In this document: piece by piece, positions 1 through 35,915 of the stretch
Layout of the letters: each line of letters starts with the position of its first letter
How positions within the stretch are numbered: the stretch's first letter is position 1
DNA from: a virus
DNA: 35,915 nucleotides
Direction: 5' to 3' (one strand)
Virus record (IMG/VR): IMGVR_UViG_3300046529_000635
Location: 1 to 35,915 of that record
The notes under the pieces: model-generated
Seen by the model: the letters and a program-made list of their open reading frames with translations, nothing else
The model's database searches: none
What the model was told of the DNA's origin: nothing
Translations under genes and position numbers: made by a program

Positions 1-2366
1 ATTTTATTTATGAGGGGGATTATTCTGGAACGCTCTCGAATAGTCGGGATAGTAATGGATTGCCGTATCTTTTTATGGGTGTTGAGCCGGCTGAAGGGTT
101 GGCAATGTTGCTGCAATCGGATACGGGGATAACAGACATTGTTCTGAATGATACAAGCAAGTTGGTTGTGGGGACGACGTATAATGTTTCTGGCGGCAGC
201 ACTTCTCCGGGAACAATTGGGACTTATACTGGAAGTAATACTATTTCGGTGAATAACAACAATAACGCAACAGCGCGCGATGTTACGCTTACTTTTTCGA
301 CCACTGTTGGGCAGAATAGAATAACCAATTTGGGCAGCACGGTTGGATTGGTGATTGGGAATGTTTATCAATTGTTTGCGCGGGGTTTGTCGGGGACTGT
401 TTTGGGAACGTTCGAAGCGGACAATACATTTTTGCTTTCTGAGTTGCCGACGGTTTCTACAAAGCAGGCGCATCTGAGGATTCATCATGGAATTATTTAT
501 CCTGATGGCGGGACTTTTGATGAAGTAGCTCATGCCAGGAACGACGAGGAAGTTTTATCAATCGACATAAAGCAATCGGAAGGCAACGCGGCGCTGCTTA
601 CAATTAAATTGAAGAACCCGCATATGGGATATTTGTATCCGGGGCGGAATATTTGGTGCTGGTTGAGTTGGAGAGAGATTGAAGATGGAAGTCCGAGTGG
701 AATAACTCCACTGTTCCATGGACGGCTGGTTACGGTTCCCGACGAAATCAAAGATGAAGAAGTTACGCTGCAATTCTTGGCAAAGCCGTCGGAATATGAA
801 AACTTGCAGACCGTTCTGGCGGCGACACTTCGGGTTAATCCTTATTGGGATCCAATTTGGTATAGCAATGGGGTTGATGATAAGGATACAATTCTTGAAG
901 CGCGGCCCGACCTTTGGCATACAGATAGGACTACATTGGAAGTTAGTATTTCTAACATTACATCGGGCGAAGATGGAACTCTTTTTATTGGCGAAAACGA
1001 TCACATTTATGCGGATTTAGATTATAAGATTGGTAATCCGCCACTGGCTGCGGTTTATATGACTGGCACGGTTACTTGGACACAAGAAGCAAACGATACC
1101 GTTGATCTGACGGACACTATTCGACAGGTGTTTTATGATGGCGGGTCGCGGTTCGGGCGGCCAAATATATCTGCATACCAGGGGAGTGGATTGCTTTCTA
1201 GTTGGCCAAAGCCGCTTCAAAACATCGGTGCGGGATGGCAGGTTAATGCGGATACGATTATTATTGAAAGCACACGGATGTTCGGGACTACGGACATTCT
1301 TACAAAATACACGACTTCGTTCTCAGCGGGCCAGGATTTCAACGATGCAGCGGTTGATGATTGGGGAAATCCTACTGGGTCGGCGGCCAAGGATGCGCAG
1401 GGAAGTTATGTAGAAACCCATGCACTGTTTAAGTTGAGTGTTTATAAGATTGCATTTTTGGCGGATTTCTCAGCAAATCGAGAGTGGACGGAAAGTGTTA
1501 GTTTCTTCTTGGAAGCTGATGTTCAGCAAGTTGCGAGCGATAGCCGGGCGTCGGTGGAAGCGTTTTCGTTATCTTCGGATTTGATTAGCAAGAGAATTGA
1601 TCCGGGCGGCGTCACGCCGATTCGGGATTTGCGCGATAACACCTATTTCAAGAGTGATCGGGGACAACAGAGCTTTCGGTTCCTATTGGCTTATGCGCGG
1701 GCGAAACTTATTGTTCGGGCGCGAGCGGTCGAGATTACATTGACTACCACTTGGCACAAGGGGATTAGTGTTTCGTGTAGGAAGAATGTGCATATTATTG
1801 ATAGCAGACTTCCGGGCGGTTCGGCGGTGGGGAAGGTGATTGACTATACGATTTCCGCGAGTGCGAACGGTGGGATGCGGGTGGTTATTAAGATTGGGTG
1901 TACTGTGGGGAATGGGGGAACAATTCCCACGACTGTTGGAGCGGGGAATTATGTGAATGATAATTATGTAGATCACGGGTATCAGACTGAGGTTGATGGG
2001 ACGATTGATTTTGGGGACGGATCTATTGTTTATGAGACTTTTGATGATTTTGAAGTTGTGGATGACGGGGTTAATTTTTATAATATGACTCCACAGACGG
2101 TAGTGAGGCGGTGTCAATTGGTTGGTGGGATCAACCAACAGAAGACGGCGATCGCAGCAACTATACCATTGCCGGCTGGAATTGCATTGGGGGCATTGAA
2201 TTCAATCTCGAAGCAACCATTAGACCCGGCGACGGTGTTGACTAATTGTTATCCGCATGTGCTGTTGGAGTTGGTTCCGGTTACGGGTGGAGCGTTTTTG
2301 AGTGAGTTTTATGTTGATGTTTCAAAGTTGGCGATTGCGAAAACTATTGATTTGGCGGCGGGGTAG
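1..2366 (+). CDS. Tail hub / baseplate-type structural protein, 5' end missing
   Basis: The reading frame is open to the left edge; the codons before the first possible start (TTG at 60) continue smoothly as protein, so the gene begins outside the window and at least 785 residues are present. Residues about 145-260 from that TTG (YPDGGTFDEVAHARNDE, then VLSIDIKQSEGNAALLTIKLKNP and an FHGRLV strand pattern) look like the first beta domain of phage tail hub proteins (gp27/GpD-like 'tail protein' family found in alphaproteobacterial phages and gene transfer agents). The preceding stretch, rich in Thr, Ser, Asn and Gly (SVNNNNNATARD), looks like an added beta decoration domain. It heads a co-directional block of tail genes, the next starting 6 nt downstream. 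Assignment to the tail hub is inferred from pattern, not from an alignment. Confidence 0.7.
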   Translation, partial: FIYEGDYSGTLSNSRDSNGLPYLFMGVEPAEGLAMLLQSDTGITDIVLNDTSKLVVGTTYNVSGGSTSPGTIGTYTGSNTISVNNNNNATARDVTLTFSTTVGQNRITNLGSTVGLVIGNVYQLFARGLSGTVLGTFEADNTFLLSELPTVSTKQAHLRIHHGIIYPDGGTFDEVAHARNDEEVLSIDIKQSEGNAALLTIKLKNPHMGYLYPGRNIWCWLSWREIEDGSPSGITPLFHGRLVTVPDEIKDEEVTLQFLAKPSEYENLQTVLAATLRVNPYWDPIWYSNGVDDKDTILEARPDLWHTDRTTLEVSISNITSGEDGTLFIGENDHIYADLDYKIGNPPLAAVYMTGTVTWTQEANDTVDLTDTIRQVFYDGGSRFGRPNISAYQGSGLLSSWPKPLQNIGAGWQVNADTIIIESTRMFGTTDILTKYTTSFSAGQDFNDAAVDDWGNPTGSAAKDAQGSYVETHALFKLSVYKIAFLADFSANREWTESVSFFLEADVQQVASDSRASVEAFSLSSDLISKRIDPGGVTPIRDLRDNTYFKSDRGQQSFRFLLAYARAKLIVRARAVEITLTTTWHKGISVSCRKNVHIIDSRLPGGSAVGKVIDYTISASANGGMRVVIKIGCTVGNGGTIPTTVGAGNYVNDNYVDHGYQTEVDGTIDFGDGSIVYETFDDFEVVDDGVNFYNMTPQTVVRRCQLVGGINQQKTAIAATIPLPAGIALGALNSISKQPLDPATVLTNCYPHVLLELVPVTGGAFLSEFYVDVSKLAIAKTIDLAAG

Positions 2367-2371
2367 CCGGC

Positions 2372-2995
2372 GTGGCTCTTGAACAGATTGTTCGCGGTCC
2401 TTGGCAACCATTAGGGACTATCAACGATAAGAAAATTGTCGTTACTAGGGTTACAAAGGTAACTACGGATCGGGCTATTATTGCTTGGGGTTCTCCGGGT
2501 AGTGCCCCCGAGACGAAGCAAACTGGAATTAGAGTAATAGTAAAAGGGGTTGATGTTAAGAAAGGGTTTACAGAGAAAGATCGTAAGACGACTGATATTC
2601 GGGTGGAGAACCCGGATGATGCTAGTCAGAATGTGAATGTTAGACGGATTAATGAAATTAGGTTTTCGCGGCCCAAGCCATTTGCGGATAACCAAAGCGG
2701 GCAGCCTACTGATGTTCCGCCGGGGAATCAGAAGGGGAAGTTGGTTTCGCCGCCCGGAGCGCCATCGCAGAGTGGGCTGACGGTTCCGAGTGTTATTTCT
2801 GGACCGGGATTTAGTGATGGAAGCCTCGGAACAACAATAAGTTCAACTGATGCCGGGGCTTCGGCAACACCTGTTAATGGAAATCCGAATACAACTCTTG
2901 CATCGAATGCGGGGGCGGTGACTGGTGCGCCAGAGAAGAGAAATGAAGTTGAAACGTTTGTGTTGAAATGGGATGATACCGGGTCGGTTGCATGA
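2372..2995 (+). CDS. Hypothetical virion-associated protein, low-complexity C-terminal half
   Basis: A GTG start follows GGGG with 8 nt spacing. The 207-residue protein begins with a beta-type domain (MALEQIVRGPWQPLGTIN...VTRVTKVTTDRAIIAW) that could be an Ig-like or fibronectin-like fold. Residues about 95-195 are Gly/Pro/Ser/Thr-rich and look like a flexible linker. The stop codon overlaps the next ATG (ATGA). Its place between the hub-like protein and other tail genes suggests a small tail or baseplate accessory. No catalytic motif is visible and I do not recognise the family. Confidence 0.65.
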   Translation: MALEQIVRGPWQPLGTINDKKIVVTRVTKVTTDRAIIAWGSPGSAPETKQTGIRVIVKGVDVKKGFTEKDRKTTDIRVENPDDASQNVNVRRINEIRFSRPKPFADNQSGQPTDVPPGNQKGKLVSPPGAPSQSGLTVPSVISGPGFSDGSLGTTISSTDAGASATPVNGNPNTTLASNAGAVTGAPEKRNEVETFVLKWDDTGSVA

Positions 2996-3966
2996 TTACT
3001 GAAGGCAGCAAAGCAAATCCGGTTCAGATGGATCCGTGGCAACTTATTACTAGGGTTCATTGGTCGAGCGCGCCGGTGGTTAAGTTGGAATTGGAAGGCC
3101 AGATATCGCTTCCGAATGGTGGCCCGCCATCGTTTACGTTTTTAACGGCCCCGAAAGAAGGCGATAGTGTGGTGATTAATGGAACCGAAATCAAGTTTGG
3201 AATTTCTATTGGGGGTGTTGCTATTGGAGCGGACGGGGCGGCTTGTGCGGAAGCGTTGGCAGAGTATATTAATAGAGATCCGCCACTGATTGTTGGAATT
3301 ACTGCTAGACATCGGGACGCGACGACTTTTATCGACTATGATGCCCAGAAAGCAACGCTTAATTCAACTAGCTCAGCGATCGAAACGATTGGTGGAATTT
3401 GGCGTGCTGATCCGCCGCTAGAGGGAATGATAACAAAAGAAATGTATGATGGAATTTCGCTGCTGGTTCCAGGTCCGGTGAATATTGTTGGGGAAGATTT
3501 AATTTTTCTAATTGTTACCGAAAAAGAAGTGGCTCTTGGTGAGTTTGCTTTGGTGTATAGAAATGAATACATAAATAGAAATCGCTTGTCGGTATTATTT
3601 AATTTTAAAGTTATGCAGCAGTTAGAGATTGATATATTTGCTGATGCGGCGAATAATTATATTTATCTTGCGCCGCTGACGTTTCCTCCATTGGAAGGTG
3701 CAAATCCAGTTAGGTTATTGCAAACTACATTTCAATTTGTAACCGCAAATGCTTACGCGCAAGGAACGGAATTTAAGATTGAAGCTGATGGAAAATTATC
3801 GACTACGGCGACCCCGATTTGGACTGTTTTGAAAAGAATTCCTGTTTTTGATCCGCGAGGGAAACCGGGGGATAGCCCGGAAGCGGTTGCAGCATATAAT
3901 GCTTTCTCTTTACCGCATCCATATTCGAAGGTTAAATTGGATAAATCTGGCGAAGTCGTAGTTTGA
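2992..3966 (+). CDS. Hypothetical tail/baseplate protein
   Basis: This 324-residue protein starts in an ATGA overlap with the upstream gene. Residues about 45-95 (PKEGDSVVINGTEIKFG...ACAEALAEYIN) resemble the small alpha/beta domains inserted in many phage tail proteins, where a beta sheet is followed by a helix that selects an element number. The C-terminal part is mostly beta. It has no transmembrane segment or signal peptide. Its setting in the tail block supports a structural role. The exact function is unknown. Confidence 0.65.
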   Translation: MITEGSKANPVQMDPWQLITRVHWSSAPVVKLELEGQISLPNGGPPSFTFLTAPKEGDSVVINGTEIKFGISIGGVAIGADGAACAEALAEYINRDPPLIVGITARHRDATTFIDYDAQKATLNSTSSAIETIGGIWRADPPLEGMITKEMYDGISLLVPGPVNIVGEDLIFLIVTEKEVALGEFALVYRNEYINRNRLSVLFNFKVMQQLEIDIFADAANNYIYLAPLTFPPLEGANPVRLLQTTFQFVTANAYAQGTEFKIEADGKLSTTATPIWTVLKRIPVFDPRGKPGDSPEAVAAYNAFSLPHPYSKVKLDKSGEVVV

Positions 3967-3988
3967 TCGGGATGGGAGCACGCAGGTA

Positions 3989-4795
3989 ATGCCGGTTTAT
4001 CGGACTGATGATGGAACCAAATGGGGAACGGGTAAAGGGTCAAACCTTACCCCCACCGAGGTTGACGATAATATTTGGGAACTGCGAACGGCGATCGATG
4101 CGGTTATTGCTAGTCCGCCGGTTGCGGTTAGTATTGTTTCTGTTTCGCAATCTGATGATAAAACGCAACTCACATTTAATACGTCCGATAGTGAATCAAT
4201 TGGACCGTTTACGCTGCCGGTGTTGGAATTTCGTTGGAGAGATATTTGGGAACCGGCCACGCTTTATGAAGTTTTGGATATATTTCAAGTTCCGGGCGTT
4301 GGTATGTATGCTGTGGTGGCAAATCATACTAGTGCGGGTGTGTTTGATAAGAATGCGGTTTCCGGCTCGCCACCGGTGGTACTTTATAAGGAAATGTTTG
4401 TTTTCGCGCCGGCCCAGAATATTGTTTATGATATGGGGTTTTATTATCCGGGCATGTTGAAGGATATTCCGGGAAGCGTTGATCGGATTTACGAGGAACC
4501 GATTGTTAGGAAGATTTTGCTACCGGTGGTTCCGATGTCGGGAAGCTTTCATCGGGCGCATTTGCGAACCCCGGCTTCCACGGCAGTTCAGGATTTTGTT
4601 ATTTATCAGAACTCAACTAATATCGGCACGGTTCATTTTGAAATTGCGAGTAATGCGGGAACGGTTACGATTAATGCAGATGTCAATTTGATTGCAGACG
4701 TTGATATGTTGGGGGTTGGTCGGCAGGGGGCTGATGACGCGGTGGCGGCGGGGTTGTCAATTGTATTTGCGGCCCAACAGGTTATAGGAGTTTAG
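3989..4795 (+). CDS. Tail fibre-associated / receptor-binding region protein
   Basis: The 268-residue product begins MPVYRTDDGTKWGTGKGSNLTPTEVD, an N-terminal motif I associate with fibre-adjacent proteins of siphophages: a short peptide followed by a helix (DDNIWELRTAIDAVI). The middle (EFRWRDIWEPATLYEVLDIF) resembles small carbohydrate-binding-like segments of phage tail appendages. The C-terminal 100 residues are a likely beta sandwich. It lies 22 nt after the previous gene and 5 nt before the next, with a GGGAG/AGGTA region ahead of the ATG. It probably belongs to the distal tail; the ligand cannot be read from sequence. Confidence 0.6.
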   Translation: MPVYRTDDGTKWGTGKGSNLTPTEVDDNIWELRTAIDAVIASPPVAVSIVSVSQSDDKTQLTFNTSDSESIGPFTLPVLEFRWRDIWEPATLYEVLDIFQVPGVGMYAVVANHTSAGVFDKNAVSGSPPVVLYKEMFVFAPAQNIVYDMGFYYPGMLKDIPGSVDRIYEEPIVRKILLPVVPMSGSFHRAHLRTPASTAVQDFVIYQNSTNIGTVHFEIASNAGTVTINADVNLIADVDMLGVGRQGADDAVAAGLSIVFAAQQVIGV

Positions 4796-4800
4796 CGGGG

Positions 4801-5355
4801 GTGCACAAGTTTAATGTAATACCCGTATTTGTACGCACGGCGGCGGCAGGGGATATTCTTGTTCCGACACATGGCAACTTCTCTATTCTTCGCCCGCCAA
4901 CGGTTGTTGTTGAACAAGATATTCGGCTTCCGGCGCTTACGAATGTTTCTGATTTGGATGTTGATGGGCACGCGCGGGTTTATTTCCATGAAGGAGTTGT
5001 TGACGATATTGTTCTTCCCGCGCTCAGTAATATTTCGGTGCTTGCAGGTGGAAGTCCGTTAGCGGCGTTTGTAGGGATTGCTGAGGCCCCGCCCGATGGG
5101 TTTATTAGACTTCCAAGTTTAATTAATTCTTCTATTCTTAGTGGTGGAAGCCCGAGCGCAGCGTTGGTTTCGGTTGATGTAGCACCGGCTGATGGATATA
5201 TTCGGTTGCCAGCGCTTATAAACAGTTCGGTTGTTGGTGGAGGAAGCCCAAGCATTTCGCCCGAGGTTCAGGTTATTTCTTCGCTTGGCACGGACACGGA
5301 TGACAATAACGATGGGTTTGTTGCTGGTGGATCAGTTGGTGGAAGGGTAGTTTAA
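4801..5355 (+). CDS. Tail protein made of repeated beta units
   Basis: A GTG start follows TAGGAG with 10 nt spacing. The 184 residues contain about five related units, beginning near residues 18, 40, 69, 101 and 133, with the pattern (D/G)xIxLPxLxNxSxLxGGSP. The last two units are 32 residues apart and close to identical (IRLPSLINSSILSGGSP and IRLPALINSSVVGGGSP). Such regular Leu/Pro/Gly beta repeats suggest a fibrous or solenoid-like virion decoration or tail needle. The N-terminus (MHKFNVIPVFVRTAAAGDI) is probably the attachment part. No family assignment is made. The next gene starts 2 nt after the stop. Confidence 0.65.
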   Translation: MHKFNVIPVFVRTAAAGDILVPTHGNFSILRPPTVVVEQDIRLPALTNVSDLDVDGHARVYFHEGVVDDIVLPALSNISVLAGGSPLAAFVGIAEAPPDGFIRLPSLINSSILSGGSPSAALVSVDVAPADGYIRLPALINSSVVGGGSPSISPEVQVISSLGTDTDDNNDGFVAGGSVGGRVV

Positions 5356-5356
5356 C

Positions 5357-6799
5357 ATGGCTTTTAAAATCCTGGCGCGGACCCGCGAACAGACTGCAAC
5401 TACTGGAACAGGCGATATAACTGTTTCAGGACTTGTAAGCAGCGATAATGTGGCCTTTTCGGCGGGAATGAGTATTGGCGATACTACGTTTATGTGTGTG
5501 GTGAGTGGGGATGGGGTGGCTTGGGAAGAATTCCTTGGCACCTATTCCGCTATGGATACAATTCAACGAACAACCACTATTATAAACAATTCTGGAACCA
5601 CTGGGCATATTAGTTTGAGTGGAACAAGCCGGGTTTTTGCTATTATTCCAAGTGATTTTGGGGCACTGTTTAATGCTCTTGGGGGTGGGGATATAACCAA
5701 GTTTGTTAGTGGGGATGGAACTTTTAGAACTCCACCTGCATCGATTGGTTGGCATCCTCCGGTGACGGTTACTACAACTGCGGCGCTGCCGGCAAATACC
5801 TATAACAATGGGTCTTCTGGGGTTGGAGCAACTCTTACGGGAAACAGCAACGGAGCATTTCCAACGGTTGATGGGATTGCACCGGTTGTTGGGTATAGGT
5901 ATTTGATTGGGTACGAAGCCGCGCCGGCGAACAATGGTGTGTTTGCGTTGACGCAGCTTGGGGATGGGTCGCACCCGTATATTTTGACCCGGACGAGCGA
6001 TTTTAATAGTGCAGGTAATATAAACCAGGCAGATATTGTTCCGGTTGGTCCGGGTGGGACGGTAAATGGGGATCGAATTTTTGACGTAGTGGCAAGCGCA
6101 AGTCCAATTGTAATGGGAACAACCGGGTTTACGTTTAATTCGGTTGTTGGTCCAGTTATGGTTGGGGATAGTGGTAGCGGGGGAACGAAAGGATTAGTGC
6201 CAGCTCCGGCATCGGGGGATGCGGCGGCGGGAAAAGTTCTTAAGGCTGATGGAACTTGGGCTGTACCGGCTGGGAGTAGCGGGGCTTATGGAACGGCCAC
6301 AACTGTTTCGGCGGCCAATACTAGTGGAACAATTCAAATAACCGGAATTGCCGCGTTTGTTGCGTATAAATTGATTGTGGTAAATTTGCTTCCTGCTACT
6401 GATGGCGCGACGGCGACGCTTCAGTTCGGTATTGGTGGAACTCCAACTTGGGCGACCTCAAACTATGGCTGGAATTGGCACGCCGCCGATACGGTTAGTA
6501 ATAATACTGTTGGAGGTAGCGATAGCGATAGTTCAATTAATTTGTTCCCGAATTCTTTAGGCAATGCGTCGCATGGTGTTTCGGGAGAGTTTTTGATAAG
6601 CTCTGCTGGGGATAATAGTCATTATACAATTATCGGTTCTCATGGTGGCCGGGTTTCGTATGGAGGAACTAGGCACAATTATCATACAAGGGCTGGTGGA
6701 ACCGCAATACTTGGGGGCGCGTTGACCGCGCTTAGGATTGTAACATCAGCCGGCAACTGGGTAAGTGGTAGTATTTCGTTAATTCCAATCACCCTGTAA
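5357..6799 (+). CDS. Tail fibre / tailspike-type protein
   Basis: An ATG preceded by AAGGG starts a 480-residue protein. Residues 1-100 (ARTREQTATTGTGDITVSG, then WEEFLGTYSAMDTIQRTTTI and ISLSGTSRVFAIIPS) match the N-terminal domain seen in many phage tail fibres and tailspikes. Residues about 135-235 (TAALPANTYNNGSSGVGATL... NNGVFALTQLGDGSHPYILTR) match a second recurrent fibre module. The C-terminal about 160 residues form a beta-rich domain with many Gly/Ser that could be the receptor-binding tip. The protein probably recognises the host surface. Assignment of the N-terminal modules is fairly secure; C-terminal specificity is unknown. Confidence 0.8.
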   Translation: MAFKILARTREQTATTGTGDITVSGLVSSDNVAFSAGMSIGDTTFMCVVSGDGVAWEEFLGTYSAMDTIQRTTTIINNSGTTGHISLSGTSRVFAIIPSDFGALFNALGGGDITKFVSGDGTFRTPPASIGWHPPVTVTTTAALPANTYNNGSSGVGATLTGNSNGAFPTVDGIAPVVGYRYLIGYEAAPANNGVFALTQLGDGSHPYILTRTSDFNSAGNINQADIVPVGPGGTVNGDRIFDVVASASPIVMGTTGFTFNSVVGPVMVGDSGSGGTKGLVPAPASGDAAAGKVLKADGTWAVPAGSSGAYGTATTVSAANTSGTIQITGIAAFVAYKLIVVNLLPATDGATATLQFGIGGTPTWATSNYGWNWHAADTVSNNTVGGSDSDSSINLFPNSLGNASHGVSGEFLISSAGDNSHYTIIGSHGGRVSYGGTRHNYHTRAGGTAILGGALTALRIVTSAGNWVSGSISLIPITL

Positions 6800-6812
6800 G
6801 GGAGTTCAGTAG

Positions 6813-7223
6813 ATGGCGAACAAAATCTATCCGAAGTTTAAGAAGGCTAGCATGACCGGGGGAGCGAATACAAATTTGCTTACCGGGAATGTTAAGGCGG
6901 CGCTGGTTAATACGACCAGCTATACTTATAATGATGCCCATGAGTTTTTGTCGGATGTTGCGGGGGCGGCGATCATTGCCTCGACGGGGGCCGCAGGCAG
7001 TAAATCGGTTACGGACTTAGCCGCGTTCTTGTCGGGAACTGTTGTTGCAAGCTCGGTAACTGGCGCGGAGATTGATGCGGTTATTTTGTATATCGATACT
7101 GGGTCGGGAAGTACAAGTCGGCTTGTGGCGTATTATGATACGGGGGTTACGGGACTGCCGGTGACGCCAGCCGGGGCAAGTTATAATGTTATCCCCGATG
7201 CCACTGGATGGTTTGTGGAGTAG
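6813..7223 (+). CDS. Small phage virion-associated protein
   Basis: An ATG lies 8 nt after GGGAG. The 136-residue protein starts MANKIYPKFKKASMTGG and has the pattern LLTGNVKAALVNT..Y.Y...HEFLSDV. This belongs to a widespread family next to tail fibre genes in phages and prophages (about 130-140 aa, beta-rich, Ala/Thr/Val-rich). Full length and co-directional with the fibre gene, it is probably a structural accessory, perhaps a fibre cap or chaperone. The biochemical role of the family is not established as far as I know. Confidence 0.7.
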   Translation: MANKIYPKFKKASMTGGANTNLLTGNVKAALVNTTSYTYNDAHEFLSDVAGAAIIASTGAAGSKSVTDLAAFLSGTVVASSVTGAEIDAVILYIDTGSGSTSRLVAYYDTGVTGLPVTPAGASYNVIPDATGWFVE

Positions 7224-7235
7224 ATTTGTTTCTCT

Positions 7236-7829
7236 ATGGCTTCATTTTTGAAGCAACTGCTGGCGTATATGGATACGCCTTGGAAAGCAATGGCTATATT
7301 TATCTTAGCCATTACTTTTGGTGTTGGTTGGACATTATATGAAAGGCGCGCTGAATTGATCGAGGCGTTTTTGACGCCGAGTGAAATTGAACTTAAGGTT
7401 GCCGATGTTCCGGTAGCGCTTGATAAACTAACCACGGATACTGATGCGGATTTAATTCAAATCTGGGCAGTTGATTTAGGGGAAAATTCACAGCGGTTTA
7501 TTGCTGCGCGTCGGCATGACGGCGAACGGCCAATCATTCCTTCGCCGCGCCGATTGCCTATTATTGTTACCGTTTCGGATGTTCGAACTTTGATAGCAAT
7601 CTTAGAGGGACATCCAATTTGCGTTGATCTGTCGCCGCTTGGATCGCCGCTTGCAAGACGGCTTGCGGAGCGCGGAATGCGCCGTGGTTGTGCAATACCA
7701 ATCCCGCCAACACCGGATAAATTTGTTGGTGTAATTTATCTTGCTTGGAAAAATCCGGTTGACGAAACTAGCGAAAATGTAGCTGTAACCGCCGCTCGTG
7801 AAATTGCTGGTTCGTTGGTTAATAAATAG
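7236..7829 (+). CDS. Membrane-anchored protein of unknown function at the end of the late block
   Basis: The protein has 197 residues. Residues 16-34 (WKAMAIFILAITFGVGWTL) form one transmembrane span near the N-terminus, followed by a short coil and a soluble alpha/beta domain (about 50-195). The soluble part (LIQIWAVDLGENSQRFIAARR ... ICVDLSPLGSPLARRLAERGMRRGCAIPI ... VGVIYLAWKNP) has the general layout of a GAF-like sensor fold. As the last gene before the terminator and next to fibre genes it sits where lysis genes often occur, but no holin, endolysin or spanin motif is visible, so the role is open. Its SD is weak (GGAG 14 nt upstream). Confidence 0.6.
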   Translation: MASFLKQLLAYMDTPWKAMAIFILAITFGVGWTLYERRAELIEAFLTPSEIELKVADVPVALDKLTTDTDADLIQIWAVDLGENSQRFIAARRHDGERPIIPSPRRLPIIVTVSDVRTLIAILEGHPICVDLSPLGSPLARRLAERGMRRGCAIPIPPTPDKFVGVIYLAWKNPVDETSENVAVTAAREIAGSLVNK

Positions 7830-7849
7830 AAGGTAGAGGTTTGTTTGGG

Positions 7850-7882
7850 TGGGGGCGTTATGCCCCCAATTTTTTTTTTTTT
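7850..7882 (+). terminator. Rho-independent terminator of the late block
   Basis: A perfect 7-bp stem (TGGGGGC / GCCCCCA, 7850-7856 with 7862-7868) with a 5-nt loop is followed, after one A, by thirteen consecutive T (7870-7882). It lies 20 nt after the last plus-strand stop and just before the end of the converging minus-strand gene. The T tract is on the plus strand only, so it stops late transcripts from reading antisense into the replication genes. The minus-strand side has no T tract. Confidence 0.93.
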
Positions 7883-7886
7883 CTAA

Positions 7887-8825
7887 TTAACTATCATCTA
7901 ATAGGGCTGAACCGTGCCCAAAACCACCACGCTCCACTGTATCTGTTTCGGGGTGTTCGATTGTTATCGAATTATACGGTTTGTTCAGTCCAGCGTTCAT
8001 TCCACGAAATAATTCTCGTAAAACGTGGTAATGTTTATCCTTATCTACAAGCCCGTTAATTAGAGAAGCATTGTAAAGCTGTTCAGCGACTTCCATTGCG
8101 CTGATCCAGCCTTTGCAAATCATGCCACCTAGAATAAATGCGCGGCGATGGAGCGCGCTTCCGCGACCGCTATCCGGTCCCATTCGTATTAATTCAGCCC
8201 AAGCGTTCTGAAGCGCAGCTTGGGCATATCGATTTTCTGGACATTTATTGGGAACTGTTTGCGGCCAATCAATTAGTGTTTCTTTTAGAGTGGCAATCGA
8301 GAAATCGTGGGAGGGTGGGGGTTTTGGATATTGTTCAACTAAGTCTAATAGTTCTTGTGGCCATTCTTTAATAGATGTGGCTCTTGTAATGCTATATCCT
8401 GTTGATGGTGGCCAAGCAACATAGCCGCCATCGCCTTTTATATCAACGCCCAGCTTCGATAGTGTTTGGGGACAGCCGATACCATTTGCGTGACGTAGTA
8501 TAATGTGCCAACCGCCGCGCGGGGTTCGGTGAACAAGCGTTTGTGGTAGAAGCCAAGCGTTATTAATAAGCCAATTATCACCGCCGTTGCGTGGGTCGAT
8601 GTCTAGCACATCAATTCCTGATATGGTTCCAGTTGCAACTGCTATTATGGAACCAGGCGCGGCGGCAAATAAGCGGCGGATAGTTTTTGGATTGGTTGAG
8701 GCTCCGTAGACGCCACTAAAACAGCGTGGCCGTTTGGTTTTAGAGTCGATTGGTAATATTGCTGCTGGTTGAGCGAAATTTAACATTGGTAATGGGGCGG
8801 GTCCGTTGGGGAGATTGATTGTCAT
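7887..8825 (-). CDS. PrimPol-family DNA primase/polymerase
   Basis: The 312-residue protein has the bifunctional primase/polymerase N-terminal domain (PrimPol, archaeo-eukaryotic primase fold). The catalytic acid pair is in GIDVLDIDPRNGG (D75, D77), the motif II histidine in GGWHIILRH (H107), and the family pattern VDIKGDGGYVAWPPS is at 127-141. It would make primers for phage replication, probably with the DUF3987 ATPase at 13287. I chose the ATG at 8825 (AGGA 8-9 nt upstream, TAATG overlap with the small gene before it). A longer frame exists up to 8966, but its extra 47 residues overlap a better supported small zinc-ribbon gene. This is the last gene of the minus-strand block. Confidence 0.9.
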   Translation of the reverse strand: MTINLPNGPAPLPMLNFAQPAAILPIDSKTKRPRCFSGVYGASTNPKTIRRLFAAAPGSIIAVATGTISGIDVLDIDPRNGGDNWLINNAWLLPQTLVHRTPRGGWHIILRHANGIGCPQTLSKLGVDIKGDGGYVAWPPSTGYSITRATSIKEWPQELLDLVEQYPKPPPSHDFSIATLKETLIDWPQTVPNKCPENRYAQAALQNAWAELIRMGPDSGRGSALHRRAFILGGMICKGWISAMEVAEQLYNASLINGLVDKDKHYHVLRELFRGMNAGLNKPYNSITIEHPETDTVERGGFGHGSALLDDS

Positions 8826-8968
8826 TATTGAAATCCTTTTCCGTAACAGAATGGACACCCGGAACCGTCGCTTGGATCGACTCCCCAACCGGCACAGAAA
8901 TAGCACCACCAAACACGGACGCCCTTTATGTGGAAGGGGTGGCCAAAGAACCAAAACCGGAGCCACAT
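8825..8968 (-). CDS. 47-residue zinc-ribbon protein
   Basis: This short gene fills the 163 nt between the ribonucleotide reductase and primase genes. Its ATG has AGG 9 nt upstream and its TAA overlaps the primase ATG (TAATG). The peptide is rich in aromatic residues and carries two knuckles, C-Y-F-C and C-P-F-C, about 14 residues apart, enough for one zinc site. Small zinc ribbons are common next to phage replication genes, and an interaction with primase or nucleic acid is plausible. No homolog can be named from sequence alone. Confidence 0.7.
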   Translation of the reverse strand: MWLRFWFFGHPFHIKGVRVWWCYFCAGWGVDPSDGSGCPFCYGKGFQ

Positions 8969-8988
8969 GGATTGCAACCTATGTTGGT

Positions 8989-11010
8989 TTAGATTTCACA
9001 GAACCCGCTCATGCAGGCGAGTTCTTTTGCTTGTTCGGTGTAGTCGGAGTCTTCACTAAACCCGGACCAGTCGATTGTTGTAGGTGTTTTTGCTACGAGT
9101 TCATCGAATTGGTCTTTGGAGCAGGTGATGTAGGGTGCTTGGCGGTAATTGCCGCCAGCATAGGGGAGGAACGCAATACCGCTTATCATGTTGAAGTTCT
9201 CGTAGACCCAAGCCCCGACTGAAATCCATTCTCGATCTTTGACGGAGATCGTGACGCTTGGCTTGTGTTCGCAGTAGTGGAGTTGATAGAGTTGCCAGAT
9301 TTTTAGGTGTTCGACTGCGGTGTAGTCTTCACGGCTGATTGCGCCAGCGGGGACGGTTATTGGGAAGTAGAGCACCCATGCGGATTCGGGGGAACTAACG
9401 TCGTCTTCGGCGTAGACTCCTTGGGTTATCATATATGCCGCGAGGCGATCGACTTTGTTTGCACGGTTTGTGCGGATATAGAAGTTCTTTGTGTGTGCGC
9501 CGTGTAGGCCGGATCGGCAATTGACAAGGTTGCTGTTGTTGCCTTCTGGTTTTACGGTTGTGATGGCGGCGCTGGGGTTTATACCGATGCGGTTGGCCCA
9601 ATCGCGATTGACTGCGACTGCGGTATCGCGCATCCGGGCGAGAACGTTTGGTAATTCGACTTTCACGCCATCGATGATAAAGTCGTCTGATGTGAAAGTT
9701 CCGTTTCGGATGTAATCGAGGCCGGCCATGAAACGGTTGTCGAAGATGCCGTTCAGGCTGACGCCGAGTAGTCGTTCTTCTTCACAGTTTGCTTTCCATT
9801 CGGGTCGGAGATAGCGGAAGTTGGTTAGGGTTGATTGGAGGGTGCCGAGTATTGTTGATAGGCGTATTTTGCGCAGGAGACTTCCGAGGCCGTCGTTGGC
9901 TCGAATTATGTTTGTTGTAAGATTGCAGAATTGTCGGGGGCGGAGTATTATTTCGCCGCAGGGATTTAGTCCGTAGTCGTCGCCCCACATATCTACGTTG
10001 ATTCGACGAGTTCGACGGGCTTGGTCTATGAGGGCGCGGCGGTTTATTTGGCCGCGTTCGCCGGCCTGGGATCGAACTAATGCTATCCATTCATCCATGA
10101 ATTGCATTGAGTCGGGGTGGTCTGTCCAGACTGCGGAGTTGTTAGCGAGGCGGAAGTGGGGTTTGCGAAGATGCCATTCGCCTGACTTTGCATCGCGCAT
10201 CCGTTCGTCGGAAGGATTGGATAGGGATATCATTGCACCACGGCGAACGCCTCCTGAATTGGCTACGTCGGATGCTTTTGTCATAAGGTCGTGTTGTTGT
10301 AGGGATGTTAGGCGGCGTTGACCGTTTTCTATTGCTTCGCGGAAGATTGTGACTGCATGATTGAATAGATCTATTAGGGGTTCTGGGCCGGACGCGCGCC
10401 CGCCGAAGGTAACTAGCCGCGAGCCTTTCAATCGAACTCGGGATGTATCCCAACGTGGTAGTTCGCCCCGATATAGATGGGTTAGCAAGTCGAAATAACT
10501 TTCGGCCCACCCAATCTTATCGTCATCGACAACAATGGTTCGCCAATTGATCTCGGTTAGGGAATCGGGTAGTAGGGGCATCCGGTTTGTGTATTGGCGT
10601 TCAGCAGAAAACCCAACTCCACAGGAACACATTGTGAGATAGAATGCTTCGCTGTGGGTTGTTAGGCGATCGATTGGAGCGTAGGCGCAGTTATAGGCGG
10701 CGGCGTGATCGCGTTCCAGTGCGGGGCCGGCGGTCATCATTGCTCGCATAGATGGCATTACTGCAAGCTCGACGCAGATTGCTTCGAATATTTCAATTTG
10801 GTCGGCTTCGGGAATTAGATAACCAAAGTTATGGAAGATATGGTTTGACATGAAATCCCAGTAGCGGAAAACAGTTTCGGGCCAGAACTCTCGGCGTTTG
10901 AGGTCATCGCGCCAACGGGAATATTTGGTAAGGCCGGTCTGTTCTTGGTATAGTGTTGGAAGGCGGATATGGCGATAGTTGTCGAGATTGACAAGGCAGG
11001 CATTGGTCAT
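8989..11010 (-). CDS. nrdJ: Class II (adenosylcobalamin-dependent) ribonucleotide reductase
   Basis: The 673-residue protein reduces ribonucleoside (tri)phosphates to deoxy forms. Active-site N349, C351 (thiyl radical) and E353 are in LNPCGEI. The reducing pair is C108 (YNCAY) and C362 (QFCNL). The C-terminal shuttle pair C666/C671 (CMSGFC, spacing five) matches the monomeric Lactobacillus-type RTPR. DVANSGGVRRGAM (248-260) and VKPEGN are further family motifs. There is no N-terminal ATP-cone, and no R2 subunit or NrdG activase gene lies nearby, which fits class II. The ATG has GGAG 9 nt upstream. It needs host cobalamin and works with ThyX, dNMP kinase and dCTP deaminase to supply dNTPs. Confidence 0.93.
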   Translation of the reverse strand: MTNACLVNLDNYRHIRLPTLYQEQTGLTKYSRWRDDLKRREFWPETVFRYWDFMSNHIFHNFGYLIPEADQIEIFEAICVELAVMPSMRAMMTAGPALERDHAAAYNCAYAPIDRLTTHSEAFYLTMCSCGVGFSAERQYTNRMPLLPDSLTEINWRTIVVDDDKIGWAESYFDLLTHLYRGELPRWDTSRVRLKGSRLVTFGGRASGPEPLIDLFNHAVTIFREAIENGQRRLTSLQQHDLMTKASDVANSGGVRRGAMISLSNPSDERMRDAKSGEWHLRKPHFRLANNSAVWTDHPDSMQFMDEWIALVRSQAGERGQINRRALIDQARRTRRINVDMWGDDYGLNPCGEIILRPRQFCNLTTNIIRANDGLGSLLRKIRLSTILGTLQSTLTNFRYLRPEWKANCEEERLLGVSLNGIFDNRFMAGLDYIRNGTFTSDDFIIDGVKVELPNVLARMRDTAVAVNRDWANRIGINPSAAITTVKPEGNNSNLVNCRSGLHGAHTKNFYIRTNRANKVDRLAAYMITQGVYAEDDVSSPESAWVLYFPITVPAGAISREDYTAVEHLKIWQLYQLHYCEHKPSVTISVKDREWISVGAWVYENFNMISGIAFLPYAGGNYRQAPYITCSKDQFDELVAKTPTTIDWSGFSEDSDYTEQAKELACMSGFCEI

Positions 11011-11064
11011 TGTAGGTAACTCCGGGTTTGGTTTTTGGTTATGGTTGTAGGAAGGTGGCCGGGA

Positions 11065-12087
11065 TTATTGTTGATATTCCTTTGGAAGAGGGGCGAGGGC
11101 TTCGCCTGGGAGCATTTTGCGATATTGACACCAACCGGGGCCAAGGTTTCCGGATTGTTGTGGATTTTTCCATTGGTAATAGGCATAGCGTGAATTGCTT
11201 GGACTTGGGTTTATGGGAGCGTCGTATGGGCTAGAAGGATTGCGTATATATTCGTCGGGGGTTGCTTGGTGTTCTGCGGGGCTGGCGTGGATGATTGGGC
11301 CGCCAACAAGCCGTTGGTAAAGGTCTAGGTCTTCTTCGATTGTGGAGCGACGGTTGGTTGTGAAAGATTCGTAAGAAAGGCGGGCGCAGCGGGCGACGGA
11401 AATTTTTATTAAATTTCGTTGTACTTCCAACGGATATTGTGGATTTAATAGAATAGTGTTTTCGTAATCTTGATCTTCGATGAATGGTAGGTGCCATTCG
11501 CCTGGTTTGAGGGTTGTTGGTTTGTGTTCGTTCCATTCCTTCCAGAGGGCTTCGGCTAGCGCGCGAAGTGTTTTATCGGCTCCTATGTCGAGGCGGAGGC
11601 CAAAGAAGTTCATCCAGCCGGGTTCGGTTCCTGTCCATAGGCAATGGGTGTGGTTGTAGATGCTTAGAATTCTATTGGATGTTGATTTATGATGGCCTGC
11701 ATTTGCAAAACATTGTGCCCAATCCGCGTTTATGTTTGCTAATAACTCCCAAGCTTTATCGGGGGTTCTTAAACCTCCATCTGGACATCGCATTTTGATG
11801 TTTGATAAATCTTCATCGGATGATTGCATTCCGCGCTGTTCGCCGCCCCAGAAAACTGGTTTTGCAGGTGTGGTTCTTACATCGGCGAGTGTTTTTGTGA
11901 ACGGAATGGCGCGGGTTGATGAAACTGAATAAGAGAAATCGAAATCGCCGCGAAGGGCGTCCTCGCAATAGATTGTTCGATGGCGAAGAGTTTCTTGGTG
12001 GGTCATTGTTGGGGATATTGTTTTAACAGTCCAAAGGCGTGGGGCGTTGGCGGCGATGCTGTCGGCGATGGTTTCGAGGGCTATCAT
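11065..12087 (-). CDS. thyX: Flavin-dependent thymidylate synthase ThyX (enlarged variant)
   Basis: This 340-residue protein converts dUMP to dTMP using methylene-THF, FAD and NADPH. The RHR signature is at 35-37 and the following FSYSVSSTRAIP (51-62) corresponds to the FSxNxxSSRAIP element. Other ThyX features are the central NRILSIYNHTHCLWTGTEPGW...FFGLR block, the second half ISVARCARLSYESF, IIHASPAEHQATP and the C-terminal LGPGWCQYRKML. About 11 extra residues separate RHR from the FS element. The ATG at 12087 has GGGAG 9 nt upstream and lies 5 nt after the kinase stop. The open frame extends upstream to 12405 but that part is Arg/Asn-rich shadow of the kinase gene. Confidence 0.9.
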   Translation of the reverse strand: MIALETIADSIAANAPRLWTVKTISPTMTHQETLRHRTIYCEDALRGDFDFSYSVSSTRAIPFTKTLADVRTTPAKPVFWGGEQRGMQSSDEDLSNIKMRCPDGGLRTPDKAWELLANINADWAQCFANAGHHKSTSNRILSIYNHTHCLWTGTEPGWMNFFGLRLDIGADKTLRALAEALWKEWNEHKPTTLKPGEWHLPFIEDQDYENTILLNPQYPLEVQRNLIKISVARCARLSYESFTTNRRSTIEEDLDLYQRLVGGPIIHASPAEHQATPDEYIRNPSSPYDAPINPSPSNSRYAYYQWKNPQQSGNLGPGWCQYRKMLPGEALAPLPKEYQQ

Positions 12088-12092
12088 TGGGC

Positions 12093-12656
12093 TTAGCTCC
12101 CGGTATAATCGATGATTGTTTTGAGTTGGTCGAGCATCTTTTCGGGGGTCGAGTTGTTTAGGATGGTTAGATCGGGAACGATGACGGACATTTCGATTTC
12201 GGAAATATGGGTTGAGGCGATTTGGTTGGGATTGTTTGGCCGCTCGATGCGGATTATTATGCCGCCCATTTCGCGGATTGTATTGATTTCGTGATGAAAG
12301 CGGGTGTCGTCTATTACGATTTTGATATCGGGATAGTTTGGATGATTCATAATATTTCGTTTCCAAACATCGACCCAGAGATTTTTGTCGATTAAATCTC
12401 TCCATTCTGTGCCGAGGGTTTGCATTACATAGCGTGGAGTGCGGTTGTTTAGAAATAAGGTTGGTGTTTCTTTTAAATCTCCTTCGAGCATTCTGTGCGC
12501 GGTGGTAGTATCAATGCCTTGATATCTAAGGAGATATGATAACATTGATTTTAACGGAGTTGCAAACTTCGTTTGTGTCCAGCCGCAATTGAATAGTAGG
12601 TTGGAGAGGGTTGTTTTACCGCTGCCGGCGACGCCGGTGATGGCGAGGAGTTTCAT
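12093..12656 (-). CDS. Deoxynucleoside monophosphate kinase
   Basis: The 187-residue protein opens with a P-loop, GVAGSGKTT (8-16). The segment YVMQTLGTEWRDLIDKNLWVD is characteristic of phage dNMP kinases, which share the pattern QxxGTEWxR. The IVIDDTRFHHEINTIREMGG element matches the Walker B and LID-side region of this family. It would phosphorylate dNMPs recovered from host DNA or made by ThyX to dNDPs. The stop lies 5 nt before thyX and the start overlaps the preceding gene's TGA, indicating one transcript. Confidence 0.87.
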   Translation of the reverse strand: MKLLAITGVAGSGKTTLSNLLFNCGWTQTKFATPLKSMLSYLLRYQGIDTTTAHRMLEGDLKETPTLFLNNRTPRYVMQTLGTEWRDLIDKNLWVDVWKRNIMNHPNYPDIKIVIDDTRFHHEINTIREMGGIIIRIERPNNPNQIASTHISEIEMSVIVPDLTILNNSTPEKMLDQLKTIIDYTGS

Positions 12657-12868
12657 GCTACCACCTTTACCTTTTTCATGTCTTTCATTGCGAAGTCGCG
12701 AGTTTCTTTTTTATTTATATCGAGAGCTTTCATGAACCATTGAAGGTCGGGGTGATATTGGTTTCCGCCATAGTAGATTTCGTAAACTAAAACTATTCGG
12801 TGGCTTTCGACACCTTTATAGTTTACGTAATCGAATTCTAGGACTCGTTTGTCTTTGATGCTTATCAT
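12653..12868 (-). CDS. Small WYL-like protein
   Basis: The 71-residue product starts at an ATG 8 nt after AGGA, in an ATGA overlap with the preceding gene. The pattern LEFDYVNYKGVESHRIVLVYEIYYG, then WFMKALDINKKETRDFAMKDM, matches short WYL-domain-like phage proteins (beta strands, then a W(Y/F)L-type centre and an R(D)FxMxxM end). WYL domains bind nucleic acid or ligands in regulators; in phages the function of the stand-alone form is unknown. A longer frame to 12964 overlaps the upstream gene and lacks start signals. Confidence 0.7.
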   Translation of the reverse strand: MISIKDKRVLEFDYVNYKGVESHRIVLVYEIYYGGNQYHPDLQWFMKALDINKKETRDFAMKDMKKVKVVA

Positions 12869-13290
12869 CGCAGGGTTCCTTTTGAGGTTTCTTTCCAAGT
12901 GCCATAATATTCGTTGGATAGAGTTATTGGAAATCTGGGTGTGTGTAGTTTTGTTATATCCCATTTGTTTGGTGATATTGGTGGGGAGATTGTGATGTGA
13001 GATTTGAAATATTCATGGTCAGCTGTAGCGCCGAGATTTCTTAATTCAATATGTCGTTCAAAGAGACGTTGGTTTTCAAGTCTAAGTACTAAACTTTCTT
13101 CTAAAACTTCAAGCCAATATGGCGGTTCGATTATTAATGGAAAACATTTGGCGGTTCTGTATGGGAACCATTTACGGGAATAGATTATTGTGGCATGTGG
13201 GCGAGGCATTTCATAGGCAAAGTGTTTCCATAATAAAAATCTGGATTCGAAACTGACTTCGGCCCCTACGTAATAGATTGTATCGTTCAT
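12865..13290 (-). CDS. 2H phosphoesterase resembling anti-CBASS protein Acb1
   Basis: The 141-residue protein has the two HxT motifs of the 2H phosphoesterase superfamily, PHATIIYS (H32, T34) and SHITISPP (H98, T100). The text between them (LVLRLENQRLFERHIELRNLGATADHEYFK) has the layout I recall for Acb1 of T4-like phages: a strand, a helix with a conserved Arg/His, then 'GA' before the second HxT. Acb1 cleaves cyclic di- and trinucleotides and blocks CBASS immunity. A 2'-5' RNA ligase or tRNA-repair role is the alternative. It lies in ATGA overlaps with both neighbours. The superfamily is secure; the Acb1 role is inference. Confidence 0.75.
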   Translation of the reverse strand: MNDTIYYVGAEVSFESRFLLWKHFAYEMPRPHATIIYSRKWFPYRTAKCFPLIIEPPYWLEVLEESLVLRLENQRLFERHIELRNLGATADHEYFKSHITISPPISPNKWDITKLHTPRFPITLSNEYYGTWKETSKGTLR

Positions 13291-14483
13291 CGGGAATTCC
13301 TTTCCACAAAGTCGGGAGTGTTGGGTTTGTAGCCTTCTTTTGATCCGAAGCCGGCCCCGAGTAGGAAGCCGCGCTGTTCGGCGGTTTTTAGTAGATGGGG
13401 AATTCGCTCAACCGGGGCACGTTTGGAGAAGAAGCTATATATTTCGCCGGGAAGAATGATACGCTCGTTTTCGTTTTTCCAAAGTATCCAAACGAAGTGG
13501 TGCATGTCAATTAAGAGTTGGTTGTCGGATTTTTGGCCCATTGCGCGGAAAACATCGGGCATGGTTTTTTCGGCTTCTAGTAGCCAGCCGAGGCCGCGTT
13601 TCCAGTCGGAAAGCATTACTTGGTTGCCGTGACCGGCGGAGACTGCGGAAATCATCGCGAGCTTTAGAGGAAATACGTCGCGGCGGCCAACGTAATTGGC
13701 GAGACGCTGGTAGTTGGGAACTGGGGCCATTTCGTTGACATTGAACCATTGATCCCAGGCATCCATTGCGTCTTGATCCCAAATGAACGGGCCGTGCAAA
13801 TCTTTGAACCAAACGGCTAGATCTTTTTCTAGTTCGGTGGTGTCGAGATTGTCTTTCTTCTTGAAGATGTTTCGGTATTTTTTAACCGGGGCACCGTAGA
13901 TGAATAAGATGCGGGAACAGAAGCCTTGGCCCCAAGCGTTTTCGGGCATGATGTCGTTTAGGGCATCGGGGGTTGTTCCAGCGAGGATGTTTAGTGTTGG
14001 ACGTTCGATGTCTACGTCATCGGATGTTTGCCGTGGGGCGGTGTATTTTTGCGGAGAGTCGTAAATGTGAGTTAAGTCGGCAACGAAATCTTTTTCGTAT
14101 TTGGAAATTAGGACGGAGAGTTCTGGAACTAGGGCAGTCATTGCACAATACGGGTCGAAGCCGTTCATGTTGGAGCGGAGAGCGTTTTGGAGGGCGTTTA
14201 GGAAGGTTCGCTTTGTGGGATTGTCGGGGGCAAGAAATAAACCATTTACGGAACCGAGAAGTTGGCGTGCGATTGTAATGACTTGGCCTTTTCCGGTTGC
14301 GGGTGGGCCGGTTAAAATGATGTAGAGGTTGGGGCGGAGCGGATCGAATGCATCGGTATCGGTATAGACTTTACGTTCGAGAACGGATGCAATGGTTCCT
14401 ATGGCGGCCCATAGACGAAAGCTTTCCGGCGACCAGAGATCGGAAGTTAGGTCTAGGAACTTTTCAATCCAATCGGAAGACAC
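13287..14483 (-). CDS. DUF3987-type helicase-like ATPase
   Basis: The 398-residue P-loop ATPase has Walker A GPPATGKG (59-66) and an acidic strand in the ALVPELSVLISKYE region followed by DLTHIYDSPQKYTAPR. The order of motifs and the N-terminal helices (WIEKFLDLTSDLWSPESFRLWAAIGTIASVLERKVY) match the DUF3987/primase-associated helicase group. Such proteins commonly accompany PrimPol primases, and I expect it to act as the replicative helicase. The start is GTG at 14483 with AGGA 12 nt away. The stop overlaps the next ATG. No separate DnaB gene is seen in the window. Confidence 0.8.
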   Translation of the reverse strand: MSSDWIEKFLDLTSDLWSPESFRLWAAIGTIASVLERKVYTDTDAFDPLRPNLYIILTGPPATGKGQVITIARQLLGSVNGLFLAPDNPTKRTFLNALQNALRSNMNGFDPYCAMTALVPELSVLISKYEKDFVADLTHIYDSPQKYTAPRQTSDDVDIERPTLNILAGTTPDALNDIMPENAWGQGFCSRILFIYGAPVKKYRNIFKKKDNLDTTELEKDLAVWFKDLHGPFIWDQDAMDAWDQWFNVNEMAPVPNYQRLANYVGRRDVFPLKLAMISAVSAGHGNQVMLSDWKRGLGWLLEAEKTMPDVFRAMGQKSDNQLLIDMHHFVWILWKNENERIILPGEIYSFFSKRAPVERIPHLLKTAEQRGFLLGAGFGSKEGYKPNTPDFVERNSR

Positions 14484-14497
14484 AAGCTGAAACTTTC

Positions 14498-14689
14498 CTA
14501 CAAAATAGAGAGTTCTTTTTTGGCGGTTATTTTTAGTGTTTTGGGTATTTTTTGGTAGACGGTTCCATCTGGTGTTTTGAGTTCGCGGTATTCGTATTCG
14601 ATGTCTACTTCATCGATTTCAAATGAAGTAGACGTGATGACATTTTCGGTAGATTGAATAGTTAGTAGGATGTTGCCGGTTAACTTCAT
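14498..14689 (-). CDS. Small hypothetical beta protein
   Basis: A 63-residue product starts at the ATG at 14689 (AAGG 7 nt upstream, ATGA overlap with the gene before). It is rich in Ile, Thr and Glu with strand-like alternation (MKLTGNILLTIQSTENVIT, then VDIEYEYRELKTPDG). No motif or family is recognised. It lies in the operon between two better defined genes. Confidence 0.6.
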   Translation of the reverse strand: MKLTGNILLTIQSTENVITSTSFEIDEVDIEYEYRELKTPDGTVYQKIPKTLKITAKKELSIL

Positions 14690-15087
14690 TTGGGTTCCTT
14701 GAGTTCCTTGTGTTTGCATACTATGTGGCCGCAGGTTCTACAGGTTGGAATGTCTTCTATAGCGGTAAAAATGGGATAGTCAAATTTATATCCGTGTATT
14801 TTTGCAGCGCGCGATTCAAATAACCATAATGATATTCGGAGGTTGTGAATTATAGAGCGGGTTTCGTTGCATGGGATTTGAGAATTTAAATACTTACACC
14901 GGGCAATTAAAGCGCGGATTACTTCTTGACAATTGGTTCCGTCGTATGGAGAATCTTGGTTTCCAGGATAGCCTGGTCCAATTCGGTGCATGAAATGTAG
15001 TGATTGTTCTGACGATACAGTTTCGTTTGGGTTGTCTCCGGAATAGTCGTTGAGGAAATAGTAGTGGCCGGGATCCATGGTTTTCAT
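14686..15087 (-). CDS. Phage helical-hairpin protein with C-terminal zinc knuckle
   Basis: The 133-residue protein has a conserved phage core, DGTNCQEVIRALIARCKYLNSQIPC..T..IIHNLRISLWLFESRAA (49-95), which predicts two long antiparallel helices. C116, C119, C124 and H126 (CRTCGHIVCKH) may bind zinc. Proteins with this hairpin are widespread and usually unnamed; I suspect a relationship to the Acb2/Tad1 hairpin group of cyclic-nucleotide sponges, but cannot confirm it. ATGA overlaps on both sides show it belongs to the operon. SD AGGA lies 9 nt before the ATG. Confidence 0.65.
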   Translation of the reverse strand: MKTMDPGHYYFLNDYSGDNPNETVSSEQSLHFMHRIGPGYPGNQDSPYDGTNCQEVIRALIARCKYLNSQIPCNETRSIIHNLRISLWLFESRAAKIHGYKFDYPIFTAIEDIPTCRTCGHIVCKHKELKEPK

Positions 15088-15299
15088 GCTAGAGTTTCCT
15101 GCTTTATACGAGCAATTGCTACTTCTCTACGCCATATTTCTGCGGAGCCGCAAATGTCTAAATGGCCGCCGCCAACGAATAGCAATCTTGTTGGACCGTT
15201 GGCTTCTAGTTCAATTATTGCAGCGATGTTGCAAATCTCGATGAATGCTCGATTTCGATCTTCGAGAGTTATTGTTTCTATTTGACCATAGATGCTCAT
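15084..15299 (-). CDS. Small hypothetical protein
   Basis: A 71-residue protein starts at ATG 15299 in an ATGA overlap with the polymerase stop. It contains a likely helix (RNRAFIEICNIAAIIELEANG), a hydrophobic strand (TRLLFVGGGHLDI) and a second helix. It is co-transcribed with the DNA polymerase, so a role in replication is possible. No family is recognised. A longer frame to 15335 has no start signal and overlaps the polymerase. Confidence 0.6.
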   Translation of the reverse strand: MSIYGQIETITLEDRNRAFIEICNIAAIIELEANGPTRLLFVGGGHLDICGSAEIWRREVAIARIKQETLA

Positions 15300-16801
15300 T
15301 GTAGTCTGATCCCATCTAGGCCAGCGGGGTTCCAATCTTCTTTGGTTCCGTCAGCGAGGAGTCGGTATCGATGCGCCCAGTTTTGGCCGCCGACTATTTC
15401 ACCAGGAATTGTCATGGTGCGTCCAGAGCGAGAGTGTTGTGTTACTTGGATATTGTTGAGAGCCTTTTCTAACATGTTAAATTCTTCGCGTTCGGAGCAG
15501 AATGGATATTGAAAATAGATGGCATCGTGGAGTTGACTTAGGATTTGGACTTCTGTTCCTTGGTACTTCCAGAGGCGGTATAGACCAAGATTAACTGCGT
15601 CGGCGGTTGCGGATTGGAACATATAGGCGATGGCGGATTTCCATGTTTCGCGGTCGGTAGGGCGGTCAAAGAAGTCACGCCTGCGGCCATAGCTGTTGGT
15701 TAGGTTTCTTTCGGTTTGAAGAACTGCAATGATATATTGATGCATTTCGCGGATTGGGAATGCGGCGAAGTAACGGTCTTGGAACTCTTGAACAAGATGG
15801 AGTGGAATTCGAGTTTGCCGGGAGATTTCGTTTGGTTCGCCCAGGTAGTTGGTTGCGTGTCCGAGTCGTTTGCTGGCATCGCGATATGTGAAGAAACGGT
15901 AGAAACGCCGCTCGGCAATTGCACGATCCTTTTTAAGATCCCCAGTCCACGCCCATTCGGGATAAAGTAGGCGTGTAACGTAAGTATGGAGATCGCCTGA
16001 CTCGCAGGCGTTGAGATAAGTCCAGTCTCCCAGGACGGTTCCCAGGAACCAACCAACATCGCGGGCTTCTGATTGCGCTTTATCAATACCATAGAGTTTG
16101 TATCCAGGATCGGGGATGAAGACGCGACGGAGAATTTCAGAAATGTTTTGGAAATTGTTTCCGGTTTGTCGCCAAGCTTGATCGGTTTCATTGTAGATCA
16201 TGAAGGGAGATTTGGAACTAGAAAAGCGACCGGTCTTGGTTCCGGCAATGTTGTAGGAACAACGCCAACGCCAATCGGAATCAATTTCGGTTTCGAGAAC
16301 TTGGAGTGATTTGCCTAGGTCGCGGTGGGTTAGAATTCCATTGACTATCGGGGCGGCGAAAGGGTCGGAAAGTTCGAGCTTTTCTAGCGTAGCTCGGTCC
16401 ATTGGAAGTTTGGTTTCGCCCATTGTGGTTTTTTTGATTTGGGGCAACTTCATTATGTCGTAGAATAGATGTTGGAGTTGCTTACCGGAATTGGGAAGCT
16501 TTTCGGTAAAGTTGCAGCCGATGGCGGAGATTATATTGGAAAGATTGGTCCAGGTGTTGGAGCGTTTGTTGCCAAGTTCGATGATAGCCCGCTCGCGTTC
16601 TTCCATATCAACGAGGAAGCCGCGCAAGGTCATTTCCATTGTAACGCCCATTAGGGCGCGCTCGAAGCGGTATATTAAGTCGTCGTTCTGACGTAACTCA
16701 ACGCGGGCGTCGTTGATTTGGTATGTGGCCGCGCAATCAAATCCATTATAAATTGGATCGGTCGCGTCGGCTATTTCTACTTTGTGGCCAGCGATTATCA
16801 T
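15296..16801 (-). CDS. Family A DNA polymerase, polymerase domain with only the last exonuclease motif
   Basis: The 501-residue protein has motif A YGIDKAQSEARDVG (D240), motif B RDASKRLGHATNYLG (R307, K311, Y319) and motif C QLHDAIYF (H425, D426), plus the template-contacting region GTKTGRFSSSKSP. Motif C has Ala where HDE is usual. The N-terminus keeps the exonuclease ExoIII signature Y18-NGF-D22 (compare YxxxD in Klenow), yet ExoI and ExoII are absent from this protein and are found in the gene at 19284-20495. It should therefore pair with that protein for proofreading. ATG 16801 is 1 nt after the previous stop, AGG 11 nt upstream. Confidence 0.9.
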   Translation of the reverse strand: MIIAGHKVEIADATDPIYNGFDCAATYQINDARVELRQNDDLIYRFERALMGVTMEMTLRGFLVDMEERERAIIELGNKRSNTWTNLSNIISAIGCNFTEKLPNSGKQLQHLFYDIMKLPQIKKTTMGETKLPMDRATLEKLELSDPFAAPIVNGILTHRDLGKSLQVLETEIDSDWRWRCSYNIAGTKTGRFSSSKSPFMIYNETDQAWRQTGNNFQNISEILRRVFIPDPGYKLYGIDKAQSEARDVGWFLGTVLGDWTYLNACESGDLHTYVTRLLYPEWAWTGDLKKDRAIAERRFYRFFTYRDASKRLGHATNYLGEPNEISRQTRIPLHLVQEFQDRYFAAFPIREMHQYIIAVLQTERNLTNSYGRRRDFFDRPTDRETWKSAIAYMFQSATADAVNLGLYRLWKYQGTEVQILSQLHDAIYFQYPFCSEREEFNMLEKALNNIQVTQHSRSGRTMTIPGEIVGGQNWAHRYRLLADGTKEDWNPAGLDGIRLQ

Positions 16802-16802
16802 G

Positions 16803-17123
16803 TTATTTTATACCTACAACATAGACCACGACTCCGATGTAACCAGATCGATAGACCGATCCCATTTGTGCGATCTCCCCACCAACAATTGAAATGTTTT
16901 CTTTTTTAGCCGCTTGAGATAACCCAATTGAGAAATCGTCAATCCAAGGCCCCATTGAATGAACGCTTAAATCATCTACCGCAGAAATAGGATTGATACC
17001 TTTAATTCGCATTTTGTAGCAGGCTTTTCGAACTGCTGAAGAACTCATCTTTCGAATTTGTCTACGGTTCAATCGATCAACTCGTTTTCTATGGGACGCG
17101 CCAATGGTGATTTCTATAATCAT
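16803..17123 (-). CDS. PurM-like fragment (AIR synthetase N-domain-like)
   Basis: The 106-residue protein ends in GLSQAAKKENISIVGGEIAQMGSVYRSGYIGVVVYVVG, which matches the part of phosphoribosylformylglycinamidine cyclo-ligase (PurM) with the GGETA(E/Q)M motif. Upstream, RIKGINPISAVDDLSVHSMGPW corresponds to the DLLVxGAxPL-D loop. Only this half-domain is present; a complete PurM has about 340 residues and needs both domains. It starts at ATG 17123, 5 nt after the dCTP deaminase stop. It may be an inactive remnant, or a domesticated ATP-binding or dimerising domain. Weak SD (GAG). Confidence 0.6.
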   Translation of the reverse strand: MIIEITIGASHRKRVDRLNRRQIRKMSSSAVRKACYKMRIKGINPISAVDDLSVHSMGPWIDDFSIGLSQAAKKENISIVGGEIAQMGSVYRSGYIGVVVYVVGIK

Positions 17124-17128
17124 AGCAA

Positions 17129-17773
17129 TTAGCTCGGTTCGTTCCTTGCGGGTTGGGGGCCGGGTTCTTGGTTTTGGTATTTGCCGCGGTATGGAAGATC
17201 GGTTGGTTCGTCGAGCCATTCAAACTTGACTTGACAAACTGGATCGCCGCGTTTGTAATGGATGGTTGTGTTGCCACAGTTTATGAGTTCGACTGTTAGG
17301 AAACCTTCCCAACCGGGGTCTAGGTGGGTGTTGAAAGCGGAAATAAATACGCGGGCGTAGGATGATTTGTCGAGAACGGAACCGCAGATGTTGGCTGGGA
17401 ATGCAAAACGCTCGATAGTAGAGGCGAGTGCTGTATAATTGGTATTTGAAATTCGATCTTTAAATTCGGAATATTCTTCGGCGTGCATAAAATCTTGATG
17501 TGCCATTCGTTGTAGAAATTCAGCAACAATCCAAAATGGCATTGGTTCGAGAATTAATTCTTCTTCGGCAATACGGCAGTCGTAGGTGCAAGAACTGAGG
17601 CCGAATGATTTGCCGTTCTGGGTTCCGCGTTCGACGAATGGAGCAATGAGAGGTTTTTCTAAAGTGTCTATTACATATCTGTTTAAAATTTTATGGTGGT
17701 ATATTGATATGTATTCTCTAACGTAATTTGGAACGCAAAGTCTTCGGATTGATTGGGCTGAGAGGACGGTCAT
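17129..17773 (-). CDS. dcd: dCTP deaminase-like / dUTPase superfamily enzyme
   Basis: The 214-residue protein carries DKSSYARVF (135-143), the LDPGWEGFLTVELIN core (151-165, with E162 in the position of the catalytic Glu of Dcd) and the C-terminal GKYQNQEPGP tail typical of dCTP deaminases. It would make dUTP from dCTP to feed ThyX with dUMP. Residues about 82-125 form an insertion compared with E. coli Dcd. AAGGA lies 10 nt before the ATG. A bifunctional dCTP deaminase/dUTPase is possible, since no separate dUTPase is seen in the window. Confidence 0.88.
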   Translation of the reverse strand: MTVLSAQSIRRLCVPNYVREYISIYHHKILNRYVIDTLEKPLIAPFVERGTQNGKSFGLSSCTYDCRIAEEELILEPMPFWIVAEFLQRMAHQDFMHAEEYSEFKDRISNTNYTALASTIERFAFPANICGSVLDKSSYARVFISAFNTHLDPGWEGFLTVELINCGNTTIHYKRGDPVCQVKFEWLDEPTDLPYRGKYQNQEPGPQPARNEPS

Positions 17774-17786
17774 AGGGTTGGGTTCC

Positions 17787-18014
17787 TTAGGCGGCGCAGA
17801 ATTCGGCGTCGGGCCAGGATGGAGAGCAGGGAAGATATTGTACTGTCATTCCTTCTTCAAGGATGATGACATTGGTTTTAGGATTGCTCATTGCTTCATT
17901 CCACATTTCTTGTATTCGTTCGATTTGTTCTCTGGATAAATTTCCTGGAACGGTTAGAATGTATTTGCCGCCTGGCGGTGGATCACAAATGAATATGTGG
18001 CCGTCGTCCTCCAT
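17787..18014 (-). CDS. Small hypothetical protein
   Basis: A 75-residue protein starts at ATG 18014, 9 nt after GGAG. An alternative TTG at 18029 overlaps the upstream gene and lacks an SD. It contains GKYILTVPGNLSREQIERIQEMWNEAMSNPKTNVIILEEGMTVQ, a strand-helix-strand pattern I have seen in phage proteins of unknown role. It is mostly soluble and acidic. Confidence 0.65.
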   Translation of the reverse strand: MEDDGHIFICDPPPGGKYILTVPGNLSREQIERIQEMWNEAMSNPKTNVIILEEGMTVQYLPCSPSWPDAEFCAA

Positions 18015-18016
18015 TT

Positions 18017-18193
18017 TTATGCACTCCAATTGAAAAGATGATAGAGTGGTGGTCTTGCTTCGAGTTGTTTTAATTCTTCTTCGAGGGTTTGTAGCAAGTT
18101 TTGTGTCTGTTCAATTTTCTCTTTTAATCGTCCAACTCTGGAATCGTATCGCCAAGCGGTTTCGGATGATTGGTAGGAAGCAATGTCGTCCAT
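18017..18193 (-). CDS. Small coiled-coil protein
   Basis: The 58-residue protein has one clear heptad stretch, VGRLKEKIEQTQNLLQTLEEELKQLEA (about 20-46), so it is probably an oligomer. The ATG at 18193 has a strong GGAGG 8 nt upstream; the longer frame to 18226 would overlap the preceding gene. Its function is unknown, but small coiled-coil proteins in early phage regions often bind host proteins. Confidence 0.65.
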   Translation of the reverse strand: MDDIASYQSSETAWRYDSRVGRLKEKIEQTQNLLQTLEEELKQLEARPPLYHLFNWSA

Positions 18194-18197
18194 CTTA

Positions 18198-18410
18198 TTA
18201 ACCTCCAAATACAGATGTTGCTTCAAACGCTTTTTTTCGCGCTACGCACCGTTTTACACGTTCTATAATCTGAGTATCAAAACATGCTGTCGAATTAGGA
18301 TCATTTTGGAATTCTGTATTTATTAAATCTAGTAACATAAAAGCTTCTTGTGTGTTTTTAAAATTTTCTTCTATTGCTTGCTGTGCAGAAGCGGTTAGTT
18401 GGGTTTGCAT
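18198..18410 (-). CDS. Small hypothetical helical protein
   Basis: A 70-residue product starts at ATG 18410 in a TAATG overlap with the gene before, with AAGG 9 nt upstream. It is mostly helical (MQTQLTASAQQAIEENFKNT, then FMLLDLINTEFQNDP) with a basic second half (IIERVKRCVARKKAFE). No family recognised. Confidence 0.6.
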   Translation of the reverse strand: MQTQLTASAQQAIEENFKNTQEAFMLLDLINTEFQNDPNSTACFDTQIIERVKRCVARKKAFEATSVFGG

Positions 18411-18610
18411 TAGATGAAGCCTTTTTCTTGGGCTAGCCATTCGGGCATTGTCATTGTTCCAATATTTGGATCACGGTCTGAAGCGTCCCATTCGCATTGG
18501 AACTTTGGTATCCATTCGGTTCGAGAGCCATCGTAGAAACGATAGGCGAGCGGGGTTTCGAACGGAACGACGAGTTCGCCGGAAATGTCGATTAATTTAT
18601 TGTTGGGCAT
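18410..18610 (-). CDS. Small hypothetical protein
   Basis: A 66-residue product starts at ATG 18610 (GAGG 9 nt upstream), overlapping the NADAR gene's end by 14 nt. It contains ELVVPFETPLAYRFYDGSRTEWIPKFQCEWD and ends PEWLAQEKGFI, a pattern of a small beta protein with a helical tail. It is tightly coupled to the NADAR gene. No function is assigned. Confidence 0.6.
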   Translation of the reverse strand: MPNNKLIDISGELVVPFETPLAYRFYDGSRTEWIPKFQCEWDASDRDPNIGTMTMPEWLAQEKGFI

Positions 18611-19061
18611 TTCGTAAATCCTCTCTAATCGCCATCCAAATTTTGCCAAGATGGTTGTGGCCATCTTTGTTTGGTCCCCAACCCCAGAAATCATCCCGCC
18701 AAGAGTCTTCGATTAACTCGCGGTTTCCGGTTTCAAGGAGCTTTTTATAGACATATAGATGTTGATGTGCTTTTTCTTTTAGAATATTAAACATAATTTC
18801 AAGTTTAATATCATCCCAATTTGGTAATCGTAGACCACGACAATAATTAGCTATATCTAGAGCGTCGTGGGCAGATTTTGCAAATTGAATTTCTTTTTGA
18901 ATGCGGGGATGTTGTGGAAATTTTTCCCAATGATATGCGTGTTCGGATGTATCAAAACGGATACCTTCCCATTGGAGCGTGAAGGCGGAGAAGTTTGATA
19001 GGACGTAGAATTCTTTTTCGTAGAAGAAAACTTGGGTGTCGGTATCGAGTTTGTGGTTCAT
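18597..19061 (-). CDS. NADAR-domain protein (YbiA-like)
   Basis: The 154-residue protein fits the NADAR family over its whole length: FFYEKEFYVLSNFS (12-25), FDTSEHAYHWEKF (36-48, E40 in the conserved T-E-H context), an R-x-W element (LRLPNWDDIK), LLETGNRELIEDSWRDDFWGWG and HNHLGKIWMAIREDL. NADAR proteins act on ADP-ribose-linked substrates; some remove ADP-ribose from guanine in DNA and serve as antitoxins to DarT1, and YbiA is an N-glycosidase of riboflavin intermediates. A phage copy could repair DarT1-type DNA ADP-ribosylation or act in NAD metabolism. ATG 19061 has GGAGG 9 nt upstream. Confidence 0.88.
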   Translation of the reverse strand: MNHKLDTDTQVFFYEKEFYVLSNFSAFTLQWEGIRFDTSEHAYHWEKFPQHPRIQKEIQFAKSAHDALDIANYCRGLRLPNWDDIKLEIMFNILKEKAHQHLYVYKKLLETGNRELIEDSWRDDFWGWGPNKDGHNHLGKIWMAIREDLRNAQQ

Positions 19062-19282
19062 GGTGCAATTCCTCCGAAATCCCATTCATCTACGAGGAAA
19101 CACATGGCTTCGTATTCGGCATTGGTGATTTGGTGCTTTGGATCGGGGAGTTTCCACCGCCAATCTCTTTGTAGATGGTAGCCGTGGGATTGGAGGAATT
19201 GAATTGCTTTCTCTTCGCCAACACCACCGTTTTCACCATCGGTGGCCCATTTGCGACGGAGTTCTTCGGTTGCTTGGGGCAT
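19058..19282 (-). CDS. Small conserved phage protein
   Basis: A 74-residue protein (MPQATEELRRKWATDG, KAIQFLQSHGYHLQRDWRWKLPD, ITNAEYEAMCFLVDEWDFGG) of a family often seen in proteobacterial phages. Its TGA overlaps the NADAR start and its ATG follows the UDG-exonuclease stop by 1 nt. The pattern suggests a helix-strand-helix fold. Function unknown. Confidence 0.68.
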   Translation of the reverse strand: MPQATEELRRKWATDGENGGVGEEKAIQFLQSHGYHLQRDWRWKLPDPKHQITNAEYEAMCFLVDEWDFGGIAP

Positions 19283-19283
19283 T

Positions 19284-20495
19284 TTATTCGTCTCTCTTTA
19301 GTGAGTCGCGATTTCTCATACGCTTCCAGGCTATGTCCGAGGTAAATAAACTTCCAAGATATCCGAGGCTCTTGGGTTGCTCTGGCATCCAGGAATGGAA
19401 CCAAAGCATTGTGTCGTGGGCGACGTTGCGGGGATGGAGGCCCATACGGATGAAATGGGAACAATCATAGACGCCGTTTTGATAGATTTTTTCTTGTGGG
19501 GTGGCGAGGCCGAATTGAATTAACTTCCAAGCATCGAATTCCAGTTCGGGTGTTGGCCAATAGTTGATGGCGCCGGCGGGAAATCCATTCCAACGGGCAG
19601 CCGGGCCGATGTCGGTTATATATTTTCCAGTCTTATCGGTGGTGAAATCTCGAAGAACTATAATTAGGGCGTCGTGGGGGGATCGGGAAAAGCCGACCAT
19701 TGTTATTTGGTCGCGAAATGTTTCGATGTCGTTGGCATAGGCGGTTGCGGGTTTTTGGAACCAGGCGTAACCTTCAGCAATTCCTTCGGGAGTTGGATTG
19801 ATGACATTGAGCCAGCGCTCGGGGCGACGAACTTCGGGAAATTCGGCTTCCACTCGGGCTTTTTTGTAGTCGGCAATGCAGGTGGGGCGAAAAGCATTGT
19901 TTCGAAGAACATGGGCTGTGTGGTAAGTGGGAAGAACTTTGACGGATAGTTTGGTGCTCCAATCAATATAGCCTCGCATGTCGGAGATTTTTGGGGATTG
20001 GTTCAGTAGTGCCCAACAGGCCGCGTTGCCCATTGCGATTACTAAGTTTGGTTTGTATGCGGAAATTTCTTCATAGAGGCGGAGGATATGGTAGTAATGT
20101 TCGCCCTTAAGGTGGGTTCCGGGAGATTTCTTACTTGCTTTCCAAGGTGGCATCGGGGTTTCGCGTTCGGAACCAAAGAAGAAGCCCAGGTCGTTGGATG
20201 GGGGTTGTTCATTAAAGACGTTTGTGATAGCTATGTAATTGGCGGCTTTTAGTTCTTTCCAATGGTGCATTAGATTGAATTCGTTGGGGGCGAGGTATTC
20301 GTTGCAAGTTGGGCAGTGGAAGTTGCCGGTGAAGGGGGTTATTTCTTTACATTTGCGACAGCGGATCTTCATGAATGGGGCGAGGCCGGCGCGGCCCATT
20401 TCGAGAGTAAGTTCTCTACCGGATGGACCGACAAGAGCGTGTCGCATGTTTGCTTCTCTTGTTCCCCAGGCTTCGCCGCAGAGAACGATCTTCAT
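19284..20495 (-). CDS. Uracil-DNA glycosylase-like domain fused to the ExoI/ExoII half of a polymerase proofreading exonuclease
   Basis: This 403-residue protein has two parts. Residues 1-225 are UDG-like (family 4/5 style): LCGEAWGTREANMRH at the start, GPSGRELTLEMGRAGL, NVFNEQPPSND, NLVIAMGNAACWALL and LPTYHTAHVLRN. A zinc ribbon (C46, C49, C61, C64) is inserted. Residues 250-403 are a DnaQ-like 3'-5' exonuclease: ExoI D256-I-E258 and ExoII NGVYD (N340, D344), followed by HDTMLWFHSWMPEQPKSLGYLGSLFT, typical of polA-linked exonucleases. ExoIII is missing here and occurs at the start of the polymerase (15296-16801). ATG overlaps the previous TGA. It should complete the polymerase in trans. 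Confidence 0.85.
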   Translation of the reverse strand: MKIVLCGEAWGTREANMRHALVGPSGRELTLEMGRAGLAPFMKIRCRKCKEITPFTGNFHCPTCNEYLAPNEFNLMHHWKELKAANYIAITNVFNEQPPSNDLGFFFGSERETPMPPWKASKKSPGTHLKGEHYYHILRLYEEISAYKPNLVIAMGNAACWALLNQSPKISDMRGYIDWSTKLSVKVLPTYHTAHVLRNNAFRPTCIADYKKARVEAEFPEVRRPERWLNVINPTPEGIAEGYAWFQKPATAYANDIETFRDQITMVGFSRSPHDALIIVLRDFTTDKTGKYITDIGPAARWNGFPAGAINYWPTPELEFDAWKLIQFGLATPQEKIYQNGVYDCSHFIRMGLHPRNVAHDTMLWFHSWMPEQPKSLGYLGSLFTSDIAWKRMRNRDSLKRDE

Positions 20496-20806
20496 TCCCT
20501 TTCATCCCCAAAGTTAGTTCTTATATACGATAACCAAAGAGACAATAGAGGGGTTCCGGAATAAGAGCTTTTGTCGTATGGAACACCAACATGAGCATAA
20601 GGTGTTCCTCCTACTTGTCCATTTACATTTCCCATTACCCAATCAAATCCTCTTTTTTCAATGTATTTTATTGAAAAAGTATAATCAGATGTAAAACGGG
20701 GAATTTCGCTCTCAACGTTATAATAATAGCATATTGTATCTGCTATTAGCTTATCTAATTCTCGGTTTGGCTTTTCGGCTTTTTGTAGTTCTTGTGTGAC
20801 GTTCAT
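20492..20806 (-). CDS. Phage ABA-sandwich-like protein
   Basis: A 104-residue protein with ELDKLIADTICYYY near the N-terminus, YTFSIKYIEKRGFDW in the middle and TPLLSLWLSYIRTN at the end. This spacing matches the small 'phage ABA sandwich' family (helix, beta sheet, helix) widely encoded in early phage regions. It is in ATGA overlaps on both sides. Its role is unknown. Confidence 0.65.
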   Translation of the reverse strand: MNVTQELQKAEKPNRELDKLIADTICYYYNVESEIPRFTSDYTFSIKYIEKRGFDWVMGNVNGQVGGTPYAHVGVPYDKSSYSGTPLLSLWLSYIRTNFGDERE

Positions 20807-21336
20807 AGGTTGGGTTCTCTGGGCTTTTCGGTTGGAATCATTGCGTTGATGGTTTCGGTTATTTGATTTTTTGTCTCGGTCGTTCGATCTTGTTTGGCGG
20901 TTGCTATTTCGTGGTAAGCTTTGTTTAGGGTTGGCAGGTGGGATATTTTGGGATCGTCTAGGTGTTTAAATACGGTTAGCATTCGGTGTATTGTTCGGGG
21001 ACTTTTGTTTAGAAATTTGGCTAAATCTTCCAGTGTCCAAGTTGGGTTTAGGCAAGCGGTTTTGGTATATTGGGCATGTAGGTCGATTATGTAGGCTTTC
21101 CAATCTCTATCGTAAGAATCCACGCTTTCATAGGCGGCAGAAAAGCTTGGGGCGTTGGCGATTTTTGGATCGTAAAGATGATCGGATACAATTAACATTC
21201 GGCGTGCAGATGTTGTGCTCATTTTTAATTCTTTGGCAATTTGTGCGAAGGACCAATCGGGGTAAGTTAATTTAACTGCTATGTATTCAAGCCCAAATTC
21301 TTTTACCTTTGTTGTCCAATGTGGATCGGAGGACAT
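20803..21336 (-). CDS. Protein with two tandem helix-turn-helix repeats
   Basis: The 177-residue protein has two similar units: WSFAQIAKELKMSTTSARRML...DHLYDPKIANAPSFSAAYE (28-71) and WTLEDLAKFLNKSPRTIHRML...KHLDDPKISHLPTLNKAYH (100-143). Each contains a helix-turn-helix of the type used by sigma-like or ParB-like DNA binders, so it is probably a DNA-binding regulator with two reading heads. The ATG at 21336 has GGA 10 nt upstream and lies 4 nt after the previous stop. The longer frame to 21477 overlaps that gene. It is one of the first genes after the control region at 21572-21874 and may bind there. Confidence 0.72.
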   Translation of the reverse strand: MSSDPHWTTKVKEFGLEYIAVKLTYPDWSFAQIAKELKMSTTSARRMLIVSDHLYDPKIANAPSFSAAYESVDSYDRDWKAYIIDLHAQYTKTACLNPTWTLEDLAKFLNKSPRTIHRMLTVFKHLDDPKISHLPTLNKAYHEIATAKQDRTTETKNQITETINAMIPTEKPREPNL

Positions 21337-21340
21337 TGTA

Positions 21341-21571
21341 TTAGTATCCGTTCGGGATAGAAAGATGTCTCCAATGTGTTGGTTCTCCTCCATCGTCAGT
21401 AAAATGGTTATTTGAATGTGTTCGCCATTGCCCTTCTTCTTCGGTGGAGGATTTATAAGCTGTATTAAATTGCGCAACGTGTATACGTATCGGAACTGTG
21501 ATGTATCCGCTCGGCCCGCAAACTTCTAAGAAAATGTTTTTGGGTGCAGTTGTGATTGGTTGCCAATCCAT
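21341..21571 (-). CDS. DUF551-like protein
   Basis: A 76-residue protein begins MDWQPITTAPKNIFLEVCGP and ends GEPTHWRHLSIPNGY. This matches the DUF551 pattern (W-x-P-I-x-TAP-K at the start, THW-x-x-LP near the end) common in phages. Probably a small beta protein; function unknown. GGGAG lies 7 nt before the ATG. It is the first gene after the 303-nt intergenic region. Confidence 0.75.
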   Translation of the reverse strand: MDWQPITTAPKNIFLEVCGPSGYITVPIRIHVAQFNTAYKSSTEEEGQWRTHSNNHFTDDGGEPTHWRHLSIPNGY

Positions 21572-21597
21572 TAATTTACTCCCTTTTTGCAGCCCTT

Positions 21598-21629
21598 AAG
21601 CCCACTGGGATCATCCATATGGGCTTTTT
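21598..21629 (+). other. Hairpin with short T tract
   Basis: A 7-bp stem AAGCCCA / TGGGCTT (21598-21604 with 21620-21626) with a 15-nt loop is followed by a short T run (21625-21629). Read on the plus strand it resembles a weak terminator, although no plus-strand gene is upstream. On the minus strand it would be a leader hairpin about 27 nt before the DUF551 gene start. Confidence 0.35.
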
Positions 21630-21639
21630 GGGGCAACTT

Positions 21640-21658
21640 TTTTCGCGGTTCGCGAAAA
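21640..21658. repeat. Perfect palindrome, operator candidate
   Basis: TTTTCGCG-GTT-CGCGAAAA is a perfect inverted repeat of 8 bp with a 3-nt centre. It is followed by AT-rich DNA but lacks a T tract outside the stem for termination, so a binding site for a dimeric regulator is more likely. It lies 70-90 nt upstream of the DUF551 gene; the tandem helix-turn-helix protein just downstream is a candidate binder. Confidence 0.45.
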
Positions 21659-21814
21659 TGGGCGTTTCAGTCCCAAAGTTTGTTGCCTAAGTACCGGTTA
21701 TACTGATCGGCTCAGTTTTAGACTTTTATATGGTGTTGCTCGCGAGAGCTTGGGCGGTCTCGATCCAAGTCATTTCAGGGCATTCCCCGGTTTGTTTGGC
21801 CAATCGCGGCAGCA

Positions 21815-21853
21815 GGAAACCGCACTTTGCTGAATTGCGGGCAGCGGTTTTCC
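21815..21853. repeat. Imperfect inverted repeat after the 21875 gene
   Basis: GGAAACCGC (21815-21823) pairs with GCGGTTTTCC (21844-21853) with one extra T. It lies just downstream of the minus-strand stop at 21875 and could form a stable 3' hairpin on either strand. Without a T tract it is a poor intrinsic terminator and may protect mRNA ends. Confidence 0.35.
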
Positions 21854-21874
21854 CTTTCGAAGAATGAAGAAGGA

Positions 21875-22372
21875 TTACTCTTTCTTCACACCCGAAACCA
21901 TGTTCATGTTCGCGATGTAGACGCGCCCGTTGTCGCCCTTCGGCGGGGTTTGGCACATAACGTCAATCCCGCGAAGGATTTCAACGGTTTCGTTGGTCGG
22001 GTTGCCGCTCCCGTCGAGCTTCAGCTTTTCCCGATAGGTCTTGTTCGGGTCGAGGCCGATGGAAGACGTGAAACGGCGAAACATAACCATCGACTTGGGG
22101 GTGAGATAGAAATCAACCCCTGCATCGTAGTCGGAAAGATTGAAGCCCGCGTCGGTAACGGCCTTTATCTCGTCCGGGGTTACGTCTTTGCCTGGATCGG
22201 TGAGCCGAATGCCAAGGTGGTAGAACGGGGTTTTCTTTTCCTTGGAAACATCGGCCTTGATTTCTCCGGTGAGCTTGCCGAAGAAGGTCTTCTTCTCGGG
22301 CAACTCGGGCCGATCGGGATAATCGGCATCGGTTGTGTCGAGAAGTTCTTGCAGGTTTACGGGGTCGGACAT
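21875..22372 (-). CDS. Conserved phage protein, possible ssDNA-binding or recombination accessory
   Basis: The 165-residue acidic protein contains KKTFFGKLTGEIKADVSKEKKTPFYHLGIRLTD, then SDYDAGVDFYLTPKSMVMFRRFTSSIG and ends RVYIANMNMVSGVKKE. The mixed strand pattern is compatible with an OB-like fold, and the gene sits beside the RecA-like ATPase and the RecB/Cas4-like nuclease, where phages often keep an ssDNA-binding protein. This is inference from context; no SSB acidic tail is present. Its function should be regarded as unknown. Confidence 0.6.
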   Translation of the reverse strand: MSDPVNLQELLDTTDADYPDRPELPEKKTFFGKLTGEIKADVSKEKKTPFYHLGIRLTDPGKDVTPDEIKAVTDAGFNLSDYDAGVDFYLTPKSMVMFRRFTSSIGLDPNKTYREKLKLDGSGNPTNETVEILRGIDVMCQTPPKGDNGRVYIANMNMVSGVKKE

Positions 22373-22380
22373 GGCTTGGA

Positions 22381-22941
22381 TTACTCCTGGTTCAGGATAA
22401 CGACGTTGGAATTTTTGGCTGGATCGTTCTGTTCCGCCAGCTCGCGTTTATTTGTTATTTCGTCTTGAAGAGATTTTATTCTCCTTGGGTAATCGTCCGC
22501 GTCGATGCGGGAATGGTATCGGGATTTGTGAATTCGGTATTTAGAAAGCTGAGTTTCTAACTCGGTAAATTCTTTTTTAAGCTCGGCTACTCTTTGGATT
22601 GTAGTGCGAAGCCAAGGAACATTAGGAAAGAAATATTGGGTGTCAATACTTGCAATGTCACCGGTTCGGCGATCAATCCTGGTTATTGTGAGAATTTGAC
22701 CCTTTTGATCGACTATGTGTTCTTCGAATACGATGTTTTGAATTGTGATCTTTTCGGTGGCGGAAACTTCGGAGTCGATCTTGGCTTTGGCTTCGTCGTA
22801 TGAAGGAAAAGTGCAGTAGTGTTCTTTGTATTGTTCGAACTCGGGGCCAGAGACATGGAATTTTAGATCGTCTGGATTGAAATCGATCTTATGGTTGCGG
22901 TAATTACGGCTAAGAGGGTTGTTTGATTGAGTGTCGGACAT
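22381..22941 (-). CDS. Hypothetical protein with coiled coil
   Basis: A 186-residue protein with a beta-rich N-terminal half (about 1-110, SEVSATEKITIQNIVFEEHIV) and a coiled coil (about 115-135, VAELKKEFTELETQLSK), then basic DDYPRRIKSLQDEIT and a disordered end. AAGGA lies 9 nt before the ATG. Its place between the ATPase and the putative ssDNA-binding-type gene suggests a recombination or replication accessory. No family recognised. Confidence 0.6.
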   Translation of the reverse strand: MSDTQSNNPLSRNYRNHKIDFNPDDLKFHVSGPEFEQYKEHYCTFPSYDEAKAKIDSEVSATEKITIQNIVFEEHIVDQKGQILTITRIDRRTGDIASIDTQYFFPNVPWLRTTIQRVAELKKEFTELETQLSKYRIHKSRYHSRIDADDYPRRIKSLQDEITNKRELAEQNDPAKNSNVVILNQE

Positions 22942-22993
22942 TAGTTGGATTCCTTAGTTTGGGATGAGGATAGGGTTGTTGGTTTTGATGCGT

Positions 22994-24007
22994 CTATTTG
23001 GTTCCGAACCCACCAAGATTGCTTGGCTTGGTGTCTTTGGAGGATGGGTTGGGGTTTTGGGTTCTTTTCTTGTGGAATTCGGCACAATGTTCGAGGAATT
23101 CGATTGGGGCTGGTTTGTAGCGGAGAGCTTCCATAATCGACGCAAGACCAGTTTCAACAGGATAGCTATCTTCTAACCAGACAGAATTCTTTGCACTGGT
23201 ATTGTCGGTTGGAACGGTCCAGATGCGGCGCTCGGCGTTCCGGCCATTGCCGTCGCGTTTTACGATGAATTGGTCGTTGAAACGTTTGCCGACGAACGGG
23301 GACGTTGCTTGGCCGATGACTGCGGGGAAACCTTGGGGATCGATTGATTTCTTGTCGCGCAGCCGGGCTTCGGGTGATTGGGGAACATCGGTACTCATAT
23401 CGACCCGTTTGATGTGGGCGGTGAAGATGACATTGCATAGAACGCTTGGATTCATCATCTTCATTATGAGTTGGTTTATTTTGTCTTGGGCAATACCGGT
23501 GTCGCGGCCATGTTCGTCGATCATTGATCCGATGTGGCCATTTAGGTCTTGCGCCCAAATTTTGGCTATTTCGGCAAGAGTGCTCATTGTATCGAAATCG
23601 AGAACGGTATCTTGATCCCAGTCGGTAATGGCACCGTAGTTGTTTTTGCCGTCCTTCCATTCACGAAGGTATCTTACTACTTCGGTCCAAGCTTTTGACG
23701 AGGTTGGGCCTAGAGTTTCCCAAGAAACGCCTTTTACTATTGTTGTAGTTTCGTCGATTGGGACTTCGATTGGAATGCAAGATACATCGGGGACGATGTT
23801 ATGTTTCTTCATATAGGAAGCGTATGGGTAGTGTTCGAAATCGGTAAGCAGGGCGCGGAGAAGTTTAAAGCCTTTGTCGGTGTCGAGCATTCGCAGCTTA
23901 TAGCCTAGAGCCACTAAGGCTGCTTTGGCTCCAGTCTTACCGGAACCTTGATCGCCGATTAAGAGTATTTTGCCGTTTTCGAACGTTGGGTCGGTTAGGG
24001 ATGACAT
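22994..24007 (-). CDS. Sak4-like RecA-fold P-loop ATPase
   Basis: The 337-residue protein begins with a Walker A motif GDQGSGKTG (18-26) and MLDTDKGFKLLRALL, then DTVLDFDTMSTLA (Walker B-like strand) and CNVIFTAHIKRVDMS, in the order seen in Sak4-type phage recombinases (AAA_24-like). These ATPases work with single-strand annealing or exchange during phage recombination and replication. AAGG lies 10 nt before the ATG. The C-terminus is Lys/Pro/Asn-rich and probably disordered. It is next to the nuclease and the putative ssDNA-binding-type gene, matching a recombination module. Confidence 0.82.
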   Translation of the reverse strand: MSSLTDPTFENGKILLIGDQGSGKTGAKAALVALGYKLRMLDTDKGFKLLRALLTDFEHYPYASYMKKHNIVPDVSCIPIEVPIDETTTIVKGVSWETLGPTSSKAWTEVVRYLREWKDGKNNYGAITDWDQDTVLDFDTMSTLAEIAKIWAQDLNGHIGSMIDEHGRDTGIAQDKINQLIMKMMNPSVLCNVIFTAHIKRVDMSTDVPQSPEARLRDKKSIDPQGFPAVIGQATSPFVGKRFNDQFIVKRDGNGRNAERRIWTVPTDNTSAKNSVWLEDSYPVETGLASIMEALRYKPAPIEFLEHCAEFHKKRTQNPNPSSKDTKPSNLGGFGTK

Positions 24008-24012
24008 TTTGT

Positions 24013-24246
24013 TTATGCCTTCATAGGTGTTGGGATTGGGATGTTACGGCGGCGCAATTCGCGGGCGCATTCGGTTCGTAACTCGTAAGCGGCACCAAGA
24101 GCAGCGCCCCATGATGTTGCGTTGATTATTTTATTGTTCCAGTTATGCCATTCGGCAATAAGCTTTTCATCGGTGAGACCTTTTATTGGTCCAGTTCCAA
24201 CGTTATTGGCGACGATGTTGGCCAGAAGTTTGCGCGCGGGGTGCAT
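24013..24246 (-). CDS. Small hypothetical protein
   Basis: A 77-residue helical product starts at ATG 24246 (AGGA 9 nt upstream), 5 nt before the ATPase gene. It contains GLTDEKLIAEWHNWNNKIINATSWGAALGAAYELRTECARELRRR. The frame extends further to 24459 but that part overlaps the upstream gene and is Arg/Lys/Asn-rich shadow. The family is unknown; small proteins with this W-x-x-x-ELR layout occur in phage recombination modules. Confidence 0.63.
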   Translation of the reverse strand: MHPARKLLANIVANNVGTGPIKGLTDEKLIAEWHNWNNKIINATSWGAALGAAYELRTECARELRRRNIPIPTPMKA

Positions 24247-24257
24247 TCTTTTGGTTC

Positions 24258-24470
24258 CTATCTTGGTTGGGACTTGATCCAATCCTGGACTTTTTTGGCT
24301 ACTTCGATGTATTCTGCGCTTGGAGTTTTTGTTATTTCTTGTCCTGGTACGTAGGTTCGCCAGATTTCGCTTCGTAGGTATTTTGGAAGCTGAAACCAGT
24401 GAGTTTTGCATCCCCACAGGCCAGCAGGAACTTCGGTCTTGCATTCGGGCCAGTGGCATAGATGGGCCAT
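24258..24470 (-). CDS. Small zinc-binding conserved phage protein
   Basis: A 70-residue protein with CHWPEC (C5, C10), GLWGCKTHWFQLP (C21, H24) and LRSEIWRTYVPGQE, PSAEYIEVAKKVQDWI. This is a recognised unnamed phage family; the CCCH set at the N-terminus probably binds one zinc ion and the C-terminal half is helical. AAGGA is 9 nt before the ATG. It may bind nucleic acid or a partner of the nuclease. Confidence 0.72.
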   Translation of the reverse strand: MAHLCHWPECKTEVPAGLWGCKTHWFQLPKYLRSEIWRTYVPGQEITKTPSAEYIEVAKKVQDWIKSQPR

Positions 24471-24475
24471 TGATT

Positions 24476-24628
24476 TTATTCCTTCTCTAACAGCTTGCGT
24501 AGATTTTCAAACGAATCTATCAAATCTCTTGTTGGGGTTAGTTGGTCCAACCACCAGGAGCGAAGTTTTTCGAGAAACTTGGCCAATTCGGCTTTTTCCA
24601 CTTCGGTTAGATTGCCGTTTTTGTCCAC
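24476..24628 (-). CDS. 50-residue hypothetical protein
   Basis: A GTG start has a strong AAGGA 9 nt upstream and the TAA lies just before the next gene, filling the gap between two neighbours. The peptide is amphipathic and mostly helical with a W pair (VEKAELAKFLEKLRSWWLDQL). It resembles other small acidic-helical phage peptides, but no family is recognised. Confidence 0.65.
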   Translation of the reverse strand: MDKNGNLTEVEKAELAKFLEKLRSWWLDQLTPTRDLIDSFENLRKLLEKE

Positions 24629-24640
24629 AGTTTGAGTTCC

Positions 24641-24877
24641 TTACTTTTGATTTAAGTTGATGGTTGAAGTGGATTGATTTATTTGCTCTCCTGCCCAGAA
24701 GAAATCGGAACAGGTATAGTTGGTATTGTGTTTGGGGTTGTATATTTTAGCAGCAACGCAGGATGATTTGTAATGTATTGTTGCTATAGTGCCAAAAATT
24801 AGACTAAGAAATATTGCTACACCTATTAGACAAATTACCATCACTGTAGCCATTTCTTTGATTTCATCCCAATACAT
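24641..24877 (-). CDS. Single-span membrane protein
   Basis: A 78-residue product has a transmembrane helix at about residues 10-33 (TVMVICLIGVAIFLSLIFGT) preceded by a short acidic N-terminus, then a polar tail with two Cys (SSCVAAK, YTCSDFF) and Asn/Thr-rich end. AAAGGA lies 8 nt before the ATG. Topology and role are unknown; it is one of several small membrane proteins in this block. Confidence 0.65.
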   Translation of the reverse strand: MYWDEIKEMATVMVICLIGVAIFLSLIFGTIATIHYKSSCVAAKIYNPKHNTNYTCSDFFWAGEQINQSTSTINLNQK

Positions 24878-24889
24878 AACCTGTTTCCT

Positions 24890-25858
24890 TTATCTTGGTT
24901 CGAGCGGGTTCCAGACCCGTTTGGTGTAGTAGTTGTTTAGAATGTCGAAGGCGGCCTCGGGTTCGGAACTGCAAACGGACCAATATTGGCATTTGTTTTT
25001 TCCCCAACCGCAAGAGCGGGAATTCATGGGGTAGTATTGCTTTTCGGCATAGAATTCAGCCTCTTTGATTCGGAAGTAAAAGTCTTGCAACCACCGTTCG
25101 AGCATGGATGGGGAACGGGGTATTTGTTTTCGGAGAAATTTACTTCCGCCTACCAGGACTTGGATGCCGTCGATTATAACGCCATCGATGTGTTGGTGAA
25201 GAACAACCGAGCCGGCGATGGAATATAAAGAAATTTGGTTGTTGGGAGTATATTGGCGAAAATAGATTTCGTCTAATTCGTACTTGGTTGTTTTGATGTC
25301 AGAAATCCAGAGTTCTTCGTTCCAGGAAACAACTTTATCGATATAGCCACAAAGGAGATATTCTTCATCGTCGGGCGATTTGAAACCGTCGAGAACTAGA
25401 TTGTTAAGACTGAAGCGGAATGGAAGTTCTACTGCGGGGCGGCCATCGGAGAGGATGTGGGTCTTTAAGTTTTCGTCTCTGTATTTGTCGAGATACCAAA
25501 CTATTGTTCTTAGGAGGGTGTTGCGGGTTTTGGTTGGTTCTTCGGAAGTCCAAGGGCGCTTTGATTCTTCGTCCCAGGTTGCATCGATGGCAAATTTAAA
25601 TGCAAGTAGAATTGCTTCTTCGTGCGCTGCGCCGTCTGCCATTGCACGGTCGTAGAGTTCGGCGGAACTGTGTAGGAGAATTCCAAATTTAAGATCGGGG
25701 GACATTTCACCGGAAAGGGTATAGCCCATTATGATGTTGTAGAAATAGTATCGGGGGCAGAGGCAGATGGCGTTGTAGGAAGTGGAGTCCCAAGCTAATT
25801 GGAGCCAGGGATTTACGGGGCTGAAAGCTCCGTTTGGGGATGGGATGAATTGGGTCAT
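24890..25858 (-). CDS. PD-(D/E)XK nuclease of the RecB/Cas4 type with Fe-S cysteines
   Basis: The 322-residue protein has GILLHSSAELYD (H63), GYIDKVV (D174), WISDIKTT (D187, K189) and NQISLY (Q208), the ordered motifs of RecB-like exonucleases. C34 (CLCPRYYFY) together with C283, C290 and C296 (SCGWGKNKCQYWSVC) form the four-cysteine cluster that holds an Fe-S centre in Cas4 and AddB. It probably resects DNA ends in the phage recombination module with the Sak4-like ATPase. The ATG at 25858 overlaps the preceding stop and is preceded by TCAGAACA. Confidence 0.88.
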   Translation of the reverse strand: MTQFIPSPNGAFSPVNPWLQLAWDSTSYNAICLCPRYYFYNIIMGYTLSGEMSPDLKFGILLHSSAELYDRAMADGAAHEEAILLAFKFAIDATWDEESKRPWTSEEPTKTRNTLLRTIVWYLDKYRDENLKTHILSDGRPAVELPFRFSLNNLVLDGFKSPDDEEYLLCGYIDKVVSWNEELWISDIKTTKYELDEIYFRQYTPNNQISLYSIAGSVVLHQHIDGVIIDGIQVLVGGSKFLRKQIPRSPSMLERWLQDFYFRIKEAEFYAEKQYYPMNSRSCGWGKNKCQYWSVCSSEPEAAFDILNNYYTKRVWNPLEPR

Positions 25859-26271
25859 TGTTCTGAGGCCGGCGCGTCGAAATCGAGATCGTCGAGATCG
25901 AGAACTTGCTTTAGTGTTGATTTAGCCCCGGATCGAGCGCGCGGTTTTTTGGTTTCTTGTTCTTGGGCATAGCGGAGTGCTTGGGAACGATATAGATCAA
26001 TCCCGAGCCGTAGGTCGGCGTCGGTGAGGATTTTACCTTCAATCATATGGTTGTTAATGCGGTCGAGAAGAATGTTTACGGAATCGGGAGTTGCTTCGTT
26101 AAGCGGGGATGGGATTGGATCGGAATCGTCTTCGTCTTCGGCTTTGACTATTTGAAGGGTTGCGCGTAGGGACGCGGTTAGGTTTTCATTGGGTTTTGGT
26201 TTGGGGGTGGGGGTTGTATCGGTTGGTTTGCCGACACTTACACCGCCAAAGCCGCCAGTGTTGGTTGGCAT
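25855..26271 (-). CDS. Acidic-tailed hypothetical protein
   Basis: A 138-residue protein with a Thr/Pro/Lys-rich N-terminus (PTDTTPTPKPKPN), a helical middle (SVNILLDRINNHMIEG, LGIDLYRSQALRYAQEQE) and a C-terminal acidic segment LDLDDLDFDAPASEQ. The tail resembles the DLDL tails seen in four other proteins of this block, here extended by eight residues. A disordered body plus acidic end is like SSB-style docking tails. It is next to the nuclease gene, in ATGA overlap. Confidence 0.63.
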   Translation of the reverse strand: MPTNTGGFGGVSVGKPTDTTPTPKPKPNENLTASLRATLQIVKAEDEDDSDPIPSPLNEATPDSVNILLDRINNHMIEGKILTDADLRLGIDLYRSQALRYAQEQETKKPRARSGAKSTLKQVLDLDDLDFDAPASEQ

Positions 26272-26522
26272 TATCGAATTCCTCGCTTTAATTTTCCCAC
26301 GAATTGTGGGGGAAAGGTAATTCCTTCATCGAATTTCCATTCCCAATTGCATTGATCGCCGCTGTCGGTTATTATTACACGGGTTACCATGTGGTTTTTG
26401 GCTGCAATGCTGGTTGAATAATGAATTGCAACATTTACGGCTTCTTCGGGAGATATAAATCGGCGCACGAATTCATAGTTGCCATCTTCGAAGAACTGAC
26501 AAACGGAATAGTTTTCAGACAT
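26271..26522 (-). CDS. Small conserved phage protein
   Basis: An 83-residue protein (SVCQFFEDGNYEFVRRFISPEEAVNVAIHYSTS, VTRVIITDSGDQCNWEWKFDEGI) matches a family of short phage proteins with strand-helix-strand organisation. Function unknown. The ATG overlaps the preceding stop by 8 nt and has a weak A-rich SD. Confidence 0.68.
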   Translation of the reverse strand: MSENYSVCQFFEDGNYEFVRRFISPEEAVNVAIHYSTSIAAKNHMVTRVIITDSGDQCNWEWKFDEGITFPPQFVGKLKRGIR

Positions 26523-26721
26523 TGTCTGTTTCTTTCTTCCAATCTTCTAAGAAAGCTTCACATAGAGTTGCTGCGCCGACTTCTGGACATTGGATATACA
26601 TCTTATAAAGAGAAATCACTTGTTTAGCTTTTGCATTTCCTGTGTCTGCGGAATGTTTTAATGCGGTGACGTATGGGGTTAATTTGGCTTGAAGTGGATT
26701 TATTTCGGGATTGTTAGCCAT
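26515..26721 (-). CDS. Small hypothetical helical protein
   Basis: A 68-residue product starts at ATG 26721 (AAGGA 10 nt upstream). It is helical with LTPYVTALKHSADTGNAKAKQVISLYKMYIQCPEVGAATLCEAFLEDWKKE, suggesting a three-helix bundle. The longer frame to 26745 overlaps the upstream gene. No family recognised. Confidence 0.6.
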   Translation of the reverse strand: MANNPEINPLQAKLTPYVTALKHSADTGNAKAKQVISLYKMYIQCPEVGAATLCEAFLEDWKKETDNV

Positions 26722-26725
26722 GCTT

Positions 26726-26923
26726 TTAGTTTCCTTCGGCGGCAACTGGAGCTTGTTGTTGTTGTTGATGGTGTTTTTGTTCGAGAGCTTTGGTGTTGAT
26801 AACGAAGGCGTGGAGGACTTGGCGAATGATTAGATTGAGGCCGCCGTAGTCGAACTTGGATTCGGCCATTTTGCGAAGGTATTCGTAGTCATCTGGATCG
26901 ACACGGAGGGTTACTTTTTTCAT
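26726..26923 (-). CDS. Ribbon-helix-helix-type DNA-binding protein
   Basis: The 65-residue protein begins MKKVTLRVDPDDYEYLRKMAESKFDYGGLNLIIRQVLHAFV, with the beta strand VTLRVD followed by two helices, the ribbon-helix-helix pattern. The Gln-rich end (HHQQQQQ) is probably disordered. It could repress transcription of this block or bind host DNA. ATGA overlap with the gene before. Confidence 0.67.
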   Translation of the reverse strand: MKKVTLRVDPDDYEYLRKMAESKFDYGGLNLIIRQVLHAFVINTKALEQKHHQQQQQAPVAAEGN

Positions 26924-27102
26924 GATTTTAGTTCCTTCTCGATTTCACGAATAGCATATTCAGCTGTTCCGAGAATTATGCCAAGTGCTAGAGTTAAATC
27001 TGGAAATTCAGCTTCTGCATCTTCGGGATAAGGATAGGATTCACGAATAATTACTTGTATTCGTTTTAGGGTGGCCAGGTTGGCTTGGTCGTATTTGTTC
27101 AT
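26920..27102 (-). CDS. 60-residue hypothetical protein
   Basis: The product (MNKYDQANLATLKRIQVIIRES, then FPDLTLALGIILGTAEYAIREIEKELK) is helical with a hydrophobic centre not long enough for a clear membrane span. It is joined by ATGA overlaps to the genes on both sides. No family recognised. Confidence 0.58.
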   Translation of the reverse strand: MNKYDQANLATLKRIQVIIRESYPYPEDAEAEFPDLTLALGIILGTAEYAIREIEKELKS

Positions 27103-27278
27103 CGCTTTAAGTCCTCGATGCCGCAGATCATTCCAAATGTTCCCTCGGCACCGTAGTTTCGTCCGTGGAACCAGATTTTATAGAAATCTCTTACTTCTTT
27201 GGTCCAATATTCGTTTGGAATTGGGTGTCCAAGTTCAGCTTCGGCTTGTTTCTTTAGTGGGTCGGTGTTGGGGTCCAT
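27099..27278 (-). CDS. 59-residue hypothetical protein
   Basis: This gene sits in an otherwise empty gap. Its ATG has AAGGA about 10 nt upstream and its TGA overlaps the next ATG. It contains PIPNEYWTKEVRDFYKIWFHGRNYGAEGTFGMICG, with aromatic and charged residues alternating and two Cys-free helices. No family recognised, but the tight overlap supports expression. Confidence 0.63.
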   Translation of the reverse strand: MDPNTDPLKKQAEAELGHPIPNEYWTKEVRDFYKIWFHGRNYGAEGTFGMICGIEDLKR

Positions 27279-27284
27279 TTGATC

Positions 27285-27407
27285 TTATTCCTTTTTTAGA
27301 CCTAGGTTAATTTTGGTATAAAAATAATCCAAAACTATTCGGACGATTAGAATAGCTGCGATACTTGCTGCTATGCCTACAACTGCTATTCCATCGCCAA
27401 GGGTCAT
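27285..27407 (-). CDS. 40-residue single-span membrane peptide
   Basis: A very short gene starts in an ATGA overlap with the 27404 gene (ATG 27407) and stops 6 nt before the next. The peptide has a short N-terminus, one hydrophobic helix (about 5-27: DGIAVVGIAASIAAILIVRI) and a basic tail ending KKE. It may be inserted in the host inner membrane; candidates include a small holin-like or superinfection-exclusion peptide, with no proof. Confidence 0.58.
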   Translation of the reverse strand: MTLGDGIAVVGIAASIAAILIVRIVLDYFYTKINLGLKKE

Positions 27408-27676
27408 AGGTCGAGGTCCATTGCATCGACTTCGATCGGGTTTAGACCGATGGCGCGGAGCGCTTCATCGTGTGCGGCCTTTTGGGCTAGGATGTTTTGC
27501 TTTGCAATGATGTGGTAGGCGTCGGTTGTGGACAGGAGGGTTTGGATTTGAGATTCGATATCGGGTGGAAGATTTTTATTGGGGGTTATGTTTTTCTCCT
27601 GCATGTAGTCGGCCAGGGCGAGCTTGTGGGCTTCGCGGTCGATAAGTTCATCGATTGGGAGGCGTTTGGTAATCAT
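27404..27676 (-). CDS. Hypothetical protein ending in DLDL
   Basis: A 90-residue helical protein starts at ATG 27676 (GGA 8 nt upstream), right after the previous stop. It contains RLPIDELIDREAHKLALADYMQE and LSTTDAYHIIAKQNILAQKAAHDEALRAIG, and ends EVDAMDLDL. The tail is shared with three other proteins of this block. The function is unknown; the helical body might interact with the neighbour that carries the same tail. Confidence 0.64.
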   Translation of the reverse strand: MITKRLPIDELIDREAHKLALADYMQEKNITPNKNLPPDIESQIQTLLSTTDAYHIIAKQNILAQKAAHDEALRAIGLNPIEVDAMDLDL

Positions 27677-27677
27677 C

Positions 27678-28010
27678 CTATAAATCCAAATCCAATTCCA
27701 GTGGGGCGGTGGACTTTTCAATCTTGGTTGTTTTTATTCGACCAGCTTTTAGATCGCGGGCCAGATCGCGGACGCCTGGTTCGCCATAGAAAGCCGCTTC
27801 GTGTTTTTTGATTTTGTTTTCAACGTCGAGAATGTTGCGGAGTTGGGCTTCAACGGAACCGGGGCTTAGGGTTACTTTGCCGCCGCGTTGGGACATGGAG
27901 TCGGGGATGCGGACGATTAGATGGCCGTGGTCGTTGAATGTTAGCTCTAGCAGGAGAGCGTTGGGATGGTATTCTGGGGTTGGGGTTGGGATGTTTGGTT
28001 GTTCAGACAT
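27678..28010 (-). CDS. Hypothetical protein ending in DLDLDL-type tail
   Basis: A 110-residue protein with an N-terminal beta part (YHPNALLLELTFNDHGHLIVRIPD), a helical part (LRNILDVENKIKKHEAAFYGEPGVRDLARDLKAGRIK) and a C-terminal LELDLDL. AAGGA is 9 nt before the ATG. It is one of the DLDL-tailed proteins and lies directly upstream of another, suggesting they share a partner. No family recognised. Confidence 0.64.
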   Translation of the reverse strand: MSEQPNIPTPTPEYHPNALLLELTFNDHGHLIVRIPDSMSQRGGKVTLSPGSVEAQLRNILDVENKIKKHEAAFYGEPGVRDLARDLKAGRIKTTKIEKSTAPLELDLDL

Positions 28011-28239
28011 TGGGATTGTTCCTTACTTTTCGTTTGCGGTTTATTTCTTTTTCGAAGGCTTTTTGGAACGCGGCAGCGCCGGCAGTCAGGGCGCGCGTTA
28101 GACGTTCCATTGCAAAGCTAGCTTCTCTGGCGGTTCTGGCCATAGATAGCTGGAATTCTCTGATTCTTTCTAAGTCTTCGGGGGTTGGGCGTTTTGTAGG
28201 ATTGTTTGGCATTGCTTTTGATACAAGAGTGGGTGCCAT
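28003..28239 (-). CDS. Small helical hypothetical protein
   Basis: A 78-residue protein with PTPEDLERIREFQLSMARTAREASFAMERLTRALTAGAAAFQKAFEKEINRKRK, a long amphipathic helix with a basic end. The ATG at 28239 has AGG 8 nt upstream; a second ATG at 28212 has no SD. No family recognised. It lies between the DLDL protein gene and the HNH gene. Confidence 0.6.
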   Translation of the reverse strand: MAPTLVSKAMPNNPTKRPTPEDLERIREFQLSMARTAREASFAMERLTRALTAGAAAFQKAFEKEINRKRKVRNNPNV

Positions 28240-28248
28240 ATGGGGAGC

Positions 28249-28635
28249 CTAGCATGGTGAGGGTGGCGGCGCAAGCGCGGTTTCGGTGGCAGGTGCCATA
28301 CCCAAGAACTTGGACCTAGCTTTGTTTATCTCAGAAATGAGATTGGAATTTTTGAATTTGTTTTGCATATTTTGAATGTGGCGTTCGACTTCGGGGTGGG
28401 ATGTTGGATAGTGGTGGCGGGAACTATTGCATTTTGCGTGGGCGGCTTTCGCGGGACGAGCGGTGTTCTTTAATCCGTCAGCATGTTTGGGAACTAGGTG
28501 ATCTAGTGTTGCTTCGAATGGGTGTGTATTTCTTGTTTTAGGGTTTTTACGGGGTGGAAACATGGGAAGGCTGCATATCCAACAGATACCTTGTTGTTCT
28601 TTGTAGAGACGAATGGTGCGGTTTTTACGGGGCAT
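28249..28635 (-). CDS. HNH endonuclease
   Basis: The 128-residue protein has a zinc pair GICWICSLP (C18, C21), then LDHLVPKHADG (D45, H46) and AHAKCNSSR (H66, C69, N70), an HNH-type beta-beta-alpha metal motif. It is free-standing, not beside a terminase, so it might be a mobile endonuclease or a host-DNA-cutting nuclease. The start is in a TAATG overlap with the coiled-coil gene. C-terminus is Pro/Ala-rich. Confidence 0.78.
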   Translation of the reverse strand: MPRKNRTIRLYKEQQGICWICSLPMFPPRKNPKTRNTHPFEATLDHLVPKHADGLKNTARPAKAAHAKCNSSRHHYPTSHPEVERHIQNMQNKFKNSNLISEINKARSKFLGMAPATETALAPPPSPC

Positions 28636-29351
28636 TATTTTGCTTTGTTGGTAGCCCGACCGCGTGCTTCGGCGGCCTCGATGGCGCGGGCGATCTTAGC
28701 GATTAAGCGTAGTCTTATCTTGATAGGGACACGAAACTCTCCGTCTTGTAGGTCGGCATACCATTCCTGCTCAACATTTGTGGCTATCTCCATCGCGTTA
28801 GCGCCAGGTGGGGCTTCGTTATGCCTCATGACGTTCTCGATCTCCTGCGCCAACTGCTGAACGGCGTGTTTCAGCCGGGCGATCTCCGCGTCCCGCTCCG
28901 CGAGAACGGTAGTAAGTCTTTGTACTTCGGCCTTCTCCTGTCCGAGAGCTTCCGCTTGATCGACAATCTGTTGTGCTAATAGCTCTTCATTCCTTTGCGC
29001 TTCCCCGAGAGCGATCTCGCTGCGCAATTGTCCTTGATACGCCGCCACCTGCATACGCCTGCATCGTTCCGCTTCAGCCAGAGCCGCGTCTCGTTCCTCA
29101 CGGGCGCCGTTCAAGCCTTGCTCATCTTGGTATTGAACCTCGTAGAAATTAACCTTCTCCGAAAGTTGAGCGAGCAGGGCATCTTGAAGTTTTAGCCGGC
29201 GGTTAGCGTCATCCCGCTCCGTCTGCGCTTGCACGAGGGCGATGCGCGCGGCGTCGCGTTCTCTTTCAGTCCTTGCATTTATCTCAAGTGCCGCTTCAAA
29301 TGAGGCTCGCATAACCTCGCCGAATCTGTGTTCGTCTTTAGTGGAGTTCAT
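28635..29351 (-). CDS. Long coiled-coil protein
   Basis: A 238-residue protein starting at ATG 29351 (TTG at 29390 is less likely) is almost wholly coiled coil, with Ala/Glu/Arg/Gln repeats (TERERDAARIALVQAQTERD, LKHAVQQLAQEIENVMRH). About residues 25-180 show heptad spacing. The composition differs from neighbours: more CG-ending codons and Ala/Arg. The ATG is preceded by TCAGAACA. It probably forms long rods or filaments; role unknown. Confidence 0.68.
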   Translation of the reverse strand: MNSTKDEHRFGEVMRASFEAALEINARTERERDAARIALVQAQTERDDANRRLKLQDALLAQLSEKVNFYEVQYQDEQGLNGAREERDAALAEAERCRRMQVAAYQGQLRSEIALGEAQRNEELLAQQIVDQAEALGQEKAEVQRLTTVLAERDAEIARLKHAVQQLAQEIENVMRHNEAPPGANAMEIATNVEQEWYADLQDGEFRVPIKIRLRLIAKIARAIEAAEARGRATNKAK

Positions 29352-29370
29352 TGTTCTGACATACCTTCTG

Positions 29371-29619
29371 CTAGTAGTGGGATTCTTCAACGTCGGATAG
29401 GTCGATTGTTTGGCCGACTTCTGTTACGCGGAGGCGAAGACGGCTGTATGATTCTAATAGACCTTGATCTCTAAGGATGTTCCATGTTGATCGCATTACA
29501 GGGGCCAATTGGCCAGCAGCGACGAGGGTTCCGTTGTAATTGAACATTCCGTCGCCGCCACGGTTGCGGAACCAAAGAAGGGCGGACTTTTGGGATTTGG
29601 TTAGTTCGGTGGCGGGCAT
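29371..29619 (-). CDS. Winged-helix-like small protein
   Basis: An 82-residue protein (LTKSQKSALLWFRNRGGDGMFNYNGTLVAAGQLAPVMRSTWNILRDQGLLESYSRLRLRVTEVGQ) has the helix-turn-helix plus wing layout of small winged-helix proteins, so DNA binding is likely. AGGA lies 8 nt before the ATG. It sits between the DLDL protein gene and the coiled-coil gene. Confidence 0.64.
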   Translation of the reverse strand: MPATELTKSQKSALLWFRNRGGDGMFNYNGTLVAAGQLAPVMRSTWNILRDQGLLESYSRLRLRVTEVGQTIDLSDVEESHY

Positions 29620-29629
29620 GTGGGTTTTC

Positions 29630-29989
29630 CTATAGGTCGAGATCGAGGTCTAGGTCGAGAGCTTCTTTGCTTGGTTTGGGTTTGGGTGGATTCATTGTTC
29701 TGACGGGGGGCTTTGGTTGGGGCTTTGCGCCGGGCTTTGCGCCCGTTGTTCTGACGGGGGTAGTTGGTTTTGGGCTTGGATTGGGGCTTGGGCTGGGGCT
29801 TTTGATTGGAAGGCCAGTTTTTGGTTCGGTGATGTTGGCGAAGGAGGTTGCTAGGCGGTGGATTGTATGCTTGTGAGCGTCGTTTTCAGCGCGGACTCGG
29901 GCGCGGTCTTCCATTAGGATTTCTATTTGGTATAGAATTCCGTCTAGATCGCCAGCGACGAATAGAGCACGGATAGTGTCGGAGATCAT
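29630..29989 (-). CDS. Proline-rich protein with DLDLDLDL tail
   Basis: A 119-residue protein with a helical N-terminus (TIRALFVAGDLDGILYQIEILMEDRARVRAENDAHKHTI, about 5-45), a long Pro/Ser/Lys linker (SPSPSPNPSPKP, GAKPGAKPQPKPP) and a C-terminal LDLDLDLDL, the longest DL tail in the window. The architecture, folded head, flexible linker, acidic tail, is like an SSB-style docking protein. ATGA overlap with the preceding gene. Confidence 0.68.
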   Translation of the reverse strand: MISDTIRALFVAGDLDGILYQIEILMEDRARVRAENDAHKHTIHRLATSFANITEPKTGLPIKSPSPSPNPSPKPTTPVRTTGAKPGAKPQPKPPVRTMNPPKPKPSKEALDLDLDLDL

Positions 29990-30207
29990 GAGCTTTTCTC
30001 CCTGAATGCGGACAAGATAATTTCTGTATCCTCGCCTTCACCTTTAATAGTGGTTTTAATTTGACGATCTGAAAATCCTTGAAACTCAGGGAAAATCTCC
30101 TTTGCGTGAGCAATTACAAGTGCTTCGATTTTAGGGAAGGGAAAGATGTAACTTACCGTTTTTGATTCTGATTTCTTTACGATTACTTGAGGTTCTTTGT
30201 CGGTCAT
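29986..30207 (-). CDS. Small hypothetical protein
   Basis: A 73-residue product starts at ATG 30207 (AGGA 10 nt upstream), in ATGA overlap with the next gene. It contains QVIVKKSESKTVSYIFPFPKIEALVIAHAKEIFPEFQGF, an alpha/beta pattern with two possible strands. No family recognised. The frame to 30312 overlaps the preceding gene. Confidence 0.6.
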   Translation of the reverse strand: MTDKEPQVIVKKSESKTVSYIFPFPKIEALVIAHAKEIFPEFQGFSDRQIKTTIKGEGEDTEIILSAFREKSS

Positions 30208-30407
30208 GGGAGGTTGATCCTGGTTATGATGCGGAGCAGTAGGAAGCCAAAGGATGGAAGCGAGATTATAATGAGGGTCCAGAATAGAAATTCGAAGCGG
30301 AAAGATTTCCAATTAAATCGGGGCTGGTGGATGGTAGATAGGTTTGTGGTTTTATTCATTGCTACCGCGAGCAGTTTGGGTTTTAAACTTGGTTGTTGGG
30401 CGGTCAT
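30204..30407 (-). CDS. Small membrane protein
   Basis: A 67-residue protein with a basic N-terminal half and a single hydrophobic span at about 35-60 (FRFEFLFWTLIIISLPSFGF). The ATG at 30407 has AAGG 7 nt upstream and overlaps the previous TGA. The topology would put the N-terminus in the cytoplasm by the positive-inside rule. Role unknown. Confidence 0.62.
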   Translation of the reverse strand: MTAQQPSLKPKLLAVAMNKTTNLSTIHQPRFNWKSFRFEFLFWTLIIISLPSFGFLLLRIITRINLP

Positions 30408-30880
30408 TTGATTTCCTTTCCGGTTTCGCGGTTGTAGAGTTTGCCATTCTTGACTTCTATGCGGCCCCAATCATGGGACGCGATTAGGTTGTTGGCGGGG
30501 CGGATTGCGTCAGCGAGAGTTGCCATGTAGCCGTGGAATTTAGCGAACTTAAATCGTTCGAGGCTGGCGATGATTCGATGGGTTCCGTCGATTAGAATGT
30601 GGGTGTTGTCGGAAGTATCCAATATCCATAGAGTTGGTTGAAGAACTTCTTCGATTGTTATGTTGGCGACTCGCTCGGCGTCCCAATCGCGGGTGGCTTT
30701 TACTTGGGAGATTAGATCGGGGGTGATGTCGGCTTGGAAGCGGTCGTATAGGTATGGGGCTACTTCGTTCATGAGAGTAACGTCGAATGTACCAACAATG
30801 GAATGGGTGAAACATTCGTGGACGCGGCCAAGTTTTACGAGTTTGGTTATTTCGGTTTTGCTAAGGAGCGGTTTGGGCAT
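30404..30880 (-). CDS. ParB-like nuclease-fold protein
   Basis: The 158-residue protein contains NTHILIDGTHRIIASLERFKFAKFHGYM (93-119), which matches the ParB/Srx-fold pattern (hydrophobic strand, DGxHR, helix, gly-rich strand). The rest is helical with DRFQADITPDLISQVKATRD. Such proteins in phages are often unnamed and may bind or cut DNA or act as CTPases. AAGGA lies 10 nt before the ATG. Alternative: an unrelated strand-helix protein. Confidence 0.68.
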   Translation of the reverse strand: MPKPLLSKTEITKLVKLGRVHECFTHSIVGTFDVTLMNEVAPYLYDRFQADITPDLISQVKATRDWDAERVANITIEEVLQPTLWILDTSDNTHILIDGTHRIIASLERFKFAKFHGYMATLADAIRPANNLIASHDWGRIEVKNGKLYNRETGKEIK

Positions 30881-30897
30881 TGGGATGGATTCCTTTT

Positions 30898-31116
30898 TTA
30901 CTGGCGGGATTTTTCGAGGTTCTTTATTCTTTCGTCAAGGCGCGCGAGGTTTTGGGAAATTTATTCTAGACGTTCCATGCGGGCGGCGAAGGCAACGGAT
31001 ATTTTTATTTGCATTTCTAATTGCGCAGATGTAGTCGCGGCCCACCAAACGGAAAATACAAGCTGGCCAATCACTATGACCGCAAGGGAAATTAAATGGT
31101 AGAGTTTGTCGCTCAA
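30898..31116 (-). pseudogene. Membrane/coiled-coil gene broken by an in-frame TAA
   Basis: From TTG 31116 (AGGA 10 nt upstream) the frame encodes a membrane span (LYHLISLAVIVIGQLVFSVW, about 5-24), then a helix ending MERLE before TAA at 30961-30963. The same frame resumes at once as ISQNLARLDERIKNLEKSRQ and stops at 30898. The heptad pattern of the coiled coil runs through the stop, so one nonsense codon seems to interrupt a 72-residue protein (for example CAA to TAA). It may be a recent mutation, a readthrough site or an assembly error. As written, a 51-residue product would be made. Confidence 0.65.
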
Positions 31117-31128
31117 GGAAGATCAATC

Positions 31129-31305
31129 CTACTTTAGATGATTTTTAATGTCTTCTTCATCACCAATATAAGCGGCTTTTAATTTCTCTCTATCGAAAAG
31201 CTTTACAAACTTTTCTACTGATTTGTTAGCTGCAAACACCGCTCCACTAATGAAGCATAGAACGCTCCATGCAAACAGGCCGAGAAATTCTAGTATAAAT
31301 TCCAT
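31129..31305 (-). CDS. Small membrane protein
   Basis: A 58-residue protein starts at ATG 31305 (AGGA 8 nt upstream). Residues about 2-22 (EFILEFLGLFAWSVLCFISG) form one membrane span, followed by a charged tail (VEKFVKLFDREKLKAAYIGD). It precedes the broken membrane gene. Unknown role; a cluster of small membrane proteins occurs here. Confidence 0.63.
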   Translation of the reverse strand: MEFILEFLGLFAWSVLCFISGAVFAANKSVEKFVKLFDREKLKAAYIGDEEDIKNHLK

Positions 31306-31310
31306 TTGAT

Positions 31311-31637
31311 TTATCCTATTTCTAGCATTGCATTGACCAACGATAAGACTTCGGGGGCGAATTTTGTTTTTCCGTCTTGGGATATGAGCCATGAAATGTA
31401 GGATGGGTCGATTTTGCAGATTGTTTCGACCTTTTCGCCGACATATTTGCCGAATGGAAGATCGTCGTCGAGTTTTAGGATTAGCTTCGCCCGGATTATT
31501 GATCGGAGGAAGACGGAAATGTAGTCTTCAATGCTTATATCTCGTTCTTCGGAGAGCTTGGCGCTTGCTTTTTCTACTAAGGTTGCGGGGAGGTAGATTG
31601 CTTTTACGATGCCTTCGGGTATTTTTCGTTTTGACAT
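31311..31637 (-). CDS. Ribbon-helix-helix-like domain fused to a QSregVF-type domain
   Basis: The 108-residue protein has an N-terminal VKAIYLPATLVEKASAKLSEERDISIEDYISVFLRSI (11-47), compatible with ribbon-helix-helix, and a C-terminal LPFGKYVGEKVETICKIDPSYISWLIS (60-86) matching the small domain (DUF3820/QSregVF_b) also found at the end of exonuclease X-type proteins. This pairing suggests a DNA-associated regulator. GGAG is 10 nt before the ATG. Confidence 0.68.
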   Translation of the reverse strand: MSKRKIPEGIVKAIYLPATLVEKASAKLSEERDISIEDYISVFLRSIIRAKLILKLDDDLPFGKYVGEKVETICKIDPSYISWLISQDGKTKFAPEVLSLVNAMLEIG

Positions 31638-31703
31638 TGGGATGGGACTCCGGGATCGGGGTCGGGATCGGTTGTGGTGGTCGCTGTCGCGATGGGGGAT
31701 TAT

Positions 31704-31946
31704 TTATTGTTCGGCGGGGACTTCTCTGAATTCTGGTCGGAAGTTGCTGGGTGTTTGGCCACGGAGGATTGTTACTCCGGATTGGGTTGTTTCGTGATGG
31801 TAGGCGTTTACTTCATCGACGCATTGATCGACTGTATAGCCGAAAGATAAGCAGTTCCAGAATATTTTGTAATCGATCTGCGCAGCCGAGATTGGGGTGG
31901 AGAATGCAATAGTGGCGATGGCGGTAGCGATTAGAAGTCGGTTCAT
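31704..31946 (-). CDS. Exported small protein
   Basis: An 80-residue protein starts at ATG 31946 (AAGGA 9 nt upstream, ATGA overlap). Residues 1-21 (MNRLLIATAIATIAFSTPISAA) form a classical Sec signal peptide with a likely cleavage after SAA. The mature part has two Cys (NCLSFGY, DQCVDEVNAY), suggesting one disulfide in the periplasm, and an extended tail. Exported phage proteins often modify the envelope or block superinfection; the role here is unknown. Confidence 0.7.
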   Translation of the reverse strand: MNRLLIATAIATIAFSTPISAAQIDYKIFWNCLSFGYTVDQCVDEVNAYHHETTQSGVTILRGQTPSNFRPEFREVPAEQ

Positions 31947-32383
31947 TGGAGGGTTTCCTTCTTGTTCCAGGACCAAAAGACTTGGCCGTTAACGGCGGAT
32001 TGTGGGCGGAGGACACGGTTTGTGGTTATTGCCGCTTCGACTTCGGATGCAGAGGCGAACCATTCGAATGCAGGGCAAACTTTCCAATGTTCGGCTATGT
32101 TGGAAGGAAAATCGACTGTTTTACCTTCAAGGTCGGCAGCGAATATAACTGCGTTGCCGTTGAATAATTGGGTGCCGAGGCGGAAATAGGTTGTTTGCTT
32201 TGGCCGCATTAGGCCGAATTCGAAAACAATGATGTGGAATGTTGTGTCGTGGTATCCTCCAATGGAACAGAAATCGACTTCGCCCCTTTTTAGGTTGACA
32301 AGTTTCATAGCATCCGTGTAGACGGGAACATTGTGGAGTTCGATTGTTTTGGCGTCGGTGTTTATGATGGCGAACTTTGGCAT
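31943..32383 (-). CDS. DUF3846-like hypothetical protein
   Basis: A 146-residue protein with TTYFRLGTQLFNGNAVIFAADLEGKTVDFPSNIAEHW then VEAAITTNRVLRPQSAVNGQVFWSW resembles the DUF3846-type phage family. Predominantly beta. GGAGG lies 8 nt before the ATG. Function unknown. Its TGA overlaps the start of the exported protein. Confidence 0.6.
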   Translation of the reverse strand: MPKFAIINTDAKTIELHNVPVYTDAMKLVNLKRGEVDFCSIGGYHDTTFHIIVFEFGLMRPKQTTYFRLGTQLFNGNAVIFAADLEGKTVDFPSNIAEHWKVCPAFEWFASASEVEAAITTNRVLRPQSAVNGQVFWSWNKKETLQ

Positions 32384-32395
32384 GGGGGCGGCCTC

Positions 32396-32770
32396 CTATT
32401 CGGGTTTTTTGAAAGAAAACATTCTTACCATTGGTTTTCCGTTGGGGTCGAGCTTGAATTGGGCGAGGATAGCTAGGGATCGGTCGTAGTTGATCTTTTC
32501 AGCATCGGCTGCGGGGATGAAGCCGACGTGGAATTCGTCGTTGCGGTTGTATTCCATTGCTTCTTGTACTTCTGGGCGGGCGCGAATGCGGTCGAATGGA
32601 ATGTCGGACTTGGCGATCCAGACGCCGATTGCATTGGGATCTTTTGGATGGTTTGGATCAGCATGTAGGATGAGTGGAGTGTTTAGGGGAATGTGTTTTA
32701 GGATTGAGACTCCTGGCGGACGAAAGAACGCACCGACGATTGGGAATGTTAGGTCGGGTTTGGTATTCAT
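32396..32770 (-). CDS. HIRAN-domain protein
   Basis: The 124-residue protein contains FPIVGAFFRPP...ILKHIPLNTPLILHADPNHPKDPNAIGVWIA and a VGFIPAADAEKI strand, fitting the HIRAN domain (about 100 residues), which binds DNA 3' ends in HLTF/Rad5 and occurs alone in phages. It may recognise DNA ends or stalled forks. GAGAGG lies 9 nt before the ATG. Confidence 0.8.
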   Translation of the reverse strand: MNTKPDLTFPIVGAFFRPPGVSILKHIPLNTPLILHADPNHPKDPNAIGVWIAKSDIPFDRIRARPEVQEAMEYNRNDEFHVGFIPAADAEKINYDRSLAILAQFKLDPNGKPMVRMFSFKKPE

Positions 32771-32793
32771 GGGTTTATGCCTCTCGGTTTGGG

Positions 32794-32901
32794 TTATTTA
32801 AAAAATCCGAATATCGATAGGATTAATACTATTAATAATATCAATAGATATGCTTTTATAAAATCATTGGGGCGGGGTATCATGTGGAAGTGTTGGTCCA
32901 T
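32794..32901 (-). CDS. 35-residue membrane peptide
   Basis: A very short frame begins at ATG 32901, preceded by TCAGAACA and AGGGA 10 nt further, and encodes a short N-terminus, then a hydrophobic span (AYLLILLIVLILSIFGFFK). The start lies 17 nt after the previous stop. Its size and span suggest an inner-membrane peptide. It is the last frame before the HIRAN gene. Confidence 0.58.
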   Translation of the reverse strand: MDQHFHMIPRPNDFIKAYLLILLIVLILSIFGFFK

Positions 32902-32917
32902 TGTTCTGAGTCCCTCT

Positions 32918-33094
32918 TTAGCGGTGGCGGCGAGGATGCCAATCGTATAGAGTTGGGATTTCTTTTGTAACAAAATAGACTGCAATTTCTTCAACCGCGC
33001 AATCGGGTATATCGATGGCATGTTTGCGCACAATGTCATAGAGTTCTTTTTGAACAGCATCTAGGGCGCGGGTCATTTCGTCGCGGGTTGCCAT
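32918..33094 (-). CDS. 58-residue hypothetical protein
   Basis: This frame overlaps the YkgJ-type gene's stop by TAATG and covers an otherwise unannotated 177 nt. It is helical at the start (TRDEMTRALDAVQKELYDIVRKHA) and ends with a basic HPRRHR. No family is recognised; the perfect start context supports expression. Confidence 0.63.
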   Translation of the reverse strand: MATRDEMTRALDAVQKELYDIVRKHAIDIPDCAVEEIAVYFVTKEIPTLYDWHPRRHR

Positions 33095-33642
33095 TATTTT
33101 TGTTCCATAGAGAGAACCATATATGAACCGAATGGTTCATTTTCTGCAACGAACTTGAGACCTTCGTATTCGGGAGTTTTTATCAAGCGGCCAAGGTAGA
33201 TTTTACCGTCTCTGAAATGGTTTACTTCGAGGGTAGAGTAATTTACCACATTTAGCGCCGTGCAAAGTTCGGTTTCAAGGATTAATTTTATGATTTGGCT
33301 AAGTTTGCCATCGTTGATTGTTCCGGCCTTTTTAGCGTCACAGATAACTATGGTTGTGTGGAATAGTGGAAATGGTTTATCTGGATCGGGGTATGGGGTT
33401 ATTAGGACACCCGAGTTGTCGGGGCGGAAAGATTCGTCGGAACCAATGCCGTCAATATAACCGCAACGGTATCGTGAGCAGGGTTCGGGACGGGAAGAAT
33501 AGATGCTGCATCGGGTATTGGGTCCAAGAGAACCGTCTAGGTGTTTGCAGTTTTGGGTTGGATACTTTTTTAATTCGGCTATGCCTAAGAATATGCAACA
33601 TGCAAAACATGAGCCGCAGGAACGGGATTTTGGTTCATTCAT
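33094..33642 (-). CDS. YkgJ-family cysteine-cluster protein
   Basis: The 182-residue protein has the CxxCxxCC cluster (C9, C12, C15, C16), then NCKHL (C32), TRCSIY (C45) and RPEPCSRYRC (C55, C60), the pattern of the YkgJ/PF03692 metal-binding family, which binds Zn or Fe and is found in bacteria and phages. The C-terminal half has ELCTALNVVNY and looks like a separate domain. AGGGA lies 10 nt upstream and the ATG is preceded by TCAGAACA. Function unknown. Confidence 0.8.
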   Translation of the reverse strand: MNEPKSRSCGSCFACCIFLGIAELKKYPTQNCKHLDGSLGPNTRCSIYSSRPEPCSRYRCGYIDGIGSDESFRPDNSGVLITPYPDPDKPFPLFHTTIVICDAKKAGTINDGKLSQIIKLILETELCTALNVVNYSTLEVNHFRDGKIYLGRLIKTPEYEGLKFVAENEPFGSYMVLSMEQK

Positions 33643-33678
33643 TGTTCTGAGTTCCCTATGAATGCCCTATAAGGGGGC

Positions 33679-34062
33679 TCATTTCTTGGTTTTCTTGGAC
33701 TCAGCGGAATGTCTTGGTGATTTTGGTATTGGTGGCCAAGGTTGTATAGGCTCACCAGGTTTGTAGTTATGTGAAACACCACTGGCGATTTCTGGCATGT
33801 CTTTGATAAACCGATAGCAGTCTTTGGATGGATGCATTTCTTCTATTTCGCAAATTATTTTAAAATAGGCGAGGCTTCTGGTGTTTACGGCCATGCATTG
33901 GGGTTCGTAGCCAGAGCGCATTATGGAAAGAATGGTTCCATTTGGGTTGTAGCCGCGAACGTCGGAAACAATACAACGGTGGATTGGGTTGTTGGGGGCG
34001 TGGGCGATATCGGCGATGTAGTAGTGGCCGAACTTGAGGTCTTTGGGGTGTAGGGATGGCAT
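33679..34062 (-). CDS. Hypothetical phage protein
   Basis: The 127-residue protein begins LHPKDLKFGHYYIADIAHAPNNPIHRCIVSDV and ends with a Pro/Lys-rich tail (PWPPIPKSPRHSAESKKTKK). The N-terminal region looks like a small beta domain with EEMHPSKDCYRFIKDMP. AAAGGA lies 7 nt before the ATG. No family recognised. Confidence 0.6.
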   Translation of the reverse strand: MPSLHPKDLKFGHYYIADIAHAPNNPIHRCIVSDVRGYNPNGTILSIMRSGYEPQCMAVNTRSLAYFKIICEIEEMHPSKDCYRFIKDMPEIASGVSHNYKPGEPIQPWPPIPKSPRHSAESKKTKK

Positions 34063-34121
34063 GATTAGTTCCTTTCAGTCCAAGCGAGGAGCCTTTTTGC
34101 TACATGCTCAGGTAGCCGATT

Positions 34122-34685
34122 TTATTCTCCGCCGTATGCGGCTTTTAGTTGATCTTCAGACAAAACTTCGCGTACTTTCTTATCGGCTGGAACCATTGGA
34201 ATAATGGTTATTAGCCAATTGCTCATTGTTGGGGCGATTTCGCGTAGCTCTTGTCCGGTTGTGTCGCCCACAGTTTTGCCGTTTGGTAGAACCATTTCGA
34301 GTAGAAGAATTTGAGCCTTCTTGTGAATGGCCTTTTTGAGCATCTCCTCTGTTCGAATGTTTAGCTCTTGTGTAATTTCCTCCTGTTTCTTAATTTCTTC
34401 TTCAGAAGGCAATGGTTTTGTTTCTTTTCTTTCTTCTGTAGATGATAGATCAATGTCGAGCGGCACTTCAGGTTGAATACTGCGCAAATTGTTAGCGAAC
34501 CAGTATTCGAAGATGGCTCGCATGACAGTCGGCTTTTCGCGAACTTCGTGCCACATTGTTTCTTCAAGATCGCCTTCGGACATTGAAGGGTTATGTTCGA
34601 TAAGTTTTAGCAAAATTCCACGCGGACTGTCCCGATGATAGGATTGCCGCTTGGCGCCTTGCTTTCCGGTGTGAGTAGTGGACAT
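34122..34685 (-). CDS. Hypothetical protein of a family shared with alphaproteobacterial genomes
   Basis: The 187-residue protein has an N-terminal helical part, a coiled-coil linker (EEIKKQEEITQELNIRTEEM) and a C-terminal domain with LLEMVLPNGKTVGDTTGQELREIAP...VREVLSEDQLKAAYG. I recall LxMxLPNGK-xGDxTG-xEL proteins from Rhizobiales genomes and phages, suggesting host contact, but no function. CAGGAG lies 7 nt before the ATG. Confidence 0.63.
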   Translation of the reverse strand: MSTTHTGKQGAKRQSYHRDSPRGILLKLIEHNPSMSEGDLEETMWHEVREKPTVMRAIFEYWFANNLRSIQPEVPLDIDLSSTEERKETKPLPSEEEIKKQEEITQELNIRTEEMLKKAIHKKAQILLLEMVLPNGKTVGDTTGQELREIAPTMSNWLITIIPMVPADKKVREVLSEDQLKAAYGGE

Positions 34686-34706
34686 GGTTTAACTCCTGTT
34701 GAATTG

Positions 34707-35666
34707 TTAGAGGTCAAGGTCCAGGATAGTTTTTTTAAAGTTTCTTATTAGAGATAATCTAACTTTTGAAAGATTCAAAAGATGATCTCTATTTTTTAAT
34801 CTTTGATTTTTTTCTCTTTCTTTATGTAAAGATAGATTGTTATCTCGATTATATTTGGTTCTACATTTTGGAGAACAAAAACGAGTACCTCTATATGCAT
34901 GAATACTTCCTAAATGTAATTCAAAAACCAAACCACATAGTTTGCATTGACCAAAGTATCCGATTAGTGGTGATGTATGTCTATATTTAGAGGTTTCTTT
35001 TTTATTATTAGAGATAATAATACTTGGTGATATCTCCAATTCATTTTTTATAAGCTGTATTATTGCTGTTCCGTGTTTATTTCTACAGGAATGTGAACAA
35101 TATTTGTGCCCTAAAATACTATTACTTAATAGTAAAAATGATTTTCCACATATAATACATTGACCGTAATATCCGATATAGAGTATTGGCCGACTACATT
35201 TTGTAGAGCAAAATCGTTTAGCTGCATCTCTGCCATGACCTAGTGGAAAATACGTTCCGCAAGTTATACATTGTCCGCTATGACCAGCGTATTCTGAAGA
35301 TTCAAGATGGATTATTTTTGCAGTACATTCGTATGAGCAAAAGAATCGCTTATTGGCGCCTTTTGTTCCATTAGACGTTAAGAGAAAAGTTTTTCCACAT
35401 GTTTTACATTGGCCACTAAATCCAGTAATAGAAAATCCATGATGAGCCCAACGACATTTTACGGAACAATATCTTGGTTTATCTAAACTTCTTTTATCTA
35501 GTAAAAAAGCTGATCCACATTCTATACACTGACCGCTATGACCATAAATTCCTTTTGTACTGTAACTTCCAAGTGGGCGACCGCGCTGATTAGATTTAGG
35601 TTTATATGAGACTATTGATTGTGCAATAGCTTCAAATAAATTATCTTCTTCTTCTTCATAAATCAT
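34707..35666 (-). CDS. Five-zinc-ribbon protein with DLDL tail
   Basis: A 319-residue protein with five tandem CxxC...CxxxC units: C47/50/67/71, C87/90/110/114, C133/136/153/157, C170/173/190/194 and C241/244/264/268. Each repeats the pattern GQCxxCGxxFxL...(R/K)(F/Y)CSxxC. The linker (about 196-230) and the C-terminal basic helix (about 272-314, HKEREKNQRLKNRD) are Lys/Arg-rich. The end is ILDLDL. The gene is visibly AT-richer than its surroundings, suggesting separate acquisition. It probably binds nucleic acid; a homing-endonuclease-associated zinc module is an alternative. No catalytic motif is seen. Confidence 0.78.
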   Translation of the reverse strand: MIYEEEEDNLFEAIAQSIVSYKPKSNQRGRPLGSYSTKGIYGHSGQCIECGSAFLLDKRSLDKPRYCSVKCRWAHHGFSITGFSGQCKTCGKTFLLTSNGTKGANKRFFCSYECTAKIIHLESSEYAGHSGQCITCGTYFPLGHGRDAAKRFCSTKCSRPILYIGYYGQCIICGKSFLLLSNSILGHKYCSHSCRNKHGTAIIQLIKNELEISPSIIISNNKKETSKYRHTSPLIGYFGQCKLCGLVFELHLGSIHAYRGTRFCSPKCRTKYNRDNNLSLHKEREKNQRLKNRDHLLNLSKVRLSLIRNFKKTILDLDL

Positions 35667-35683
35667 TATTAGTATTCCTTTAG

Positions 35684-35914
35684 TCAGTCGGCCTCGGCGG
35701 TTGCGAGAGCGGAGGTTGTTGCTTCGGCGGCGGCCATTACGACGGTTCGGGACTTGGCTTCGGTTTCTTTGCCAAGGCTGCCGGGGACGAAGATTGTTCC
35801 AAAAGAACCGGAGTCGGGGTCATTTGAGGAATGGAGTGGAGAGCCATAACTGTCTTTAAAACCAGCTTCAAGTTCGGCGTGTTGTTCTAGAAGCGCAAAG
35901 CCAAGTCTGCGCAT
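35684..35914 (-). CDS. Hypothetical protein, possibly cut by the window edge
   Basis: The frame runs to the right edge, with an ATG at 35912-35914 that may be the start or internal. The 76 residues contain GFKDSYGSPLHSSNDPDSGSFGTIFVPGSL and a long Ala/Thr/Glu tail (MAAAEATTSALATAEAD). No family is recognised. Since the SD would lie outside the window, the start cannot be decided. Confidence 0.5.
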   Translation of the reverse strand: MRRLGFALLEQHAELEAGFKDSYGSPLHSSNDPDSGSFGTIFVPGSLGKETEAKSRTVVMAAAEATTSALATAEAD

Positions 35915-35915
35915 A

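Follow-up and report, generated by a model that had tools for sequence, protein, structure and literature searches.

Gene content and base composition of the locus

We analyzed a 35,915-nt stretch of viral DNA (the window), positions 1 to 35,915 of IMG/VR record IMGVR_UViG_3300046529_000635. The following features lie at the locus, in part defined by comparison with a sister genome, G002:

34116–35687, unstranded: exchanged segment, unrelated to G002; homology ends at about 34115 and resumes at 35688
34122–34685, minus strand: gene for a 187-residue protein, function unassigned, GC 0.445; second gene in the exchanged segment
34707–35666, minus strand: zinc-finger array gene, from the ORF call, cysteine positions, GC and a profile search with shuffles
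35667–35683, minus strand: 17-nt intergenic stretch with an RBS-like AAAGGAA ahead of the array gene's ATG
35684–35915, minus strand: 3' end of the upstream gene (503 residues; DUF7192 in G002), conserved, at the segment border

The array ORF is intact from ATG to TAA and encodes a protein of 319 residues with a pI of 9.5. Its GC content (0.322; GC3 0.163) is the lowest among the 36 ORFs of the window, which has an overall GC of 0.467, and a steep drop in GC falls at the borders of the gene. Base composition measured along the window thus bears out the preliminary description, in which the gene was said to be richer in AT than both of its neighbors (0.445 and 0.554). Neither a group I intron nor any other RNA element turned up near the array gene, and a search for relatives of the 187-residue neighbor found none.

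Five FCS-type treble-clef fingers

All 20 cysteines of the array protein fall within five CxxC...CSxxC units, whose CxxC motifs start at residues 47, 87, 133, 170 and 241 and whose CSxxC motifs start at residues 67, 110, 153, 190 and 264. From the N to the C terminus, the protein is divided as follows:

35550–35666, minus strand: N-terminal leader, acidic and helical, residues 1–39 (MIYEEEEDNLFEAI...)
35454–35528, minus strand: finger 1, Cys 47/50/67/71; profile domain 1 (envelope 45–77)
35325–35408, minus strand: finger 2, Cys 87/90/110/114; profile domain 2
35196–35270, minus strand: finger 3, Cys 133/136/153/157; profile domain 3
35085–35159, minus strand: finger 4, Cys 170/173/190/194; profile domain 4
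34863–34946, minus strand: finger 5, Cys 241/244/264/268; profile domain 5
34728–34862, minus strand: C-terminal basic helix, part of model helix 266–316; no nuclease domain found
34707–34727, minus strand: codons for ILDLDL and the stop, high in GC and different from the gene body; may mark an insertion junction, from codon counts

Alignment of the five units gives eleven invariant positions, G-x2-GQC-x2-CG-x2-F-x-L...CS-x2-C, and units 2–5 are 38–46% identical to unit 1. Codons at these invariant positions differ between units by synonymous changes (Gly GGT/GGC/GGA, Gln CAA/CAG, Cys TGT/TGC); pN/pS between units is 0.45/0.64, which is near saturation and so weakly informative. With four cysteines apiece, each unit is predicted to bind zinc.

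An HMM trained on 136 fingers taken from other phage contigs recognizes five domains in the protein (total E 4.6e-32, 95.7 bits; the top score among 500 shuffles is 9.4 bits), in agreement with the five CxxC...CxxxC units counted in the preliminary description. Scores of this kind can be raised by convergent cysteine spacing. The Pfam match to zf-FCS_1 (PF21319) is weak, at 17.2 bits, below the cut-off of 26.6, and all five units follow the FCS-type pattern of a CxxC knuckle, a spacer with a conserved Phe and an [FY]CSxxC that starts a helix. A structure model of modest confidence from a 20-sequence alignment (pLDDT 67, pTM 0.32) has hairpins at the CxxC motifs and helices beginning at the CSxxC motifs, that is, a treble-clef topology, with unit 5 the least confident; in the leader it has a helix at residues 5–19, and residues 22–40 are of low confidence. 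The units had been described as zinc ribbons, but the model shows a knuckle or hairpin followed by a helix, not the two knuckles of a zinc ribbon. Because of this topology and the FCS-type matches, FCS-type treble-clef finger is the better term.

Among solved structures, profile matches to the full unit were obtained for eL24 (E 0.012) and for the FCS fingers of polyhomeotic and L3MBTL2 (0.36–0.39). FCS and TRASH-type treble clefs include binders of RNA or protein, a point that weighs against a DNA-binding reading. In a published classification (PMC4999995), the eL24 and FCS-type fingers stand with or close to treble clefs of the TRASH type. Two further sets of PDB matches were rejected: those to C2H2/CTCF proteins cover the CxxCGxxF knuckle only, and those to serine hydroxymethyltransferase sequences (E 0.7) are attributed to chance. 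The zf-FCS_1 and zf-FCS fingers have the same cysteine pattern and the same topology of knuckle and helix, but usually occur as one or a few copies in other proteins, whereas the array has five. Polydactyl C2H2 arrays (CTCF, ZFP568) are analogous in the idea of tandem modules and differ from the array in ligands and fold.

Membership in a class of phage finger proteins

The PHROG_1271 profile ('HNH endonuclease') matches the array protein at 9.6e-23 in four stretches, the best of which spans profile positions 173–276 of 361. Since the HNH gene of the window at 28249–28635 matches the same profile at positions 258–331, the part of PHROG_1271 that is missing from the array protein is the HNH domain. 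Scans with PHROG, Pfam and NCBIfam detected no HNH catalytic domain in the array protein, and scans with Pfam and PHROG no Vsr-like PD-(D/E)XK domain. The protein, for which no known family had at first been recognized, therefore belongs among the tandem FCS-finger proteins of phages (PHROG_1271), with the catalytic half absent; no catalytic family matches over its whole length, PHROG_1271 aligning through the finger array alone.

Because tblastn with the whole protein gave no relative in phages at E≤0.01, its homology rests on finger profiles. The weak tblastn neighbors above that limit, from phages and plasmids, include other multi-finger proteins: an HNH protein of HRTV-28, two plasmid-encoded Streptomyces proteins that join about seven fingers to a Vsr/MTES_1575-like nuclease, and the nuclease-less arrays of ChaoS9 and Natrinema. 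Over the whole length, the array protein is 20–29% identical to relatives, less than its own units 2–5 are to unit 1. The top matches in a viral structure library were HNH proteins and phage multi-finger proteins.

A pattern scan of viral contigs for a single QC-type finger matched at least 120 stretches at at least 80 loci. Among the matches listed, 72 proteins were readable and 26 of these have three or more fingers, three being cut by a contig edge and 23 complete. By manual reading, about 21 of the 23 complete multi-finger proteins listed have a nuclease domain of the HNH, endonuclease VII or Vsr-like type, and two multi-finger proteins, L115 and L066, are without a nuclease; examples of the former are L044, with six fingers and HNH, and L114 and L116, with four fingers and Vsr. 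When 20 class members were scanned, 19 matched PHROG_1271, and their Pfam matches include HNH, DUF559, MTES_1575 and Vsr, in keeping with a class associated with nucleases. The preliminary description had also singled out the signature GQC-CG-F-CS-C as a means of finding further multi-finger proteins, but in viral contigs the tandem GQC pattern found no close relative and recovered only the window itself; matches in bacterial genomes (L037:2151–2546 and L038:4153–7191) were discarded as unrelated, one being a low-complexity repeat and the other a protein of Cys-rich repeats.

Low GC is common in these genes. Among the matches listed, the finger gene has a lower GC than its flanks at 39 of 45 loci (median difference −5 points, p 5e-7), in 25 of 26 cases when three or more fingers are present, and it is the lowest-GC ORF at 24 of 41 loci. 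AT-richness is thus a trait of the finger-gene class, consistent with mobile genes.

Three groups of finger-array proteins are among the closest in kind. The PHROG_1271-type phage HNH endonucleases (HRTV-28 gp29, L006; the six-finger L044) have tandem CxxC...CSxxC fingers that resemble those of the array protein in length and motif, and their genes are likewise phage-borne and usually AT-rich relative to their neighbors, but they end in HNH, whereas the array protein ends in a basic helix and ILDLDL. In the Vsr/DUF559/MTES_1575-type fusions (Streptomyces L004 and L007; L114 and L116), four to seven fingers form a presumed targeting module; these have a C-terminal nuclease and lack the GQC signature, the reverse of the array protein. 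Finally, the ChaoS9 zinc-finger protein (L012) and a Natrinema plasmid protein (L005), both from haloarchaeal elements, and a protein of phage contig L115 also have several fingers, no recognizable nuclease and a place on mobile elements, but they have three to four fingers, other flanking segments and no clear similarity to the array outside the fingers. Judged by sequence, the array protein belongs, with its five fingers, to a common phage class but has no recognizable form of the nuclease usual there. A literature search returned no characterization of this class, which is known from databases.

Exchange of the array gene at a phage locus

Three IMG/VR relatives were found by means of the phage's DNA polymerase. 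One, G001, is 99.99% identical to the window phage but ends short of the array region, and the comparison of the locus was therefore made with one sister genome, G002, which is 94.5–98% identical to the window over most of 5409–35915. At the site of the exchanged segment, G002 has a gene for a 133-residue protein with a single CGNR-type finger (PF11706, E 3.5e-5, 23.9 bits against a cut-off of 24) and an 89-residue gene. A search of G002 with the array protein gave no match. The CGNR gene has a GC content of 34%, the lowest of the 24 ORFs in its 20-kb piece. Because G002 thus holds a different AT-rich zinc-finger gene at this position, we regard the array gene as an accessory gene at a swap locus, and its presence and absence in otherwise near-identical genomes is a trait of homing genes.

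The last residues of the upstream gene (AEAD) are the same in G002, with synonymous differences right at the junction. The array gene lies 249 nt from the end of the contig, and a chimera at the contig end was considered and rejected: the 228 nt beyond the gene align to G002 with 96% identity and follow the order expected, so that both sides of the array gene are phage DNA. At the other edge, a block at 34089–34112 (GAGCCTTTTTGCTACATGCTCAGG) is common to G002 (96% over 27 nt); it lies between diverged stretches and occurs once in the window.

The transfer proposed in the preliminary description is supported by the foreign composition of the gene and by the unrelated genes at this site in near-identical G002, and the array gene was probably acquired from elsewhere. 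It may have arrived separately from the gene for the 187-residue protein, since that gene, though inside the exchanged segment, is not AT-rich. What is unusual here is the combination of five similar GQC fingers and no nuclease at a locus with different zinc-finger genes in near-identical phages.

Several other differences and neighbors were noted. The window alone has stretches at 16811–17138 and 31363–31658, with small ORFs, and G002 alone has a 1.3-kb insert (L026:14600–15876). Downstream of the array, a Cys-rich protein that starts with CGSCFACC (33094–33642; PHROG_9155) is kept in G002. Upstream of the locus, G002 encodes an AAA+ ATPase with a match to PHROG_249 ('porphyrin biosynthesis', CobS-like) and, close to it, an acidic protein assigned to DUF7192/PHROG_1909 (L026:3725–5512 and 6203–7711); the two may form a CobS/CobT-like pair immediately ahead of the swap locus.

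The C-terminal helix and the ILDLDL tail

The C-terminal helix occupies the place taken by HNH or Vsr in many relatives, and residues 266–319 contain 15 Lys/Arg and six Asp/Glu. By-eye likeness of residues 290–314 to the basic linker that precedes HNH in L059 and relatives raised the idea of an HNH-linker remnant, which was rejected: with a profile of 11 linkers, 616 of 1,000 shuffles scored as well as the array C terminus.

The last six sense codons are ATC CTG GAC CTT GAC CTC; in the gene body, GAC is used for none of six Asp residues (all GAT) and CTG for none of 29 Leu residues. Because of this mismatch the tail may represent resident phage sequence that lies beyond the point of an insertion, a post hoc suggestion drawn from few codons. 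The preliminary description had taken the DLDL ending to tie the protein to the rest of the phage. The tail is real, its codons differ from those of the body, and one other listed gene, at 29630–29989, ends in the same way (...LDLDLDLDL); the tie is qualified by the small number of codons and its post hoc nature. The product of that gene is a 119-residue protein rich in proline and lysine, whose ALDLDLDLDL end resembles the tail of the array.

A proposed DNA-binding function

Based on these observations, we propose, with a probability of roughly 55%, that the gene was acquired and encodes a finger array like those of homing endonucleases but with no nuclease, which acts as a modular DNA-binding protein. 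We infer modular recognition because arrays of the same kind sit on homing-type nucleases in many phages, and to this extent the corresponding suggestion in the preliminary description holds, binding itself being presumed by analogy. Each treble-clef finger would contact a few bases, and the five fingers together with the basic C-terminal helix would bind one extended DNA site; the basic charge (pI and C-terminal region) fits DNA binding. The protein would act by occupancy and not by cutting, (i) repressing or marking its site or (ii) shielding it from a rival homing enzyme. Its ancestor was probably a homing endonuclease gene from which the nuclease part disappeared, or else an array that spread without one, and the five GQC fingers would have arisen by internal duplication. 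A precedent that has been studied is I-TevI, a phage homing enzyme with a zinc finger; this enzyme also binds an operator site (PMC2988022).

Alternatively, the gene could be a homing endonuclease gene in decay, its nuclease deleted and the leftover array expressed without a function of its own. Most relatives among the matches listed retain the nuclease that is missing here, and the change of codon usage over the last ~20 nt points to a C-terminal junction. Free-standing phage homing genes turn over. Examples from T4 have been reviewed (PMC2988022). Decay is nevertheless unlikely: the ORF is intact with all 20 cysteines kept and an RBS-like sequence in place, invariant residues differ between units synonymously only, and no HNH remnant is found in the C terminus or as an adjoining ORF.

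About as unlikely is that the array serves in host takeover as a hub that binds proteins or RNA, such as a fivefold YacG-like gyrase binder or an RNA-binding FCS array. Pointing this way are YacG in its gyrase complex (probability 0.80–0.84, E 0.55) and the L3MBTL2 FCS finger (probability 0.54) among the structural matches, the profile matches to the rRNA-binding treble clef eL24 and to polyhomeotic FCS (0.36), and the acidic N terminus; all of these matches are weak, however (Foldseek E 0.55–1.6), and the family context is one of nucleases and not of gyrase or ribosome proteins. Very improbable is a split nuclease in which the array is the targeting subunit and works in trans with the stand-alone HNH protein of 28249–28635, as that HNH gene, although of the same broad family, on the same strand and 6 kb away, is retained by G002 (in a block 98% identical) without the array, so that the two are not inherited together.

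If the modular DNA-binding protein that we favor binds one long site, it would provide a compact, naturally occurring set of modular fingers for DNA recognition and would show a route from homing nuclease to binding protein. Our literature search found no recognition code described for the finger arrays on phage HNH and Vsr nucleases, and a nuclease-free five-finger array would be a convenient version for testing recognition. More tentatively, and as a reading that we consider rather unlikely, phages and archaeal mobile elements could harbor a class of free-standing, nuclease-free treble-clef arrays that are modular, sequence-specific DNA binders, the prokaryotic equivalent of polydactyl zinc-finger proteins. 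Internal duplication would alter the number of fingers and their specificity, and in this phage such genes would alternate at one exchange locus.

An apparently split DNA polymerase

Elsewhere in the window, DNA polymerase A is apparently split between genes at 15296–16801 and 19284–20495, 2.5 kb apart. One gene has the polymerase part, matching PHROG_17 at positions 809–1210, and the other combines a uracil-DNA-glycosylase-like domain with a match to PHROG_17 positions 556–786.
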